In this document: one piece after another, positions 1-64,000 of the stretch
How the letters are laid out: every line of letters starts with the position of its first letter
How positions within the stretch are numbered: position 1 is the first letter of the stretch
Source of the DNA: an uncultured Oscillospiraceae bacterium
GTDB taxonomy: Bacteria > Bacillota > Clostridia > Oscillospirales > Oscillospiraceae
Length of the DNA: 64,000 nt
Assembly: GCA_905233385.1 (NCBI GenBank)
Contig: CAJOEH010000012.1
Coordinates: forward strand, 38,114-102,113
Direction of reading: 5' to 3'
Notes under the pieces: model-generated
Database searches by the model: none
What the model saw: only the letters and a program-made list of their open reading frames with translations
What the model was told of the DNA's origin: nothing
Position numbers and translations under genes: made by a program

Positions 1-1148
1 TCGAGCCGAACACGGACAGCGAAATGCTGAAATTCATGCGCCGGCAGGCGGAGATCGCCATCGACACGGCGGACGTGATCGTGATGGTCACGGACGTCAA
101 GACCGGCGTGACTGCGGCGGATTCGGATGTGGCGGCCATGCTGCTGCGCAGTAAAAAGCCCGTCTGTCTGGCGGTCAACAAGTGCGACAGCGTCGGCGCG
201 GTCAATCCCGACGTCTACGAATTCTACGCGCTCGGTCTCGGCGATCCGATCGAGACCTCCGCCGTCCACGGCCACGGCACCGGCGACCTGCTGGACTGGT
301 GCGTGGCGCATTTCCCGCCGGAGAGCGAGAACGAGGACGAGGGCGAGGTCATCAACGTCGCCATCGTCGGCAAGCCGAACGTCGGCAAGTCCAGCCTGCT
401 CAACAGGATCCTCGGCGAGGAGCGCGTGATCGTCTCCGACGTCGCAGGCACGACCCGCGACGCGATCGACAGCTGCTTTGAAAACGAATACGGCAAATAC
501 CGCTTTATCGACACCGCCGGTATGCGCCGCAAGTCCAAGGTGGACGACGCGATCGAAAAGTACTCCAATATGCGCACGATCGCCGCGATCGACCGGGCGG
601 ACGTCTGCCTGATCCTGATCGACGCGAACGAGGGCGTGACGGAGCAGGACACGAAGATCGCGGGACTGGCGCACGAGGCGGGCAAGGCGTGCATCATCGT
701 CGTCAATAAGTGGGACACGGTCGAAAAAGAGACCAACACGATGAACGAGATGTCGGCGAAGATCCGGCAGGATCTGAGCTATATGACCTACGCTCCGCTG
801 CTGTTCATCTCCGCGCTGACGGGTCAGCGCGTGGGCAAGCTCTATGAGCTGATCAACTACGTCGCGAATCAGAGCGCGATGCGCATCTCCACCGGTATGC
901 TCAACAACGTGCTGGAGGACGCGACGGCACGCGTGCAGCCGCCGACGGACAAGGGTCGCCGCCTCAAGATCTACTATATGACGCAGGTCGGCGTCAAGCC
1001 GCCGCATTTCGTCATTTTCTGCAACGACGCGCGGCTGTTCCACTTTTCCTATCAGCGGTATCTGGAGAATCAGATCCGCGCGACCTTCGGCCTGGAGGGC
1101 ACGCCGGTGCGCATCACGATCCGTCAGAAAGGCGATAAGGAGGAATAA
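1..1148 (+). CDS. der: Ribosome-assembly GTPase Der/EngA (5' end outside window)
   Basis: Der is the tandem-GTPase factor needed for 50S subunit maturation. The reading frame is open from the first bases, so the start lies upstream and the P-loop of the first G domain is missing. What remains of G domain 1 carries the NKCD (G4) motif near base 177. G domain 2 is complete: P-loop GKPNVGKS at about base 370, DTAGMRRK (G3) at about 510 and NKWD (G4) at about 708. The C-terminal part (about bases 900-1148) fits the KH-like domain that follows in this family. The stop is 3 bases before plsY, so the two are probably co-transcribed. The double G domain plus KH tail is specific to Der, so confidence is high. 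Confidence 0.96.
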   Translation, partial: EPNTDSEMLKFMRRQAEIAIDTADVIVMVTDVKTGVTAADSDVAAMLLRSKKPVCLAVNKCDSVGAVNPDVYEFYALGLGDPIETSAVHGHGTGDLLDWCVAHFPPESENEDEGEVINVAIVGKPNVGKSSLLNRILGEERVIVSDVAGTTRDAIDSCFENEYGKYRFIDTAGMRRKSKVDDAIEKYSNMRTIAAIDRADVCLILIDANEGVTEQDTKIAGLAHEAGKACIIVVNKWDTVEKETNTMNEMSAKIRQDLSYMTYAPLLFISALTGQRVGKLYELINYVANQSAMRISTGMLNNVLEDATARVQPPTDKGRRLKIYYMTQVGVKPPHFVIFCNDARLFHFSYQRYLENQIRATFGLEGTPVRITIRQKGDKEE

Positions 1149-1151
1149 CGA

Positions 1152-1787
1152 ATGGATATGGTTTGGAAGATCCTTGCCTGCGTCGCGATCGGCTACCTGC
1201 TGGGCGGATTTAACGGCGCGATCCTGATCTCCCGCATCAAACTGCACGAGGACGTGCGCGAAAAGGGGAGCGGCAACGCCGGCCTGACGAATTTCCTGCG
1301 CTCCTACGGCGGCTGGGCGACCCTGCTCGTCGTGGTGATCGACCTCGGCAAGACGATCCTTGCCTGCTGGCTCGCGACGCTGATCCTGCCGGAACACCGC
1401 GAGCTTGCGGTGATGATCGCGGGCATTTCGATCCAGATCGGTCACATTTTCCCCGTCTATTTCGGCTTTCACGGCGGCAAGGGCGTACTTTCCAGTGCGG
1501 CCGTCGCCATTATGCTGGACTGGCGGATCTTCGTGATCGCGATCTCGGTCTTCATCCTGCTGTTTTTCCTCACGCGCTTCGTTTCGCTCGGGTCGATCGT
1601 GGCGATGTGCACCTTCGCGGGTCTGACGGCGGCCTTTTATCCGGACCAGCCGTTCGTCTGGGGGCTTGCCGTTCTGATGGCGCTCATCGTGATCGTCACG
1701 CACCGCGAGAATATCTCGCGGCTGATCCACGGCAAGGAGCGCAAGACCTATTTCCATAAGGAAAAGAACGAGAGGGCGGCAAAGTGA
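1152..1787 (+). CDS. plsY: Acyl-phosphate:glycerol-3-phosphate acyltransferase PlsY
   Basis: PlsY is an integral membrane enzyme that transfers an acyl group from acyl-phosphate to glycerol-3-phosphate, the first step of phospholipid synthesis in most Gram-positive bacteria. The 211-residue length is normal. Family motifs are present: GSGNAGLTN at residues 39-47 and HGGKGV at 107-112, set among about five hydrophobic segments. The short polar tail is lysine-rich. The stop codon overlaps the GTG start of gpsA (GTGA), so the acyltransferase and the enzyme that makes its substrate are translationally coupled. Confidence 0.96.
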   Translation: MDMVWKILACVAIGYLLGGFNGAILISRIKLHEDVREKGSGNAGLTNFLRSYGGWATLLVVVIDLGKTILACWLATLILPEHRELAVMIAGISIQIGHIFPVYFGFHGGKGVLSSAAVAIMLDWRIFVIAISVFILLFFLTRFVSLGSIVAMCTFAGLTAAFYPDQPFVWGLAVLMALIVIVTHRENISRLIHGKERKTYFHKEKNERAAK

Positions 1788-2785
1788 AGGTTTTGATCGC
1801 CGGCAGCGGCGGCTGGGGCACGGCGCTTGCCATCCGTCTGCTGCAAAACGGCCATAAGGTGATACTTTGGTCCTATTGCGCGTGCGAGAGCGAGCAGCTT
1901 GCCGCGAGCGGGCAGAATCCGTTCCTGCCCGGCGTCCCGCTGCCGAAGGAGCTGCGCTTTACCGCGGACGCTTCCGAAGCGCGGGAGCAGGATATGGTCG
2001 TGTTCGCGACGCCGTCCTTCGCGGTGCGCGGCACGGCGAAGAGGTTCGCGCCCTTCCTGCGCGAGGACGCCGTTCTCGTCTCCGTGACAAAGGGCATCGA
2101 AGAGACCACGGGCTTCCGCATGAGCGAGCTCGTTGCGCAGGAGACGGGGAAGAACGTCGTCGCCCTGTCCGGCCCTTCTCACGCGGAGGAGGTCAGCCGC
2201 GGCATTCCGACCGGCGTCGTCGCCGCGTGTACGGATAAAACGCTTGCCGAGAAGGTGCAGGCGGCCTTCATGTGCGAACGGCTGCGCGTCTACACCTGCC
2301 CCGACACGGTCGGCGTCGAGCTCGGCGCGGCGCATAAGAATGTCATCGCGCTGTGCGCGGGCATCTGCGACGGTCTCGGCTACGGGGACAATACGAAAGC
2401 GCTCCTGATGACGCGCGGCCTTGCGGAGCTTGCGCGGCTCGGCATTGCGCTGGGCGCGTCGCGCGAGACCTTCGCGGGGCTGGCCGGCGTGGGCGATCTG
2501 ATCGTCACCTGCACCTCCATGCACTCGCGCAACCGCCGCGCCGGGATCCTGATCGGTCAGGGCGTCGGCGTGCAGGAAGCGATGAAGCAGGTCGGCGCGG
2601 TTGTCGAAGGCTACTACGCCGCGAGCGCGGCGCATCGGCTCGCGCAGAAATACGGCGTTGAGATGCCGATCACAAACGCCGCGCACGAAGTCCTATATGA
2701 AAATCACGATCCGCGGGAAGCGATCACTACGCTGATGCAGCGGCAGAAGACCGCGGAAGCGGAATACGCCGAATGGGCGAGGTAA
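1784..2785 (+). CDS. gpsA: Glycerol-3-phosphate dehydrogenase [NAD(P)+]
   Basis: This enzyme reduces dihydroxyacetone phosphate to sn-glycerol-3-phosphate for membrane lipid synthesis in the cytoplasm. It has 333 residues, the usual length. An N-terminal Rossmann motif GSGGWGTA lies at residues 7-14, the conserved SGPSHAEEV at 129-137, and the catalytic lysine in GAAHKN at about residue 185. The start is GTG and overlaps the plsY stop by four bases. The neighbouring plsY uses its product directly. Confidence 0.97.
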   Translation: MKVLIAGSGGWGTALAIRLLQNGHKVILWSYCACESEQLAASGQNPFLPGVPLPKELRFTADASEAREQDMVVFATPSFAVRGTAKRFAPFLREDAVLVSVTKGIEETTGFRMSELVAQETGKNVVALSGPSHAEEVSRGIPTGVVAACTDKTLAEKVQAAFMCERLRVYTCPDTVGVELGAAHKNVIALCAGICDGLGYGDNTKALLMTRGLAELARLGIALGASRETFAGLAGVGDLIVTCTSMHSRNRRAGILIGQGVGVQEAMKQVGAVVEGYYAASAAHRLAQKYGVEMPITNAAHEVLYENHDPREAITTLMQRQKTAEAEYAEWAR

Positions 2786-2791
2786 AGAAAG

Positions 2792-3316
2792 ATGGAAAAA
2801 GAGAAAGAGATTATACAGGAAGAAAAGAAAGAACTGACGGAGGAAGAAAAGAAAGCGAATAAGAAAACAGAGCTGATCCGCTCGCTGAAATACTTGATGT
2901 TTACCTTTTCCGCCGGCGCGATCCAGTTCCTTTCCAACACCTTCCTGGAGGAAGTCGTACATCTGGCGCACTGGCCGAGCTATCTGATCGCGCTGGTGCT
3001 GTCGGTCGTCTGGAACTTCACGCTCAACCGCCGCTACACGTTCAAGTCCGCCAACAACGTGCCGATCGCGATGCTGAAGGTGACCGCGTACTATCTCGTC
3101 TTCACGCCGCTGTCCACCTGGCTGGACGCCTGGCTGACGGGCACCTGCAACTGGCCGTGGTATTTCGCGACCATTACGATCATGATGCTGAATCTGGCCA
3201 CGGAATTCCCGTTCCAGCGCTTCGTCGTCTTCCGCAACAGCCTTGACACCAACGACCTTGCGGAAAAAGAAAGAGCGAAAGAGCAAGCGGAAGAAGCGGA
3301 AGAAAGCAACGAATAA
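2792..3316 (+). CDS. GtrA-like four-helix membrane protein
   Basis: A 174-residue protein with a very charged Lys/Glu N-terminus (about residues 1-28) followed by four hydrophobic segments. The phrases WNFTLNRRYTF and FQRFVVF match the GtrA/DPMS family, whose members are thought to help move polyprenyl-linked sugars across the membrane or to assist glycosyltransferases. No glycosyltransferase lies next to it, so the substrate is unknown. It starts 6 bases after gpsA and ends just before a strong hairpin terminator, so it is probably the last gene of the der-plsY-gpsA transcript. Confidence 0.8.
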   Translation: MEKEKEIIQEEKKELTEEEKKANKKTELIRSLKYLMFTFSAGAIQFLSNTFLEEVVHLAHWPSYLIALVLSVVWNFTLNRRYTFKSANNVPIAMLKVTAYYLVFTPLSTWLDAWLTGTCNWPWYFATITIMMLNLATEFPFQRFVVFRNSLDTNDLAEKERAKEQAEEAEESNE

Positions 3317-3322
3317 TGCAAC

Positions 3323-3350
3323 AAAGCGGCTGCTCACGCAGCCGCTTTTT
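3323..3350 (+). terminator. Rho-independent terminator after the GtrA-like gene
   Basis: An 11-bp stem (AAAGCGGCTGC with its complement) closes a TCAC-type loop and runs into a T tract. It lies directly behind the stop codon at 3316 and would end the der-plsY-gpsA transcript. Confidence 0.85.
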
Positions 3351-3360
3351 CCGTCAGACC

Positions 3361-3473
3361 TGTCATTGCCCGACTTGTTCAGGCAATCCGTCCGTCGCAG
3401 GGAAGGTTCTTTATCGCAGAAGGAGTGAACTCCCTCAGTCAGCTTCGCTGACAGCTCCCTCAAAGAGGGAGCC
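3361..3473. repeat. Dispersed palindromic repeats (half element TGTCATTGCC plus CTCCCTC type)
   Basis: Bases 3361-3400 carry the end sequence TGTCATTGCCCG seen in the longer element at 36885. Bases 3427-3473 read GAACTCCCTCAG, then TCAGCTTCGCTGA, then a GCTCCCTC/GAGGGAGC palindrome, which is the same architecture as the repeat at 38250 and 47101. Neither part is coding. A further GC palindrome follows at 3487-3508. Confidence 0.7.
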
Positions 3474-3530
3474 TTTGCAGTGAAATTCCGTGCGCTTCGC
3501 GCACGGAATGAAATAAGGTATGGAGAAAAC

Positions 3531-3559
3531 AAAAAAGACAAGCCGATGCAGCTTGCCTT
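3531..3559 (-). terminator. Terminator of rpmB
   Basis: Read on the minus strand, the stem GGCAAGC/GCTTGTC is followed by a run of six T residues. It lies 24 bases past the rpmB stop. Confidence 0.7.
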
Positions 3560-3582
3560 TCTGTATGTCGGGATTGTCAAAA

Positions 3583-3771
3583 TCAGATAGCGCGTTCGAC
3601 CTTATTGGAACGGAGGCATCTTGTACAGACATAGACATGGCGGGGAGAACCGTCAACGATTGCTTTCACGCGCTTTACATTGGGCTTCCAAGCTCTGTTG
3701 GAACGTCTGTGAGAATGGGAGACCTTAATGCCGAACGTAACGCCCTTGCCGCAAATATCGCACTTTGCCAC
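3583..3771 (-). CDS. rpmB: 50S ribosomal protein L28
   Basis: The predicted 62-residue protein is the standard L28 length. It reads MAKCDICGKGV at the start and contains the family phrases SHSHRRSNR, WKPNVK and VCTRCLRSNKV; the cysteine pairs are those of the zinc-binding form. The start is the GTG at 3771: a GGAGG lies 8 bases upstream, and the next in-frame TTG upstream would swallow that ribosome binding site. The gene is a lone minus-strand transcript between two plus-strand operons and has its own terminator. Confidence 0.95.
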   Translation of the reverse strand: MAKCDICGKGVTFGIKVSHSHRRSNRAWKPNVKRVKAIVDGSPRHVYVCTRCLRSNKVERAI

Positions 3772-3900
3772 TTGCTGCACCTCCAATCATACGAAAAATC
3801 GTCAAAACACGGCGTCCGGTGACGCCGACACATATCTTAGCAGAAAATTCTCGGAAATGCAAGAGAAAAATTGCAAAAATAATATATTTTTTCTTGCCTG

Positions 3901-3929
3901 TTGCGAAATCGCCGATTTTAGAATATAAT
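3901..3929 (+). promoter_or_regulatory. Sigma-A-type promoter of hprK
   Basis: TTGCGA at 3901-3906, a 17-base spacer and a perfect TATAAT at 3924-3929, 28 bases before the chosen hprK start. Confidence 0.7.
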
Positions 3930-3957
3930 ATTACATCATGACGGTGGAGGGATGCCC

Positions 3958-4902
3958 ATGAATACGAACGGCGTATTGCTGAAAAACGTAGTCGAGGAGT
4001 TCAAGCTGACGGTGACGCACGCCTCGTCCGACTTTGAGCGCGTGCAGATCCTGGTCGAGGAAGTCACCAGACCCGGCCTGCCGCTGTCCGGCTTTTTCAC
4101 GCACTTTGAGCGGCTCCGTCTGCAGGTCATCGGCCACGTGGAGAACGCCTACCTGAACACGCTGACGCACGAGCGCAAGCTCGAGGTCTTCAACGAGCTG
4201 TTCTCCCGCAAGATCCCCGCGATGATCTTCGCGCGGAACATCGAGCCGCCGGAGGAATGCCTGGAAGCGGCGAAGGAGCAGGATATCACGATCCTGCGCT
4301 GCATGGAGGCCACCTCCTATATCGTCTCCGGCCTGATCTCCTATCTGAAAAACGCCCTTGCGCCGAAGATCTCCCGCCACGGCGTTCTCGTCGAAGTCTA
4401 CGGCGAAGGTTTGCTGCTGATGGGCGAGAGCGGCATCGGCAAGAGCGAGGCGGCGGCTGAGCTGCTCAAGCGCGGCCACCGTCTGATTGCGGACGACGCG
4501 GTAGAGATCCGCAAGATCGCCAACAACACGCTGATGGGCAATTCGCCCGAGCTGATCCGCAACTACATCGAGATCCGCGGCATCGGCGTCATCAACGTCG
4601 CGAAGCTGTTCGGCATGGCGGCGATCAAGAACGAAAGCACGATCGACCTGGTCATCAACATCGTGCCGTGGTCGAGCGAGCAGATCTATGACCGCCTCGG
4701 CCTGGAGGAGCAGTACATGGACATCCTCGGCGTACGGGTCCCGGCCATCACGATCCCGGTCAAGCCCGGCAGAAACCTCGCCATCATCTTAGAGGTCGCG
4801 GCCATGAACAACCGCCAGAAGAAGATGGGCTACAACGCCGCGGAGGAATTCACCGAGCAGATCAACCGGCATTTCGTCGAGCAGAGCGGACAGAGCTTCT
4901 GA
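3958..4902 (+). CDS. hprK: HPr kinase/phosphorylase
   Basis: This bifunctional enzyme phosphorylates HPr on its regulatory serine and reverses the reaction, linking glycolytic flux to carbon catabolite repression. The N-terminal domain covers about residues 1-130. The C-terminal kinase domain has the catalytic His at about 141, a Walker A loop GESGIGKS at 156-163, the IADDAVEI acid pair at about 179-180 and the HprK signature EIRGIGVINV at 205-214. The start at 3958 is preferred over the ATG at 3952: the GGAGG at 3946-3950 is only one base from the first ATG but seven from the second. A terminator follows. Confidence 0.96.
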   Translation: MNTNGVLLKNVVEEFKLTVTHASSDFERVQILVEEVTRPGLPLSGFFTHFERLRLQVIGHVENAYLNTLTHERKLEVFNELFSRKIPAMIFARNIEPPEECLEAAKEQDITILRCMEATSYIVSGLISYLKNALAPKISRHGVLVEVYGEGLLLMGESGIGKSEAAAELLKRGHRLIADDAVEIRKIANNTLMGNSPELIRNYIEIRGIGVINVAKLFGMAAIKNESTIDLVINIVPWSSEQIYDRLGLEEQYMDILGVRVPAITIPVKPGRNLAIILEVAAMNNRQKKMGYNAAEEFTEQINRHFVEQSGQSF

Positions 4903-4914
4903 TTTCGGCATACA

Positions 4915-4956
4915 GGCAGTTCTTATCCCTGCAAAGGGGATAAGAACTGCTTTTTC
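4915..4956 (+). terminator. Terminator of hprK
   Basis: A long perfect stem (GCAGTTCTTATCC and its complement) with a small loop, ending in TTTTT. It separates hprK from the murB transcript. Confidence 0.9.
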
Positions 4957-4971
4957 TGCGCGCATTTTCTG

Positions 4972-5000
4972 TTGCCTTTTTGAGATAGTTTTGTTATAAT
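4972..5000 (+). promoter_or_regulatory. Promoter of the murB-rapZ(C)-whiA-dnaE run
   Basis: TTGCCT at 4972-4977, 17 bases, then TATAAT at 4995-5000. Downstream there is a good ribosome binding site (GGAGG at 5046-5050) six bases before ATG 5057. The reading frame from that ATG stops after 24 codons, see murB. Confidence 0.65.
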
Positions 5001-5127
5001 TATATGGAAAATAAAATGGTGGAATATGGACTTTGAATTCTTCAACGGAGGATGAAATGAAACTGGAGGATCCACAATTTGTGATATTATTTACAAACGT
5101 AACTGAGGTAGACCGTAGTAGACGAAA

Positions 5128-5937
5128 TTGATAGCGCTAGGATGTGAGTTTAATCTCACCTTCACGAAGCTGATGCAGACGACGCACGAAATGGGGATCC
5201 ACCCCTATATCCTCGGCGGCGGCACGAACGTGCTCGCGCCGGACGAGGGCCTCCGCGGCGTTGTGATCGTGACGAAGGACGCGCTGATCGGCCTGCGCCT
5301 GCTGGACGAAAGGCAAATCTCCGCGATGTCCGGCATGACCCTCGCGAAGACGGCGATGTTCGCCGCGCAGGATAACCTCTCCGGCTTGGAATTCGCCCAC
5401 GGCATTCCCGGCACGGTCGGCGGCGCGGTCTATATGAACGCCGGCGCGTACGGCGGCGAGATCAAAGACGTCGCCGTCAAGACGGAATTCATGCGCCTCG
5501 ACGGCACGATCGACGTATACGAGGGCGGCGCGCAGGGCTTCGCCTATCGCAGCAGCGCGTTCCAGGGACTGGAAGGCGTGATCCTGCGGACGGAATTCGA
5601 GCTGACGCCGTCGACCGAAAAAGAAGTCCGCAATAAGATCAAAGAGCTTGCAGATCGACGCCGCGCGTCCCAGCCGCTGGAGCTGCCGTCCGCCGGCAGT
5701 ACCTTCAAGCGGCCGAAGACGGGCTACGCCGCCGCCATGATCGACGAGGCGGGCCTGAAGGGCCTGCGCGTCGGCGGCGCGGCCGTGTCCGAGAAGCACG
5801 CGGGCTTTATCGTGAACTTAGGCGGCGCGACTGCCGCGGACGTGCTCGCGCTGGTGAAGCTGGTGCAGGCACGCGTGCTCGATCACAGCGGCGTGCTGCT
5901 CGAGCCGGAGATCCGGCTGTGGAAACATGAAGATTGA
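5128..5937 (+). CDS. murB: UDP-N-acetylenolpyruvoylglucosamine reductase, 5' end disrupted
   Basis: MurB reduces UDP-GlcNAc-enolpyruvate to UDP-MurNAc with NADPH and FAD. The open frame keeps most of the enzyme: GGGTNVLAPDEG (FAD contact) at 30-41, GIPGTVGGAVYMNAGAYGGE at 92-111, YRSSAF at 140-145, GSTFKRP with the proton-donor serine at 190-196, and LEPEIR with the catalytic Glu at 258-263. The N-terminal TTFRIGGPA-type FAD segment is absent, and GGGTN begins about 20 residues earlier than in short MurB proteins. The frame is closed upstream by TAG at 5119, leaving only a TTG at 5128 or an ATG at 5173, neither with a convincing ribosome binding site. The well-placed ATG at 5057 is in another frame. 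This could be a pseudogene, a recent rearrangement or an assembly fault. Confidence 0.8.
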   Translation: MIALGCEFNLTFTKLMQTTHEMGIHPYILGGGTNVLAPDEGLRGVVIVTKDALIGLRLLDERQISAMSGMTLAKTAMFAAQDNLSGLEFAHGIPGTVGGAVYMNAGAYGGEIKDVAVKTEFMRLDGTIDVYEGGAQGFAYRSSAFQGLEGVILRTEFELTPSTEKEVRNKIKELADRRRASQPLELPSAGSTFKRPKTGYAAAMIDEAGLKGLRVGGAAVSEKHAGFIVNLGGATAADVLALVKLVQARVLDHSGVLLEPEIRLWKHED

Positions 5938-6301
5938 GATCACTTCCTTCGGGCACAACTACGGCGTGCCGGAGGCGGACGTGATTCTGGACGCCCGCTG
6001 CCTGGAAAACCCGTTCTGGGTGCCGGAACTAAAAGAGAAATGCGGACTAAACGCCGAGGTGCGGAACTATATCCTCGGTTTTCCGGAAGGCAGGGAGTTT
6101 GTTGAGCGGCTGACGGACCTTCTGTCCCTGGAGGCGAGAATGGCGATGCGGCGCGGGCTGGACTGCCTGCGCATCGCGGTCGGCTGCACGGGCGGCCGTC
6201 ACCGGAGCGTGACCGTTGCGGAACTGCTCGCCCGCCGTTTCCGCGAAGAACAGTATGAGGTCGCATTGACACACCGGGATCTGGACAAGGACCTTCGGTG
6301 A
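5927..6301 (+). CDS. Stand-alone RapZ C-terminal domain protein
   Basis: A 124-residue protein that matches only the C-terminal half of RapZ/YvcJ: SFGHNYGVP at the start, DARCLENPFWV at 22-32, GCTGGRHRS at 86-94 and HRDLDKD at 116-122. The usual N-terminal P-loop nucleotide-binding domain is missing. In E. coli the C-terminal domain is the part that binds small RNA and glucosamine-6-phosphate. Full-length RapZ normally sits in this slot before whiA, often with yvcK, which is also absent here. The start overlaps the murB stop by 11 bases. Single-domain relatives may be legitimate proteins, so I do not call it a pseudogene. The role is unknown, but the position suggests a link to amino-sugar or wall supply. 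Confidence 0.85.
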   Translation: MKIEITSFGHNYGVPEADVILDARCLENPFWVPELKEKCGLNAEVRNYILGFPEGREFVERLTDLLSLEARMAMRRGLDCLRIAVGCTGGRHRSVTVAELLARRFREEQYEVALTHRDLDKDLR

Positions 6302-6317
6302 GAGAAAGGAGCGCGCA

Positions 6318-7220
6318 ATGTCGTTTTCGGGCAGCGTAAAAAGTGAATTATGCCGGACGGAAGTCGAGAAGAACTGCTGCGCGCTCGCGGAGGCGATGGG
6401 CACGCTGCTGTTCGCCAATACCTTCGCACCGGACTGCATCCGCATCGTGACCGAGAGCCGGAACTTCGGCACGAGGCTGCCGCGTCTGTTCCGCAAGGGG
6501 CTCGGCGTGAGCTTCGACCAGCTCCCGGAGGGAAGCGGCAGCGGCAAGCTGACCTATGTGATCACCGATAAGGAAAAGATCCATAAGGTATTCAGCGCCT
6601 GCGGCTTCTCTGCGCAGACGAGCATTTCGCTGCACGTCAACTTTGCGCTTCTGGAAAAGGAGTGCTGTCAGAGAGCCTTCCTGCGCGGCGCGTTTTTGGC
6701 GGGCGGCTCGGTCACCGACCCCGAAAAACGCTATCATCTGGAACTCTCCACGACCCACCTGAAGGTCAGCCGCGAGACCGGCACCCTGATGCGCGAGATG
6801 GAGCTGACCGCGAAGGAGACCGAGCGCAAGGGAAGCTCCGTGCTCTATTATAAGCAGAGCGACAGCATCGAGGACTTCCTGACGGCGATCGGCGCGCCGG
6901 TCAGCGCAATGGCGATTATGTCCGCGAAGATCGAGAAGGACTGGCGCAACGACGCCAACCGCAAGACGAACTGCGACTCCGCGAACGTGGACAAGGCGAT
7001 CGCCGCCTCGCAGGATCAGCTTGCCGCCATCCGGAAGCTGGAACGCAGCGGGCGGTACGAGACCCTGCCCGAGAAGCTCAAAGAGACCGCGGCGCTGCGC
7101 CGCGAGTACCCGGAGACGACCCTGACGGAGCTTGCGGAGCTCCATGAGCCGCCGATCAGCAAGTCGGCGGTCAATCACCGGATGAGAAAGCTGCTGGCAC
7201 TGGCGGCAGAGGAGAAATAA
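6318..7220 (+). CDS. whiA: Sporulation/cell-division regulator WhiA
   Basis: WhiA is a DNA-binding protein with an N-terminal fold resembling LAGLIDADG homing endonucleases and a C-terminal helix-turn-helix. It affects sporulation genes in actinomycetes and division or chromosome segregation in Firmicutes. The 300-residue product starts MSFSGSVKSEL and shows LAGGSVTDP, KQSDSIEDFL, the NDANRKTNCDSANVDKA block and the terminal HTH (LTELAELHEPPISKSAVNHRMRKL region). AAAGGAG lies 8 bases before the ATG. It follows the RapZ domain gene and precedes dnaE by two bases. Confidence 0.96.
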   Translation: MSFSGSVKSELCRTEVEKNCCALAEAMGTLLFANTFAPDCIRIVTESRNFGTRLPRLFRKGLGVSFDQLPEGSGSGKLTYVITDKEKIHKVFSACGFSAQTSISLHVNFALLEKECCQRAFLRGAFLAGGSVTDPEKRYHLELSTTHLKVSRETGTLMREMELTAKETERKGSSVLYYKQSDSIEDFLTAIGAPVSAMAIMSAKIEKDWRNDANRKTNCDSANVDKAIAASQDQLAAIRKLERSGRYETLPEKLKETAALRREYPETTLTELAELHEPPISKSAVNHRMRKLLALAAEEK

Positions 7221-7222
7221 TC

Positions 7223-10200
7223 ATGGCATTTGTACACCTGCATGTGCATACGGAATACAGCCTGCTGGACGGCGCCTGCCGGATCGGGAAACTGGTGCAG
7301 CGCGCCGCCGAGCTGGGGCAGAACGCGGTGGCGATCACGGACCACGGCGTCATGTACGGCGTGATCGACTTCTACCGCGCCGCCAAGGCGGCGGGCGTCA
7401 AACCGATCATCGGCTGCGAGGTCTACGTCGCGCCGCGCACCATGGCCGACCGCGTACACGGCGTAGATAACGAGGCGCAGCACCTCGTCCTGCTCTGCGA
7501 GAACGAGAAGGGCTACAGCAACCTGAGCTATCTGGTCTCGAAGGCGTTTCTGGACGGCTTTTATATCAAGCCCCGCGTGGATATGGATCTGCTGCGGCAG
7601 CATTCCGAGGGCCTGATCGCCCTGTCCGCCTGCCTCGCGGGCGGCATTCCGCGCAGGCTGCGCATGGGCGACTACGAGGGCGCGAAAAACCACGCGCTGG
7701 AGCTTGCGTCGATCTTCGGCGAGGGCAATTTCTATCTGGAACTGCAGGATCACGGCCTGCCGGAACAGCAGGAGGTCAACCGCGGCATCCTGCGCCTGGC
7801 GCAGGACACCGGTCTGCCGCTCGTCGCGACGAACGACGCGCACTATATCACCCGCGAGGACAGCTATATTCAGGACGTTCTCATGTGCATCCAGATGGGC
7901 AAAACCGTGGACGATCCCAACCGGATGCGCTTTGAGACGCAGGAATTCTATATTAAATCCGAGGACGAGATGCGTTCTCTGTTTCCCAATCATCCGGAGG
8001 CGATCGAGAACACGCAGAAGATCGCCGACCGCTGCAATGTAGAATTTGAATTCAACCACTACCATCTGCCGGAATTCCTCCCGCCGGACGGCTCGGACTC
8101 CGTGACCTATTTCCGCCGCCTGTGCGAAGAGGGCTTCCAAGAGCGCTATCCCGACGCGCCGGAGGAATACCGGAAGCGTCTGGAATACGAGATGAGCGTC
8201 GTCGAGAAGATGGGCTATGTGGACTACTATCTGATCGTCGCGGACTTCATTCTCTGGGCGAAGCGGAACGGCATTCCGGTCGGCCCGGGCAGAGGCTCCG
8301 GCGCCGGCTCGATCGCGGCCTACTGCATGCACATCACGGAAATGGACCCGATGAAGTACGCGCTGATCTTCGAGCGCTTCCTCAACCCGGAGCGCGTCAG
8401 CATGCCGGATTTCGACACCGATTTCTGTCAGGCGCGGCGCGGCGAGGTCATCGACTACGTGACCGAAAAATACGGCAAGGACCGCGTGGCGCAGATCGTC
8501 ACCTTCGGCACGATGGCGGCGAGAGCGGCGATCCGCGACGTCGGCAGGACGCTGAACTTCACCTACGCCGAGACGGACGCGGTGGCGAAGCTCATCCCGA
8601 CCACCCTGCACATGACGCTCGACGAGGCGCTGAAGATCTCGCCGCAGCTCAAGGAGATGTACGACGGCGACGAGCGCGTCCGCAAGCTGGTCGACACCGC
8701 GCGCGCCTTAGAGGGCATGCCGCGCAACACCTCGACCCACGCGGCGGGCGTCGTCATCACGAAGAATCCCGTCTGCGACTACGTGCCGCTGGCGCGCAAC
8801 GACGACACGATCGTCACGCAGTTCACCATGACGACCATCGAGGAGCTCGGCCTTCTGAAGATGGACTTCCTCGGTCTGCGCAACCTGACGATCATCGAGG
8901 ACGCCGAGCAGGAGATCCGCAAACATGAGCCGGACTTCGACCTCAAGAAGGTCCGCGACGACGACCCGGCGACCTTCGCGATGCTCGGCGAGGGGAAGAC
9001 GGCGGGCGTGTTCCAGCTCGAATCCGCGGGGATCACGAACGTCTGCGTCAACATGAAGCCGCAGTCGATCGAAGACCTGACGGCTATTGTCGCCCTCTAC
9101 CGGCCCGGCCCGATGGACTCGATCCCGCGCTTTATCGACAACAAGTTCCACCCCGAAAGGATCACCTATCTCTGCCCGCAGCTTAAGCCGATCCTTGCCG
9201 TCACCTACGGCTGCATCGTCTATCAGGAGCAGGTCATCGAGATCTTCCGCAAGCTCGGCGGCTACAGCCTCGGACAGGCGGACAATATGCGCCGCGCCAT
9301 CTCCAAGAAGAAGGAAAAGGTCATTGTCGCCGAGCGGCAGGCCTTCGTCTACGGCGACCCCGCGCGCGGCATCCCCGGCGCGATCGCGAACGGCGTCAGC
9401 GAGACGGCGGCCCAGGCAATCTATAAGGAGATCCTTGATTTCGCGAACTACGCCTTCAACAAGGCGCACGCGGTCTGCTACGCGAAGGTGACTTATGATA
9501 CGGCGTACCTCAAATGCCACTATCCGAAGGAATACATGGCGGCGCTGCTGACGAGCGTGCTGGACAATACGACCAAGACCGCTGGCTATATCGCGGACTG
9601 CAAGGAGCTCGGCATCCGCCTGCTCCATCCCGACGTCAACACCTCGGAGGACAAGTTCACCGTCGAGCCGGACGGCATCCGCTTCGGCCTCGGCGCGGTG
9701 AAGAATATCGGCCGCGGTCTGCTGCGCCAGATGGTCGCCGAGCGCGAGGAGAACGGAAAATTCACTTCGCTGGAGGACTTCGCAGAGCGCATGATCGACA
9801 CCGACCTCAACAAGCGGGCGGTGGAAAACCTCATCAAGTGCGGCGCGATGGACAGCCTCGGCCTCAACCGCGCGCAGATGCTCTACAGCTATGAAACGGT
9901 CCTCGACAGCATCGCCGACCGGAAAAAGCGCAACCTCGCGGGGCAGATCCAGCTGTTCGACATGTTCTCCGACGAGGAGGAGAAGAAATCGACCATCCCG
10001 ATCCCCAATCTGCCGGAGCTGCCGAAAAACGAGCGCATGCAGATGGAGAAGGAAACGATCGGCCTGTATCTTTCAGGCCATCCGATGGACGAGTACCGCA
10101 GACAGCTCAAGGGGAGCGGCGTCGTGCCGATCCTGCGGATCATGCAGTCGTTCGAGAACAGCGACGGCGTCTACCGTGACGAGCAGATCGTCCGGATCGC

Positions 10201-10657
10201 CGGCGTGGTCGAGAGCGTCAAGATGAAGACGACGCGCAACAACTCCATGATGGCCTACGTAGATCTGGAGGACGATACGGCGGCGATGGAGCTGCTGGCC
10301 TTCTCCAACGTGATCGCGAAATGCGGCTCCTACCTGAAAGAGAACTTTCCGGTCGTCGTCGAGGGACGGCTCTCCGTCCGCGACGAGAAAGCGCCGCAGA
10401 TGGTGGTCAACGAGGTCCGGCTGATTGCCGACGTCGCGAAGCCGGAGCCGCAGAAGCTCTATCTGAAGCTTCCGTCGGAGGGGAGCAGGGAAGACCGGAA
10501 GGCGAGAGCCATCCTCAATATGTTCCCCGGCAGTCTCCAGGCGGTGCTGTATTTTGCCGACAGCGGCGTGCGCAGAGGCACGACCTGCTCCCTGCGGGAC
10601 GATATGCTGGAGGAACTGCGCAGCCTGCTCGGCGAAAGCTGTGTCGTTTTGAAATAG
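7223..10657 (+). CDS. dnaE: DNA polymerase III alpha subunit DnaE
   Basis: A C-family replicative polymerase of 1144 residues. The PHP domain begins with HLHVHTEYSLLDGA (metal-binding HxH at 5-9). The palm carries the catalytic PDFDTDF at about residues 395-401, preceded by GPGRGSGAGS at about 354-363. YRPGPMDSIPRF and FNKAHAVCYA mark the fingers, and an OB-fold region lies near residues 990-1070. The C-terminal end fits the DnaE1/DnaE type; it is not a PolC, since no exonuclease domain is inserted. It starts 2 bases after whiA with a GAGGAG inside the end of whiA. Confidence 0.97.
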   Translation: MAFVHLHVHTEYSLLDGACRIGKLVQRAAELGQNAVAITDHGVMYGVIDFYRAAKAAGVKPIIGCEVYVAPRTMADRVHGVDNEAQHLVLLCENEKGYSNLSYLVSKAFLDGFYIKPRVDMDLLRQHSEGLIALSACLAGGIPRRLRMGDYEGAKNHALELASIFGEGNFYLELQDHGLPEQQEVNRGILRLAQDTGLPLVATNDAHYITREDSYIQDVLMCIQMGKTVDDPNRMRFETQEFYIKSEDEMRSLFPNHPEAIENTQKIADRCNVEFEFNHYHLPEFLPPDGSDSVTYFRRLCEEGFQERYPDAPEEYRKRLEYEMSVVEKMGYVDYYLIVADFILWAKRNGIPVGPGRGSGAGSIAAYCMHITEMDPMKYALIFERFLNPERVSMPDFDTDFCQARRGEVIDYVTEKYGKDRVAQIVTFGTMAARAAIRDVGRTLNFTYAETDAVAKLIPTTLHMTLDEALKISPQLKEMYDGDERVRKLVDTARALEGMPRNTSTHAAGVVITKNPVCDYVPLARNDDTIVTQFTMTTIEELGLLKMDFLGLRNLTIIEDAEQEIRKHEPDFDLKKVRDDDPATFAMLGEGKTAGVFQLESAGITNVCVNMKPQSIEDLTAIVALYRPGPMDSIPRFIDNKFHPERITYLCPQLKPILAVTYGCIVYQEQVIEIFRKLGGYSLGQADNMRRAISKKKEKVIVAERQAFVYGDPARGIPGAIANGVSETAAQAIYKEILDFANYAFNKAHAVCYAKVTYDTAYLKCHYPKEYMAALLTSVLDNTTKTAGYIADCKELGIRLLHPDVNTSEDKFTVEPDGIRFGLGAVKNIGRGLLRQMVAEREENGKFTSLEDFAERMIDTDLNKRAVENLIKCGAMDSLGLNRAQMLYSYETVLDSIADRKKRNLAGQIQLFDMFSDEEEKKSTIPIPNLPELPKNERMQMEKETIGLYLSGHPMDEYRRQLKGSGVVPILRIMQSFENSDGVYRDEQIVRIAGVVESVKMKTTRNNSMMAYVDLEDDTAAMELLAFSNVIAKCGSYLKENFPVVVEGRLSVRDEKAPQMVVNEVRLIADVAKPEPQKLYLKLPSEGSREDRKARAILNMFPGSLQAVLYFADSGVRRGTTCSLRDDMLEELRSLLGESCVVLK

Positions 10658-10703
10658 TTTTTCGCTTTTCGTAACAATAGCACTACACATTTGTAACAAA
10701 CTA

Positions 10704-10712
10704 TGATATAAT
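10704..10712 (+). promoter_or_regulatory. Extended -10 promoter of the lipoprotein-two-component operon
   Basis: TGATATAAT, an extended -10 (TGN plus TATAAT), lies 33 bases before the TTG start at 10745. No good -35 is seen at 17 bases, which is common for extended -10 promoters. Confidence 0.6.
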
Positions 10713-10744
10713 ACTATGAATCTTACCGGAATGGAGGCGGCGTA

Positions 10745-12040
10745 TTGAAAAGAATTGTAATATTTGCGCTGCTCTGCGCCGTCCTGCTCCTTTCCGGGTG
10801 TATTCTGGAGCCTGCGGAGAGCCTTTACGCGATCCCGGCGCGGTCGGAGGACTATTACAACCTGCAAACCGCGATCGAAAACGCGATGTCGGACGGCGCG
10901 GTCTACTGCGCGCCGATCGCGGGAGAGAATCAGCAGCCCGTCCAGATGGCGGACATCGACGGCGACCAGCAGGACGAGGCAATCGTCTACTGGAAAAACA
11001 ACGGCGATCTTCCGCTCACCGTCGGCGTCTTCGACAAGCGCGGCGATCAGTTCGTTCTGATCGCGAAAGCGGACGGCGCCGGCACCGCCTTCGACCACGT
11101 GCAGTACGTGGAGATCGACGGCTATCCGGGCAGTGAGATCGTGGTCGGCCGCCAGATCAGCGGCCAGGTCACGCAGACCTTGTACGTTTACTCGTTTGAA
11201 AACGACGCGCTGACGGAGCTTTTGAACGCGAACTACTCGCAGTTCATTACGACCGACCTCGACGCGGACGGCCTGCACGACGTCGTCCTGCTCCATTCCT
11301 CGGACGCGCAGAACGGCGTTGCGGAATGCTACCGCTGGGCGGGCGGCCAGCTCACCCGCGAGCGTGAAGCGCGGATGTCCGCGCCGGTCGACGCGGTGCG
11401 GCGCATGATCGCCGGCAAGGTCTGGGCGGACTGTCCCGCGGTCTTCGTCGCCTCGGAGTACGGCGAGGGTCAGCTCATCACCGACATTTACGGCATGCGC
11501 GGCGGCGTCTTTACCAACCTGTCGCTTTCGGAAGAGACCGATACCGCGGTCAGCACCGTCCGCGACTACTACGTTTACAGCTGCGACATCGACGACGACG
11601 GACTGATCGAACTGCCGCACCTGATCCGGCTCGCGGCGATCGCGGGAGAGGAGACCTCCGCGAATCAGACGGTGATCCGCTGGTACAATCTGCAGCCGGA
11701 CGGCACGGAAAACGACAAGTGGCTGACCTACCACAATTACTCTGCCGGGTGGTACCTGAAGATCCCGGACCGACTGGCGGACGGCCTGTCCGTGAAATAC
11801 ACGACGGCGTTTGAAACGAGCCGCGGCTATACCTTCGTCTATAAGGGAGAGGAGCTGTTCACCCTGGCCGCCGTGAGCGGCGAGAACGCCGCGAGCACGG
11901 TGACCGGCTGGACGGTGCTCGCCGCGAAGAGCGACACGGTCTACGCGATGACGGTCAATGCAAACGCCCTGACAGAGAAGGAAATACAAGACCTCTTCCA
12001 CTTCATTCAGGTGGACTGGAAGACCGGAGAGACGGATTAA
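10745..12040 (+). CDS. Lipoprotein with DxDxDG calcium-type motifs
   Basis: A 431-residue secreted lipoprotein: a hydrophobic signal segment ends in the lipobox LLSGC (Cys about residue 18). The mature part contains three loops of the FG-GAP/VCBS calcium-binding type: ADIDGDQQDE, TDLDADGLHD and CDIDDDGLIE, spaced as in beta-propeller or repeat proteins. The start is TTG at 10745, supported by GGAGG 7-8 bases upstream. It is followed after 21 bases by a response regulator and sensor kinase, so it may be a surface accessory to that signalling pair. Its ligand cannot be told from the sequence. Confidence 0.75.
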   Translation: MKRIVIFALLCAVLLLSGCILEPAESLYAIPARSEDYYNLQTAIENAMSDGAVYCAPIAGENQQPVQMADIDGDQQDEAIVYWKNNGDLPLTVGVFDKRGDQFVLIAKADGAGTAFDHVQYVEIDGYPGSEIVVGRQISGQVTQTLYVYSFENDALTELLNANYSQFITTDLDADGLHDVVLLHSSDAQNGVAECYRWAGGQLTREREARMSAPVDAVRRMIAGKVWADCPAVFVASEYGEGQLITDIYGMRGGVFTNLSLSEETDTAVSTVRDYYVYSCDIDDDGLIELPHLIRLAAIAGEETSANQTVIRWYNLQPDGTENDKWLTYHNYSAGWYLKIPDRLADGLSVKYTTAFETSRGYTFVYKGEELFTLAAVSGENAASTVTGWTVLAAKSDTVYAMTVNANALTEKEIQDLFHFIQVDWKTGETD

Positions 12041-12061
12041 GGGTTTTTGGAGGATAGAGAT

Positions 12062-12748
12062 ATGAAAAAAGTTCTGATATTAGAGGACGAGGTCAGTATC
12101 CGCAGTTTTGTGGTCATCAACCTCAAGCGCGCCGGCTACGAGGCGATCGAGGCGGGAACGGGCATGGAGGCCCTGGAACGGCTCAAGGAGAACCCGGATA
12201 TCGGCGTGGCGATCCTGGACATCATGCTGCCGGATATCGACGGCTTCGAGGTCTGCCGGAACATCCGCGCGACCAATAAGACCATCGGCATCATCATGCT
12301 GACGGCGAGAACGCAGGAGATGGACAAAGTGACCGGCCTGATGACCGGCGCGGACGACTACGTGACCAAGCCCTTCTCTCCGGCGGAGCTGACGGCGCGC
12401 ATCGACGCGCTTTACCGCCGCATCGGCGGCGGCGTGGAGTCCGATCCCGAGATCATCGTGCACGAGCCGTTCACGCTGAACATCCGCAACCGCACGCTGG
12501 AGAAGGACGGCCGCCGGATCAAGCTGACGCAGGTGGAATACGCCATCATCCAGCTCTTTATGCAGAATCCCGGACGCGCCCTCTCCAGAGAGGACATCCT
12601 GACGGCGGTCTGGGGCAGGAACTACGACGGCGAGCTGAAGATCGTGGACGTCAATATCCGCCGTCTGCGGATCAAGATCGAGGACAATACCGCTAATCCC
12701 ACCTATATCACGACCGTGTGGGGCTTTGGCTATAAGTGGGGGGTATAA
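12062..12748 (+). CDS. OmpR/PhoB-family response regulator
   Basis: A 228-residue two-domain regulator. The receiver has the acidic pocket ED at 8-9, the phospho-acceptor Asp53 in ILDIMLPD, Thr81 and Lys103 in DDYVTKPF. The winged-helix effector occupies about 128-228 and ends in the typical GFGYKW. The start is the ATG at 12062, with GGAGG 8 bases upstream; an in-frame TTG at 12047 precedes that site and is rejected. It sits between the calcium-motif lipoprotein and its likely cognate kinase. Target genes are unknown. Confidence 0.95.
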   Translation: MKKVLILEDEVSIRSFVVINLKRAGYEAIEAGTGMEALERLKENPDIGVAILDIMLPDIDGFEVCRNIRATNKTIGIIMLTARTQEMDKVTGLMTGADDYVTKPFSPAELTARIDALYRRIGGGVESDPEIIVHEPFTLNIRNRTLEKDGRRIKLTQVEYAIIQLFMQNPGRALSREDILTAVWGRNYDGELKIVDVNIRRLRIKIEDNTANPTYITTVWGFGYKWGV

Positions 12749-12775
12749 TCGGCCCTTCCATCGGAGGTGACAGGC

Positions 12776-14194
12776 TTGAAAAAGACAAAGGGACTGCAGG
12801 GACGCTGGCTGCGCAATACCCTGAGCATCGTGCTTGCGCTCGTTCTTTTGTGCGTGACCGGACTGTCTGTCACCGTCGCGTTGTATTACTACTCCAATAT
12901 CCGTGCGGGCATGGAATCCAAGGCACGCGCCAGTACGCGGTTTTTCGAGACCTACATCGGGCAGAGCTACAACGAGTACTACCGCTCCTGCGCGAAATTC
13001 ACGCAGACCTTTGAATCGAAGGACACGATGGAGCTGCAGTTCATCAACACGAACTACCGCATCGTGGCCTCTTCCTACAGCCAGCTGTCCACGAAGACTT
13101 CCGTGACGAGCGACATCACGGAGGCGATCGAAACGCGGCAGATCAGCTCGTTTACGGGCAAGAATCCCGATACGGGCGAGCGGATCATGGCGGTCTCCAG
13201 CCCGCTGATCTACTCCAACGGAGAGGTCATCGGCGTGCTGCGCTACGTAACCAGCCTGAAACGCGTCGACCGGCAGATCGCTTTGTTCATTGCGGCGATC
13301 ACGCTGGTCGGCATCGCGATGCTGCTGATCGTCTATATCAGCGGACGGTATTATCTCCGTTCCATTCTCGTGCCGGTGTCGGAGATCACGGCAACGGCGA
13401 AGCGGATCGCCGCCGGCGGCTACGGTGTGCAGATCCAGCGCAAGTTCGACGACGAGATCGGCGAGCTTGCAGATACCATCAACGACATGTCGAATCAGAT
13501 CAGTCAGACGGAAAAGATGCAGTCGGAATTCGTCTCCTCCGTCTCCCACGAGCTGCGCACCCCGCTGACGGCGATCAGCGGCTGGAGCGAGACTCTGCTC
13601 TCGGCAGGCGGCAGCGTGGACGCCGCCGACGCGAAGCGCGGACTGAACATCATCCTGCGCGAATCGAAGCGTCTGACCGGCATGGTGGAGGAATTGCTCG
13701 AATTTACGCGGATCCAGGACGGCAGATTCCGCCTGAACATCGCGCAAAGCGACATCCGCAGCGAATTTGAAGATACGGTATTCATGTACGGCTCCCGCCT
13801 TGCGCAGGAGGGGATCGAACTGCAATACCTGGATAACGACGACGATATTCCGGAGATTCCCTGCGATACGCAGCGTATGCGGCAGGTCTTCCTGAATATC
13901 CTGGACAACGCTGCCAAGCACGGCGGCGACGGCGGAAAGATCACGGCGGAAATCCGCCGCGAGGAGAACGAGATCGCGGTGAAGATCCGCGATTTCGGCC
14001 CCGGCATCCCGGAGGACGAGCTTCCGCTGGTGAAAAAGAAATTTTATAAGGGGACCTCCAAGGCGCGCGGCAGCGGCATCGGCCTTGCGGTGTGCGAGGA
14101 GATCGTCACCATGCACAACGGCAGACTGGACCTTGCCAACGCGGAAGGCGGCGGCACGCTTGTGACGATCAGGCTCCCGATTGGAGAACAATGA
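12776..14194 (+). CDS. Membrane sensor histidine kinase
   Basis: A 472-residue kinase. Transmembrane segment 1 is at about residues 14-38, followed by an extracytoplasmic sensor of about 125 residues, segment 2 at about 167-189 and a HAMP region near 190-245. The phospho-acceptor His is at about 258 (SVSHELRTPL), and the ATPase domain has NILDNAAKHG, DFGPGIPEDE and GSGIGLAV. The start is TTG at 12776, eight bases after GGAGG; an upstream GTG overlaps that site. It follows the response regulator by 27 bases and is probably its partner. The architecture is of the PhoR/WalK/ResE kind, but the signal is unknown. Confidence 0.93.
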   Translation: MKKTKGLQGRWLRNTLSIVLALVLLCVTGLSVTVALYYYSNIRAGMESKARASTRFFETYIGQSYNEYYRSCAKFTQTFESKDTMELQFINTNYRIVASSYSQLSTKTSVTSDITEAIETRQISSFTGKNPDTGERIMAVSSPLIYSNGEVIGVLRYVTSLKRVDRQIALFIAAITLVGIAMLLIVYISGRYYLRSILVPVSEITATAKRIAAGGYGVQIQRKFDDEIGELADTINDMSNQISQTEKMQSEFVSSVSHELRTPLTAISGWSETLLSAGGSVDAADAKRGLNIILRESKRLTGMVEELLEFTRIQDGRFRLNIAQSDIRSEFEDTVFMYGSRLAQEGIELQYLDNDDDIPEIPCDTQRMRQVFLNILDNAAKHGGDGGKITAEIRREENEIAVKIRDFGPGIPEDELPLVKKKFYKGTSKARGSGIGLAVCEEIVTMHNGRLDLANAEGGGTLVTIRLPIGEQ

Positions 14195-14195
14195 C

Positions 14196-15197
14196 ATGGC
14201 AAAGAAAGAAACCAACGAAAAGTTCAAAACGATGATCGGCGGACAGGCGCTGATCGAGGGCATTATGATGCTCGGACCGGAAAAATGCGCCACCGTCGTC
14301 CGCACGAAAGCGGGTCTGAAGACGAAACTCGAGGACAGAAAACCCGTCGGAAAGTTCTCGCCGAAGAAGATCCCGTTCGTGCGCGGCATTTTCAACTTCT
14401 GCGCCTCGATGAAGATCGGCGTTTCCGCGCTGATGTATTCCGCAGACCTCTACGCGGAAGACGAGGACGAAAGCGAAACGCCGGAGAAGCAGTCGAAATT
14501 CGACGCGTGGCTGGAAAAGAAGCTCTCGTCCGACAAGGCGCAGAGCGTCGTCATCACGATCGGCGTGGTGATCGGCCTGCTGTTTTCCGTCGCGCTGTTC
14601 GTGCTGCTGCCGTCCTTCCTCGGGGAATTCATCGAGCGGTGGGTGACCGGCAACGCGCTGGTGAGAAACCTTTTGGAAGGCCTGCTCCGCATTGCGATCT
14701 TCCTTCTGTATATGTTCCTGATCTCCCGCATGAAGGATATGAAGCGCGTCTTTGCCTACCACGGCGCGGAGCATAAGACGATCCGCTGCTACGAGGCGAA
14801 GCTGCCGCTGACGGTCGAAAACGTCAGGGAGCAGACCCGTCTGCATCCGCGCTGCGGCACGAGCTTCCTTTTCGTCGTGATCATCATTTCCATTCTGGTC
14901 TTCTCCGTCGCGTCGGTCCTTCTGAAGCCGATCACGCCGGTGTTCGACTCCAAGATCCTCAACGCGTTGATCCGCATGGCGCTCAAGCTTCTGCTCCTGC
15001 CGATCGTCGTAGGCATCAGCTACGAGTTCAACCGTCTGGTCGGCCGCTACGACAACTGGCTGACCCGCGCGCTTTCCGCGCCCGGCATGTGGCTGCAGTA
15101 TCTGACCACCAACGAGCCGGACGACAGCATGATCGAGGTCGGCATCGAAGCCCTGACGCAGGTGCTTCCGCAGCAGGAGGGGGCGGACAAATGGTAA
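14196..15197 (+). CDS. DUF1385 membrane protein (YqhQ-like)
   Basis: A 333-residue membrane protein of the DUF1385/YqhQ family. Family phrases are GGQALIEGIMMLGP near the N-terminus, VFAYHGAEHKTIRCYE in the middle, HPRCGTSFLF, and about four hydrophobic segments. In many Firmicutes it precedes prmC, as it does here. The exact function is not established, although a metal-dependent membrane role has been proposed from the conserved His/Glu/Cys residues. The start is the ATG at 14196, one base after the kinase stop; GGAG lies upstream within the kinase gene. Confidence 0.88.
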   Translation: MAKKETNEKFKTMIGGQALIEGIMMLGPEKCATVVRTKAGLKTKLEDRKPVGKFSPKKIPFVRGIFNFCASMKIGVSALMYSADLYAEDEDESETPEKQSKFDAWLEKKLSSDKAQSVVITIGVVIGLLFSVALFVLLPSFLGEFIERWVTGNALVRNLLEGLLRIAIFLLYMFLISRMKDMKRVFAYHGAEHKTIRCYEAKLPLTVENVREQTRLHPRCGTSFLFVVIIISILVFSVASVLLKPITPVFDSKILNALIRMALKLLLLPIVVGISYEFNRLVGRYDNWLTRALSAPGMWLQYLTTNEPDDSMIEVGIEALTQVLPQQEGADKW

Positions 15198-16060
15198 GGA
15201 AATACGCGGATCTGTATCTGGACGCCCGCCGCGCCCTGCTGGAAAAGGAAGGACAGTTCGCCTCGAATGTCGCGAGAGAGCTGGTCTGCGCCGCCTCCGG
15301 CAAGACCGCCGAGCAGATGATCACAGACCGCGACCTCTACGCCTCCGAAGAAGTCTGCGAGCTGACGGAATCCTTCGTCAAGCGCTATCTGAAAGGCGAG
15401 CCGATGCCCTATATCCTCGGCCAGTGGAACTTCTACGACATGACCCTGACGGTGACGCCCGACGTGCTGATCCCGCGGGACGACACGACGGTCGTGACGG
15501 AACTGGCGATCAAAAAGGCGCTCTTCCTCGATCAGAATCCGAGAATCCTCGACCTGTGCACCGGCTCCGGCTGTATCGGCATCGCGATCGCAAAGCGCGT
15601 CAAGGACGCGCGAGTGACGCTGGCCGACGTTTCGCCCGACGCGCTCCGCGTGGCGCGGCGCAACGTGGTCGATCAGAAGCTGACGGCGCGAGTGAAATGC
15701 GTCCCGCTGGACGCGAAACAGCCCGCGCAGGACTTCATCGGCGTCTATGATCTGATCGTTTCCAATCCGCCGTATATCGCCACCGCGATGATCGAGAAGC
15801 TCGATCCTTCCGTGAAGGACTTCGAGCCGCGCATCGCGCTCGACGGCGGCGAGGACGGTCTGGATTTTTACCGCGCGATCATCGACAACTATTCTTCCGC
15901 GCTCCGTCCGGGCGGTTATTTCTGCTTCGAGTTCGGCATGGGGCAGGAGGATGAGGTTTGCGCTCTGCTGCGGCAGGGCGGCTTTGAAATCATGGAATTA
16001 AGAAAAGATACCGCAGATATTACGCGGGCAGTCCTTGCCCGGAAAAGAGAGGAAAACTGA
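15191..16060 (+). CDS. prmC: Release-factor glutamine methyltransferase PrmC
   Basis: PrmC (HemK) methylates the GGQ glutamine of the class 1 release factors using S-adenosylmethionine. The 289-residue protein has the helical N-terminal domain, the SAM motif [12 protein letters not shown] at 121-132, the acidic DVSPDAL and the catalytic NPPY at 192-195. The segment before motif I reads VLIPRDDTT rather than the usual IPRPETE, a small divergence at a normally conserved spot. The start ATG overlaps the DUF1385 stop by 7 bases, with AGGAGG upstream. One of its targets, prfA, is encoded at 34478-35548. Confidence 0.93.
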
Positions 16061-16062
16061 CG

Positions 16063-17155
<1,093 letters not shown>

Positions 17156-17166
<11 letters not shown>

Positions 17167-17779
17167 GTCGATCGAGTCCTCACGCTCGCCGCAGGGGAAA
17201 CTGCGCGTGCGCTTTGACGACGGCAGCAGCCTGATGATTCTGCCGTCCGCCATGGCGGAGCTGGGACTCTATCAGGGAATGGAGATCCCCGACGTCGCGA
17301 TGGATTCTATCAAAGATACCTGCTCCAAGGCGTCCGCGCGCGAGCGGGCGGTGCGGATCATCTCCGCGGCGTCCGTCTCGAAACGGGAGCTCGAAAAGCG
17401 CCTGATCCAAAAGGGGGAGCGCGAGGAAGACGCGAAGCAGGCGGTGCAGTGGCTGACAGACTTGAAGCTGCTGGACGACGAGCAGGCGGCGCAGCAGATC
17501 GTGCGAAACGGCGCGGCAAAGGGTTACGGCGCGGCGCGGATCAGGCAAATGCTGTTCGAAAAGCGCATCCCGAAAGAATACTGGGACGCCGCGCTGGAGC
17601 TGCTTCCGCCGCAGGACGACGCGATCGACGCCTTCCTGCAGTGCAGATTCCGCGGCAGACAGCCGGACAAAGCGGAATGCAAACGGGCGGCGGACGCGCT
17701 CGCGCGCCGCGGGCACAGCTGGAGCGACATCCGCAGCGCGTTGGAACGCTACGCGCCGGACGAAAACTTCGACGATTAA
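17156..17779 (+). CDS. recX: Regulatory protein RecX
   Basis: RecX binds RecA filaments and limits recombinase activity. The product of 207 residues has an N-terminal region of about 60 residues (a beta-rich extension common in Firmicutes) followed by tandem three-helix RecX repeats, with recognisable [34 protein letters not shown] and [17 protein letters not shown]. The 11-base overlap with recA (ATGAAGGTTGA) indicates translational coupling of the recombinase and its modulator. Confidence 0.93.
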
Positions 17780-17798
17780 CGAAAGAAGGACATACTAC

Positions 17799-19133
17799 AT
17801 GGGCAATCGCATCGGGGTCATTTCCCTCGGATGTGCAAAAAACCAGGTCAACGCGGAGCAGATGATGTATCTGCTGCGCGAGGCAGGCTTCGAGATCCTG
17901 CCCTCGGTCGAGGGGGCGGACGTCGTCATCATCAATACCTGCGGCTTCATCGACTCCGCCAAGAGCGAAGCGATCGACAACATCCTCGCCATGGCGGCGC
18001 TCAAAGAGGCCGGCGCGATCGGCAAGATCCTCGTGACCGGCTGCCTCTCCCAGCGCTATCAGGAGGAGATCCTCCGGGAGCTGCCGGAGGTGGACGGCAT
18101 CCTCGGCACGGGAAGCTACGGCTATATCGTTTCGGCGGTAAAGCAGCTTCTGGACGGGAAAACCGTCTCCCGCTTCGACGATATCGACGCGCCTGTGGAC
18201 GAGGTCGGAAGGATCCTCACAACGCCGGAATACTACGCCTTCCTGAAGATCGCGGAGGGCTGCGACAATCGCTGCTCCTACTGCGTCATTCCTTCGCTGC
18301 GCGGCAAATATCGCAGCCGTACGTTGGACGACTGCCTGTATGAAGCGAGAATGCTGGCGGAGGACGGCGTGAAGGAACTGCTCGTCGTCGCGCAGGACAC
18401 CAGCCGTTACGGCATCGACCTCTACGGCGAGCGCAAGCTGCCCCAGCTGCTGCGCGAGCTGTGCAGGATCGAAAAACTGCACTGGATCCGCGTGCATTAT
18501 CTCTACCCGGACGAGATCACGGACGAGCTGATCGAGGTGATCGCCTCGGAGCCGAAGATCGTCAAATATCTGGATATTCCCATGCAGCACGTTAATGATA
18601 AGATCCTGAAACGGATGAACCGCCGCGGGACGCGCGCCGAGCTGGACGAACTGTTCGCCAGGCTCCGCGCGAGGATCCCGGGCGTCGTGATCCGCACGAG
18701 CCTGATCACCGGCCTGCCGGGCGAGGGCGAGGCGGAGTTCGAGGAGCTCTGCGACTGGCTGCGCGAGCACAAGTTAGAGCGCGTCGGCGCGTTCGCCTTC
18801 TCTCCCGAGGAGGGAACGCCTGCGGCGAAGATGGAGCACCCCGACGAGGAGGTCGCCGTCCGCCGCGCTCAGCTCATCGAGGAGCTGCAGTCGCGCGTGA
18901 TGGACGAATGCAACAACGCGCGTCTCGGCACGGTCATGGAAGTGCTCTGCGAGGGCTTCGATCCCGAGAGCGGGCAGTATTTCGGCAGGACCTACGCCGA
19001 CTCGCCGGACATTGACGGCAGAGTCTTGTTTTCCGCCGACCGCACGGTCAAAAGCGGCAGTTTCGTCCCGGTCCGTATCACCGGCGTTTTCGACGGCGAT
19101 CTGACGGGCAAGCTTGAGGAGGTTGCACTATGA
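17799..19133 (+). CDS. rimO: Ribosomal protein S12 methylthiotransferase RimO
   Basis: RimO is a radical-SAM enzyme that adds a methylthio group to an aspartate of ribosomal protein S12. The 444-residue protein starts with the UPF0004 domain ([12 protein letters not shown]; first cluster Cys at 12, others at about 48 and 82). The radical SAM cluster CDNRCSYC lies near residues 155-162, followed by SLRGKYRSR. The C-terminal TRAM domain ends near residue 440. The LGCAKN start separates RimO from MiaB. A purine-rich AGAAGGA is upstream of the ATG. Its stop overlaps pgsA by 4 bases. Confidence 0.95.
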
Positions 19134-19702
19134 CGACAGCAACGAAAATCACGTTTATCCGTGTGCTTCTGCTCCCGGTGTTCCTGGTATGCATGTACCT
19201 CGCGAAGCCCTATCCGTTCATGCTCTACGTCGCGCTGGGCGTCTTCGTGATCGCCAGCCTGACCGATCTGATCGACGGAAAGATCGCGCGAAAGTACCAT
19301 CAGGAGAGCGACTTCGGCAAGTTCCTGGATCCGCTGGCGGACAAGGTGCTTGTGATCGCGGCAATGGCGGTGTTCTGCGAATGGGGCATTTTCCCGGCGT
19401 GGGCGCTGATGATCGTCCTGACGCGCGAGTTCGCCGTGACCGGCCTGCGCCTGATCGCGGTCGGCAAGGGCAGAGTGATCGCGGCGGCCTGGTCGGGCAA
19501 GATGAAGACCGCCCTGACGATGGCGGGCCTGTGCCTGATGCTGTTCTTCAACGGCGAGTTCTTCGCGAATCTGCTCAATACATACGTCTGTCCGAACTTT
19601 ATAACGATCTTCAACTGGGTCATCGTCGGCATCATCACGGTGGTGACGCTGTATTCCGGCATCGAGTATTTCGTCAAAAACCGCGACGTGTTTGAAAAGT
19701 AA
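19130..19702 (+). CDS. pgsA: CDP-diacylglycerol-glycerol-3-phosphate phosphatidyltransferase
   Basis: PgsA makes phosphatidylglycerol phosphate from CDP-diacylglycerol and glycerol-3-phosphate in the membrane. The 190-residue, multi-spanning product has the CDP-alcohol phosphotransferase motif DG-x2-AR-x8-G-x3-D-x3-D in the segment [17 protein letters not shown] through LDPLADK (about residues 48-73). It overlaps rimO by ATGA and is a frequent neighbour of rimO in Firmicutes. Its stop codon is three bases before a new promoter. Confidence 0.95.
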
Positions 19703-19705
19703 CAG

Positions 19706-19734
19706 TTGACACACCCAGCGGCAGATGGTAATAT
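19706..19734 (+). promoter_or_regulatory. Promoter of the T-box leader
   Basis: A perfect TTGACA (19706-19711), a 17-base spacer and TAATAT (19729-19734). An overlapping TATAAT at 19732-19737 would give a 20-base spacer. It begins 3 bases after the pgsA stop. Confidence 0.75.
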
Positions 19735-19740
19735 AATGAA

Positions 19741-19953
19741 GATGAATATCGCGTTGACCGAAAAGAGTACCCTGTGAAACGCAGCAGAGAGTGACCGCCG
19801 CCGGCTGAAAGCGGACATGGCGCGTAGCAGGCGAACGTGCGTTCGTGAGCGAGGGGAGACCCCGTTGGTCGCGTCAAGACCTTGAGTTAGAAATCAGAGT
19901 GGAACCGCGGGATACCCGCCTCTGGAGCGATCCGGAGGCGGTTTTATTATTAT
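19741..19953 (+). promoter_or_regulatory. T-box riboswitch, probably tRNA-Cys
   Basis: A classical T-box leader. Stem I contains the AGTA bulge (about 19765), the distal AGAGAG (19786-19791) and GCTGAAAG (19804-19811) elements, and upper-stem pairing CCTG/CAGG and ACGC/GCGT. The T-box sequence AGAGTGGAACCGCGG lies at 19896-19910. A terminator hairpin (CCGCCTCTGGA with TCCGGAGGCGG) at 19917-19941 runs into TTTTATT. The likely specifier is TGC at 19838-19840, just after GAACG in the 3' side of the specifier loop, which is a Cys codon and fits cysE and cysS downstream. Uncharged tRNA-Cys should favour the antiterminator. The T-box call is firm; the exact specifier register is inferred. Confidence 0.93.
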
Positions 19954-19966
19954 TGGAGGGATCATG

Positions 19967-21061
19967 ATGAAAAAAGCGATCGTATGGCTTCTTGTCGCCG
20001 CGCTGGCCGTTTCTCTTGCGGGCTGCGTTGTTCGTCGGCAGGAGGAGCCGGTCACGACGACGGACGTTCCCGTGACGGAAGCAACGGAAGCCACAGAGCG
20101 GCTGCCGGACTGGGACATCACGTGGAAGAAAGCCTTCCGCAGCGACAAATACCCCGCGGGCGGCCTGACGACGGACGAAGTCGCCTTTGCGAAAACAGCG
20201 GAAGGCGGGACCACCGTGGAAAACGTACCGCTCAGCGAGCTGATCGGCTTTGAAGACGGCGGGTATCTGCCGCGGTATTCGCTGCTGAAGCAGGAGGAAT
20301 CGGATCTGCTGGACCTGACGCAGGAGTGTATTTCTTACGCGCTGCTTCACGGCTGCGATCGATTCGTTCTGCCGGTGAATACGACCACGATGCTGATCCC
20401 GAGCGGCAGGGAATACTGGTGGTCGGTGGACATCAGCTGCGATATCAACAGAGCGAATCATCTGACTCTGGACGACGGCTCGACGGTCGAATTTGCCCTT
20501 TGCGTCATCAAAACGCCGCTGGGAACGACGGACTTCGCCGAGTGGAACAGAGAACAGGCGGAGGCGTTCGAGGCTGCGAAGCAGATCATCGCGGATATGC
20601 CCGACGACTGCGTTTCCGACTATGATAAGGTGCTGTATTTTTACAGGTATCTGACGGATAACGTGCGCTACGCCTATGATTCCGAATACCCCGGCGACGA
20701 GGATTACTACACCTACGCGCAAAACCTCTACTACGACGCGCTGATCAGCCATAAAACGGTCTGCGCGGGCTACGGCAAAACCTTTGCGTGGCTGTGCGAG
20801 CTTGCGGGGCTTTCGGCGTTTCCCGCCAGCGGACAGTACGGCGCGACCGAAAGCCATCTCTGGACGATGGTGAAAGTCGACGACGGGTACTACTGGTTCG
20901 ACCCGACGTGGGACGAAGGAATGCCCCCGGAATACTATTGGTATTTCGGCATTTCCGACAAGGACATGGAGGACCGCGGCGGCAGCCGTCATCTGTACCA
21001 GGCCTATGAGGAACTGCTGCCCGACTGCCCGGAGTCGCTTCCGCGACCGACCGGGAAATAG
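19967..21061 (+). CDS. Transglutaminase-like lipoprotein
   Basis: A 364-residue secreted lipoprotein (signal segment, lipobox LAGC, Cys20) with a threonine-rich linker and a C-terminal transglutaminase/protease-like core. The catalytic triad is visible: Cys in TVCAGYGKTFAWL (about residue 265), His in SHLWTMVKVDDGYYW (about 297) and Asp in WFDPTWDE (about 309). Such proteins may act as surface proteases, cross-linkers or wall-associated enzymes. It is the first gene after the cysteine T-box, ahead of cysE and cysS, a placement not explained by its domains. The ATG at 19967 has a 7-base spacing to GGAGG; the ATG at 19964 is only 4 bases away. Confidence 0.82.
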   Translation: MKKAIVWLLVAALAVSLAGCVVRRQEEPVTTTDVPVTEATEATERLPDWDITWKKAFRSDKYPAGGLTTDEVAFAKTAEGGTTVENVPLSELIGFEDGGYLPRYSLLKQEESDLLDLTQECISYALLHGCDRFVLPVNTTTMLIPSGREYWWSVDISCDINRANHLTLDDGSTVEFALCVIKTPLGTTDFAEWNREQAEAFEAAKQIIADMPDDCVSDYDKVLYFYRYLTDNVRYAYDSEYPGDEDYYTYAQNLYYDALISHKTVCAGYGKTFAWLCELAGLSAFPASGQYGATESHLWTMVKVDDGYYWFDPTWDEGMPPEYYWYFGISDKDMEDRGGSRHLYQAYEELLPDCPESLPRPTGK

Positions 21062-21100
21062 CGGACGCAAAGCCATAAAGCGGTTTCTTGGAGGGATATT

Positions 21101-21712
21101 ATGCGATTATTTGAAACGATCCGCGCTTATCAGAAAAACGACCCGGCGGCGCGAAACGGGTTGGAGATCTTCCTGCTCTACAGCGGCATCCACGCGATGA
21201 TCAGCTACCGCTTTGCGCACTGGTTCCATACGCACCACATGAAATTCATCGGCCGCTGGATCTCGCAGCGGTCGCGCAGGCACACCAGCATCGAGATCCA
21301 TCCCGGCGCGAAGATCGGACGGCGGCTCGTCATCGACCACGGCAACGGCATCGTCATCGGCGAGACCGTCGAGATCGGCGACGACTGCCTGATCTATCAG
21401 GGCGCGACCCTCGGCGGCACCGGCATCAGCCACGGCAAGCGCCATCCGACCCTCGGCAACAACGTCATGGTCGGCTCCGGCGCGAAGGTGCTCGGCCCGT
21501 TCAAGGTCGGCGACAACAGCAAGATCGCGGCGAATTCCGTCGTTTTGCGCGAGGTGCCGCCCAACTGCACCGTCGTCGGCATCCCCGGCCACATCGTCCG
21601 CGTGGAGGGCGAAAAGCTCGACCACATCCATACCCCGGACCCGGTGGCGATCGAGATCAACGAGCTAAAAGAGCGCATCGCGAAGCTGGAAAAACTACTG
21701 GAGGAAACGTAA
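21101..21712 (+). CDS. cysE: Serine O-acetyltransferase
   Basis: CysE acetylates serine to O-acetylserine, the precursor of cysteine. The 203-residue product has a short helical N-terminal domain and a left-handed beta-helix of hexapeptide repeats: HPGAKIGRRLVIDHGNGIVIGETVEIG and GATLGGTG, with the catalytic His in IDHG and the SAM-independent hexapeptide pattern to GIPGHIVR. The C-terminal tail is Leu/Glu-rich and probably helical. A GGAGGGATATT precedes the ATG. No cysK follows, so sulfhydrylation must be encoded elsewhere. It ends directly at the cysS start. Confidence 0.95.
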   Translation: MRLFETIRAYQKNDPAARNGLEIFLLYSGIHAMISYRFAHWFHTHHMKFIGRWISQRSRRHTSIEIHPGAKIGRRLVIDHGNGIVIGETVEIGDDCLIYQGATLGGTGISHGKRHPTLGNNVMVGSGAKVLGPFKVGDNSKIAANSVVLREVPPNCTVVGIPGHIVRVEGEKLDHIHTPDPVAIEINELKERIAKLEKLLEET

Positions 21713-23125
21713 ATGTATCTGTACAATTCTCTGACCCATAAAAAGGAACTCTTTGTCCCCAATCACGAAGACATCGTGAAGATGTATACCTGCGGCCCGA
21801 CCGTCTATCACTTCGCGCACATCGGCAACCTGCGCAGCTATATCATGGAGGACGTGCTGGAAAAGAGCCTGCGCTATCTCGGCTACAACGTCAAGCGCGT
21901 GATGAACATCACGGACGTCGGCCATCTGGCCTCGGACGCCGACACCGGCGAGGACAAGATGCTCAAGGGCGCGAAACGCGAGCACAAGACGGTCATGGAG
22001 ATCGCGAAGTTCTATACGGACGCGTTCTTTGAAGACTGCAAAAAGCTCAACATCAAGACGCCGGACGTCGTGGAACCCGCGACGAACTGCATCCCGGAGT
22101 ATATCCACATGGTGCAGACCCTCCAGGACAAGGGCTACGCCTATTTTGCCGGCGGCAACGTCTACTTTGACACCTCCAAGCTGGAAAAATACTACGTCTT
22201 CAACGACCACAACGAGGAAGACCTCGAGGTCGGCGTCCGCGAGGGCGTGGAGGAGGACGAGAACAAGCGCAACAAGAACGACTTTGTCCTCTGGTTCACC
22301 AAGTCCAAGTTTGAGGATCAGGCGCTCAAGTGGGATTCCCCGTGGGGCGTCGGCTATCCCGGCTGGCACATCGAGTGCTCGGGTATCAGCATCAAGCATC
22401 TCGGGGAGGATATGGATATCCATTGCGGCGGCATTGACAACGCCTTCCCGCACCACACGAACGAGATCGCCCAGTCCGAGGCCTATCTCGGGCACAAGTG
22501 GTGCAACTACTGGTTCCACGTCCACCACCTGAACACCTCGGACGGCAAGATGTCCAAGTCCAAGGGCGATTTTTTGACGGTCTCCCTGTTGGAGAAAAAG
22601 GGCTACGATCCGCTGGTCTACCGCCTGTTCTGCCTGCAAAGCCACTACCGCCGCAACCTCGTCTTTACGTGGGAAAACCTCGACAACGCGGCGGTGACCT
22701 ATCAGAAGCTGATCGCGAAGATCGCGACGCTGGAAGACAAGGGCGAAGTGGACAAGGAAGCCTTTGCCGCGCTGAAACAGCGCTTCGAAACCGCGCTGAA
22801 CGGCGACCTCAACACCTCGCTCGCCGTGACGGCGCTCTACGACGTGCTCAAGGCGAAGACCAACGACGCGACGAAGCTGGCGGCGATCAAAGATTTCGAT
22901 ACCGTTTTGGGGCTGAATCTGATCGAAGCCGCCGCGAAGTTCCGCGCGGAGCAGCCGCAGGAGGAATACGGCTCCGATCCTGAGATCGACGCGCTGGTCG
23001 CCGCCCGCGCGGAAGCGAAGAAGGCGAAGAACTGGGCGGAGGCCGACCGTATCCGCGACGAGCTCAAAGCGCAGGGGATCGAGATCATCGACACCCCGCA
23101 GGGCGCGAAGTGGAAAAAGATCTGA
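21713..23125 (+). CDS. cysS: Cysteinyl-tRNA synthetase
   Basis: A class Ia synthetase of 470 residues that charges tRNA-Cys. The zinc/cysteine-binding Cys is in TCGPTVY (Cys27), the HIGH-type motif is HIGN at 36-39, further zinc ligands lie in ECSGIS and HHTNE, and the KMSKS loop is KMSKSKG at about 278-284. The C-terminal helical tail ([31 protein letters not shown] region) is the usual CysRS ending. The start follows the cysE stop with no gap. It is the expected target of the T-box leader at 19741. Confidence 0.97.
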
Positions 23126-23139
23126 ACGGAGGAAACAAA

Positions 23140-25743
23140 ATGAAGCTGATGATATTGGATGGCAACAGCGTCATCAATCGCGCTTTTTACGGCGTTCGCC
23201 CGCTGACGACGCGGGACGGGCTCTATACGAACGCGATCTTCGGCTTCCTGAATATTTTGCAGCGGGTGACGGCGGAGGAAAAGCCGGACGCCCTCTGCGT
23301 CGCCTTCGATCTGCACGGCCCGACCTTCCGCCACCTGCAGTACGAGGGCTATAAGGCGACCCGCCACGGCATGCCGGACGAGCTCGCGATGCAGATGCCG
23401 GTGATGAAGGACGTCCTTTCCGCCATGAACATTCCGATCTACGAATGTCAGGGCTGGGAGGCGGACGACGTGATCGGCACGGTCGCGGAAACGTGCGCGA
23501 ACAAGGGCTGGGACTGCGTCATCCTGACAGGCGACCGCGACAGCCTGCAGCTCGTCAGCGACAGCGTGACGGTCAAGCTCGTGCGCACGCAGGCCGGCAG
23601 GACCGAGACGACGAACTATACGCCGGCGGTCTTCCGCGCGGAATACGGCCTGGAGCCGCTGCGCCTGATCGATCTGAAAGCGCTGATGGGCGACAGCTCG
23701 GACAACATCCCGGGCGTCGCGGGCGTCGGCCCGAAGACCGCGAGCGAGCTGCTGCAGAAATATGGCACGCTGGACGGCGTGTATGAACATCTCACGCCCG
23801 AGAATATGAAGGGCAAGCTCTTTGAAAAGCTGCAGAACGGCAAGGAATCGGCGTATCTGTCCTATGACCTCGCGACGATCCGCAAAAACGCGCCGATCGA
23901 CTTCGCGCCGGAGAACAACCCCGTGCGCGCGCCGAAACGGCGGGAACTGTACGATCTGTTCCTGCGGCTGGAATTCCAGAAGCTGATCGACCGCTACGGC
24001 CTGCGTTCCGCGGCGTTCGAGCAGCCGGAGGAAGAAAAAGAAGAATTTGTCAGCGAAGTGACGGTGACCGTTCCGGGCACGGCGGAAGAAGCGGAAGTCT
24101 GCCTTGCCGCGTTTGAGAAAAGCGAAACCGTCGCCCTTGCCGTCAACGCCGATCTGTCTCTGATCGCGGCGGACGGCGGCGATACGGCCGCGGTGTTCGA
24201 GCGCGAAACGCTGGGCGAGGCGTATCAAACGGTTTTGGAGCGTATCTTCTCAGGGAACCTGCGTTTGGTCGTCCACGGCGCGAAAAAACTGCTCCACAGC
24301 CTGCTGGACGTGGGCATTGACGCGAAAGGGGTCGTTTTCGACACGGAAGTCGCAGCGTATCTGCTCGACGCGACCCGCGGCAGCTACGATCTTCGCGGCG
24401 TGTTCGCGCAGTATCTGCACGCCATGCTTTCCGATACGGAAGACGCGCATGCCGCCCTGCTCAGCGAAGCGTCCGCGGCAGCCGCGCTCTATCCGCGTCT
24501 TCTGGACGCGCTGCGTGATCAGAACTGCGAAAAGCTGTATTTCGACGTGGAACTGCCGTTGTGCCGCGTACTTGCGGAAATGGAACACGACGGCGTGCTT
24601 GTTGATAAAGAGGCGCTGGCCGCCTTCGGCGCGATGCTCGCGGAGCGGATCGACGCCTGCGAAAAGCTGATCTTTGCGTATGCGGAAGGAGAGTTCAACA
24701 TTAATTCCACGCGTCAGCTCGGCGAGCTGCTGTTTGAAAAGCTGCACCTGCCGGTCATTAAAAAGACGAAGAGCGGCTATTCGACCAACGCGGACGTATT
24801 AGAGGAATTGAAGGACAAGCATCCAGTCGTGCAGGCGGTCATGGATTACCGCATGCTGACGAAGCTGAAATCGACCTACGCGGACGGCCTGCAAAAGGAA
24901 ATCGCCGCGGACGGCAGGATCCACACGACCTTCCAGAATACAGTGACGGCGACCGGCAGGCTCTCCTCGACGGAGCCGAACCTGCAGAATATCCCGGTGC
25001 GGACGGAGCTCGGCAGCGAGATCCGCAAGATGTTCGTGCCGCGCGAGGGCTGGGTCTTCGTCGACGCGGACTATTCGCAGATCGAGCTGCGCGTGCTCGC
25101 GCATATCGCGGACGATAAGCAGATGCAGGCGGCCTTCCGCAGCGGGGAGGACTTCCACAGCGTCACCGCCTCGCAGGTCTTCAACGTGCCGCTTTCCGAG
25201 GTCACGCCGCTGATGCGCCGCCACGCCAAGGCGGTCAACTTCGGCATCGTCTACGGCATTTCGGAGTTCTCGCTCGCGCAGGACATCGGCGTCAGCCGTG
25301 CCGAGGCGAAGCAGTATATCGAGAACTATCTGACGAAGTATTCCGGCGTGCGAGCCTATATGAAGAACATCGTAGAGACCGCGCGTTCGCAGGGCTGTGT
25401 GGAGACCCTGTACCACCGCCGCCGCATGATCCCGGAGATCAAAAACAGCAATTTCAACATCCGCAGCGGCGCGGAGCGCATCGCGCTCAACACCCCGGTG
25501 CAGGGGACGGCGGCGGACATCATCAAGCTCGCCATGGTGCGCGTCTTCGACGCGCTGAACGAGCAGGCTTTGCAGGCAAGGCTGATCTTGCAGGTCCACG
25601 ACGAGCTGATCGTTGAATGCCCCGCCTTCGAGGCCCTGCGCGTGACGGACATCGTCACAACTGCGATGGAGCAGGCGGTCAAGCTTTCCGTGCCGCTGAT
25701 CGCCGAGGCAAAAACGGGAGAAAGCTGGTACGACGCGAAATGA
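23140..25743 (+). CDS. polA: DNA polymerase I
   Basis: Pol I for Okazaki-fragment processing and repair, 867 residues. The N-terminal 5'-nuclease domain (residues 1 to about 290) has LDGNSVINRAFYG, the acid cluster around EADDVIGT and the HhH segment GVAGVGPKTA. The middle 3'-5' exonuclease-like domain lacks the DxE proofreading motif: the aligned stretch reads VALAVNAD, so proofreading is probably lost, as in Taq and Bacillus relatives. The polymerase domain has VDADYSQIELRVLAHI, RRHAKAVNFGIVYG and LQVHDELIVE. The start is ATG 23140 with CGGAGGAAAC upstream. Its stop overlaps rimI. Confidence 0.97.
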   Translation: MKLMILDGNSVINRAFYGVRPLTTRDGLYTNAIFGFLNILQRVTAEEKPDALCVAFDLHGPTFRHLQYEGYKATRHGMPDELAMQMPVMKDVLSAMNIPIYECQGWEADDVIGTVAETCANKGWDCVILTGDRDSLQLVSDSVTVKLVRTQAGRTETTNYTPAVFRAEYGLEPLRLIDLKALMGDSSDNIPGVAGVGPKTASELLQKYGTLDGVYEHLTPENMKGKLFEKLQNGKESAYLSYDLATIRKNAPIDFAPENNPVRAPKRRELYDLFLRLEFQKLIDRYGLRSAAFEQPEEEKEEFVSEVTVTVPGTAEEAEVCLAAFEKSETVALAVNADLSLIAADGGDTAAVFERETLGEAYQTVLERIFSGNLRLVVHGAKKLLHSLLDVGIDAKGVVFDTEVAAYLLDATRGSYDLRGVFAQYLHAMLSDTEDAHAALLSEASAAAALYPRLLDALRDQNCEKLYFDVELPLCRVLAEMEHDGVLVDKEALAAFGAMLAERIDACEKLIFAYAEGEFNINSTRQLGELLFEKLHLPVIKKTKSGYSTNADVLEELKDKHPVVQAVMDYRMLTKLKSTYADGLQKEIAADGRIHTTFQNTVTATGRLSSTEPNLQNIPVRTELGSEIRKMFVPREGWVFVDADYSQIELRVLAHIADDKQMQAAFRSGEDFHSVTASQVFNVPLSEVTPLMRRHAKAVNFGIVYGISEFSLAQDIGVSRAEAKQYIENYLTKYSGVRAYMKNIVETARSQGCVETLYHRRRMIPEIKNSNFNIRSGAERIALNTPVQGTAADIIKLAMVRVFDALNEQALQARLILQVHDELIVECPAFEALRVTDIVTTAMEQAVKLSVPLIAEAKTGESWYDAK

Positions 25744-26171
25744 TCGTTCCGATGAGAGAGGACCACGTCGCGCAGGTCGCCGCGCTGGAGCAGATCTGCT
25801 TTTCCGACCCGTGGAGCGAAGCGTCGATCTTGGGAGAGCTGCATAACCCGCTGAGCATGTGGTTCGTCTGTGAAAATGACGGCGTCGTGACCGGCTATAT
25901 CGGCGCGCAGGCCGTCCCGCCGGAGGCGGACGTGATGATTATCGCGGTCGCGCCGGACTGCCGCAGACAGGGGATCGGCGCAAAGCTGCTTTGCACAATG
26001 ACCGATGTTTTGCACAGCCGGGGGATCGAAGCGCTGTTTTTGGAGGTCCGACCCTCCAACACCGCCGCGATCGCCCTGTACGAGCGCTCCGGCTTCGAAC
26101 AGGTCGGCAGACGTACAAAATATTATGTAAACCCAACGGAGGATGCTCTGATCCTCCGAAAGGAGCTCTGA
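25740..26171 (+). CDS. rimI: Ribosomal-protein-alanine N-acetyltransferase-like GNAT
   Basis: A 143-residue GNAT-fold acetyltransferase. The acetyl-CoA motif A reads VAPDCRRQGIGAKLL, and the C-terminal part LEVRPSNTAAIALYERSGFEQVGRRTKYY matches RimI closely. RimI acetylates the N-terminus of S18 in enterobacteria; substrates in Clostridia are less certain. Its position directly before tsaD is typical of Firmicutes, where rimI, tsaB and tsaD cluster; tsaB and tsaE are not in this window. The ATG at 25740 overlaps the polA stop (ATGA). Confidence 0.88.
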   Translation: MIVPMREDHVAQVAALEQICFSDPWSEASILGELHNPLSMWFVCENDGVVTGYIGAQAVPPEADVMIIAVAPDCRRQGIGAKLLCTMTDVLHSRGIEALFLEVRPSNTAAIALYERSGFEQVGRRTKYYVNPTEDALILRKEL

Positions 26172-26172
26172 A

Positions 26173-27189
26173 ATGCTGATACTTTCGGTAGAATCCTCCT
26201 GCGACGAGACCGCGGTCGCGCTGGTGCGCGACGGCAGGGAAGTTCTGACGGACTGCATCGCCTCGCAGGTGCCGCTGCACCGCATCTACGGCGGCGTGGT
26301 GCCGGAGATCGCGTCGAGAAAGCACATCGAGGCGATCTACGCTTTGGCGGAGGAAGCGCTCAAAAAAGCGGGCGTTACGCGGTCGGACATCGACGCCGTC
26401 GCGGTGACTTACGCGCCCGGTCTGATCGGCGCGCTGCTGGTCGGCGTGAACTTCGCGAAGGCCGCCGCGCTGGCGCTCGGCGTGCCTCTGATCCCCGTCC
26501 ATCACATTCGCGGGCACATCGCCGCGAACTATATCGCGTATCCCGATCTAAAGCCGCCGTTTTTGTGTCTGGTCGTCTCCGGCGGGCACACGATGTTCGT
26601 CGATGTGAAGGACTATACGGACATGGAAAACCTCGGCGGAACGCGTGATGACGCGGCGGGCGAATGCTTCGACAAAGTGGCGCGAATGCTTGCAATGCCT
26701 TATCCCGGCGGGGCTGCGCTGGACAAGGCAGCGCAGGGCGGCGACGAGAATCGCTATCCGATGCCGCACACGAAGCTGAGCGGAAATCCGCTCGATCTGT
26801 CCTTTTCCGGCCTCAAGACCGCGGCGGTCAATCTGATCCATAACGCGCAGCAAAAAGGGGAGGAGATCGCCGTTCCCGACCTTTGCGCGAGTTTCTCCAA
26901 AGCGGTCTGCGACATGCTGCTTCCGCGCGTCGAACTCGCGCTGGAAACGAGCGGCAGAACGACCCTCGCGGTCGCCGGCGGCGTGGCGGCGAACAGCCGC
27001 ATCCGCGCCGAATTGACGCATCTCTGCGAGCGCAAAAACGTCCGCCTCTGTCTCCCGCCGCTGTCGCTCTGCGGCGACAACGCGGCGATGATCGGCGCGC
27101 AGGGTTACTACGAATTTCTCGCCGGAAATACCGCGGATCAGTCGCTCAACGCCTACGCCACGAAGTCGATGGAAGGCGAAAAAGTGTAA
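26173..27189 (+). CDS. tsaD: tRNA N6-threonylcarbamoyladenosine transferase TsaD
   Basis: TsaD transfers the threonylcarbamoyl group to A37 of ANN-decoding tRNAs. The 338-residue product has ESSCDETAVALV near the N-terminus, the metal-binding HHIRGHIAANY (about residues 109-119), SGGHTMF, and the C-terminal AGGVAANSRIR and GDNAAMIGAQGYYE. It begins one base after the rimI stop. The enzyme that makes its substrate, Sua5, is encoded at 33441-34481. A terminator follows immediately. Confidence 0.97.
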   Translation: MLILSVESSCDETAVALVRDGREVLTDCIASQVPLHRIYGGVVPEIASRKHIEAIYALAEEALKKAGVTRSDIDAVAVTYAPGLIGALLVGVNFAKAAALALGVPLIPVHHIRGHIAANYIAYPDLKPPFLCLVVSGGHTMFVDVKDYTDMENLGGTRDDAAGECFDKVARMLAMPYPGGAALDKAAQGGDENRYPMPHTKLSGNPLDLSFSGLKTAAVNLIHNAQQKGEEIAVPDLCASFSKAVCDMLLPRVELALETSGRTTLAVAGGVAANSRIRAELTHLCERKNVRLCLPPLSLCGDNAAMIGAQGYYEFLAGNTADQSLNAYATKSMEGEKV

Positions 27190-27198
27190 AATGACACG

Positions 27199-27234
27199 AA
27201 ATGCAGGGTGCCTTGTCGCATCCTGCATTCTTTT
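27199..27234 (+). terminator. Terminator of the polA-rimI-tsaD transcript
   Basis: Stem AATGCAGG/CCTGCATT around a loop of about 14 bases that can pair further, followed by CTTTTG. It lies 10 bases past the tsaD stop. Confidence 0.75.
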
Positions 27235-27516
27235 GCGCAAAAAGTTCTTTTCTGTCATCATATAGGATTGTTGTTATGTAAACCGTTTTCGCACTTTCGC
27301 GTTCGAAAGAACTTCGTTTGCGCCGTTTCGGGATTTTGAGGCAAATACGGTGCAAACTCCCTGAAATCAATGCTTTCGCCCTGTGCACAAACCTGTGCAT
27401 AGTGTTAATAACTCTTTCGGCGTTCACAAAAAGTTTATTTTTACGGTCAACTCCGCGGGTGTTTTTTGCCGAATTTTCTGCATTTTTCCGCGCAGTATAT
27501 CCTGCAAAAGAGTAAC
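27235..27516. other. Non-coding interval between convergent tsaD and asnS
   Basis: About 280 bases of lower GC than the flanks. I see no gene: the only plus-strand ORF over 60 codons has no ribosome binding site, no promoter and no recognisable protein features. A palindrome-rich stretch (GTGCACAAACCTGTGCA near 27382) is present, but I can assign no function. Confidence 0.5.
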
Positions 27517-27557
27517 AAAAATGACGGTGTTTTCCAATTCGGAAACACCGTCATTTT
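27517..27557 (-). terminator. Terminator of asnS (works on either strand)
   Basis: A perfect stem AAATGACGGTGTTT/AAACACCGTCATTT with A-rich and T-rich flanks. It lies 11 bases past the asnS stop. Confidence 0.88.
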
Positions 27558-27568
27558 GCTTGATTGGA

Positions 27569-28963
<1,395 letters not shown>

Positions 28964-28978
28964 AGTTTTCCTCTTTCG

Positions 28979-29995
28979 TTAAAGCAGCATGACGCCTGCG
29001 GCCTTGCAGGCAGCTGCCGTTTCTGCGTCCCATACGCTCGACTGGACCTCGCCGATGTGGCAGCAGCCGATGAGGAGCATACACAGACGCGACTGACCGA
29101 TGCCGCCGCCGATGGTCAGCGGCAGTTCACCGTTCAGCAGGGCGCGGTGGAAGGGAAGGGCGCGGCGATCGTCACAGCCTGCCAGGGTCAGCTGGCGGTC
29201 GAGGGATTCCGGGCTGACGCGGATGCCCATCGAGGAGACCTCGAAGGAGCGGTCCAGCACGTCGTTCCAGAACAGGATGTCGCCGTTCAGATCCCAGTCG
29301 TCGTAGTCCGGCGCGCGGCCGTCGTGCGGTCTGCCGGAGCGAAGCTTGCCGCCGATCTGCATCAGGAAGACTGCTTTGTCCTTATGCAGACGGTGGAAGG
29401 CGGTCTCCTTGTCGGAAGCCGCGGTCAGGTCGGGGAACATATCCTCCAGCTCCTGCGTGGTGACGAAAATGACCTCGCGCGGCACGTGGGTCGTGATCTG
29501 CGGGTACTCGATCTTGAGCGTCTCGCCGGTAACGTAGATCGCGTTGACGATTTTCTGTACGATTGCCTTGAGGTAGTCGAGCGTGCGCGTTTCCTCCGTC
29601 AGCACGGCCTCCCAGTCCCACTGGTCGACGTAGACGGAATGCAGGTTGTCCACGATCTCGTCGCGGCGGATCGCGTTCATGTCGGTCACCAGACCCTTGC
29701 CCGGACGGATGCCGTAGCGCGCCAGCGCGTAACGCTTCCATTTCGCGAGGGAGTGGACGACCTCCGCCTCGAGACCCACGTCGGGGACATCAAATGACAC
29801 CGGACGCTCGTAGCCGTTCAGATTATCATTCAGACCGGACGCGTTCTCGACGAACAGCGGGGCGGAAACACGCATCAGATTGAGCGCACGGCACAGATTC
29901 TTCTGGAAATTGTGCTTGATGTACTCGATCGCGCACTGCGTTTCGTAAACGGACAGCGGATTGGAGTATCCGGCGGGGATGATGCATTGACTCAT
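28979..29995 (-). CDS. asnA: Aspartate-ammonia ligase
   Basis: AsnA makes asparagine from aspartate, ammonia and ATP; its fold is that of class II aminoacyl-tRNA synthetases. The 338-residue product shows YETQCAIEYIKHNFQ, LFVENASGLNDNLNGYERPVSF, the D-x-W-D-WE segment (VDQWDWEAV), and the terminal GGGIGQSRLCMLLI with the family IGEVQ segment. The start ATG is preceded by AAGGAGG. It shares a promoter at 30029 with asnS. Ammonia supply connects it to glnA at 44971. Confidence 0.97.
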   Translation of the reverse strand: MSQCIIPAGYSNPLSVYETQCAIEYIKHNFQKNLCRALNLMRVSAPLFVENASGLNDNLNGYERPVSFDVPDVGLEAEVVHSLAKWKRYALARYGIRPGKGLVTDMNAIRRDEIVDNLHSVYVDQWDWEAVLTEETRTLDYLKAIVQKIVNAIYVTGETLKIEYPQITTHVPREVIFVTTQELEDMFPDLTAASDKETAFHRLHKDKAVFLMQIGGKLRSGRPHDGRAPDYDDWDLNGDILFWNDVLDRSFEVSSMGIRVSPESLDRQLTLAGCDDRRALPFHRALLNGELPLTIGGGIGQSRLCMLLIGCCHIGEVQSSVWDAETAAACKAAGVMLL

Positions 29996-30028
29996 TGTGA
30001 TGTCCTCCTTCTTTTTATGATTTCATGT

Positions 30029-30057
30029 ATTATACAACAGTCCGCCGGGTATTACAA
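30029..30057 (-). promoter_or_regulatory. Promoter of asnA-asnS
   Basis: On the minus strand TTGTAA, 17 bases, TATAAT, ending about 34 bases before the asnA start. Confidence 0.75.
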
Positions 30058-30089
30058 GAAAAAAAACAAAAAAATGCCGCAAAAGGAAG

Positions 30090-30120
30090 GACAGACCCTC
30101 CGGTATCAGGAGGGCCTGTC
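30090..30120 (-). terminator. Terminator of the 30139-31384 operon
   Basis: Minus-strand stem GACAGGCCCTCC with GGAGGGTCTGTC (one mismatch, GU allowed), then a T-rich CTTCCTTTT. It lies 18 bases after the 180-residue protein gene. Confidence 0.75.
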
Positions 30121-30138
30121 TTGATTTCTTTTGACTTC

Positions 30139-30681
30139 CTAATCAATATTGTCAATTACCGCTGCCGGGATCCGATACAAGTGAAACAGATAAGGCGTGC
30201 TGTTTCCGTATGTCAGTTGTGGAGCAGAAACCCTGGGCGCAAACGGAACAAGAGAAAACCAGTCGAATCCGGGTTCCGTTTTGTAGTCCACTTTCTCAAC
30301 GGTGCAGCCATAACTGAGAATATAGGTATAATTTGAATCTTGTGTAAATTCTATTACGAGATTTCGGTCTTGCTCTGTCATGACGGTCTGATACCGGTTA
30401 ATATTCTCCGGTTGAAAATACGATTCTAAGGGGAACGGTCCCCACTTTATATGATATATGACTTCGTAGTTTCCTCTCCCGCCACTTACTTCGGATTGCC
30501 CGGTATAGAGCCATTCGGGGTTAATCGAGTGTTCTTGCGATTCACCCATATAGAAAAATGGAATGGCAATAAGCAGGATCGCTCCTAAAGCAAATAAGAC
30601 GCAAGAAACAGCTTTTTTCTTGCGGAACAGTAATACAACACCGGTGATCACCAGCAGTAAAACCAATGCAATGATTATCAT
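30139..30681 (-). CDS. Hypothetical protein with N-terminal membrane helices
   Basis: I do not recognise this 180-residue protein. It begins with two hydrophobic segments separated by RKKKAVS (about residues 1-19 and 24-44), followed by a polar, aromatic-rich domain without cysteine pairs or catalytic motifs. Orientation by the positive-inside rule puts the C-terminal domain outside. Base composition is clearly more AT-rich than neighbouring genes, which suggests recent acquisition. It is the last gene of a three-gene minus-strand operon, one base after the HTH gene. The DUF2975/HTH pair upstream often travels with variable membrane proteins. Confidence 0.7.
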   Translation of the reverse strand: MIIIALVLLLVITGVVLLFRKKKAVSCVLFALGAILLIAIPFFYMGESQEHSINPEWLYTGQSEVSGGRGNYEVIYHIKWGPFPLESYFQPENINRYQTVMTEQDRNLVIEFTQDSNYTYILSYGCTVEKVDYKTEPGFDWFSLVPFAPRVSAPQLTYGNSTPYLFHLYRIPAAVIDNID

Positions 30682-30682
30682 A

Positions 30683-30895
30683 TTATCCCTTCCTGTATTC
30701 CAGCAGGTCGCCGGGCTGGCAGTCGAGCGCGGCGCAGAGCTTCGCCAGCGTCGTGACCTTGAGCGCCTTCGCTTTGCCGGTTTTCAGGATGGAGACGTTG
30801 GCGATCGTGATGCCGAGCTTTTCCGCAAGTTCCGTCACGCTCATTTTCCGCTTCGCGAGCATGACGTCGATGTTGAAGATGATCTCGCCTTCCAT
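30683..30895 (-). CDS. Small XRE/Cro-type helix-turn-helix regulator
   Basis: A 70-residue protein consisting almost only of a Cro/CI HTH: MSVTELAEKLGITIANVSILKTGKAKALKVTTLAKLCAALDCQPGDLL in overlapping segments, with the recognition helix around IANVSILK. This YozG-like compact form is usually paired with a DUF2975 membrane protein, as here, and probably represses its own operon or senses through the membrane partner. GGAGGCGG precedes the ATG. Confidence 0.9.
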   Translation of the reverse strand: MEGEIIFNIDVMLAKRKMSVTELAEKLGITIANVSILKTGKAKALKVTTLAKLCAALDCQPGDLLEYRKG

Positions 30896-30904
30896 GTCCG
30901 CCTC

Positions 30905-31384
30905 CTAAATCGTCAGGTCGCTCTGCTCCTGCAGAGCGGCTGCTTTCTTGATGAAAAAGGACAGAGCGGCTGCCGCGATCGAGATCGCGATACACGCGAT
31001 CACGATGACCAGAGACAGCAGAGCGATCCCAGGATGATTCATGCCAACCAGCAGGAACACGACGTTCCCGATAAAGAAATACAACCCGTCTGCGGCAATA
31101 GAGAACGAGATGTATTTCATCCATTTCGCGTTTTCCATGGTAAATGCACGGTCGCGCCCGATGTTCACGGAGATCTTCCACGCGAGGTAGAGGGCGAAAC
31201 AGCAGGGAAGCGCGGTCAAACAGATAAAGACGAGCCACGGCAGATAGCAGAATGCAAAATCGGGCTCAGCCCGGGCGATCGACTGGCCGATTGAGGGAAT
31301 GACCAGCACATAGACGATCAGTACGCAAAGAAAGATACCGATGATGAGACCTTTCAGCCAGCCGGCGATTGCTTTTTGCGTCAT
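30905..31384 (-). CDS. DUF2975 four-helix membrane protein
   Basis: A 159-residue protein with four predicted membrane segments (about residues 10-32, 45-70, 90-112 and 118-143). The spacing and the internal NIGRDRAFTMENAKWMKYIS phrase fit the DUF2975 family. Members are nearly always encoded next to a small XRE regulator, and this one is 9 bases upstream of it. A GGAGGTA precedes the ATG. The molecular role is not established; a membrane signal input to the regulator is the common guess. Confidence 0.8.
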   Translation of the reverse strand: MTQKAIAGWLKGLIIGIFLCVLIVYVLVIPSIGQSIARAEPDFAFCYLPWLVFICLTALPCCFALYLAWKISVNIGRDRAFTMENAKWMKYISFSIAADGLYFFIGNVVFLLVGMNHPGIALLSLVIVIACIAISIAAAALSFFIKKAAALQEQSDLTI

Positions 31385-31477
31385 AGAAGATACCTCCTTA
31401 TGGTTCTGCTACGAATATACAGCGAAATTTCTCGCATGTCAAGCATTATTTATCGCAATTCAATAAATCAACACAGA

Positions 31478-31508
31478 AAAGCGGGAGAGGCCGCAGCCTC
31501 TCCCAAAA
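31478..31508 (-). terminator. Terminator of the sua5-coaE/M18 transcript
   Basis: Minus-strand stem GGGAGAGGC/GCCTCTCCC followed by GCTTTT, five bases after the stop of the fused gene at 31513. Confidence 0.8.
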
Positions 31509-31512
31509 CAGT

Positions 31513-33444
31513 TTAATCCAGATAGAAGACTTTCATGCCCTTGTAGGTCATGTAGGTGTCGAGCTTGGAGACCAGCTCCATCGGCGCGTGCATGGACAGG
31601 ACGGGCACGCCCGCGTCGACCGTCTCGATGTTGCGGTTCGCCATGTAGCAGGCGACCGTGCCGCCGCCGCCCTGATCGACCTTGCCGAGCTCGCCGGTCT
31701 GCCAGATCACGTCGTTGTCGCTGAACAGCTTGCGGATATAGGCCATGACCTCCGCCGCCGCGTCGGACGAGCCGCTCTTGCCGCGCGCGCCGGTGTACTT
31801 AAAGATGCCGGTGCCGTAGTTCAGGCGCGTGTTGTTGCCCTTGTCGCAGGTCTCGGCGTAGAGGGGATCGAAGGCGTTGCTGACGTCCGCGCTCAGGCAG
31901 AAGGAGTTCTCGTAGCAGCGGTGTTTGCACGCGCCCGCCGCCTTGCACAGGTCGTGCATGAAGGTGTCGAAATACTGGCTCTGCATGCCGCTGATGCCGA
32001 CCGAGCCGATCTCCTCCTTGTCCGCGAGAACGCAGACGGCGGTCTTCTTCGGCGTGCCGAGCTCCAGGATCGGCTTGAACGCGGCGTAGGCGCAGACGCG
32101 GTCGTCGTGGCCGTAGGCGGCGATCAGGCTGCGGTCGAAGCCGACGTCTCTCGCCGGACTGATTCCGTATTTCTCGTTGAGCAGGCAGAGAACGGCGAAC
32201 TTGATGCGGTCGCCGCCCTCGTCGTCCGCGAGCGGCTTGCTGCCGAGCAGGACTCGCAGGTTTTCGCCGGTCACGCCTTCGGACATCGGCTTTTTCATCT
32301 GATCCGCCGAAAGATGGATCAGAAGATCGGTCACGCAGAAGATGGGATCGGCGGGGTCTTCGCCGACGGTGACCTTGACGACGCTGCCGTCCTTCTTCGC
32401 GATCACGCCGTGCAGGGCGAGCGGGGTCGTCGTCCACTGGTACTTTTTGATGCCGCCGTAGTAATGCGTCTTGAAGAAGGCAATTTCGCTGTCTTCATAC
32501 AGGGGATTCGGCTTGAGGTCGAGGCGCGGAGAGTCGATGTGCGCGGCGCAGATATGCGCGCCCTTGTCCAGCGGTTCCGTGCCGACGACGGCGAAGATCA
32601 CGCTCTTGCCGTGGTCGTTGCCGTAGACCTTGTCCCCGGGCTGTAATTTCATGCCCGGAACGAGCGGCCGGAATCCGCGCTTTTCCGCCTCGGCGATCGT
32701 CCAGTCCACCGCCTCGCGTTCGATCTTGCAGGCACTGATGAAGTCGGCGTATTCCGCGCAGTAGGCTTCCATCGCGGCGAGGTCCTCGGCCGAAATGCGG
32801 TCATAGCCGTTCTTCGGGGCAAAGAGCAGTTCCTTGCGTTTCTCTTCATATTTCTTTTCTTCCATGGGTGCCAGAACTCCTTTCAGAAACTCGTTGCATT
32901 TAGTGACGAACGCTTCCTCGGAAGCGTCATTTTTCAGGGTGTACTGCGCCGCCGCGGCAAAGTGCGCGTCCGATTTCTGCGCACGGATGCGCTGCAGCGC
33001 CGCTTCGCGGGAAATGCCGTCGCGACGCAGGAGGCGTTCGATCCGTCGCTCCTCCGGTGCGGTGACCGCCACGGTCACGTCGCAGATCTCGTGCAGGCCG
33101 CTCTCAAACAGCCCGATCGCGTCGATCGCGACAAGGGGATTGTCCGTTTCCCGGATGATCCGGCGCACTTCGCGGCAGACGACCTTGTGCGTGATCTCAT
33201 TGAGCGCGGCGAGCGCGGGTGGGTCGGAAAAGACGAGATTGCCAAGCGCTTTGCGGTTCAGTTTGCCGCCCGCAAAGGCGGCAGGGAAGCGGGCTTTCAG
33301 CGCCGAGAGCATGTTTTCATCCCGCGCCAACAGCTCGTGATAGAGCTTGTCGCAGTCGATGCACAGCCCGCCGCGCGCCTCCACGGCGCGTAGGAGGGTC
33401 GTTTTTCCGCTGCCGGTGCTGCCGGTAATTCCGATAATCTTCAT
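31513..33444 (-). CDS. Fusion: dephospho-CoA kinase plus M18 aminopeptidase
   Basis: A continuous 643-codon frame with two complete enzymes. Residues 1-193 are CoaE: P-loop GITGSTGSGKTT at 5-16, DCDKLYHEL and the DAIGLFESG segment; it phosphorylates dephospho-CoA. Residues from 194 to the end are an M18 metallo-aminopeptidase of normal length: AAHIDSPRLDLKP (metal His302 and Asp304), ADKEEIGSVG, GSSDAAAEV and SMHAPMELVS. There is no stop between them. At the junction Met194 (base 32865) is preceded by AAAGGAG at an 11-base spacing, so the peptidase could also be made separately. The CoaE start overlaps the sua5 stop (ATGA). I see no frameshift, so a true fusion is most likely. Confidence 0.9.
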   Translation of the reverse strand: MKIIGITGSTGSGKTTLLRAVEARGGLCIDCDKLYHELLARDENMLSALKARFPAAFAGGKLNRKALGNLVFSDPPALAALNEITHKVVCREVRRIIRETDNPLVAIDAIGLFESGLHEICDVTVAVTAPEERRIERLLRRDGISREAALQRIRAQKSDAHFAAAAQYTLKNDASEEAFVTKCNEFLKGVLAPMEEKKYEEKRKELLFAPKNGYDRISAEDLAAMEAYCAEYADFISACKIEREAVDWTIAEAEKRGFRPLVPGMKLQPGDKVYGNDHGKSVIFAVVGTEPLDKGAHICAAHIDSPRLDLKPNPLYEDSEIAFFKTHYYGGIKKYQWTTTPLALHGVIAKKDGSVVKVTVGEDPADPIFCVTDLLIHLSADQMKKPMSEGVTGENLRVLLGSKPLADDEGGDRIKFAVLCLLNEKYGISPARDVGFDRSLIAAYGHDDRVCAYAAFKPILELGTPKKTAVCVLADKEEIGSVGISGMQSQYFDTFMHDLCKAAGACKHRCYENSFCLSADVSNAFDPLYAETCDKGNNTRLNYGTGIFKYTGARGKSGSSDAAAEVMAYIRKLFSDNDVIWQTGELGKVDQGGGGTVACYMANRNIETVDAGVPVLSMHAPMELVSKLDTYMTYKGMKVFYLD

Positions 33445-34477
33445 AGCTCCGCCTCCGCGTTGACGCAGCGGAAGGCCGCCGCTTTCTTCAGACGGTTGCC
33501 GACCGCGTAGGCGACGCCGCCGCCCTCGGGACAGCGGGCGTAGATCGTTTGGATCTCCGGGCGGTCAAGGTCGCGCAGCGCCGCGTACAGACCCGCCGAG
33601 AGGGTGCGCGCGTCGTCGCGCTTTCCGTAGGCGGTGGGATTGCATCCTGTGTAGAGCGGGAGTTCTTCCTCAAAGCAGAGGACGGCGTCGCCCTGCGTGA
33701 AGCGGCGGCGGATGTAGGCGGCCGCGGCTTCGCTCGAGCCGGTGACAATATAGACTTCGGCGCGCGGCGCGTAATGGCGGTACTTCATGCCCGGCGCGCG
33801 GACGACCGTGTCGTTGGAGATCTGTTCGAGCACCGCCCGGTCGATCTCCAGTTTGCCCAAAAGCGCCTGCAGTTCTTCGGGCGTCACGCCGCCCGGCCGC
33901 AGGAGCCGCGGGTGCGACCCGGTCAGATCGACGATCGTCGATTCCACGCCGACCTCGCAGGGGCCGCCGTCGATGATCGCGTCGATCCTGCCGTCCGTGC
34001 CGTAGTCGTGCAAGACGTGCGCCGCCGTGGTCGTCGAGGGCTTGCCGGACAGATTCGCCGACGGCGCGGCGATCGGTACGCCCGCCTGCGCGATCAGGGC
34101 GCGGGTGACGGCGGTCTTCGGACAGCGGACGGCGACGGTATCCAAGCCCGCCGTGGTGCGCTTCGGAACGCAGTCGCGGACGGGGAGCACCATCGTCAGC
34201 GGTCCCGGCCAAAAGCGTTCCGCGAGCAGATACGCGCTGTCCGGAATATCGTGGCAGTAGCGTTCCAGCTCCTCCGCGCAGGAGATATGGATGATTAAGG
34301 GGTTATCCTGCGGACGGCCTTTCGCTTCAAAAATCTTCGCGACCGCCGCCTCGTCCATCGCGTTCGCGCCCAGTCCGTAGACCGTCTCCGTCGGGATGGC
34401 GACCAGACCGCCGGCGCGGATGATCGCGGCGGCGCGTTCCGGCGTTTTGGGATCGTCCGCCGGGAATATCACGGTTT

Positions 34478-34481
<4 letters not shown>
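33441..34481 (-). CDS. L-threonylcarbamoyladenylate synthase (Sua5 type)
   Basis: This enzyme makes threonylcarbamoyl-AMP for tRNA A37 modification and hands it to the TsaD complex. Residues 1 to about 205 form the YrdC/TsaC domain (IPTETVYGLGANA, KGRPQDNPLIIHI, APSANLSGKPS and the RLLRPG end). Residues about 230-346 form the extra C-terminal Sua5 domain, starting at APGMKYRHYAP, which closes over the active site. The 346-residue length is that of full Sua5. Four-base overlaps link it to prfA upstream and coaE downstream. Confidence 0.95.
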
Positions 34482-35548
<1,067 letters not shown>

Positions 35549-35603
35549 AAAAAACTCCTGATGATCGTAGTCAGCTCATTGTAACAGAAACGGTGGTTTT
35601 TGT

Positions 35604-36752
35604 CTACAGGCCGGCGAAAAACGAGACGATCTCATCCCGCGACGCGGCGACCGAGCCCTGCGCGAAGAACGGCTTGCCGCCGCCTCTGCCGTTGAGGGCG
35701 GCGTTGAGCGATTTGACTAACTCCCGCAGGTCGCCGTCTACTTTTCCAATGGCATATTTGTAGGTTCCGTCCTCGCCGGAGAAGACCGCGCATCTGTCGC
35801 CGCAGGTCTGCATGACCGCGTCGGTCAGGCGGCGCACGGCGTCGGGGGACAGGGCGCGCTCAAAGAGCAGAACGTCGCCCGCACCCGCGTACTGCGCCGC
35901 CTTCGCCGCAAAGAGCTGATTTTCCAGCTCCGTGACGCGGTACTGCGCGGCTGCGAGCTCGTCGCTGACCCTGCGCACGGCCGCCGCCGTTGCGAACGGC
36001 TTGGCGGAGAGCAGGACGGAGATCTGCCGGTTCTGCTCCGCGAGGGCGTTCATATAGTCGAGCGCCTTTTGCCCGGTGAGCATTTCGAGGCGGGAACCCT
36101 CGTGGAACTTCGTCGCGGAGAGCAGTTTCACCAGACCGATCTCGCCGGTCGCCGCCACGTGCAGGCCGCAGCAGGCGCAGAGGTCGGCCTCGCCGAACTT
36201 GACCAGCCGTACCCAGCCGGACAGCTCTTTCTTGCTGCGGAAGGGGTAGTCGTGCAGGGCCGCGTCGTCGGGGTAGATGTATTCCGATTTGATATTTTGA
36301 TAAATATAACTGTTGACCTCGCGCTCAATGCTTTCCAGTTCGCTTGCGGGGACCTCGCCGCTGAAATCGAAGGTCACGCACTCGCTGCCCATGTGGAAGC
36401 CGACGTTCTCATAGCCGAAACGGCGATGGATCACGCCGGAGACGAGGTGTTCGCCGGAGTGCTGCTGCATGAAGACGAAACGGCGCGCGAAGTCGATTTT
36501 CCCTGTGACCGTCTCGCCGACGGGCAGGGGACGGTCGCAGAGGTGGACGACGTCCTCGCCGCGCTCGGAGACGTCGGAGACGACCGCATCGCCGAGCGTG
36601 CCGAGGTCGCAGGGCTGACCGCCGGCGGTGGGGTAGAAGATCGTGCGGTCGAGCACGACGGCATAGCCGCCCTCGACTTGCTCGCAGGAGAGCACACGGG
36701 CGGTTTCCTCCGTCCGGTACTGGTCGATGTAAAACAGTTTTTCGGTCGCCAT
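35604..36752 (-). CDS. Alanyl-tRNA editing protein (AlaX-L/DHHA1)
   Basis: A 382-residue trans-editing factor related to the C-terminal part of AlaRS. The editing domain binds zinc through HSGEH (His98, His102) and C-x3-H (Cys194, His198). The C-terminal DHHA1 domain includes GRGGGKPFFAQGS. Such proteins hydrolyse Ser- or Gly-mischarged tRNA-Ala. The start is the ATG at 36752 with GGAGG 6 bases upstream; the TTG two codons earlier abuts the ribosome binding site. It has its own promoter and lies 55 bases upstream of prfA. Confidence 0.93.
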   Translation of the reverse strand: MATEKLFYIDQYRTEETARVLSCEQVEGGYAVVLDRTIFYPTAGGQPCDLGTLGDAVVSDVSERGEDVVHLCDRPLPVGETVTGKIDFARRFVFMQQHSGEHLVSGVIHRRFGYENVGFHMGSECVTFDFSGEVPASELESIEREVNSYIYQNIKSEYIYPDDAALHDYPFRSKKELSGWVRLVKFGEADLCACCGLHVAATGEIGLVKLLSATKFHEGSRLEMLTGQKALDYMNALAEQNRQISVLLSAKPFATAAAVRRVSDELAAAQYRVTELENQLFAAKAAQYAGAGDVLLFERALSPDAVRRLTDAVMQTCGDRCAVFSGEDGTYKYAIGKVDGDLRELVKSLNAALNGRGGGKPFFAQGSVAASRDEIVSFFAGL

Positions 36753-36783
36753 GGCCAACCTCCACGCAATACACTTTTTCTAC

Positions 36784-36813
36784 ATTATACCAAACTGTCC
36801 ATACAAATTTCAA
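36784..36813 (-). promoter_or_regulatory. Promoter of the alanyl-tRNA editing gene
   Basis: Minus-strand TTGAAA, 18-base spacer, TATAAT, with the -10 ending 32 bases before the ATG at 36752. Confidence 0.65.
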
Positions 36814-36884
36814 GCATAGAAAAACGGCGCCTCGGATAAACACGCATAGAAGCAAAGTGTAAATAAATGAGGTCGGAATAGGTT

Positions 36885-37060
36885 TGTCATTGCCCGACTT
36901 GTTCGGGCTGCGCAGCCGTTGGCGGCTTTGCCGCCTTACGGATGCGGCGTACCCCCTGCGGGTGCAATCCGTGCTTTCTGCGCGGGACACTTTACCGTAA
37001 GAAGAAACATAATTCCAAGCCTGAAACGGACAGATTGCCCGCGTAAAGCGGGCAATGACA
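36885..37060. repeat. MITE-like element with TGTCATTGCCCG inverted ends
   Basis: About 176 bases bounded by TGTCATTGCCCG and its inverse CGGGCAATGACA. The interior holds further palindromes (GGCTGCGCAGCC and GGCGGCTTTGCCGCC). No protein is encoded. Related copies with shorter interiors are at 44772-44902 and 47247-47284, and a half copy at 3361. The whole 36814-37108 interval contains nothing else I can support. Confidence 0.75.
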
Positions 37061-37108
37061 GGATGTGGAAGCGAGCTTTTTCAACACGGTGGCTGAGTTA
37101 TGCCGAAA

Positions 37109-37140
37109 GAAAACGGCGCCTCAACTGAGGCGCCGTTTTT
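37109..37140 (-). terminator. Terminator of the 37153 lipoprotein gene
   Basis: A perfect 12-bp GC stem (AAACGGCGCCTC with GAGGCGCCGTTT) with a 4-base loop and a T tract in both directions. Half of the same sequence recurs at 36821-36834. Confidence 0.88.
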
Positions 37141-37152
37141 CGGACGATTTGT

Positions 37153-38145
37153 TTATATGTAGAAATGCTCGTACTCCGGGAGCGCCTGCCATTCGTCGCT
37201 TGCGTAAAGGATCTTCGTGATGGCGTTTAGGACGTTTCTGAACTTCTCACTCTGCACATCTTTGGGTGGCATATCGAATGCGATCGCGACGTCGTGACAG
37301 GTGATCATTTTCGTCACGCCGTTGTACGTCACAGTGAGGATGATCTCGTAGGACGGGTCGGAACAGACCGACTCGTCAAACGGATTGTATTCGTCCGGAT
37401 AGGACGCGGGATCCATTGCGACGAACAGGTCGTAGATTTCTTCCTTCTGCTCGTCGGTGAAGAAAAACGTCGTTGTGTAATCTTCGACATTCGTCGCGGT
37501 TCGCTGCTTGACCAGCTCGCCGGTCTCGCTGTCGTAGGTCAGGTCTCCGGCAACGCCGTAGACCAGCGAAAAACTGAAATCCTCCGGGATCCCGGTTACC
37601 GTTATCGGATATGACGGCTTGATGTTCCCGCTATATAAGTATTCCAGATCCTCCATGACTTCTTCTGAAACGAACGGCTTGACGACGTCGCGGAAGATAT
37701 CGTCAAACGCGACCTCGACGTCATTCACGAAAACGCCGCCGTCGGCGCCGCAGAAGGCAATGACTAATACGTCCCCGTCACGCTCTGTTTCAAAGACGTA
37801 ACACAGCCGGGCGTGCAATCCGGACGGCTCCGCGACCGGCACCAGGCAATCGGCGCTGATCTGACGGAGCAGATCGGCGTGCGCTTTCAAACGATCGCTG
37901 TCAATGACGATCTCATTTACGTCCGGGAAATTGATCAGACCGTCTACAGTCAACGGAGCACGCGTGAGGATACCCGGATCCAAATAATACAGCTTTAAGC
38001 ATAGATCATCCGGCAGTTCCTGCTCTACGAGCTGCGAATAGTCCTTGAGGGCAGTTTGCAGTTCCGTTTCGACCACGCCCTTCCCGCACGCAGCGAAGGA
38101 AAACACAAGCACCAGCAGCAATCCGACGGCAAGCAGTTTTTTCAT
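37153..38145 (-). CDS. Hypothetical lipoprotein
   Basis: A 330-residue secreted lipoprotein: MKKLLAVG start, hydrophobic segment and lipobox FAAC (Cys at about 20). The mature protein is acidic, with no recognised catalytic motif; it may contain two related alpha/beta modules (about residues 25-165 and 166-330). The ATG at 38145 is chosen because it begins the signal peptide and has GAGAGG upstream; an in-frame ATG 21 codons earlier would spoil the signal. A monocistronic gene between two repeat-rich intervals. Confidence 0.72.
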   Translation of the reverse strand: MKKLLAVGLLLVLVFSFAACGKGVVETELQTALKDYSQLVEQELPDDLCLKLYYLDPGILTRAPLTVDGLINFPDVNEIVIDSDRLKAHADLLRQISADCLVPVAEPSGLHARLCYVFETERDGDVLVIAFCGADGGVFVNDVEVAFDDIFRDVVKPFVSEEVMEDLEYLYSGNIKPSYPITVTGIPEDFSFSLVYGVAGDLTYDSETGELVKQRTATNVEDYTTTFFFTDEQKEEIYDLFVAMDPASYPDEYNPFDESVCSDPSYEIILTVTYNGVTKMITCHDVAIAFDMPPKDVQSEKFRNVLNAITKILYASDEWQALPEYEHFYI

Positions 38146-38249
38146 CACAATACCTCTCTTCGTATTATATTCTATATTGCAGACGAAATAAAGATTGGAT
38201 AGTTCCATGTTTTATTGTAAGTTACGCGGTTTTATAAAAAAAGGGCTGA

Positions 38250-38380
38250 CCACCTCATCCGGCATCGCCGGCTAACGCCGTCGATGCCACCTTCCCTCGA
38301 GGGGAAGGCTTCATCGTAGCGCTTCATAAGCCTTCTCCTTGAGGAGAAGGTGCCGAGCGTAAGCGAGGCGGATGAGGTGG
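38250..38380. repeat. Paired palindromic repeats (CACCTCATCCG type), inverted copies
   Basis: Starts CCACCTCATCCG and ends with the exact inverse CGGATGAGGTGG. Inside are two unlike copies of a CCTTCCCTCGAGGGGAAGG-type palindrome, the second as CCTTCTCCTTGAGGAGAAGG, in opposite orientation. The same building blocks occur at 3427-3473 and 47101-47162. Non-coding; a REP/BIME-like structure. Confidence 0.75.
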
Positions 38381-38404
38381 AATCACGTCCAATATAAGGG
38401 GAAG

Positions 38405-38437
38405 AAAAAGCGGCGGCTCGAATGAGCCGCCGCTTTT
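38405..38437 (-). terminator. Terminator of ygfK
   Basis: Stem AAAAGCGGCGGCTC/GAGCCGCCGCTTTT around AATG, 11 bases after the ygfK stop. Symmetric, so it could serve both strands. Confidence 0.88.
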
Positions 38438-38447
38438 GGACTATGGA

Positions 38448-41396
38448 TTACTTGTACAGGTAGCTGTACTTGCTGCGGACGGTGAGGATGAAGAGCTCGA
38501 TGTCCTTGGGCAGGTCGTTCGGCGCGTCGAGATCGACGATCATCTCCGTCGCCAGACGGACGCGGACCTTGCCGTCCTCGCGGAAGAGGAAGCCGAAGTT
38601 CTTGGAATCGTCCATGTCCTTCTCGGTCTGGAAGAGCGTGAACTTGTCGTGGCACGGCTCGGAGGCGTACGGGCAGAAGTGCGTGCAGTTGCCGCACTCG
38701 TTGCACATCTTGTCGATATGCAGGATCTCGTGTCTGCCGTCGGCCAGCTTGACGACGACGTTGGAACGGTTCGGGCAGGAGTCCGCGCAGTTCTCGCAGA
38801 CGGTGTTGCAGTCAAGGCAACGGCTGCCTTCGCCGCAGCGGGCGTCCTTGGCCATTTTCAGGATGCCCTTCTTCTTGATGGCGTCCGCCTTGGTGACGTA
38901 CGCCTGCTCGGGGATCTCGTACTCGTGCTTTGCGCCGATCACGATCTCGGCGAACTTCGCTGCGTCGGCGATGCCTTCCACGACGGTGGCAGGTCCGCGG
39001 TGGCAGTCGCCGGCGGTGTAGACGCCTTCGATATTGGTCTCGAAGTCCGGACCCTTGCGGCCCATCTCGATGCCGTTGGCGGCCATCAGGTCAGCGTCGA
39101 CCTTCTCGCCGACGGCGGAAACGACGAGATCGCAGGGGATCTCGAAGTATTCGCCGGTGGGAACGGGGGAGCGGCGGCCGGAAGCGTCCGGTTCGCCGAG
39201 CTTCATCTTCTCCAGCGTCAGCTTGCCGTCCGCCTGCTTGACGGGAGCGGCCAGCTCGACGAACTTCACGCCGTCTTCGATCGCGAGCTTGAGTTCGTGC
39301 TCGTCAGCGGGCATGTACTTCTTGGTACGGCGGTAGACGATGGTGGAATCCGCGCCCATGCGCTTGGCGACACGGGCGGCGTCCATCGCGGTGTTGCCCG
39401 CGCCGACGACGACCACGGAGCCGGACAGGCAGGGCTTGACTTCCTTCTTCATGTCCTTCATCCAGCCGATGACGCCGACGACGTTGCCCTCGATATCCAG
39501 CCTGCCGGCTTTCCATGCGCCGACTGCCATCAGGATATGGGTGTAGCCCATCGCTTTGAGTTCCTTGACGGAGGGAGCGGGCGCGCCGAGCTTGACCTCA
39601 ACGCCGTACTTCTCCATCAGGGCGATGTCCTTGTCGATCGCCTCGTCCGTGATACGGAAGGCGGGGATGACGTGGCGGGGAACGCCGCCGAGGCTGTTCT
39701 CGCGCTCGAAGATCGTCGTCTCCACGCCGGCTCTGCCGAGGAAGTAGGCCGCGGCGATACCGGTCGGGCCGCCGCCGACAATGGCGACCTTCTTGCCGGG
39801 CACCTTTGCGGGCTTCTCGATGGAGGCCATCAGCGCGTCAAAGCCGTGCTGCGCGGCGATCAGCTTCGTGTCGCGGATCTGCACGGATTCGTCGTAGAAG
39901 TTGCGGGTGCACTTGTTCTGGCAGCGGTGCGCGCAGATCGTGCCGGTGATGAACGGCAGCGCATTCTTCTCGGTGATGAGCTTCAGCGCCGGGCCGTACA
40001 GGCCCTTTCTGCACAGCTCGATGTATTCGGGAATGTCCTGCGCGATCGGGCAGCCGCCCTTGCAGGGCGCGATGAAGCAGTCCATCCAGGGCACGCGCTC
40101 CTCGTTCTTACGCGCGGGGATCGGCTTGATGGGCTTCAGATGATGATAGTTCGTGTGACTGTCGATGGAGAGCGCTTCGATCGCGGCGGAGTCGGTGCCG
40201 GCGAACGCCTTGAACGGCAGATCCTCGACCTTCTCGCACATCTGCTTCAGACGGTTGTAGCCGCCGGGCTTGAGGATGGTCGTCGCGACGGTGATCGGCC
40301 AGATGCCTGCCGCGAAGAGCTTGTCGCAGTTGAAGTATTCCGCGCCGCCCGCGAAGGACAGGCGCATCTTGCCCTTGAACTGCTTGGAAATGCGGTTGCA
40401 CATCTCGATCGTCAGCGGGAAGAGGCTGCGGCCGGACATGTACATCTCATTGCCGGGCAGCTCGCCGCGCGTGGTGTCGACCGGGAAGGTGTTGGAGAGC
40501 TTCAGACCGAATTCCACGCCGGTCTTGTCCGCCAGCGCCTGCAGACGCTCGAACATCGGAACGGCGTCCGCCCACTGCAGGTCTTCGTTGAAGTGGTGCT
40601 CGTCGAAGACGATGTAGTCGTAGCCCATGGAGTCGAGGATGCCGCGGGCGGTCTTGTAGCCGAGGATGGTCGGGTTGCACTTGACGAAGGTGTTGACCTT
40701 CTTCTCGCTGATGAGGTAGGTCGCGATGCGCTCGATCTCATCGGGCGGGCAGCCGTGCAGGGTGGAAAGGGTGATGGAGCGGGAGATGCGCGGGGAAATG
40801 CCGTCGATCAGCGCCGCTTCCTCCGGGAAGAATTCCTTCAGGACTTCCTTGCACTCCGCAAACTGCGGCGTCTTGGAAGCGTCCTTCATGTTCTCGATGT
40901 AGGCGTTGACTTTCTCGCCCTTGATGCCCTCCAGATCGTAGCCGACGGACATGTTGAACACGAAGCCGTCGGGATCGCCGAAGCCGTAGACCTTGGAGAG
41001 GACTTTCAGCGCGCACCAGGCCTTGATGTACTCGTCCTGCGCCTGCGGGACGGTCAGCTCGGTGGACCACTCCTGGTTGTAGCCCTCGTCGTCCGCGAGA
41101 ATGCAGGGACGCGGCACGCAGCGGGCAAGGTCTTCGCCGTCCATCTTCTGCACGGTCTTGACCTCGAAGAAGCGGGCGCCCGCCATGTAGGAGGCGATGA
41201 TGTTCTGCGCCAGCTGGCTGTTCGGGCCGGCGGCGGGGCCGAAGGGAGTCTCGATCTTCTCGCCGAAGATCGGCAGGGTCTTGCCCTTCGCAAGATAGGG
41301 TTTATGGATCCCGAAGATCTCGCCTTCACGGGCGTATTCGGTGACGATCCATTTCATCAGGGATTTGAAGGGAATGGGATACATTCTTTCTGACAT
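38448..41396 (-). CDS. ygfK: YgfK-type flavin/iron-sulfur oxidoreductase (putative selenate reductase subunit)
   Basis: A 982-residue multidomain protein. The N-terminal third resembles dihydroorotate-dehydrogenase-like barrels (PAAGPNSQLAQN, CNPTILGYKTARG). At about 437-470 comes a glutamate-synthase-small-subunit-like cysteine region (CKGGCPIAQDIPEY, CAHRCQNKCTR). Next are an FAD motif VAIVGGGPTGIAAAYFLG (about 533-550) and an NAD(P) motif VVVGAGNTAMDAARVA. The C-terminus has 4Fe-4S ligands (CLDCNTVCENCADSCP at about 858 and CNECGNCTHFCP at about 898). YgfK clusters with ssnA in E. coli and in gut Firmicutes purine/uric-acid catabolic loci, and ssnA is two genes upstream here. The start is ATG 41396 (CGGAGG upstream). 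The selenate name is historical; the true acceptor is unsettled. Confidence 0.92.
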   Translation of the reverse strand: MSERMYPIPFKSLMKWIVTEYAREGEIFGIHKPYLAKGKTLPIFGEKIETPFGPAAGPNSQLAQNIIASYMAGARFFEVKTVQKMDGEDLARCVPRPCILADDEGYNQEWSTELTVPQAQDEYIKAWCALKVLSKVYGFGDPDGFVFNMSVGYDLEGIKGEKVNAYIENMKDASKTPQFAECKEVLKEFFPEEAALIDGISPRISRSITLSTLHGCPPDEIERIATYLISEKKVNTFVKCNPTILGYKTARGILDSMGYDYIVFDEHHFNEDLQWADAVPMFERLQALADKTGVEFGLKLSNTFPVDTTRGELPGNEMYMSGRSLFPLTIEMCNRISKQFKGKMRLSFAGGAEYFNCDKLFAAGIWPITVATTILKPGGYNRLKQMCEKVEDLPFKAFAGTDSAAIEALSIDSHTNYHHLKPIKPIPARKNEERVPWMDCFIAPCKGGCPIAQDIPEYIELCRKGLYGPALKLITEKNALPFITGTICAHRCQNKCTRNFYDESVQIRDTKLIAAQHGFDALMASIEKPAKVPGKKVAIVGGGPTGIAAAYFLGRAGVETTIFERENSLGGVPRHVIPAFRITDEAIDKDIALMEKYGVEVKLGAPAPSVKELKAMGYTHILMAVGAWKAGRLDIEGNVVGVIGWMKDMKKEVKPCLSGSVVVVGAGNTAMDAARVAKRMGADSTIVYRRTKKYMPADEHELKLAIEDGVKFVELAAPVKQADGKLTLEKMKLGEPDASGRRSPVPTGEYFEIPCDLVVSAVGEKVDADLMAANGIEMGRKGPDFETNIEGVYTAGDCHRGPATVVEGIADAAKFAEIVIGAKHEYEIPEQAYVTKADAIKKKGILKMAKDARCGEGSRCLDCNTVCENCADSCPNRSNVVVKLADGRHEILHIDKMCNECGNCTHFCPYASEPCHDKFTLFQTEKDMDDSKNFGFLFREDGKVRVRLATEMIVDLDAPNDLPKDIELFILTVRSKYSYLYK

Positions 41397-41412
41397 GATA
41401 CAAATTCCTCCG

Positions 41413-41898
41413 TTAAGTTTTTTTCGGTCGCCAGATATTGACGGCAACCAGCACTGCGATCGAAATCACGAGGCTGATCGCGCAAAGCCGCAGGGTGTAG
41501 CCGACGTATTGCTTGGTCGGCGCCATGAAGGCCGAATTCTTCGTGCCGACCGCGGTGATCAGGTGGCTTGCGGTGATGAACAGATTGCTCGCGATCAGCA
41601 GACTGAAAGGCGCGATGATCAGCGCCCTGCCTGCATAGACCGGCTTGCAGAGGAGCACCCAGCCGATCAGCGGCAGCAAAACGTGCAGACAGACCAATGC
41701 GCGTGCGATCACGTAGACCGCAATTGAGTCGGCGCTCCACTGCTCCAGAAAGACGGCAAGGACGGTGAAGGGGGAGAGGAACGCGACGGTGAGGCTGTCC
41801 GGCAGAAGATAAGTCAGGACTGTGATGACGAGGCAGTAGACCAGCAGAGCCAGCAGGATCCATTTTGCCGCCGCCCGTTGCTTTTCAAGTTTGGTCAT
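41413..41898 (-). CDS. Hypothetical four-helix membrane protein between ygfK and ssnA
   Basis: A 161-residue protein I do not recognise. Four hydrophobic segments lie at about residues 12-34, 56-78, 84-112 and 131-155, with a short conserved-looking loop (CKPVYAGRALIIAPFSLLIASN). No binding motif is seen. It starts 15 bases after the ssnA stop and ends 16 bases before ygfK, so it is surely co-transcribed with them. A transporter or anchor for the pathway is possible but unproven. Confidence 0.75.
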   Translation of the reverse strand: MTKLEKQRAAAKWILLALLVYCLVITVLTYLLPDSLTVAFLSPFTVLAVFLEQWSADSIAVYVIARALVCLHVLLPLIGWVLLCKPVYAGRALIIAPFSLLIASNLFITASHLITAVGTKNSAFMAPTKQYVGYTLRLCAISLVISIAVLVAVNIWRPKKT

Positions 41899-41913
41899 AG
41901 GCTGATTCCCCGA

Positions 41914-43272
41914 TCAGATCTCGCCGTAGGCGTCGTACCTGCAGTCGTTCAGATCGCCCCAGAGCTTCTTGGCTTCTTCGAGGATGTGCGCGTTCTCCGC
42001 TTCCTCGTCGATCCCGATCAGCTCGCGGTCCTTCATCAGGAGCTTGCCGTTGGCGATCGTGGTCTGGCACTGTCTGCCGGTCATGCCGAAGAGCATGTGA
42101 CCGTCGATATTCGCGCTCGAGAACGGCGTGAACGGCTTGTAGTCCATGACGATCACGTCCGCGGCCGCGCCGGGCTCCAAAACGCCCAACTTGTCCGGGA
42201 AGTACTTCGCGCCGATCTTCGCGTTGTTCTTAAAGAGCATGTCCGTGACCTCGCACCAGCCGACGTTCGGCAGCTCCGCGTTCTGACGCTGCGCGCAGAG
42301 CGCGACCTTAATGGACTCGAGCATGTCGTTCGTGTAGGCGTCGGTGCCGAGGCCGAGCAGGATGCCGTTCTTGTAGAGCGGGAGGACGGGGCAGGTGCCG
42401 ACGGCGTTGCCCATGTTGGATTCGGGGTTGTTGACGACCATGGTGTTGGTCTCGCGGATCAGGTCGATCTCCTTGTCCGTCACGTGGATGCAGTGGCCGA
42501 GGATGGTCTTCTCGCCGAGAATGCCGTGCTTGTACAGGCGCTCGACCGGACGGCAGTGGTAGTTCTGGATGGAGTCGTAGACGTCGTTCCAGCCCTCGGA
42601 GACGTGGATGTGATAGCCGGTGCGGCCGGCGTTGGCCTCGACCATGCGCTCAAAGGTCTTGTCGGAGATCGTGAACAGCGCGTGACCGCCGAACATCGCG
42701 GCGAGCATCGGGTCCTTGCGCGCGGCGCATTCCGAGATGAAATCGGCGTTTTCCTTGATGCCCTGCAGGCACTTTTCCTCGCCGTCGCGGTCGGAAACCT
42801 CATAGCACAGGCAGGAACGGATACCGAACTTCTTCGCGGATTCCGCGATCTCGTGCAGGCTGCCGGGGATCTCGCCGTAGGAGGCGTGGTGGTCGAAGAT
42901 GGTCGTAACGCCCTGCTTGATGCAGTCGATGTACAGCGCGTCCGCCGAGGCTCTCGTGCCGCTCAGGTACAGCTTGCGGTCGATCGCCCACCACTGCTTG
43001 TCCAAAACGTCGTAGAAGTTGTCGGCGTTGTTGCTCTTAATGGAGAGGCCGCGCGCCAGAGCGGAATAGATGTGGGTATGGGCGTTGATCAGCGCGGGCA
43101 TGATTACGCCGCCCTTCGCGTCGATGAACTCCGCGTCGGGATATTTCGCCTTCAGGTCGGCGGTCTTGCCGACTTCCTTGATTTTCGTGCCGTCGATCAC
43201 GACGCCGCCGTCGGGCAGGAAGGGGAGCGTTTCGCTTCTCGTGATGAGTTTGCCGTTTGCCAGAATGTACAT
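41914..43272 (-). CDS. ssnA: Amidohydrolase SsnA
   Basis: A 452-residue member of the metal-dependent amidohydrolase superfamily, close to chlorohydrolase/guanine deaminase-like enzymes. Metal ligands visible are NAHTH (His65, His67), the later HIHVSEG and GHCIH histidines, and Asp in GLGTDAYT. SsnA is a constant member of anaerobic purine-degradation clusters with ygfK; its substrate is not settled. The start is ATG 43272, 7 bases after AGGAGG. The reading frame stays open to 43404, but that upstream stretch is the structured leader, not protein. Confidence 0.92.
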   Translation of the reverse strand: MYILANGKLITRSETLPFLPDGGVVIDGTKIKEVGKTADLKAKYPDAEFIDAKGGVIMPALINAHTHIYSALARGLSIKSNNADNFYDVLDKQWWAIDRKLYLSGTRASADALYIDCIKQGVTTIFDHHASYGEIPGSLHEIAESAKKFGIRSCLCYEVSDRDGEEKCLQGIKENADFISECAARKDPMLAAMFGGHALFTISDKTFERMVEANAGRTGYHIHVSEGWNDVYDSIQNYHCRPVERLYKHGILGEKTILGHCIHVTDKEIDLIRETNTMVVNNPESNMGNAVGTCPVLPLYKNGILLGLGTDAYTNDMLESIKVALCAQRQNAELPNVGWCEVTDMLFKNNAKIGAKYFPDKLGVLEPGAAADVIVMDYKPFTPFSSANIDGHMLFGMTGRQCQTTIANGKLLMKDRELIGIDEEAENAHILEEAKKLWGDLNDCRYDAYGEI

Positions 43273-43309
43273 AGAATGACCTCCTGTAAATAGTTTCAAA
43301 GCAATAAAA

Positions 43310-43403
43310 AATGGGGACACAGAAATACCTTCCGCATCTCCACTCAAGTAACCCTGAGTGATAGTCGTCAGCCCGTGCGCGAAGCACTTCGTTACAGCTA
43401 TCA
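43310..43403 (-). ncRNA. Structured leader upstream of ssnA, candidate cis-regulatory RNA
   Basis: On the transcript of the 43422 promoter: TGATAG (43398-43403) pairs with CTATCA (43359-43364), enclosing a GTGC/GCAC hairpin (43375-43387). A second hairpin CACTCA/TGAGTG (43341-43360) follows. GTAAC (43391-43395) in the first element is the exact complement of GTTAC (43348-43352) in the second hairpin loop, allowing a pseudoknot. The two helices share two bases at 43359-43360, so they may be alternatives. It matches no riboswitch consensus that I can recall. The function is inferred from position only. Confidence 0.45.
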
Positions 43404-43421
43404 ATCTTCAATTACACTTTA

Positions 43422-43450
43422 ATTATATTGTTATTTTCTATAAAATGCAA
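43422..43450 (-). promoter_or_regulatory. Promoter of ssnA-(membrane protein)-ygfK
   Basis: Minus-strand TTGCAT, 17-base spacer, perfect TATAAT. It predicts a transcript start near 43415, that is, an untranslated leader of about 140 bases before ssnA. Confidence 0.75.
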
Positions 43451-43532
43451 CGGTTTTTCCCTTGCCGAAATTGACAAATCTTACAGAGTGTTTTTGAGCA
43501 ATATGTACGGAAATCCGCGCGGTATTTGCTCT

Positions 43533-43560
43533 TTGACTTTTGGACGAAATATGGTATGAT
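43533..43560 (+). promoter_or_regulatory. Promoter of the DUF362 ferredoxin gene
   Basis: TTGACT, 16-base spacer, TATGAT, ending 22 bases before the ATG at 43583. It is divergent from the ssnA promoter. Confidence 0.7.
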
Positions 43561-43582
43561 GTTACGGAGAGGAGGCGAGGGT

Positions 43583-44731
43583 ATGCCGGAGGTTTCGATC
43601 GTCCGCTGTGAGGATTACCTAAGAGAACACTGCCTGAAAGCGCTGGAGGAAGCGCTCGCGCCGTTCGGCGGTTTAGACTGGGTCCAGCCGGGGATGAAGA
43701 TCGCGATCAAGGCGAATCTCGTCTCCGCGATGAAGCCGGAGACGGCGGCGACGACCCATCCCGCGCTCCTTGCCGCGCTGACGCGGCAGCTCGTCGAGCG
43801 CGGCGCGCTCGTCACCGTCGGCGACAGCCCGGGAAACCTCTTCAACGCGGCGGTCCTGAACCGCGTCTATACCGTCACGGGACTGCGCGCAGTGGAGGAA
43901 GCGGGCGGCAAACTCAATCACAATTTCGAGCAGAAAAGCGCGGTCTACCCGGAGGCGCACGTCGCCAAGACCTTCAACTATACCGCCTGGCTGGACGATG
44001 CGGACGCGATCATCAGCTTCTGCAAGCTCAAGAGCCACGGCATGATGTGCCTGTCCGCGGCGACGAAAAATCTCTTCGGCGCGGTGCCGGGGGTCACGAA
44101 GCCGGAGTACCATTTCCGCTTCCCCGATCCGCTGGATTTCGCGGGCATGATCATCGACCTCAACGACTATTTCAAACCCCATTATTACATCGTCGACGCG
44201 GTGATCGCCATGGAGGGCAACGGCCCGACAGCCGGCACGCCGCGGCAGATGGGCGCCCTGCTCGCGGGGACGAACTGCCACAAGCTCGACATGATCTGCG
44301 CGAAGCTGATCGGTCTCGACCCGATGGTCGTGCCGACGCTCCGCGCCGCGGCGAATTACGGCCTCGTGCCGGAAAGCGCGGAGGAGATCGAAACGTACGG
44401 GAATCCGGATGCTTTTGTGATCCCCGACTTCGAGCGGATCGAGCGCGGCAGGGGACTGCAATTCGAAACGGTCCTGCCCGGCAAAGCGGGCGTGCTGCTC
44501 GGCAAGATCGCGAAGAAGGCGCTGCGATCCTCGCCGAAGCTCAAGAAGTCGGAATGCGTCGGCTGCGGCCTCTGCGCCAATATGTGCCCGGCGAAGGCGA
44601 TCGCCATTCGCGAGAAGAAGGCGAATATCGACTATCAGAAGTGCATCCGCTGCTTCTGCTGCCAGGAATTCTGCCCGAAGGGCGCGATGAAGGTCCACCG
44701 CCCGCTGCCGGCAAGAATCATCAATCGCTGA
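43583..44731 (+). CDS. DUF362 protein with C-terminal 2[4Fe-4S] ferredoxin
   Basis: A 382-residue protein. Residues about 1-300 are the DUF362 domain (KANLVSAMKPETAATTHP, GDSPGN, KLKSHGMMCLSAATKNLFG, and MEGNGPTAGTPR). A ferredoxin module follows at about 324-365 with CVGCGLCANMCPAKAI and CIRCFCCQEFCPKGAM, the eight cysteines expected for two clusters. The DUF362 domain has no settled role; with a ferredoxin it is presumed redox-active. It has its own promoter divergent from ssnA, so a link to that pathway is possible. The start at 43583 follows GGAGAGGAGG. Confidence 0.88.
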   Translation: MPEVSIVRCEDYLREHCLKALEEALAPFGGLDWVQPGMKIAIKANLVSAMKPETAATTHPALLAALTRQLVERGALVTVGDSPGNLFNAAVLNRVYTVTGLRAVEEAGGKLNHNFEQKSAVYPEAHVAKTFNYTAWLDDADAIISFCKLKSHGMMCLSAATKNLFGAVPGVTKPEYHFRFPDPLDFAGMIIDLNDYFKPHYYIVDAVIAMEGNGPTAGTPRQMGALLAGTNCHKLDMICAKLIGLDPMVVPTLRAAANYGLVPESAEEIETYGNPDAFVIPDFERIERGRGLQFETVLPGKAGVLLGKIAKKALRSSPKLKKSECVGCGLCANMCPAKAIAIREKKANIDYQKCIRCFCCQEFCPKGAMKVHRPLPARIINR

Positions 44732-44771
44732 TTCAGCCGGCTTTGCTTCATACAGAAGCGTTTCCTTTTCG

Positions 44772-44902
44772 TGTCATTCCGAGGTCGCGCAGCGACCGTG
44801 GGAAGCTGTCCGCAGCAGATTTGTAATCTGCATCGAATGAAGGGGAAACGTCCGATCCCGAAAGGGACAGATTGCCACGCAGCTTCGCTGCTCGCAATGA
44901 CA
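44772..44902. repeat. MITE-like element with TGTCATT ends (second copy)
   Basis: About 131 bases starting TGTCATTCCGAGG and ending CGCAATGACA. The interior has a GTCGCGCAGCGAC palindrome and a GCAGCTTCGCTGC palindrome next to the right end. Same design as 36885-37060. Nothing else is seen between the DUF362 gene and the glnA terminator. Confidence 0.65.
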
Positions 44903-44926
44903 AACAAAAAGGTTGGATTCATACAG

Positions 44927-44961
44927 AAACCGGCTGTTGCCATCAGGCAACAGCCGGTTTT
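44927..44961 (-). terminator. Terminator of glnA
   Basis: Near-perfect stem AACCGGCTGTTGCC/GGCAACAGCCGGTT with a 4-base loop and T tracts on both sides, 10 bases after the glnA stop. Confidence 0.9.
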
Positions 44962-44970
44962 GCGCAGTTA

Positions 44971-46401
44971 TTAAAGATCGTAGTACAGAGCGAATTCCGC
45001 CGGGTGGGGGATGCGGGAGATCTTTTCCGCTTCCTTGCGGTGCTTCTCGATCATGATCTCGATCAGACGCTCCGGGAAGACGCCGCCCTTGGTCAGGTAG
45101 TCGTGATCCTTCTCGAGCGCGTCCAGCGCCTCGTCGAGGGTCTTGGGCAGACCGCCGAGCTTCGCCTTTTCTTCCTCGGGGAGGTCGAAGAGGTTGCAGT
45201 CGTACGGGCCCCAGCCCTTCGCGTGCGGGTCGATCTTCTTCTCGATGCCGTCCAGGCCCGCCATCAGGATCGCGGCGTAGGCGTAGTACGGATTGCAGGT
45301 CGCGTCCGGGTTGCGCAGCTCAAAGCGCTTGTTCTTCGGCGCCTTGGCGTAAGCGGGAATGCGGATGACCGCGCTGCGGTTCGCCATCGCGTAGCCGATG
45401 GTGACCGGGGCCTCGTAGCCGGGGATCAGACGCTTATAGGAGTTGGTGGACGGATTGGTGATCGCGCAGATGGAAGCCGCGTGGGTCAGCAGACCGCCGA
45501 TAAAATGCATCGCCGTCTCGCTGAGCTGGGCGTAGCCCTTCTCATCGTAGAACAGCGGCTCGCCGTTCTTGAACAGCTGCATATGCACGTGCATGCCGCT
45601 GCCGGCCTCGCCCGCGACGGGCTTCGGCATGAAGGTCGCCGTTCTGCCTTCCTCGGCGGCGGCGTTCTTGATGACGTACTTCGCGGTCATCGTGCCGTCC
45701 GCCAGTGAGACCATATCGCCGAGTTCGACTTCGACCTCGAGCTGGCCGCAGCCGCCGACTTCGTGGTGATGATACTTGACCTTGACGCCCCAGTCTTCGA
45801 GCATCAGGCAGATCTTGCTGCGCAGGTCGTTGTTGATGTCCTGCGGCAGGCAGGCGTGATAGCCGGCCTTATGCTGGATGATATAGCCGTTGTTGTTGTC
45901 GTCTTCCGCGCCGTTCCACTCGGCCTGCCGGGCGTCGATATTATAGCCGGTGTTCTCGGGCTTGGTGTCGTAATGCACAGCGTCGAAGACATAGAATTCA
46001 TACTCCGGGCCGACGATCATCTGATCGGCGATGCCCTTCTCCTGCATGTAGGCGATCGCGCGCTTCGCGACGTTGCGCGGGTACTGATCGAAGGGGCGGT
46101 TCGCCGGGCGGTCGATGACCATGACGTCGCCGATCATGGAGAGGGTGGGGATCCGCGCGAAGTTATCCACAACGGCGGAATCCAGATCGGGCACGAAGAC
46201 CATGTCGCTGCTCTCCACGGGCGCGTAGCCGTAGTTGGAGCCGTCGAAGCCGATACCGTAGGTCATGGTGTCCTCGTTGAGGCGTTCCACGGGAATGCTC
46301 AGATGACGCCATCTGCCGTCGATGTCCGTCATTTTGAAATCGACGATGCGGATCTGCTTTTCTTCGCAGAGCTTGAGAATGTCCTTTAAGGTTTTTGCCA
46401 T
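44971..46401 (-). CDS. glnA: Glutamine synthetase type I
   Basis: GlnA condenses ammonia with glutamate. The 476-residue product has the DGS segment (GIGFDGSNYGYAP), metal and substrate motifs EYEFYVF (133-139), HEVGGCGQLEVE (213-224), GSGMHVHMQL (267-276) and NPSTNSYKRLIPGYEAP (316-332). Length and C-terminus (ending FALYYDL) resemble the adenylylated beta subtype. However, the adenylylation-loop tyrosine is replaced: NLFDLPEEE has Phe405 where E. coli has Tyr397, so covalent regulation of that kind is not possible. GGAGGAG precedes the ATG. Strong TTGACA promoter at 46435-46463. Confidence 0.96.
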   Translation of the reverse strand: MAKTLKDILKLCEEKQIRIVDFKMTDIDGRWRHLSIPVERLNEDTMTYGIGFDGSNYGYAPVESSDMVFVPDLDSAVVDNFARIPTLSMIGDVMVIDRPANRPFDQYPRNVAKRAIAYMQEKGIADQMIVGPEYEFYVFDAVHYDTKPENTGYNIDARQAEWNGAEDDNNNGYIIQHKAGYHACLPQDINNDLRSKICLMLEDWGVKVKYHHHEVGGCGQLEVEVELGDMVSLADGTMTAKYVIKNAAAEEGRTATFMPKPVAGEAGSGMHVHMQLFKNGEPLFYDEKGYAQLSETAMHFIGGLLTHAASICAITNPSTNSYKRLIPGYEAPVTIGYAMANRSAVIRIPAYAKAPKNKRFELRNPDATCNPYYAYAAILMAGLDGIEKKIDPHAKGWGPYDCNLFDLPEEEKAKLGGLPKTLDEALDALEKDHDYLTKGGVFPERLIEIMIEKHRKEAEKISRIPHPAEFALYYDL

Positions 46402-46434
46402 GAATTGCTCCTCCTTAGAAATTGGCTAATTTAT

Positions 46435-46463
46435 ATCATATTCCAATCAATACCTGATGTCAA
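46435..46463 (-). promoter_or_regulatory. Promoter of glnA
   Basis: Minus-strand TTGACA, 17 bases, TATGAT, ending 33 bases before the glnA ATG. It is divergent from the NUDIX promoter 19 bases away. Confidence 0.8.
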
Positions 46464-46481
46464 GAATTATTGACAGAAACC

Positions 46482-46510
46482 TTGAGATTCCGGCGGTTTT
46501 GGACTATAAT
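46482..46510 (+). promoter_or_regulatory. Promoter of the 46541 NUDIX gene
   Basis: TTGAGA, 17 bases, TATAAT. It implies a transcript start near 46517 and rules out the long upstream extension of the reading frame. Confidence 0.7.
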
Positions 46511-46540
46511 CAAAATATCCGCAGGACGGGAGGGATGATT

Positions 46541-47155
46541 GTGCCGCTGCGAGAGGAATTGACGGCGTATCAGCCGCGCAACGCGCAGGAAGCGCGGGAC
46601 AAAGAGCTGATTCTAACGTATCTGGACAGCTGCGACGACGCGTTTTTGCGGAGCAACCGGATCGCGCATATGACCGCGTCCGCGTGGGTGACGAACAGGG
46701 ACAGAACGAAGGTCCTGATGGTCTATCATAAACTCTATGATTCGTGGGCGTGGTGCGGCGGTCACGCCGACGGCGAGGAAGACCTGCTGAAGGTCGCATT
46801 GAAGGAGTGCCGGGAGGAGACCGGACTGCAAAGCGTCCGCCCGATCGACGGAAAGATCGCTTCGCTGGAATGCCTGACCGTGGACGGGCACGAGAAGCGC
46901 GGAGAATACGTGTCAAGCCACCTGCATCTGAACGTGACCTATCTGCTGGAGGCGGACGATACGGAGCAGTTGAGAATATGCGAGGATGAAAACACGGGAG
47001 TCAAATGGTTTACCCCGGAAGAAGCGCTTGCCGCCTCCACTGAGCCGTGGTTCGTCAGGCGCATTTACAGCAAGCTCAACGCCCGCCTCTCGGAGCTGAA
47101 AGGCTTCCCCTCTGAGGGGAAGCTGTCATCGACGGTATCAGCCGCCGACGACTGA
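46541..47155 (+). CDS. NUDIX hydrolase with a repeat-derived C-terminus
   Basis: A 204-residue hydrolase of nucleoside-diphosphate-linked substrates. The NUDIX box is at about residues 66-88: GGHADGEEDLLKVALKECREE followed by TGL. Substrate is unknown; the overall form with an N-terminal helix region (DSCDDAFLRSNRIAHMTAS) resembles IPP-isomerase-like or ADP-sugar hydrolases. The GTG at 46541 is 7 bases after GGAGG; the ATG at 46535 is only 1 base away. The last 16-20 codons (GFPSEGKLSSTVSAADD) are encoded by the palindromic repeat at 47101, so the original C-terminus has been replaced. Confidence 0.85.
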   Translation: MPLREELTAYQPRNAQEARDKELILTYLDSCDDAFLRSNRIAHMTASAWVTNRDRTKVLMVYHKLYDSWAWCGGHADGEEDLLKVALKECREETGLQSVRPIDGKIASLECLTVDGHEKRGEYVSSHLHLNVTYLLEADDTEQLRICEDENTGVKWFTPEEALAASTEPWFVRRIYSKLNARLSELKGFPSEGKLSSTVSAADD

Positions 47156-47162
47156 TGAGGTG
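47101..47162. repeat. CTGATGAGGTG-type palindromic repeat inside the 3' end of a gene
   Basis: GGCTTCCCCTCTGAGGGGAAGC is a palindrome; it is followed by a second GTATCAGCCGCCGACGACTGATGAGGTG part. The order matches the element at 38250-38380 read from its outer end. It overlaps the final codons and stop of the NUDIX gene. Confidence 0.75.
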
Positions 47163-47166
47163 TTTT

Positions 47167-47200
47167 CCCGCTGCGGCGAAAGTTCGCCGCAGCGGGTTTT
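47167..47200 (+). terminator. Terminator of the NUDIX gene
   Basis: A 14-bp perfect stem CCCGCTGCGGCGAA/TTCGCCGCAGCGGG with a 2-3 base loop and TTTTC. Confidence 0.9.
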
Positions 47201-47246
47201 CTATCAGGAAAGCAAAGAATCATATTTGAACACAGCAACTCCAAGC

Positions 47247-47284
47247 TTGTCATTGCCACGGCGCGCTGCGCCTCGCAATGACAA
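47247..47284. repeat. Minimal TTGTCATTGC/GCAATGACAA element
   Basis: A 38-base perfect-ended inverted repeat around GGCGCGCTGCGCC; the smallest member of the TGTCATT family. The remaining 47285-47450 stretch holds no gene I can support. Confidence 0.65.
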
Positions 47285-47452
47285 GCCAGGTGGTTTGCAA
47301 GAAAAAGGCAAGCATACCCAAAGAAAAAGATGCAGCGCAAGAAAGGCATCAGGGAGTGACCGAATTCGGCTCTCTTGCCGATGCTACAAACGCTGCATCC
47401 GAGTTACTTTTACCAAAGTCAAATGTATTTGTCAAGCAGAGCATTTAAGGTC

Positions 47453-47481
47453 TTGTGCAATCGCGGCGGGGAAGGTATAAT
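47453..47481 (+). promoter_or_regulatory. Promoter of the YhhN-family gene
   Basis: TTGTGC, 17-base spacer, TATAAT, 33 bases before the GTG start at 47515. Confidence 0.7.
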
Positions 47482-47514
47482 ACTACCATAAGAAACCAAA
47501 AGGAGGGAAGCAAC

Positions 47515-48207
47515 GTGGGTAAAGCATTTTGGGCGATCGTCGCCGTGCTGACGTGCGCAGCGCAGGTTTTAGACTGGCTTTATCTGAACGCGCAGCGGCG
47601 CGGCGATCAGCGGCAAGGCCTGATCCGCAAGGCGAGCGCGTCCGCGTGCTTTCTCCTGCTCGGCGGGATCGCGCTGACGCAATGCGGACGGCCGCTGATC
47701 GGATGGCTGATCTTCCTCGGCCTGCTCTTCGGCTTTGCGGGAGACGTCGTCCTTGATCTGCGGTATCTCTACCCGAAGAAGCACGACCGCTATTTCGCGC
47801 TGGGAATGCTGCTGTTCGGACTCGGTCACCTGTGCTATATCCCCGCGCTCCTGCTGATCGACGCGCCCGCGTGGCTGCCCGCGCTGCCGGTCTGCGTGGT
47901 CATGCTCCTGCTCGTCAAGCTCTATACCGTTTGGCGCGGCGTGCAGGCGGGAAAGCTCCTGCTGCCCGGGACGTTCTACCTCGCGATCGCCTGCTATATG
48001 GGCGGCCTTGCGGCGGTGATCGCCGTGCGCGGCTTCTCCGCTGGGACGCTGCTCTTCGCGATCGGCGGCGTGCTGTTCCCGATCAGCGACAGTATCCTCA
48101 CCGCCTATACCTTCGGCCGGAAACGCCGTTTCGCGCAAAGCATGCTGCTGCATATCGCTTACTATCTCGCGCAATGCCTGATCGCCGCGGCGATCTTGAG
48201 CCTATAA
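47515..48207 (+). CDS. YhhN/TMEM86-family membrane protein (lysoplasmalogenase-like)
   Basis: A 230-residue protein with about eight hydrophobic segments. The acidic, family-specific motifs GDVVLDL (about residues 81-87) and SDSILTAYTF (near 200) match the YhhN/TMEM86 family, whose animal members hydrolyse lysoplasmalogen. Plasmalogens occur in anaerobic Clostridia, so a lipid role is reasonable but not shown. The GTG start at 47515 is 7 bases after AGGAGGG. It ends 58 bases before an AT-rich stretch that starts the next gene. Confidence 0.82.
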   Translation: MGKAFWAIVAVLTCAAQVLDWLYLNAQRRGDQRQGLIRKASASACFLLLGGIALTQCGRPLIGWLIFLGLLFGFAGDVVLDLRYLYPKKHDRYFALGMLLFGLGHLCYIPALLLIDAPAWLPALPVCVVMLLLVKLYTVWRGVQAGKLLLPGTFYLAIACYMGGLAAVIAVRGFSAGTLLFAIGGVLFPISDSILTAYTFGRKRRFAQSMLLHIAYYLAQCLIAAAILSL

Positions 48208-48265
48208 ACAAATGAGCTTATTAATACTAAAGGCGAATTATCATTGATTAGGAGTGAGTTTCTGT

Positions 48266-49513
48266 ATGTCAGATGAGAAAGAACAAAGAGTATTAATGAA
48301 GTCAAAAAGTGGAAAACTATTTTGGATTCCAATGAGTAAAATCGAACAGTTCCAAAAAGCACAAGAACATGAACCAACAGAGGAAGAGATGAACGCCCTA
48401 AAAGCTGGTGTTCGAGAGCGATTGAAGAGACTTGTTGCACAGGCAAAAACGAACGGAGAAAACAATCTCCTATTTGTTAACAAACAAAAACTGTCCTTTG
48501 AAAACGACTACAACGTCGGCGCGCATCCGAAGCTCCTGCAGCGTCTGGCGGAGACAAACTTGGTGCCGCAGACCGGCTACGGTCTGGACGAATTCTGTGC
48601 GGCGGCGAAGAGAAAAATCAAAGCTGCCTGCGATTGTCCGGAGGCGGAGATCTTCTTCCTGACCGGCGGCACGCAGACGAATCAGGTCGTAATCGACGCA
48701 AGCCTGCAGAGGTATGAGGGCGTCGTCGCGGCGCAGACGGCGCATATCGCCCTGCACGAGGCGGGCGCGATCGAATTCTGCGGACATAAGGTGCTGGAGC
48801 TTCCGTCCCACGACGGCAAGCTCTGCGCGGCAGAGCTAAAGGACCTGATGGAGCGTTTCAACGGCGATGACAGCTGTGAGCATATGGTCCATCCCGGTAT
48901 GGTCTATATTTCTTTCCCGACCGAGTTCGGCACGCTCTATTCCAAGGCGGAGCTGACGGAGCTTTCCGCCGTCTGCCGCGCGTACGGTCTGCCGCTGTTC
49001 CTCGACGGCGCGCGCCTCGGCTACGGCCTGATGAGCCGCGAATGCGATCTGACCCTGCCGGAGCTTGCAGAGCTCTGCGACGTGTTCTACATCGGCGGAA
49101 CGAAGGTCGGCGCCCTGTGCGGCGAGGCGGTCGTCTTCCCGCGCTGGAATATGCCGAAGCACTTCCTGACGCGCGCAAAACAGCACGGCGCGCTGCTCGC
49201 AAAGGGGCGCGTCCTCGGCGTGCAGTTCGACGCGCTCTTTACGGACGGCCTGTACTTTGAGATCGGCAAACACGCGATCGACCGCGCGGAGGAAATGAAA
49301 GCGATCTTCCGCGAAAAGGGTTGCCGCGTCTGGAAGGAAACGCCGACCAATCAGCAGTTTTTGATCGTGGAAGACAGCGAGCTCAAGCGCCTGTCGTCCC
49401 TCGTTGCCTACAGCTTCTGGGAGAAGTATGACGAAACGCACACCGTCATCCGCTTCGTCACGAGCTGGGCGACGACGTCGGAGCAGGTCGCGCAGCTGCG
49501 CAGTATTTTGTAA
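48266..49513 (+). CDS. Low-specificity threonine aldolase with AT-rich N-terminal extension
   Basis: Residues about 74-415 are a full PLP-dependent threonine aldolase/beta-eliminating lyase: SFENDYNVGAHPKLLQ, TGGTQTNQVV, SFPTEFGTLYS, LDGARLGYGL and the PLP lysine in YIGGTKVGALCGE (about residue 280). It cleaves threonine to glycine and acetaldehyde. Homologues begin at about LSFENDY. Here about 73 extra residues precede it, rich in Lys, Glu and Gln (e.g. SGKLFWIPMSKIEQFQKAQE), encoded by DNA far more AT-rich than the rest. The change of composition falls near base 48490. The start ATG 48266 has TAGGAG 11 bases upstream. The extension may be a fused small protein; I do not recognise it. Confidence 0.85.
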   Translation: MSDEKEQRVLMKSKSGKLFWIPMSKIEQFQKAQEHEPTEEEMNALKAGVRERLKRLVAQAKTNGENNLLFVNKQKLSFENDYNVGAHPKLLQRLAETNLVPQTGYGLDEFCAAAKRKIKAACDCPEAEIFFLTGGTQTNQVVIDASLQRYEGVVAAQTAHIALHEAGAIEFCGHKVLELPSHDGKLCAAELKDLMERFNGDDSCEHMVHPGMVYISFPTEFGTLYSKAELTELSAVCRAYGLPLFLDGARLGYGLMSRECDLTLPELAELCDVFYIGGTKVGALCGEAVVFPRWNMPKHFLTRAKQHGALLAKGRVLGVQFDALFTDGLYFEIGKHAIDRAEEMKAIFREKGCRVWKETPTNQQFLIVEDSELKRLSSLVAYSFWEKYDETHTVIRFVTSWATTSEQVAQLRSIL

Positions 49514-49527
49514 AGGGGAGAAAGCCA

Positions 49528-49986
49528 ATGCCGGTCGGAACCTATTATCGGAACGACCCGAACGCGCCGAAGCCGAACAGCCCGACCCACATCGGCACGA
49601 ACGTCCTGCTGGAATACGACGGCAAGCTGCTGCTGGAACGCAGATGGGACTGCGGGCAGTGGGGCCTGATCGGCGGCAGGCTGCGAAACGGCGAACGCTA
49701 TGCGCAGGGAATCGCGCGGGAACTGCGCGAGGAAACTGGCATCTTCCTGCAGGAGACGGCGTTCGAGCAGGTCCGCGTGGTCGACGACGACCGCATCGCG
49801 AGCTACCGCGACGGCACGGTCTGGCGCATGATCATCGTGCTCTTCCGCACGAAGCTCGACTGTTTGCCCGAACTCAAGCCGAGCAAAGAGTCCGGAGAGC
49901 TGCGGTTTTTCTCCCCGCAGGAGCTGAAAGAACTGGATATCGTCGTCACGCACAGTGATTTGGTAAACGAATGGAAGCCTGCTTAA
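49528..49986 (+). CDS. NUDIX hydrolase
   Basis: A 152-residue single-domain NUDIX protein. The box reads GGRLRNGERYAQGIARELREE followed by TGI, at about residues 49-71. The N-terminal HIGTNVLLEYDGKLLLERRWDCGQWGLI gives the usual beta strands before the box. The substrate cannot be predicted. The ATG follows AGGGGAGAAAGCC and lies 14 bases after the aldolase stop, so the two are probably co-transcribed. A terminator follows. Confidence 0.88.
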   Translation: MPVGTYYRNDPNAPKPNSPTHIGTNVLLEYDGKLLLERRWDCGQWGLIGGRLRNGERYAQGIARELREETGIFLQETAFEQVRVVDDDRIASYRDGTVWRMIIVLFRTKLDCLPELKPSKESGELRFFSPQELKELDIVVTHSDLVNEWKPA

Positions 49987-50005
49987 CAGGCTTCCGTTTT
50001 TTTTT
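49973..50005 (+). terminator. Terminator after the second NUDIX gene
   Basis: Stem GGAAGCCTG/CAGGCTTCC with a small TTAA-type loop and a run of nine or more T; its left arm overlaps the gene's last codons. Confidence 0.9.
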
Positions 50006-50011
50006 GTCGGA

Positions 50012-50038
50012 ACAGACCGAATTACCGAAGCATACGCT
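50012..50038 (+). promoter_or_regulatory. Sporulation-type (sigma E/K) promoter of cotJ genes
   Basis: AC (50012-50013), 17 bases, CATACGCT (50031-50038). This fits the CATAnnnT -10 of mother-cell sigma factors; the B. subtilis cotJ operon is sigma-E-dependent. No sigma-A-like hexamers are seen here. The same spacing and motif recur at 55642-55668. Confidence 0.5.
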
Positions 50039-50074
50039 GAAACAGGGGAGCGATCCCCAAAGGAGGTAATTGCT

Positions 50075-50554
50075 TTGGAAATGAGAACTCAGCAGATGGC
50101 GCAGCGGCAGCTGACCGTTGAGACGGCCGATCCCGGCTACGGCGTATTGCCCGCCTGCGCGCCGCTGGCGAATCCGTACGTGCCTTTCCAGCCCAACAAC
50201 CCCGTCGCCTATCCCGCCAAGAACGGCGTGGTGCGCGGAACCCTGTTCCCGGGGCTCGACCTGCCGTTCATGGGCATGACCAACGACGTTCCGCTGGACG
50301 ACACGCCCCTGCACGAGCTGCAGGCGCTCTGCTTCGCGATCACGGAGCTGGGACTGTATCTGGACACGCACGCGGATGACAGCGAGGCGTTCGAGCTGTA
50401 CCGCTCCTACGTCAGGCTCCAAAAGGAAGGCGCGGCGGCCTATGAGAAGCAGTACGGCCCGCTGACCGCAGCGGCAGCGGCGGAGGGCGCGGCCTACGAC
50501 TGGCTGCGCGATCCGTGGCCGTGGGAATACGACGCAAATCAGAAGGAGGCGTAA
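50075..50554 (+). CDS. CotJA-CotJB fusion, spore coat protein
   Basis: A 159-residue protein joining two coat peptides that are separate genes in Bacillus. Residues about 38-70 (PNNPVAYPAKNGVVRGTLFP, LDLPFMG) are CotJA; residues about 78-155 (LHELQALCFAITELGLYLDTH, ending DWLRDPWPWEYD) are CotJB. The N-terminal 35 residues are unlike either. The TTG start at 50075 has GGAGG 8 bases upstream; the ATG two codons on is too far. It lies 3 bases upstream of cotJC in the same order as the Bacillus operon. It is expected in the mother cell during coat assembly. Confidence 0.85.
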   Translation: MEMRTQQMAQRQLTVETADPGYGVLPACAPLANPYVPFQPNNPVAYPAKNGVVRGTLFPGLDLPFMGMTNDVPLDDTPLHELQALCFAITELGLYLDTHADDSEAFELYRSYVRLQKEGAAAYEKQYGPLTAAAAAEGAAYDWLRDPWPWEYDANQKEA

Positions 50555-50557
50555 GGT

Positions 50558-51154
50558 ATGTTTGTCTATGAAAAGAAACTGCAGTATCCCGTGAAGATCG
50601 CAAGACCGAACCCGAAGCTCGCGGGCATCGTGATTTCACAATACGGCGGACCCGACGGCGAGCTCGGCGCGTCGCTCCGCTATTTGTCGCAGCGGTATTC
50701 CATGCCCTACGCGGAGCTGAAGGGCCTGCTGACCGACATCGGCACGGAGGAGCTCGGGCACCTGGAGATGATCGGCACGATCGTCCATCAGCTGACGAAG
50801 AACCTCACGCCGGAGCAGCAGCGCGAGGGCGGCTTCGCCAATTACTTCGTCGATCATACCGTGGGCGTCTATCCGCAGTCCGCCGGCGGCACGCCGTGGT
50901 CGGCGGCCGGTATGCAGGTCAAGGGCGACCCGATCGCCGACCTGACTGAAGACCTCGCGGCGGAGCAGAAAGCGCGCGTGACCTACGACAACATCCTTCG
51001 CCTGTCCGACGACCCGGACGTGAACGACGTCATCAAGTTTCTGCGCGAGCGCGAGATCGTGCATTTCCAGCGCTTCGGCGAGGCAATCCAGAAGCTCCGC
51101 GAGCGGCTGAACGAAAAGAACGTCTATTATCTCAATCCGGCGATCGATAACTGA
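50558..51154 (+). CDS. cotJC: CotJC, manganese-catalase-like spore coat protein
   Basis: A 198-residue four-helix-bundle protein. Di-metal ligands are visible as Glu/His sets: GELGASLRYL, EELGHLEMIGT (EExxH), EQKARVTY and EREIVHFQRFG (ExxxxxxH pattern). CotJC is the coat-associated Mn catalase-like protein. It follows the CotJA-CotJB fusion with GGAGG nearby and is a short form compared with soluble Mn catalases. It probably protects the spore coat from peroxide or helps coat cross-linking. Confidence 0.93.
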   Translation: MFVYEKKLQYPVKIARPNPKLAGIVISQYGGPDGELGASLRYLSQRYSMPYAELKGLLTDIGTEELGHLEMIGTIVHQLTKNLTPEQQREGGFANYFVDHTVGVYPQSAGGTPWSAAGMQVKGDPIADLTEDLAAEQKARVTYDNILRLSDDPDVNDVIKFLREREIVHFQRFGEAIQKLRERLNEKNVYYLNPAIDN

Positions 51155-51218
51155 TTTTCCGTCTTCCGCTTTGCCCCTTCCTGTGCTATAATGCAGGGGA
51201 CAGAGATGGGGTGAGACC

Positions 51219-51785
51219 ATGATAGACAGATTCATCGCCTTCGACGTGGAGACGCCGAACGGCGCGAACGACCGCATGAGCGCGATCGGTATTTCCGTGA
51301 TCGAGGACAACGAGATCGTTCGCGAATTCGACACGCTGATCAATCCGGAGACGTATTTCGACCCATTCAATATCCAACTGACGGGGATCACTTCCTATCT
51401 GGTCGAGGACGCGCCGACGTTCGGGCAGCTATGGGAGCTGATCGAACCGCTGATGTCGAGCGGGATCCTCCTGGCACACAACGCGCCGTTCGATCTTGGC
51501 GTGCTGGCGCGTTGCCTGCGGGCCTATGAGATCCCGTGGAAGCCCTATGCGGACTATATCTGCACCTGCCGCGTGGCGAGGGCGTGCTGGCCGCAGCTCG
51601 TGAATCACCGCCTGAACACGGTCAGCGACTACCTCGGCGTATCGCTGGACCACCATCAGGCGTCGAGCGACGCGCGCGCCTGCGCGGAGATCTTCTGCCG
51701 CGCGCGAAAGGACGGCGCGCGGCTCAGCCGCTTTCTCCGCACCTATGATTTTGAAATGATGAAAACGGTTTGGACGAGAAGATGA
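51219..51785 (+). CDS. DnaQ-like 3'-5' exonuclease
   Basis: A 188-residue DEDDh-type exonuclease: Exo I AFDVETPNG (Asp/Glu), Exo II LAHNAPFDLGVL and Exo III DHHQASSDARA with the catalytic His. It lacks additional domains, so it could be a free proofreading subunit, an RNase T-like enzyme or a repair nuclease. DnaE here has no intrinsic proofreading domain, so a separate DnaQ-type activity would be useful, but that link is inference. A weak TATAAT lies at about 51185. Its stop overlaps the next gene by ATGA. Confidence 0.85.
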   Translation: MIDRFIAFDVETPNGANDRMSAIGISVIEDNEIVREFDTLINPETYFDPFNIQLTGITSYLVEDAPTFGQLWELIEPLMSSGILLAHNAPFDLGVLARCLRAYEIPWKPYADYICTCRVARACWPQLVNHRLNTVSDYLGVSLDHHQASSDARACAEIFCRARKDGARLSRFLRTYDFEMMKTVWTRR

Positions 51786-52690
51786 AAGAGATAAAACCGG
51801 ATTATTACGACGAATTTCAATGCGCTGCGGGCGATTGCAGGCACACCTGCTGCCGCGGCTGGGAGATCGATATCGACGGGGACGCGCTCGCGTACTATCA
51901 GTCTTTGCCAGGCGAGCTCGGAGACCGTCTGCGCCGCGAGATCGAGACCGGCGAGGACGGCACGGCGCACTTTCGTCTGCGCGCGGACGAGAGCTGCCCG
52001 TTTCTGAACGAAAACAACCTCTGCGATCTGATTCCGGCGCTTGGCGAGGAACGCCTGTGCCAGATCTGCACGGATCATCCGCGCTTTCGGAACTTCTTCT
52101 CCGACCGCACGGAGACCGGCCTCGGCCTCTGCTGCGAGGCGGCGGCAAAACTGATCATGTCGCGCCGGGAGAAGACGCGCTTCATAGAATCGGGAGGGGA
52201 GAGCCTCCTCCCGGAGGAAGAAGCGATCCTCCGACTGCGCGGCAGACTGATCGACATCATGCAGGACCGCTCCCGGCCGATCCGGGCGCGCTTCGAGGCG
52301 ATCCTTACCGAAGCGCGGGGAAGCCTGCCTGAGCGGACGAACGCGCAGTGGGCAGACTTCCTGTTCGATTTGGAGCGGTTGGACCCGGGCTGGGAGCGTC
52401 GTCTCGACAGCCTGCGCCGCGGCGGCCCCGATCTCGCGCCAGATCCGATCGCGGAAGAACAGCTCTGTGTCTATTTTCTGTTCCGCCATCTCGCGGGCGC
52501 GGTCTATGACGGCGACCTCGCGGGCAGATCGGCCTTCGCCGTCCTGAGCTGCTATTTGATCCGCGCAATCTGGACGTCGGAGGGCTGCGATCCGGCGGCG
52601 TACTATGAGATCGCGCGGGAATACTCCGCGGAGATCGAATACTCGGAGGAGAACCTCTGCGCGATGCTGGACTGCATCGACATGGATTGA
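51782..52690 (+). CDS. FliB-like lysine N-methylase family protein
   Basis: A 302-residue protein with the cysteine-rich N-terminal signature of the FliB/YkgJ-like family: CAAGDCRHTCCRGWEID, followed by CPFLNENNLCDLI, LCQICTDHPRF and LGLCCEAA, arranged to hold an iron-sulfur or zinc site. FliB methylates flagellin lysines in Salmonella; no flagellar gene is seen here, so its target is unknown and it may act on another protein. The start ATG 51782 overlaps the exonuclease stop. A terminator follows. Confidence 0.82.
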   Translation: MKEIKPDYYDEFQCAAGDCRHTCCRGWEIDIDGDALAYYQSLPGELGDRLRREIETGEDGTAHFRLRADESCPFLNENNLCDLIPALGEERLCQICTDHPRFRNFFSDRTETGLGLCCEAAAKLIMSRREKTRFIESGGESLLPEEEAILRLRGRLIDIMQDRSRPIRARFEAILTEARGSLPERTNAQWADFLFDLERLDPGWERRLDSLRRGGPDLAPDPIAEEQLCVYFLFRHLAGAVYDGDLAGRSAFAVLSCYLIRAIWTSEGCDPAAYYEIAREYSAEIEYSEENLCAMLDCIDMD

Positions 52691-52725
52691 CGTCTTACAG
52701 GCGTCAATCCATTATTTTATCATCA
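52684..52725 (+). terminator. Terminator of the exonuclease-FliB transcript
   Basis: A 10-bp stem TGGATTGACG/CGTCAATCCA overlapping the stop codon, followed by TTATTTTAT. AT-rich DNA continues to the next promoter. Confidence 0.8.
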
Positions 52726-52750
52726 AATAATAGAAACGTTAAAAAATAAT

Positions 52751-52779
52751 TTGAAATTAACGGCATGTTATGTTAGAAT
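52751..52779 (+). promoter_or_regulatory. Promoter of the LytTR-PAS gene
   Basis: TTGAAA, 17 bases, TAGAAT, 30 bases before the ATG at 52810. Confidence 0.7.
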
Positions 52780-52809
52780 ATATAAAAATGGAATAGTGAG
52801 GCGGTAGAA

Positions 52810-53505
52810 ATGTCAATTCAATTAGAAAAATTCTTCAGGAAAAATCAAATCGCGCCGAATAAGATCCTGTATCTGGTGCGCGAGGAGGGGAAGACGGCGA
52901 TCTATCTGACGGACGGCCGCTGCGTCAAGACTTTTACGCCGCTGAAGACCGTGACCGACGGCCTGCCCGGGCTCAAACTGCTGAGCGTCAACAAGGGCGT
53001 CGTTGTGAACGAGCTGGAGGTCGCCAACGTGGAGGACGGCTGCTATACGATGACGGACGGCCGCAGCTTCCGCGGCAGAGTCCGCACGCCGGGCGAGCAC
53101 TCGCGCAACAAGTCGATCATCAACCGGCGGATCGCCCATCCGACTGAGACGGAGTCGATCATCGACCGCTTCTATATTATGGACAATTTCCCGCTGCCGT
53201 TCTGCGTCATCGAGCTGGTCTTCGGCAAGGACGGTCACGGCATAGATTTCGTTTTTCGTTACTGCAACAAGGCAATGGAGGACTTTGAAAACGTCGACAG
53301 GAACAATACGGTCGACCACACCTATTTCGAGGTCTTCCCGCAGGGCAACCGGAAATGGCTGATCACCTTCTCGGAGATCGCGCTTCACGGCGGCTCAAAG
53401 ATCATCGAGGATTTCAAAACGGGACAGGGACCGGTGCGGGTGTTCTGCTTCCAACTGGAGGAAGGCTTCTGCGCCTGCGTTCTCGTCCTGGATAAAGAAA
53501 AATAA
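52810..53505 (+). CDS. LytTR-like DNA-binding domain followed by a PAS-like domain
   Basis: A 231-residue protein. Residues about 5-95 fit a LytTR DNA-binding domain (NKILYLVREEGKTAIYLTDGR, LKTVTDGLPGLKLLSV, VVVNELEVANVED, TMTDGRSFRGR). Residues about 118-230 fit a PAS-type sensor (YIMDNFPLPFCVIEL, FVFRYCNKAMEDFENVD, YFEVFPQGNRKWLITFSEIAL). LytTR domains are normally C-terminal in regulators; here the DNA-binding part comes first. There is no receiver domain or kinase partner next to it. It may bind a small ligand and act alone. Both domain calls rest on pattern only. Confidence 0.72.
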   Translation: MSIQLEKFFRKNQIAPNKILYLVREEGKTAIYLTDGRCVKTFTPLKTVTDGLPGLKLLSVNKGVVVNELEVANVEDGCYTMTDGRSFRGRVRTPGEHSRNKSIINRRIAHPTETESIIDRFYIMDNFPLPFCVIELVFGKDGHGIDFVFRYCNKAMEDFENVDRNNTVDHTYFEVFPQGNRKWLITFSEIALHGGSKIIEDFKTGQGPVRVFCFQLEEGFCACVLVLDKEK

Positions 53506-53543
53506 CAAAACACCGCAGCGGGCGTTGCCTGCTGCGGTGTTTC
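53506..53543. terminator. Bidirectional terminator between convergent genes
   Basis: Stem AAACACCGCAGC/GCTGCGGTGTTT with an 11-base loop, T-rich on both sides. It serves the LytTR-PAS gene (+) and the PG-binding gene at 53548 (-). Confidence 0.88.
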
Positions 53544-53547
53544 ATAT

Positions 53548-54081
53548 TTACTGCACAGGCGTATGCTGCCGCACCGGGAAGGTGCCGGTGCCGTCGCCGA
53601 CCATCGAGCGGTACTCGTGCGCGAGGAACCGCCAGGTGTTCTTGTCGACGCTGCCGCTCTGCGGCAGACCGCAGCAGGCCTGGAGCCATTTGATCGCTTT
53701 TTCCGTTTTGCCGTCCAGCCTGCCGTTCACGTCGACCACAGGCATATCGGGGATGTAATTGTCGAGTGCGCGGATCATCGCCTGCACCAGATAGAGATTG
53801 CTGTTCTGACAGCCCTTTTCCAGCACCTGATGCGGCTGCAAAATGATCTCCAGCGGCTCCGCCGCCTGCCGGTCGATCATCTCGTTCTCGTAGGCGCGCT
53901 GCAGCGCGTTCCACGTCTCCGCGTCGACCGCGCCGGTCACGCGGAGACCGCGCTCACGCTGAAACCGCTCGACGGCCTTCTGCGTCTGCTTGCCGAACAC
54001 GCCGTTCTCAAACGGCCCGTCGTCCGGCGCAAGAACGCGCAGCATTTCCTGCAATTCCTGAATATCCGGCTGTTGCTCCAT
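53548..54081 (-). CDS. Protein with two peptidoglycan-binding domains
   Basis: A 177-residue protein made of two PG_binding_1-like modules (about residues 5-65, VFGKQTQKAVERFQRERGL; and about 98-165, GRLDGKTEKAIKWLQACCGL). There is no signal peptide, no catalytic domain and no membrane helix. Absence of a signal fits a protein that reaches the spore cortex from the mother cell. It is the third gene of the 55623-53548 minus-strand operon, 13 bases after the SpoIID-like gene. Confidence 0.8.
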   Translation of the reverse strand: MEQQPDIQELQEMLRVLAPDDGPFENGVFGKQTQKAVERFQRERGLRVTGAVDAETWNALQRAYENEMIDRQAAEPLEIILQPHQVLEKGCQNSNLYLVQAMIRALDNYIPDMPVVDVNGRLDGKTEKAIKWLQACCGLPQSGSVDKNTWRFLAHEYRSMVGDGTGTFPVRQHTPVQ

Positions 54082-54094
54082 ACTCTGCCTCCTG

Positions 54095-55240
54095 TCAGAT
54101 GGTTTGGTCGCGGTCGTTGCGGCGCAGCGGCCGCCCGGGGTATTGCAGGAAGGACGACTCCGTCCTGCCGAGAATGCCGGAGACGCGGTTGCGCATGGAG
54201 TTCCAGGTCGCAGGGCCTACGACGCCGTCCGGCGTCAGACCCGCGAACGACTGGTACGCGATCACCGCCGCTTCCGTCCGCGGCCCGAAGATGCCGTCGT
54301 TGCTGATCCGCGGCACGGTCGAAATGTAGTCCGAAAGCACCTGCAGCATGTATTGCAGCTGCCGCACCTGCTGGCCTCGGCTGCCCTCCTGCAAACTGTC
54401 CGGCGCCTGCCAGTCGAGCGAGATGTAGGTCTGCCCCTGCGATTCCAGCTCGTTGAGCCGCTTGACGGCAACATAGAGCACTTCCATCTGGTTCCAGGTC
54501 GACCTGCCGATGATCCCGTCCGGCGTGAGGTTGAAAATGCGCTGCAGCGCCAGCACGGCGGCCTCCGTCTGCGGGCCGAAAATGCCGTCCTCGGGCGAGA
54601 TGCGCGGGATCGCGGGATAGTTGTTGCCGATCGTATTCAGGATGATCTGTGCCTGCAGGACCTTCGCGCCGCGCGAGCCGTAGCGCAGCGGCGTGCCGGG
54701 ATAGGAAGGCGTATAGCCGCGCACCGGCGCGTTGCTGACGATTTCAATGTTGTTTCCGTAGTATCTGCGCAGAATCTGCACCGAGCCCAGTCCCTGCCGC
54801 GCAAGATCCTGCGAGCCCCACTGGCTCAGCCCCGCGCAGGTGACGGTCGTGCCGTTGCAGAACTTCGCCGCCAGCGGTTCGATAAAACCGATGCGCCGGA
54901 TGTAACTGTTGAACAGCTCGTCGACGAGCGCGGAGATCGTGTCGAAATAGTTCCTGCCGTTGATGAATTTCTGGTCGATCTCGGTTGCGGACGTGATGTC
55001 GAAGTTGTAGCCGCGGCTGCGGTAGTATTCGGTATAGAAGCGGTTCAGCGCGAAGGACGTGATCGCGAGGATATTCGCCCGCAGCGCGCTTTCGTCCCAG
55101 GTCGGGTAGACCTCGCTGGACGCGACGTTCTTGACGTATTCGTTGAACGTCACCGTGACGTTTGCGGCGTAGGCGTCCGGCTGCCCCAGATGCACGGTGA
55201 TCGTCCTCGGCACGTAGGGAATGATACTGACCGTACTCAT
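54095..55240 (-). CDS. SpoIID/LytB-like protein with two PG-binding domains (SleC-like)
   Basis: A 381-residue protein. Residues about 40-165 form a SpoIID/LytB domain: WDESALRANILAITSFALNRF around the likely catalytic Glu50, then CAGLSQWGSQDLARQG and RRYYG. SpoIID-type enzymes are lytic transglycosylases acting during engulfment. Residues about 184-260 and 280-358 are PG_binding_1 modules (DGIFGPQTEAAVLALQ and DGIFGPRTEAAVIAYQ, near-duplicates). The architecture recalls the clostridial cortex-lytic pre-pro-enzyme SleC, but there is no signal peptide. The start overlaps the upstream gene (ATGA). It probably functions in cortex handling; the exact activity is unproven. Confidence 0.82.
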   Translation of the reverse strand: MSTVSIIPYVPRTITVHLGQPDAYAANVTVTFNEYVKNVASSEVYPTWDESALRANILAITSFALNRFYTEYYRSRGYNFDITSATEIDQKFINGRNYFDTISALVDELFNSYIRRIGFIEPLAAKFCNGTTVTCAGLSQWGSQDLARQGLGSVQILRRYYGNNIEIVSNAPVRGYTPSYPGTPLRYGSRGAKVLQAQIILNTIGNNYPAIPRISPEDGIFGPQTEAAVLALQRIFNLTPDGIIGRSTWNQMEVLYVAVKRLNELESQGQTYISLDWQAPDSLQEGSRGQQVRQLQYMLQVLSDYISTVPRISNDGIFGPRTEAAVIAYQSFAGLTPDGVVGPATWNSMRNRVSGILGRTESSFLQYPGRPLRRNDRDQTI

Positions 55241-55623
55241 AGGTCCTGCGCCGTGATGTTGACGACGTCGGTCATGTTGAAGGCTTCCGGCGTGCGGCTC
55301 TGCGGTACGAGCGCGATGTCCTGCTGGGACTGGACGCCGGCGAAGAGCTGGACGTTTTCAATGAGCGCCCGGTCGTAGCCGGGATGATCCACCGTGACGT
55401 CCACGACGGCGTAGGGGACCGGCCCGCCGGGCGACAGGCTCTCGCTCAGCGCGGGCGTGGCGATCGCGATATTCGGCACGACGCCGCTGCGGTCCGAGAT
55501 CCGCACGGCGAGCAGATCGACGCCGCCTGGCGTATCCTGCGTGACGGTCACGGTCGCGTCCTGGATCGGAAGCTCCGCGTCTGACGTAGAAATGCGAACG
55601 GTCAAAAATCCGGTACTGGCCAT
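55237..55623 (-). CDS. Beta-sandwich (carboxypeptidase-regulatory-like) protein
   Basis: A 128-residue all-beta protein. The pattern FLTVRISTSDAELPIQDATVTVTQ, PYAVVDVTVDHPGYD and LFAGVQSQQDIALVP resembles carboxypeptidase-regulatory or CNA-B-like folds used as structural or cell-surface modules. There is no signal peptide. It is the first gene of the three-gene PG-binding operon, with GAGGAGG before the ATG and a sporulation-type promoter upstream. Genes of this type precede SleC-like proteins in other Clostridia, so a cortex/coat role is likely. Confidence 0.7.
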   Translation of the reverse strand: MASTGFLTVRISTSDAELPIQDATVTVTQDTPGGVDLLAVRISDRSGVVPNIAIATPALSESLSPGGPVPYAVVDVTVDHPGYDRALIENVQLFAGVQSQQDIALVPQSRTPEAFNMTDVVNITAQDL

Positions 55624-55641
55624 AATGCACCTCCTCGGAAC

Positions 55642-55668
55642 AGTATATGCGGCGAATAGAGAAAGGGT
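55642..55668 (-). promoter_or_regulatory. Sporulation-type (sigma E/K) promoter of the PG-binding operon
   Basis: On the minus strand AC, 17 bases, CATATACT (AC at 55667-55668, -10 at 55642-55649), about 19 bases before the ATG at 55623. Same layout as the cotJ promoter. Confidence 0.45.
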
Positions 55669-55718
55669 GCAATCAGTACCCTTTCAAACTGTAGACAGAT
55701 GAGAAAACCTGCGATAAC

Positions 55719-55845
55719 GGGAAGGAAGAAAGTGTGAAAGAAACCCAGGAGGGGTGTCTTTCACGTTCGATAAAAAACGGATTTTCAAACGGTTCGAGCG
55801 TTTGAAAATCCGTACAGGGAGCCGACAAAACTTTGTCGGCCCCCT
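55719..55845 (-). repeat. Three-hairpin spore-region repeat, copy 1
   Basis: Hairpin A GTGAAAGA/TCTTTCAC with inner ACCC/GGGT (55734-55764), hairpin B GGATTTTCAAACG/CGTTTGAAAATCC (55777-55813), hairpin C CCGACAAA/TTTGTCGG (55821-55840). On the minus strand, B is followed by TTTTTT and would terminate the 55847 gene. Copies 2 and 3 are at 56361 and 59551; order and spacing are the same. Confidence 0.8.
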
Positions 55846-55846
55846 T

Positions 55847-56278
55847 TTATAGAAACGCTTTCATTTGGTTGATGTTGTCCTGCTCCGTCTGCAAAAGCCG
55901 CTTGGAAAGCCCCGCGACCTTCGGCTCCAGCATGCCCATCGTCCGGATGTTGTGCATACTTTTGATCATGCCGCGAGTGTTGCCCTGCAGCATCAGCTCC
56001 GCGATCTTCGCGGTCGGATCGACGGAGGCGCGGACGCGGAGCTTGGACGACAGCGCGGAGCCGTAACGGGCGATCGGCGTGACGTCCTTCGGCTTGCCGC
56101 AGCGGTCCTGCAGGAGCTGATCCGCCTCCTCGTAGATCTTCGCGTACTCCTCGTACTGCTGGCGGAGGGCGGCGCGGAAGCTGCGGTTGACCGTCTCGTC
56201 CATGACCGCCTTGATCCCGTAACAGCCCATCTGCGTCGTCTGCCGTATGGAGTTCAGCATGGGAATCTCGTTGCTCAT
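55847..56278 (-). CDS. Helical hypothetical protein (DUF2383-like)
   Basis: A 143-residue, almost wholly helical protein: GCYGIKAVMDETVNRSFRAAL, YEEYAKIYEEADQLL, MIKSMHNIRTM and RLLQTEQDNINQMKAFL suggest a four-helix bundle of the DUF2383/ferritin-like type, but without clear di-iron ligands. No signal peptide. The ATG at 56278 has GAGGTGA upstream; the GTG three codons before it overlaps this site. It is flanked on both sides by copies of the three-hairpin repeat, in the spore gene region. A spore-specific structural role is a guess. Confidence 0.65.
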   Translation of the reverse strand: MSNEIPMLNSIRQTTQMGCYGIKAVMDETVNRSFRAALRQQYEEYAKIYEEADQLLQDRCGKPKDVTPIARYGSALSSKLRVRASVDPTAKIAELMLQGNTRGMIKSMHNIRTMGMLEPKVAGLSKRLLQTEQDNINQMKAFL

Positions 56279-56360
56279 CAAAATCACCTCGGGAATAGCG
56301 TTGCCTCGTTACAGCAAATTTATACACTGTGCCGCTTATTACCGTATGGAGAAGAATAAT

Positions 56361-56490
56361 CGGAGGGAAAGAAAGTGTGAAAGAAAACCGTCAGGGTTGT
56401 CTTTCACGTTCAATAAAACCGGCTTTTCAAACAGGTTTTATGTTTGAAAAGCCGTGATTTCTCGTGTCAAAAAGACATTTTGACACGAGA
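56361..56490 (-). repeat. Three-hairpin spore-region repeat, copy 2
   Basis: Hairpin A GTGAAAGA/TCTTTCAC with inner AACC/GGTT (56377-56407), hairpin B GGCTTTTCAAACA/TGTTTGAAAAGCC (56420-56453), hairpin C CTCGTGTCAAAA/TTTTGACACGAG (56461-56489). Compared with copy 1, the changes in A and B are paired on both arms, so the helices are kept. Confidence 0.8.
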
Positions 56491-56494
56491 AATA

Positions 56495-56524
56495 CGCGGC
56501 GCCGTCATTTTTGACGGCGCCGCG
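56495..56524 (-). terminator. Terminator of the Q/N-rich peptide gene
   Basis: A 12-bp all-GC-rich stem GCGGCGCCGTCA/TGACGGCGCCGC with a four-base loop, 7 bases beyond the peptide stop. The trailing T content is low (GTATTTC). Confidence 0.65.
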
Positions 56525-56530
56525 CATGCT

Positions 56531-56617
56531 TTATCTGCAATTCTGTTCGCTGTTCTGATTCTGGCTCTGATTGCTGTTCTTGTTCTGCTTTTTCTGATTC
56601 TGACTGCGGTTTTCCAT
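56531..56617 (-). CDS. 28-residue Gln/Asn-rich peptide
   Basis: A small ORF of 28 codons reading MENRSQNQKKQNKNSNQSQN, then QNSEQNCR. It has a full AGGAGG ribosome binding site at 56626-56631 with an 8-base spacer, and a strong hairpin behind the stop. Almost half the residues are Gln or Asn, with one Cys near the end. It lies between spoVAE and the 143-residue helical protein, inside the spore region. The composition recalls small acid-soluble or coat-matrix peptides, but there is no family I can name. Translation is supported by the signals, not by homology known to me. Confidence 0.65.
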   Translation of the reverse strand: MENRSQNQKKQNKNSNQSQNQNSEQNCR

Positions 56618-56681
56618 GACCGGAACCTCCTGTATTGCATTTTGCGGATCGCTCCGCAGGGTTAGTATGCCCGCGTGCGCG

Positions 56682-57035
56682 TCATTTATCCTTCGGTTGG
56701 AAGATCAGCCCCGCGAGCAGACCGAATACGACTGCGGCGCAGATGCCGGCCGCCGCCGCGGTCAGACCGCCGGTAAAGACGCCGAGAAATCCGTCGCGGA
56801 GCACGGCCTCGTGAACGCCTTTCGCCAGCGTATTGCCGAAGCCTGTCAGCGGGACGGTCGCGCCCGCACCGGCAAAATCGACTAGCTTCGGATAGAGTCC
56901 GACCGCTCCGAGGAAGACGCCCGCGACGACGTAGGAAACGAGGATCCGCGCCGGCGTCAGATTCGTCTTGTCGATCAGGATCTGACCGACGACGCAGAGC
57001 GCGCCGCCGATGAGAAACGCCCATAGATAGTCCAT
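56682..57035 (-). CDS. spoVAE: Stage V sporulation protein AE
   Basis: A 117-residue membrane protein with three to four hydrophobic segments. The residues DYLWAFLIGGALCVVGQILID and LTPARILVSYVVAGVFLG match SpoVAE (SpoVAEb). With SpoVAC and SpoVAD it forms the channel for dipicolinic acid uptake in the forespore and release in germination. It follows spoVAD by 4 bases. SpoVAC, normally the first gene of the trio, is not adjacent here. C-terminus ends FQPKDK. Confidence 0.93.
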   Translation of the reverse strand: MDYLWAFLIGGALCVVGQILIDKTNLTPARILVSYVVAGVFLGAVGLYPKLVDFAGAGATVPLTGFGNTLAKGVHEAVLRDGFLGVFTGGLTAAAAGICAAVVFGLLAGLIFQPKDK

Positions 57036-57039
57036 ATCC

Positions 57040-58059
57040 TCAGCTCCTTTCCGTGGAGATCGTGACGGCGTGGCAGACCGACGGGATGGATTCTCCCTGC
57101 TGCGTGGTCAGGGGAGAGAGCAGCGCGCCCGTGCCGCAGAAGAGCAGCTTTCGGATCTCTCGACGGCGCATCTTTTGCAGCAGGTGGCCGCAAAGCACGC
57201 TTGCGCTGCATCCGCAGCCGCTCCCGCCGCAGTGCGCGTCCTGCCGCTCGCAGTCGAAGATGAGAACGCCGCAGTCCCGATAGCGTTCTTCCAGCTCCAC
57301 GCCGTCGCGGCTGAACAGGTCTTTGACGAGCCGGAATCCCAGCTTGCCGAGGTCGCCCGTGACGATCAGATCGTAGTCCTCCGGCGACGTGCCGAGGTCG
57401 TCGAAGTGTGCGCGCAGGGTCTCGTACGCCGCCGGCGCCATCGCCGCGCCCATGTTCGCCGCGTCCTTGATCCCGTCGTCGACGATCGTGCCTACGGTCG
57501 CGTTCAGAAGAAACGGCCCGTCGCCCTTGCTGCCGATCACGGCCGCGCCAGCGCCGGTCACCGTCCATTGGGCGGTCGGTGTGCGCTGACCGCCGTAGGC
57601 GAGCGGGAAACGGTACTGCCGTTCCGAGGAGGCGAAGTGCGAGGAGGTCAGGGCGAGCACCCTGCGGCAGTAGCCCGCGTTGACGCTCATCGCTGCCAGC
57701 ATGAGGCTTTCCGCCATGGTCGAGCACGCGCCGTACAGCCCGAAGGTCGGAATGTTTCGGTTGCGCATACAAAAGCTCGAGCCGACGCACTGATTGAGCA
57801 GATCGCCGACGAAGGCGGCGTCAAGCTGCTCTTCGCGTAAGCCCGCCTTTTGCAGGGCGAGCTCCATAGCGGTCCGCTGCATCTGCGTTTCCGCTTTTTC
57901 CCAGGTCTTCTGACCGAACTTTGTGTCCTTCGCAGTCTTGTCGAACGTACTGCCGAGCGGCCCGTCCGCCTCCTTCTTTCCCGCGACGGACGCAAAGGCG
58001 AGGATGGCGGGCGGGTCGTGAAATACAAAGCTCTGCTTGCCGCGATGTGCTGTTTCCAT
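57040..58059 (-). CDS. spoVAD: Stage V sporulation protein AD
   Basis: SpoVAD is the soluble thiolase-fold component that binds dipicolinic acid. The 339-residue product shows PPAILAFASVAGKKEADGPLG, GDLLNQCVGSSFCMRN, FGLYGACSTMAESLMLAAM and DDGIKDAANMGAAMAPAA. The thiolase-like active-site layout is kept, as in known SpoVAD. On the minus strand, CATAATA at 58087-58093 fits a sigma-G-type -10, although no matching -35 was seen. It lies behind the terminator of the NlpC/P60 gene, so it starts a new transcript with spoVAE. Confidence 0.95.
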   Translation of the reverse strand: METAHRGKQSFVFHDPPAILAFASVAGKKEADGPLGSTFDKTAKDTKFGQKTWEKAETQMQRTAMELALQKAGLREEQLDAAFVGDLLNQCVGSSFCMRNRNIPTFGLYGACSTMAESLMLAAMSVNAGYCRRVLALTSSHFASSERQYRFPLAYGGQRTPTAQWTVTGAGAAVIGSKGDGPFLLNATVGTIVDDGIKDAANMGAAMAPAAYETLRAHFDDLGTSPEDYDLIVTGDLGKLGFRLVKDLFSRDGVELEERYRDCGVLIFDCERQDAHCGGSGCGCSASVLCGHLLQKMRRREIRKLLFCGTGALLSPLTTQQGESIPSVCHAVTISTERS

Positions 58060-58103
58060 GGCTTGCCTCCGTGATCATACTGTTTCTATTATGCGCAGAA
58101 GCG

Positions 58104-58132
58104 AAAAAAACCGCTCTCAAATGAGAGCGGTA
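58104..58132 (-). terminator. Terminator of the NlpC/P60 gene
   Basis: Minus-strand stem ACCGCTCTCA/TGAGAGCGGT with a TTTTTTT tail, 12 bases past the stop. Confidence 0.88.
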
Positions 58133-58143
58133 ATTATTGACAG

Positions 58144-59067
58144 TTAACTTGCGATCCGGTGGGCGCACAGGAAGCGGCTCGCGTACCAGTCGTCGAACAG
58201 CGAGGTGATGACCACGCCGGTCGAGGGATTCTGCGCGTGGATGAAATCGCCGTTGCCGAGATAGATGCCGACGTGGGTCGCGACGCTGCCGTAGCCGAAG
58301 TAGATGATGTCGCCGGGCAGCATACTGTCGTAGGGGATATTGTATCCGTCGGCAAGCTGCGCCGTCGCGGTGCGGTTGATGCTGTAGCCGAGCTGCGCAT
58401 AGACGTACTGCACGAAGCCGGAGCAGTCGAAGCCGGAAGGGGATTCGCCGCCGTAGACGTAGGCGCAGCCGAGATACTGCTTTGCGCAGGCCGCGATCTG
58501 CTCGCCGGCAGGGCTGTAGGCGGTTGGGTCGTTCTCGTCGACCACCCATGCGACGCCGTCCGTGTTCTCCGCGGGCTTTTCCAGCAGAGCGATCTCTTCG
58601 CTTCGGACAAAGCCGATCGTCTCTTCCTGCTGCACGCGATACCAGCCGTCCGCGAAGCCGAGGATATGTACGTGCTCGTCTTTCACGAGCGGATAGATCT
58701 CGGGGCTGGCGGTCGTCGGACCGCCGCGCAGACTGACGGTTTCCGCGTCGATCGCGCCTTCGCCGAGATCGACGTCCATGCGGTCGGAGACGACCAGATA
58801 GTTCTTGTGCATGTAGCCGATATATAGATTGTAATTGACGAGATACCAGTCGCCGACCTTGTCGAGGATCACGACGGTATCGCCGCCCTGCGCGATCGTG
58901 ATGGTTGCCGAGAGCTTATCCGGCTTCTCGCGCAGCCGCAGGCCGTCGTTCGACTGCACCGTGCCGATCGCGATCTTCGGCTCGCTGGCGGAGACCTCCT
59001 GCTGCAACAGGGGCAGAAGGATCAGGCAGAGTGCAAGCACGAAGGCGAATTGCAAAATCCGTTTCAT
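58144..59067 (-). CDS. Secreted NlpC/P60 endopeptidase with SH3b domains
   Basis: A 307-residue exported wall hydrolase. Signal peptide residues 1-28 (MKRILQFAFVLALCL). Two SH3b modules follow, about 35-95 (GLRLREKPD) and 105-165 (VSLRGGPTTASPE). The C-terminal NlpC/P60 domain has the catalytic Cys215 in DCSGFVQYVY, His265 in THVGIYLG and His277 in FIHAQN. It would cleave within the peptide stem. The ATG at 59067 follows GGAGGAAAC. It lies among spore genes, so a cortex or germination role is possible, but such enzymes also work in vegetative cells. Confidence 0.92.
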   Translation of the reverse strand: MKRILQFAFVLALCLILLPLLQQEVSASEPKIAIGTVQSNDGLRLREKPDKLSATITIAQGGDTVVILDKVGDWYLVNYNLYIGYMHKNYLVVSDRMDVDLGEGAIDAETVSLRGGPTTASPEIYPLVKDEHVHILGFADGWYRVQQEETIGFVRSEEIALLEKPAENTDGVAWVVDENDPTAYSPAGEQIAACAKQYLGCAYVYGGESPSGFDCSGFVQYVYAQLGYSINRTATAQLADGYNIPYDSMLPGDIIYFGYGSVATHVGIYLGNGDFIHAQNPSTGVVITSLFDDWYASRFLCAHRIAS

Positions 59068-59090
59068 GTTTCCTCCCGAACGGGGTTCGA

Positions 59091-59390
59091 TTATTTTGCG
59101 TTCAACGCACGCTCCAGCCATACACAGCCAACATCCAACGCCGTGTAGAAGCCGTCTTTTTCACTCTTTTTCACAACGCGGTCGCGTGCCTTCGCATTCG
59201 GATCGGTGAGCTGAAGCTGGACGGAGACCTTCGTCGCGAGATCGAGATCGTTCATTTTCGTGGATTCAAGGACCTGCAGCATGACGATGTATTCATCCGC
59301 CATGGAGCCGTAGTAGATCAGGTTGTCCTTGCGCATCAGGGGATGGCCCTTGTACATCAGGACTTCCTTTTTTTCGGAATTTTCAGCCAT
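59091..59390 (-). CDS. Conserved hypothetical protein (99 residues)
   Basis: I do not recognise this protein. It is soluble, with mixed alpha/beta pattern: KEVLMYKGHPLMRKDNLIYYGS, EYIVMLQVLESTKMND, and a charged end KARDRVVKKSEKDGFYTALDVG. No signal, cysteine or catalytic motif. The start ATG at 59390 follows GGAGG and a TTGACA promoter. The upstream open stretch to 59546 is promoter and repeat sequence. It is monocistronic, 23 bases before the NlpC/P60 gene start, so the two could share a transcript. Confidence 0.65.
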   Translation of the reverse strand: MAENSEKKEVLMYKGHPLMRKDNLIYYGSMADEYIVMLQVLESTKMNDLDLATKVSVQLQLTDPNAKARDRVVKKSEKDGFYTALDVGCVWLERALNAK

Positions 59391-59418
59391 AGAGACCTCC
59401 AGAATAGAGTGTAACCGG

Positions 59419-59447
59419 ATTGTAACACATTGAAACGGAAATGTCAA
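59419..59447 (-). promoter_or_regulatory. Promoter of the 99-residue protein gene
   Basis: Minus-strand TTGACA, 17 bases, TACAAT; the -10 ends 28 bases before the ATG. Confidence 0.75.
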
Positions 59448-59550
59448 CCATATTGTTACGATCGGTCCGCTGCGGGGAAAAAGGATGTTGTCGAGAGGAA
59501 TGAATTGCAATGAAACGGTACGAAATAGAAATGCAGAAGTCGGCATATAC

Positions 59551-59678
59551 GGGAAGGAAGAACGTGTGAAAGAAACCCGGGAGGGGTGTCTTTCACGTTC
59601 AATATAACCGGATTTTCAAGCTTTTTCAAAAGGTTGAAAATCCGCTCCGCACGTCGAAAATTGTTGTCGACATGCGGA
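59551..59678 (-). repeat. Three-hairpin spore-region repeat, copy 3
   Basis: Hairpin A GTGAAAGA/TCTTTCAC with inner ACCC/GGGT (59566-59596), hairpin B GGATTTTCAA/TTGAAAATCC with a different loop (59610-59643), hairpin C CCGCA/TGCGG plus GTCGA-type pairs (59647-59677). It lies between the ireB terminator and the 99-residue protein's promoter. Confidence 0.8.
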
Positions 59679-59711
59679 AAAACGGGGCTTCCGCTGACGC
59701 GAAAGCCCCGC
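59677..59711 (-). terminator. Terminator of ireB
   Basis: Minus-strand stem CGGGGCTTTCGCGTCAGCGGAAGCCCCG (imperfect) with TTTTT, directly past the ireB stop. Confidence 0.75.
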
Positions 59712-59720
59712 TGCTGTTGA

Positions 59721-59966
59721 TCAATCGAAGAGATAGTGACGGACAAGCTCCTGCAGAAGCTCATCGCGGTCGAGCTTGCAGATGAGGCTGCGAGCGTTAT
59801 TGTGGTTGGTGATATAGGTCGGGTCCTCGGAGAGGATATAACCGACGATCTGATTGATCGGGTTGTAGCCCTTTTCGGTCAGGGAACGGTAGACCTTGGA
59901 AAGGGTCTCCTTCATTTCGTCATTGCTTTCTGCGGGTACCGCAAATTTGATGGTGCTCTGATCCAT
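59721..59966 (-). CDS. IreB-family regulatory phosphoprotein
   Basis: An 81-residue member of the IreB/UPF0297 (DUF965) family: [50 protein letters not shown] is nearly the entire conserved core. In Enterococcus, IreB is a substrate of the PASTA kinase IreK and modulates cephalosporin resistance. The family often neighbours ruvX (yrrK), which is not in this window. The start at 59966 follows AAAGGAGG. It has its own promoter. Confidence 0.92.
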
Positions 59967-59997
59967 AACGCACGCCTCCTTTTGTCTTGGTTTAATT

Positions 59998-60026
59998 ATT
60001 ATATTCCATTGTTTCGATAATGTAAA
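59998..60026 (-). promoter_or_regulatory. Promoter of ireB
   Basis: Minus-strand TTTACA, 17 bases, TATAAT, 31 bases before the ATG. Confidence 0.75.
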
Positions 60027-60063
60027 GCAAAAATCAGGAACATTTTGGTAACAAAACGGTGAA

Positions 60064-62451
60064 TTATCGCAGTTTTGCGCCGAACTCTCTGTCCAGAGCC
60101 GCAAGCACGGCGGAGATCACGCCGTCGGAATCCGCGTCCGTCAGGGTGCGGTCGTCCGCGCGGAGGGTCAGGCTGAAGGCGAGACTCTTCTTGCCGTTGT
60201 CGATGCCCTTGCCGCGGTAGATGTCGAACAGCTTTACCTCGCGCAGCAGCTTGCCGCCGGCTTTTCGGATGCAGGCTTCGAGCTGCGCAGCCGTCAGCTT
60301 TTCGTCGGCTACGACGGCGATATCGCGGCTGACAGCGGGATACTTGGGCAGGGGAACGTACGTCGCGGCAGGAGAGATCAGACCGCTCAGGGCGGTGAAA
60401 TCGAGCTCAGCGGCGTAGATTTCCGCGCCGATGTCGTAATTCTTCGCGACCAGCGGATGCACCTGACCGAACACGCCGACGGCAACGCCGTTGACCGTGA
60501 TCTCGGCGCAGCGGCCGGGATGGTACGAGGGGTTGTCCTTAACGGCAGTATATGCCGCGCCCTTGACGTTCATACCCTTGAGGATCGTTTCTATCTCTCC
60601 CTTGATGGTGAAGAAATCCTCGCCTTCGCCGTAGGTGCCAAGCAGCAGATGGCGCGGTTCGTCGGGCAGGAGCTGCCCTTCCTTCGACAGATAGACCTTC
60701 GCCATTTCGTAGAGCTTGCACGCGCTGTTGTGGTAGGCGTTGTTGCGGGAAAGGATCGCCAGCATGGACGGCAGCGCGATCGTGCGCATGATGGACGCGT
60801 CCTCGCCGAGCGGATTCTGGATCTTCAGCGCGTCGCGCAGAGGAGAATCGGCGGGCAGACGGATCATGTCGAACACGGACGGGGAGACGAAGGAATAGGT
60901 CAGGATCTCGCTGTAGCCGAGACTGCGGCACAGCGCGCCGGTCTTGTTCTCCAGCGCCATCGTGCCGGTGTAGCCGCCCTCGGTGGCGACGCCCTTGAAG
61001 GCGGTCGTCGGGATCTCGTTGTAGCCGAAGAGTCTGCCGACTTCCTCCGCGATATCCGCCGTCTGCACGAGGTCGGGCCGCCAGGAGGGAACGCGGATCG
61101 TTCTGCCCTCGACGGGGATCTCCAGACGGCGCAGGTATTCGACCATATCCGCCTCGGAAATGTCCGTGCCGAGCAGTGCGTTGATGCGCTCCGGCTCGAG
61201 GTTCAACTCGCGCGGCTGCGGGATCTCGTTGAGGATGTCGATCATGCCGTCCATGACCTCGCCCGCGCCGAGCAGCTCGACGAGCTCGCAGGCGCGATTG
61301 ACGGCGGGAACGGTCAGCAGGGGATCGATGTTCTTCTCGAACTTGCCGGAAGACTCCGTGCGCATACCGAGCGCGAGCGCCGTCTGACGGATCGACGTGC
61401 CGTTGAAGTTCGCGGACTCGAAGACGACGTCCACGGTGTCGGCCATGATCTCGCTGTTCTCGCCGCCCATGATGCCGGCCAGACCGATCGGCTTCTCGCC
61501 GTCGGCGATGACGAGCATCCCGGGCGTCAGCTCGCGGACGTTGCCGTCCAGCGTGGTTAGGGTTTCGCCTTCCTCGCTGCGGCGGACGACGATCTTTTTC
61601 GAGCCGATATAGCGGTAATCGAACGCGTGCATCGGCTGGCCGTATTCGAGCATGACGTAGTTCGTGATGTCGACGATGTTGTTGATCGGGCGCACGCCGT
61701 TGGCGCGCAGCCGCTGCCGCAGCCACTTGGGAGACGGCGCGATCTTCACGTTGCGCGCCATGCGCGCCGTGTAGCGGTAGCACAGGTCGTCCGCAGGGAC
61801 TTCGACGTCGATCAGGTCGAGCAGATCGCCCTCCGCGCCGCCCTTGACGACGGGCTCGTGATGGCGCATCGGCAGGTTGAAGGCGGCGGCCGCCTCGCGC
61901 GCCAGACCGATGATGCTGTAGCAGTCCGGGCGGTTGTTCGTGATCTCAAAATCGACGACGGTGTCGTCGTTTCCGATGACCTTGTTGATGTCGTCGCCGG
62001 GCTTGCAGTCCTCCTGCAGGATCCAGATGCCGTCCTCGATCGCGTAGGGGAAGTCGTTGAGGGTCAGGCCGAGCTCCTTGAGAGAGCAGAGCATACCGCA
62101 CGATTCCACGCCGCGCAGCTTGCCCTTGGTGATGTGGATGCCGCCGGGCAGACGGGAGTTGTGCAGAGCGGCGGGAACAAGATCGCCCTCATGGACGTTC
62201 TGCGCGCCGGTGACGATCTGCACGGGCTCGGCAGCGCCGACGTCGACCTGGCAGACCCACATGTGGTCGGAGTTCTCGTGCCGCACGATGGAGAGCACCT
62301 TGCCGACGACGACGTTGGAGATCTCCGCGTCCATGCGCTCATAGGTCTCCACCTTCTGACCCGCGACGGTCAGAACGTCGACGAATTCCTTGTCGGAAAC
62401 GTTCGAGAGGTCAACAAATTCTTCGTTGAGCCATTTTCTGTTCAGTTTCAT
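60064..62451 (-). CDS. pheT: Phenylalanyl-tRNA synthetase beta subunit
   Basis: The 795-residue beta subunit of the alpha2-beta2 enzyme. The N-terminal EMAP/OB-like tRNA-binding domain (about 40-150), B3/B4 editing domain (about 210-390, with the [16 protein letters not shown] end), B5 and the degenerate synthetase core follow. The C-terminal ferredoxin-fold anticodon-binding domain ([22 protein letters not shown], residues about 700-795) is present. It lies 12 bases after pheS and shares its T-box leader. Length and domain set are normal. Confidence 0.96.
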
Positions 62452-62463
62452 TGTCGTACCTCC

Positions 62464-63507
62464 TCAGAATTGCGATAAGAAGCGGATGTCGTTGTCGAAG
62501 ATCAGACGCAGATCGTTCAGCTTCAGGCGGCCCATCGCCATGCGCTCCAGGCCGATGCCGAAGGCGAAGCCGGAGTATTTCTTGCTGTCGATGCCGCACC
62601 CTTCGAGCACCTTCGGGTGGACCATGCCCGCGCCGAGCAGTTCGATCCAGCCCTCGCCGTGGCAGGTGGAGCAGACCTGACCGTCGATCTCGCCCTTGCC
62701 TCTGCACTTGAAGCACTGCATGTCGACCTCGCAGCTCGGCTCGGTGAAGGGGAAGTGGTGCGGACGGAAACGGCAGACGGCGTCCTCGCCGTAGAGCCGC
62801 TTGATGAGCGTTTCGAGCGCGCCCTTGAGGTCGCCCATGGTGATACCCTCGTCGACGACCAGACCTTCGATCTGGTGGAACATCGGCGAGTGGGTCGCGT
62901 CGGCTTCGTCCTTGCGGAAGACGCGGCCGGGCGCGAGAATGCGGATAGGCGGCTTCTGCTGTTCCATGACGCGGATCTGCATGGGGCTGGTCTGCGTCCG
63001 CAGCAGAACTTTGTCGTCATCGTCGAAGTAGAAGGTGTCGGAGCGGTCGCGCGAGGGATGGCCTTCCTCGATGTTCAGGCGGGTGAAATTATAGGCGGCT
63101 TCCTCGACCTCGGGGCCGTCCACGATGGTGTAGCCCATGCCGATGAAGATCTCTTTGACCTCCTGCAGCACCTTGTTCATCGGGTGCTGATGGCCCATTT
63201 CGATCTCCTTGCCGGGAATGGTGACGTCGACCGCTTCCGCTTCGAGCCGGGCCTCCAGCGCGGTGGCTTCCAGCTCTGCTTTGCGTTCTTCGATGCGCTT
63301 CTCCAGTTCCGCGCGCACGCTGTTCGCGAGCTGCCCCATGACGGGACGCTCCTCGGCGGACAGCCTGCCCATCTGCTTGAGCACGGCGGTCAGCTCGCCC
63401 TTCTTGCCGAGGACGGCGACGCGCACCGCTTCGAGCGCGGCGGTGACGTCCGCGCTTTTGATCGCTGCCAGCGCAGACGTCTTGATCTGTTCCAGTTGCT
63501 CTCTCAT
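62464..63507 (-). CDS. pheS: Phenylalanyl-tRNA synthetase alpha subunit
   Basis: The 347-residue catalytic subunit. The coiled-coil N-terminus covers about residues 1-90; the core carries motif 1 (MGHQHPMNKVLQEVKEIF), motif 2 around RTQTSPMQIRVME and LAPGRVFRKDEADATHSPMFHQ, and motif 3 (FGIGLERMAMGRL). A CFKCRGKGEIDGQVCSTCHG zinc-like knuckle is present near residue 270, a feature of some PheS proteins. The ATG at 63507 follows AAGGAG. The upstream extension of the frame runs into the T-box leader and is not coding. Confidence 0.96.
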   Translation of the reverse strand: MREQLEQIKTSALAAIKSADVTAALEAVRVAVLGKKGELTAVLKQMGRLSAEERPVMGQLANSVRAELEKRIEERKAELEATALEARLEAEAVDVTIPGKEIEMGHQHPMNKVLQEVKEIFIGMGYTIVDGPEVEEAAYNFTRLNIEEGHPSRDRSDTFYFDDDDKVLLRTQTSPMQIRVMEQQKPPIRILAPGRVFRKDEADATHSPMFHQIEGLVVDEGITMGDLKGALETLIKRLYGEDAVCRFRPHHFPFTEPSCEVDMQCFKCRGKGEIDGQVCSTCHGEGWIELLGAGMVHPKVLEGCGIDSKKYSGFAFGIGLERMAMGRLKLNDLRLIFDNDIRFLSQF

Positions 63508-63529
63508 ATTGTTTCTCCTTTTTCGGTGA

Positions 63530-63785
63530 AATTTCAAAAAAATATGCCCTCCGTCCGATAGGGGACGAAAGACATGCTTCCGCGGTACCACCCGCAATTC
63601 GCCGCTGACACGACGCGCTCTGACCTGTAACGGAGCGACCCGTCCGCGCCTAATACGAAACAGATTCAGCGCGGCAGCTCACGGGAGAAAGCCGAACTGT
63701 TCACAGCAGACGCTTGCAGCAACCGCGTCCTCTCTGAAGCTGCGCCGAACAGCCGACGGCCCGATCATAGCCTTTTTCCTGTTGC
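63530..63785 (-). promoter_or_regulatory. T-box riboswitch of pheST
   Basis: The T-box GGGTGGTACCGCGG is at 63580-63593 on the minus strand. Stem I shows AGAGAG and GCTGCAAG distal elements (63725-63735 and 63714-63721 region). The TTC at 63694-63696, just after GAACAG, is the likely Phe specifier. The terminator is a GU-rich stem (GTCTTTCGTCC with GGACGGAGGGC, 63539-63572) with a T run. tRNA-Phe dependence is inferred from the downstream genes. Confidence 0.92.
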
Positions 63786-63791
63786 GTCGCT

Positions 63792-63820
63792 ATTTTAACA
63801 CAGCGTTTTCGATTTTGCAA
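63792..63820 (-). promoter_or_regulatory. Promoter of the pheST leader
   Basis: Minus-strand TTGCAA (63815-63820), 17 bases, TAAAAT (63792-63797). It is divergent from the promoter at 63829. Confidence 0.7.
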
Positions 63821-63828
63821 GTAAAGAT

Positions 63829-63856
63829 TTGACTATTTTTCCATAAGGGTTATAAT
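63829..63856 (+). promoter_or_regulatory. Promoter of the 27-codon ORF
   Basis: TTGACT, 16-base spacer, perfect TATAAT, 34 bases before the ATG at 63891. Confidence 0.7.
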
Positions 63857-63890
63857 AAGAGCAGAAGATTCAGCCGAGGGGGAGAAAACC

Positions 63891-63974
63891 ATGGCGACGG
63901 TTCATCTGCATCCGAAATACCGCACGGTCAGCGCCGCGGATATCGAAGTCGTTCCGATGTCCACGCCGAGGTAA
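63891..63974 (+). CDS. 27-residue ORF with promoter and ribosome binding site
   Basis: ATG, then 26 further codons and TAA: MATVHLHPKYRTVSAADIEV, then VPMSTPR. It has a sigma-A-type promoter and GGGGGAG 7 bases upstream of the ATG, divergent from pheS. No family known to me. It could be a leader peptide, a small protein, or the remains of a longer gene. The window ends 26 bases later, so what follows is unseen. Confidence 0.5.
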   Translation: MATVHLHPKYRTVSAADIEVVPMSTPR

Positions 63975-64000
63975 AGATCGCTTTTGAATTTTTCAAATTC

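Follow-up and report, generated by a model that had tools for sequence, protein, structure and literature searches.

Three copies of a hairpin element in the window

The window (the whole stretch of DNA that was analysed, 64 kb in length) holds a three-hairpin element in triplicate, with all copies in the same orientation and the third next to an IreB gene. A window search for the hairpin A motif, GTGAAAGA..TCTTTCAC, found it at 55734-55764, 56377-56407, and 59566-59596, against a mean of 0.00 occurrences in 100 shuffles. The places and shared orientation given for the three copies in the initial annotation were confirmed. The parts are laid out as follows (terminators are predicted).

55662-55684, no strand assigned: copy 1, resident terminator hairpin left of the element, AAAGGGTGCAATCAGTACCCTTT, orthologous to a bare terminator in four congeners (empty sites L346-L349)
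55686-55703, plus strand: copy 1, left end of the element, AAACTGTAGACAGATGAG, of CAGACTGTAGACAAACGAG type as judged by eye
55718-55731, plus strand: copy 1, purine leader, proposed third strand, in mirror covariation with the hairpin A 5' strand
55732-55764, plus strand: copy 1, hairpin A, from motif search and covariation
55778-55812, plus strand: copy 1, hairpin B, from covariation; in the minus-strand reading it is followed by TTTTTT and is a possible terminator
55817-55844, plus strand: copy 1, hairpin C with the right end, in the place expected for the right terminator copy
56361-56374, plus strand: copy 2, purine leader, proposed third strand, from the leader covariation data
56375-56407, plus strand: copy 2, hairpin A of a second subtype, from motif search and covariation
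56420-56454, plus strand: copy 2, hairpin B, from covariation
56457-56493, plus strand: copy 2, hairpin C with the right end TTTTGACACGAGAAAT
56495-56524, no strand assigned: copy 2, resident terminator hairpin right of the element, orthologous to a bare hairpin in four congeners
59550-59563, plus strand: copy 3, purine leader, proposed third strand, from the leader covariation data
59564-59596, plus strand: copy 3, hairpin A, from motif search and covariation
59609-59644, plus strand: copy 3, hairpin B, from covariation
59647-59677, plus strand: copy 3, hairpin C with the right end
59683-59710, no strand assigned: copy 3, resident terminator hairpin belonging to the IreB gene, found bare in four congeners
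59721-59966, minus strand: IreB gene, domain match PF06135

On re-examination, the paired changes in hairpins A and B were as first described. Hairpin C had been called wholly different between copies, which did not hold: since the right end of the element lies within C, most copies have a common core there, of the kind GCGTGTCGACAA..TTGTCGACACGC. Hairpin A comprises 13 pairs with 94.3% of cells paired, a level reached by 0/500 shuffles, and its covariation score of 0.360 (0.176 when shuffled) was likewise matched by none of 500; slid registers left only 36-61% paired. Pairing of hairpin A is therefore kept by compensatory change across genera, and this covariation supports the earlier proposal of selection for RNA or DNA structure.

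Insertion into predicted terminators and a likely link to IS1182

The element is not confined to the window. The exact hairpin A motif occurs 17 times in the 1.88 Mb genome; as regards a possible tie to spore genes, 3/17 fall in the window's spore gene region and most are elsewhere. In covariance-model searches, as suggested in the initial annotation, model R1 had matches in 18/119 relatives, and model R2, built on the element core, in 83/400 genomes of the same family, covering 37/106 genera. Flavonifractor plautii is among the carriers of the element. Three viral_contigs matches were also recorded. By eye, two further genomic copies adjoin the ends of EF-Tu-like and GroEL-like genes, and a terminator-like hairpin adjoins each of the genome's own inspected copies, roughly half of which have one on each side. 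Searches on whether copy 2 came from a phage or plasmid gave no match.

Four congeners (G001, G006, G010, and G012) have a bare terminator without the element at all three window loci. Direct repeats flank 89/158 placed copies (control, 1/158); they have a median length of 30 nt, and 82 of the 89 are hairpins, with folding energies no higher than -6 kcal/mol. The duplicated hairpin is the resident predicted terminator, copied to both sides. An end motif lies at the repeat border on the left in 53/89, on the right in 68/89, and on both sides in 43/89, compared with 13 and 14 of 146 distant control windows. Between the repeats there is a median of 161 nt (range 92-214, n=89), which is too short for a transposase gene, and none lies inside. 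The other 69/158 placed copies, all three window copies included, have no flanking repeat. We conclude that the three window copies stem from insertions of a small mobile DNA element and have since become worn. Empty sites and duplicated terminators thus support the mobile unit that had been one of the original suggestions; the same annotation had set decaying insertions against a selected structure, and decay does describe the three window copies singly, yet covariation nonetheless holds across many more copies. Insertion into a terminator can be nearly neutral because the stop signal is copied on both sides.

The paired terminators might have another origin than target duplication during insertion, namely gene conversion or tandem duplication in the DNA around the element. 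Tandem terminator-element arrays (L002 and L014) and a 49-nt repeat that lacks the left end (L136) would fit such an origin, but empty sites carry a single terminator, and autonomous IS1182 copies in other genera show perfect terminator duplication (34 bp in G104, 30 bp in G106). We regard this origin as very improbable.

The likely mover is an IS1182-family transposase. The IS1182 transposase of G006 matches NF033551 at 362.9 bits (cut-off 270). This IS starts with CAGACTGTCAAAAAAC, identical in 16/16 letters to the left end of the type-2 element (by eye), and begins directly 3' of a terminator hairpin that recurs at an IS right end on another G006 contig. IS1182 copies of G104, G106, and G127 likewise have duplicated terminators. 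The right ends of element and IS differ, with 11/15 letters alike (by eye). Since the IS1182 of relatives shares the end CAGACTGTCAAAAAAC and duplicates terminators, the element is, from these sequence comparisons, most likely a MITE, about 160 bp long, derived from IS1182. Three traits of an IS1182-family MITE are seen here: terminal inverted repeats in common with an autonomous element, the same target preference and target duplication, and small size with no transposase gene. Movement in trans by an IS1182-family transposase is likely, although this transposase was not found in G000, G001, or G021, whose incomplete assemblies hold 17 to about 20 element copies each. Over 33 sources, no credible hairpin A/B module was seen inside IS1182 bodies (one match, E 1.2), so the IS itself needs no A/B. 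Long target repeats are also a trait of IS1202/ISNCY-type elements. We rejected their transposase as the mover: the ISNCY_2 model NF033594 matched in only 1/8 genomes, at 34.3 bits (below the cut-off of 250), and at that locus (L159) no matching ends were seen by eye.

A purine leader in mirror register with hairpin A

The purine leader changes in step with the 5' strand of hairpin A in mirror register, G going with G-C and A or T with A-T. We applied Fisher tests to 28 haplotypes, which are not phylogenetically independent, matching leader positions 10, 12, 13, and 14 to duplex pairs 24-40, 22-42, 21-44, and 20-45. Mirror G residues co-occur at all four positions (G10-G24, p=6.7e-4; G12-G22, 2.2e-5; G13-G21, 1.4e-5; G14-G20, 1.2e-3), whereas the remaining twelve position pairs give p from 0.011 to 1. 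Allowed triplets number 134/164, compared with a mean of 97.5 and a maximum of 118 in 5000 shuffles of leaders within loop type; in the haplotype set, mirror order allows 89 of 112 triplets, but direct order, with 75, also exceeds the shuffled maximum of 72. A class I potential intrastrand triplex (PIT) calls for at least six consecutive triplets with its 5' purine third strand antiparallel to the purine strand of the duplex. All six letters at positions 15-10 are allowed in only 34/78 modules and five in 35/78. In the window, all six triplets there are allowed in copies 1 and 2 (pair 15-19 by eye) and five in copy 3, where one is broken. An A.G mismatch lies above these positions and, like the broken triplet, tells against a triplex.

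The mirror covariation is what the pairing rule for an antiparallel triple helix of the purine motif would give, and hairpin A as single-stranded DNA is predicted to fold into an intrastrand triplex with the purine leader as third strand. The third-strand loop would be 3 nt, and the other spans columns 25-39 because the duplex continues. ITxF requires both loops to be 1-6 nt, and a strict ITxF rule would miss the element.

The co-changes might also be a by-product of a few element lineages in which the G content of leader and stem drifted jointly, without any third-strand contact. Same-lineage copies are related, and leader and loop form linked types. The non-mirror pair 13-22 reaches p=0.011, and in the haplotype mutual information (MI) table pair 14-22 has the highest value (0.71, vs 0.59 for leader 14 with its mirror partner 20). 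In a register scan, direct register j-i=8 has a mean MI of 0.37 over five pairs, above the 0.22-0.26 of mirror registers 34-35; this high value arises because positions 12-14 and 20-22 each shift together, and the Fisher tests do separate the mirror from the direct register. Three points count against drift: G changes are position-specific by Fisher test (24 with 10, 22 with 12, 21 with 13, 20 with 14), the signal survives shuffling within loop types (0/5000), and identical co-changes recur on different loop backgrounds. We consider drift unlikely, though the strongest of the competing explanations.

A second explanation keeps the MITE and takes RNA as the selected structure (a terminator, an RNA stabiliser, a small RNA, or a leader peptide starting at the hairpin A NTG), with leader covariation as an RNA tertiary contact. 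Hairpin covariation is strong; on the minus strand a T6 run comes after hairpin B of copy 1; and a GGAGG-like run lies ~10 nt before the NTG, which is TTG in G055 and L130 (the search pattern itself required G or T before TG). Against this, mirror-register leader covariation is not explained by Watson-Crick RNA pairing, purine-motif triplexes reportedly do not form in RNA (PMC4666352), and no Rfam family matches the element: over the window none falls on it at the gathering cut-off, and at five loci tRNAs alone exceed the cut-off. A leader peptide (type 2, V-K-E-N-R-Q-G-C-L-S-R) gains no support from codon-position column entropies of 0.34/0.71/0.62, which are not a coding-constraint pattern, and some copies have frameshifts inside hairpin A (L013 and L144). 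We think RNA selection improbable, more so than drift. The initial suggestion of a small RNA or processing site thus finds no support, given copies at terminators, mirror-register leader covariation, and no Rfam match; as this covariation follows the antiparallel purine-motif triplex rule, a single-stranded DNA structure is favoured over a small RNA.

Taking all this together, we put at roughly 70% the reading that a MITE left the window copies, now worn, by insertion; that its intact relatives have a predicted-terminator copy at either flank; that an IS1182-family transposase likely moves it in trans; and that its hairpin A is predicted to form an intrastrand triplex with its leader in single-stranded DNA. 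This reading starts from a multi-copy element that is absent from orthologous sites, has the same hairpin at both flanks, and leaves no room for a transposase gene, with hairpin A pairing kept and the leader co-changing with its duplex in mirror register. The structure would be a class I purine-motif triplex, forming when that strand is single during replication or transposition, and it may act in cis in mobility, e.g., as a polymerase pause or a transposase-accessible structure.

Related systems and strand bias

IS1272/TnSha1 of staphylococci, which belong to the IS1182 family, resemble the present case in transposase family and in hairpin/terminator targets; they target hairpins, several of them transcription terminators, with no primary sequence preference, and the stem-loop is partly deleted or replaced, target duplication not being seen (PMC4923244, PMC5678879). 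The present element differs in duplicating the whole stem-loop, which fits hypothetical pathway b (attack at the 5' feet) of PMC5678879 Fig 13. The element would thus be an actual case of what the IS1272 model shows as a hypothetical branch.

Among known triplex motifs, a class I PIT has, from 5', a reverse-Hoogsteen purine strand, a purine strand, and a pyrimidine strand, antiparallel with GGC and A(T)AT triplets (PMC4666352). PIT, BoxC, and TMECO motifs share with our element the placing of all three parts on one strand, and the predicted fold of the element has the class I order. The same paper describes TMECO as class II, G/C-rich, and proteobacterial, with no transposase or integrase found nearby and no stable triplex in vivo for the E. 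coli motif. Unlike TMECO as described there, the present motif rides on a MITE and covaries; the string 'covaria' is absent from the text of PMC4666352. Triplet-register covariation would give evolutionary evidence that triplex motifs of bacteria fold, or have a role, inside cells. BOX, RUP, and other such bacterial MITEs belong with other transposase families. Pneumococcal BOX and RUP and other bacterial MITEs are similar to our element in that they too are short repeats, form stable stem-loops, and depend on a transposase supplied in trans (PMC10969869; see also PMC3049150); the passages of PMC10969869 consulted make no mention of terminator duplication or mirror covariation.

More tentatively, and with rather less than even confidence, we suggest that this could be the first natural DNA triplex whose three strands are seen co-evolving by covariation, selected in single-stranded DNA, mostly the lagging-strand template, where it would help an IS1182-type MITE to invade terminators and duplicate them at the replication fork. 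GC skew of the hairpin A strand is positive in 89/142 short loci and in 46/61 stretches of up to 20 kb. No gene-strand bias was seen (28/61), judged by crude ORFs; because the ORF calling used performs badly on these genomes, a table of flanking genes was excluded. A preference for one replication strand is only suggestive: strand assignment based on dnaA places 14/19 sites on one strand (p=0.064), namely 8/10 in G198, 5/5 in G232, 0/1 in G201, and 1/3 on contig C2 of G436, whose C1 and C3 copies have no known arm and were excluded.

Anatomy and covariation of the three-hairpin element

The initial annotation described three copies of an element with one and the same order of hairpins, and we located all three in the window sequence:

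55718-55844, copy 1 of the three-hairpin element
56361-56524, copy 2 of the three-hairpin element
59550-59710, copy 3 of the three-hairpin element

The hairpin A pattern, present three times in the window, occurred on average 0.00 times in 100 shuffles. Genome-wide (1.88 Mb in 29 contigs), hairpin A has 17 exact occurrences, and the strong matches of BLAST and of a covariance model fall on the same 17 places. We aligned 16 of these copies, omitting the 17th (L007 on contig C8), which enters masked letters. Each element runs from a left end through a purine leader (CGGGAAGGAAGAAAG or CGGAGGGAAAGAAAG), hairpin A (two subtypes in this genome), a GTTCAAT spacer and hairpin B to hairpin C. The right end sits inside hairpin C, followed in most copies by a predicted intrinsic terminator. 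Hairpin C had been thought to differ wholly between copies; instead, it has a common core with the element's right end. One copy (L026 on contig C28) is a chimaera: its hairpin A is of type 1, and its hairpins B and C hardly differ from those of a type-2 copy (L008 on contig C9). Element modules thus seem to recombine between copies.

Hairpin A covaries, with near certainty. In an alignment of 101 distinct A modules (leader plus hairpin A) out of 117 found, 94.3% of cells are paired and the covariation score is 0.360 versus 0.176 when shuffled, neither value being reached in 500 shuffles. Both sides have changed in 8 of 13 pairs (reached in 2/500 shuffles), with 17 further pair types (4/500); when the register is slid, pairing is 36-61%. 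Paired changes are likewise seen in hairpins B and C among the 16 own copies, and the compensatory changes claimed from the window copies are thereby borne out, over 101 modules for A and 16 copies for B and C. At one locus in a relative (L149, G038:C38), the upper stem of hairpin A carries an insertion of ~58-60 nt, and the lower stem is still paired. A short frame, V-K-E-N-R-Q-G-C-L-S-R.., crosses hairpin A (56375-56450 and homologous positions), starting at an NTG (TTG in G055, L130) with a GGAGG-like run ~10 nt before. Another very short frame, Asn/Gln/Ser-rich, lies between copy 2 and SpoVAE (~56532-56617, minus strand) and has a variable repeat in congeners.

Terminator duplications, empty sites and a candidate mover

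We consider the element to be a mobile, terminator-entering MITE (non-autonomous small transposon), with a probability of about 0.93. First, the terminator downstream of hairpin C recurs upstream of the leader in the flanks of many copies. Among 158 placed copies (distinct, matching the module pattern, with full unmasked flanks), 89 have a flanking direct repeat (score ≥16), a few of them from tandem arrays, where the repeat may in part consist of the element itself (L002, L014, L053, L276, and L294); the control, with the right flank taken from another copy, gave 1/158, and 69 copies have no flanking repeat. These repeats have a median length of 30 nt (typically L110, 35 bp; L109, 28 bp; L127, 34 bp), and 82/89 fold at -6 kcal/mol or below. 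An end motif, TGT[CA], stands at their left border in 53/89, at the right in 68/89 and on both sides in 43/89, against a background of 13/146 and 14/146 distant windows. Second, sites are empty in relatives. At the IreB locus of copy 3, the stop codon is covered in 9 of 11 non-own loci and the element is absent from all nine; the four nearest genomes (G001, G006, G010, and G012) retain the hairpin alone, AACGGGGCTT..AAGCCCCG, at that position. Where copies 1 and 2 lie, the site is covered in 7 of 8 non-own loci, neither element occurs in any, and the same four genomes retain both bare terminators. The duplication test is negative for the window copies because each lacks one terminator copy (copy 1 retains the left, copies 2 and 3 the right). 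The empty sites at the window loci and the terminators duplicated around copies elsewhere support the mobile unit that was listed initially as one possibility.

Further arrangements were seen in single genomes. One relative (G021) has 22 matches to CM R1, a covariance model of the element, mostly with one score; at least nine copies stop at contig ends, and two pairs of contig ends (L101/L106 and L104/L105) match by eye as the two sides of a single insertion. In L002 and L014, terminator and element alternate twice in a tandem array, and few letters differ between the two L014 units; L276 and L294 are close pairs of copies. At L136 (G006:C52), a 49-nt flanking repeat extends past the terminator and the left end of the element is missing.

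A DUF772 transposase (PF05598) matched in one of eight genomes, and this protein (L158) belongs to the IS1182 family (NF033551, 362.9 bits versus a cut-off of 270). It has matches at E ≤0.001 in 33/149 genomes, many weak or partial. The insertion sequence (IS) in G006 starts with CAGACTGTCAAAAAAC directly after a terminator hairpin, and the same hairpin follows an IS right end on another G006 contig (L190). Terminator duplications around the IS are perfect in G104 (34 bp) and G106 (30 bp) and near-perfect in G127. Since type-2 element copies begin with the same 16 letters as the G006 IS and the IS also duplicates terminators, the most likely reading of the element is a MITE derived from IS1182. 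Two results count against this: no L158-like transposase was found in the element's own genome, G001 or G021, where it is perhaps lost or absent from the assemblies, and the IS loci have no A/B module (a single match at E 1.2 over 33 sources). At four IS1182 right ends (L190, L191, L197, and L202), a hairpin lies directly inside, adjoining the transposase stop, perhaps as a built-in terminator. Palindrome targets are known in this family (Siguier et al. 2015, as cited by PMC4923244 and PMC5678879). For IS1272 of this family, both papers describe hairpin targets that are deleted or replaced, with no duplication seen, whereas the Oscillospiraceae elements duplicate the hairpin. They resemble a hypothetical branch drawn in PMC5678879, where joining at the 5' feet of stem-loops would double the whole stem-loop.

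Leader-stem covariation and a predicted triplex

A mutual-information (MI) scan showed that the leader, for which the hairpin model has no partner, covaries in mirrored order with hairpin A's 5' strand. Over 28 leader/stem haplotypes from 78 modules, the mirror pairs are G10-G24 (p=6.7e-4), G12-G22 (p=2.2e-5), G13-G21 (p=1.4e-5), and G14-G20 (p=1.2e-3); the remaining twelve pairings of these positions range from p=0.011 (13-22) to 1. We counted G.GC, A.AT, and T.AT as the allowed triplets of an antiparallel purine motif. Of 112 haplotype positions, 89 hold an allowed triplet (57 on average and at most 72 in 2000 shuffles); the count is 134/164 with haplotypes separated according to loop type (mean 97.5, maximum 118 with leaders shuffled within loop types; 5000 shuffles), and 140/172 with later loci included (shuffled maximum 122). 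Several results count against the mirror order. All six positions 15-10 are allowed in 34/78 modules, five in 35 and fewer in 9. Exceptions are A10 with G24 (8/78) and A12 with G22 (3/78); T opposite C-G at 14-20, outside the allowed set, is common (14/78). Also, leader position 14 shares more MI with 22 (0.71) than with 20 (0.59), direct-order pairing is allowed at 75/112, likewise over the shuffled maximum, and one five-pair direct register exceeds the mirror registers in mean MI. These high scores arise because positions 12-14 move together, as do 20-22. Stems like GAAGA and AAGGA, few in number, differ at the mirror position but leave the direct one unchanged, favouring the mirror order.

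PMC4666352 describes class I intrastrand triplexes as antiparallel and built of GGC and A(T)AT triplets, with a 5' reverse-Hoogsteen strand followed by a purine and then a pyrimidine strand. It also holds that purine-motif triplexes are unable to form in RNA. The leader and hairpin A match this strand order, as predicted here from sequence. Because of this fit and the exclusion of RNA, we favour a single-stranded DNA fold, acting for the element in cis, as the selected structure. The predicted intrastrand triplex is probably that structure, although with moderate confidence; the exact role it would have in element mobility we infer. A word search for 'covaria' found no mention of covariation in the text of PMC4666352. 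This was the only paper found on mirror-repeat or triplex hairpins with bacterial insertion sequences, and none was found on miniature inverted-repeat elements in Oscillospiraceae, in one literature collection outside which papers may exist.

Distribution, replication strand and RNA features elsewhere in the window

Under strict filters, CM R1 matched at least 18/119 relatives, and CM R2, a model of the element core, at least 83/400 family genomes and at least 37/106 genera. The A-module pattern occurs in at least 117 stretches of genome_contigs; titles among the 80 matches listed include Oscillibacter, Flavonifractor, Pseudoflavonifractor, Acutalibacter, and Oscillospiraceae, some being just Clostridia, Bacillota or uncultured bacterium. 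Copy 2 had no match in phages or plasmids. Three contigs of the viral_contigs collection carry the A module (L327, L328, and L329), perhaps as host flanks of proviruses.

A bias of the element to one replication strand is suggestive. GC skew on the A strand, which locally may reflect genes too, is positive at 46/61 sites. The A strand agrees with dnaA position at 14/19 sites (p=0.064; G198 8/10, G232 5/5, G201 0/1, and G436 C2 1/3), counting a G198 tandem pair as one site and excluding G436 C1 and C3. Skew and arm are concordant at all 10 G198 sites. By a crude measure, there is no gene-strand bias (28/61 sites).

Two RNA features lie elsewhere in the window, the first upstream of apparent phenylalanyl-tRNA synthetase genes (named by eye):

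63558-63777, minus strand, T-box leader (RF00230, 107.4 bits)
43360-43407, minus strand, ssnA RNA motif (RF03031, 65.3 bits)
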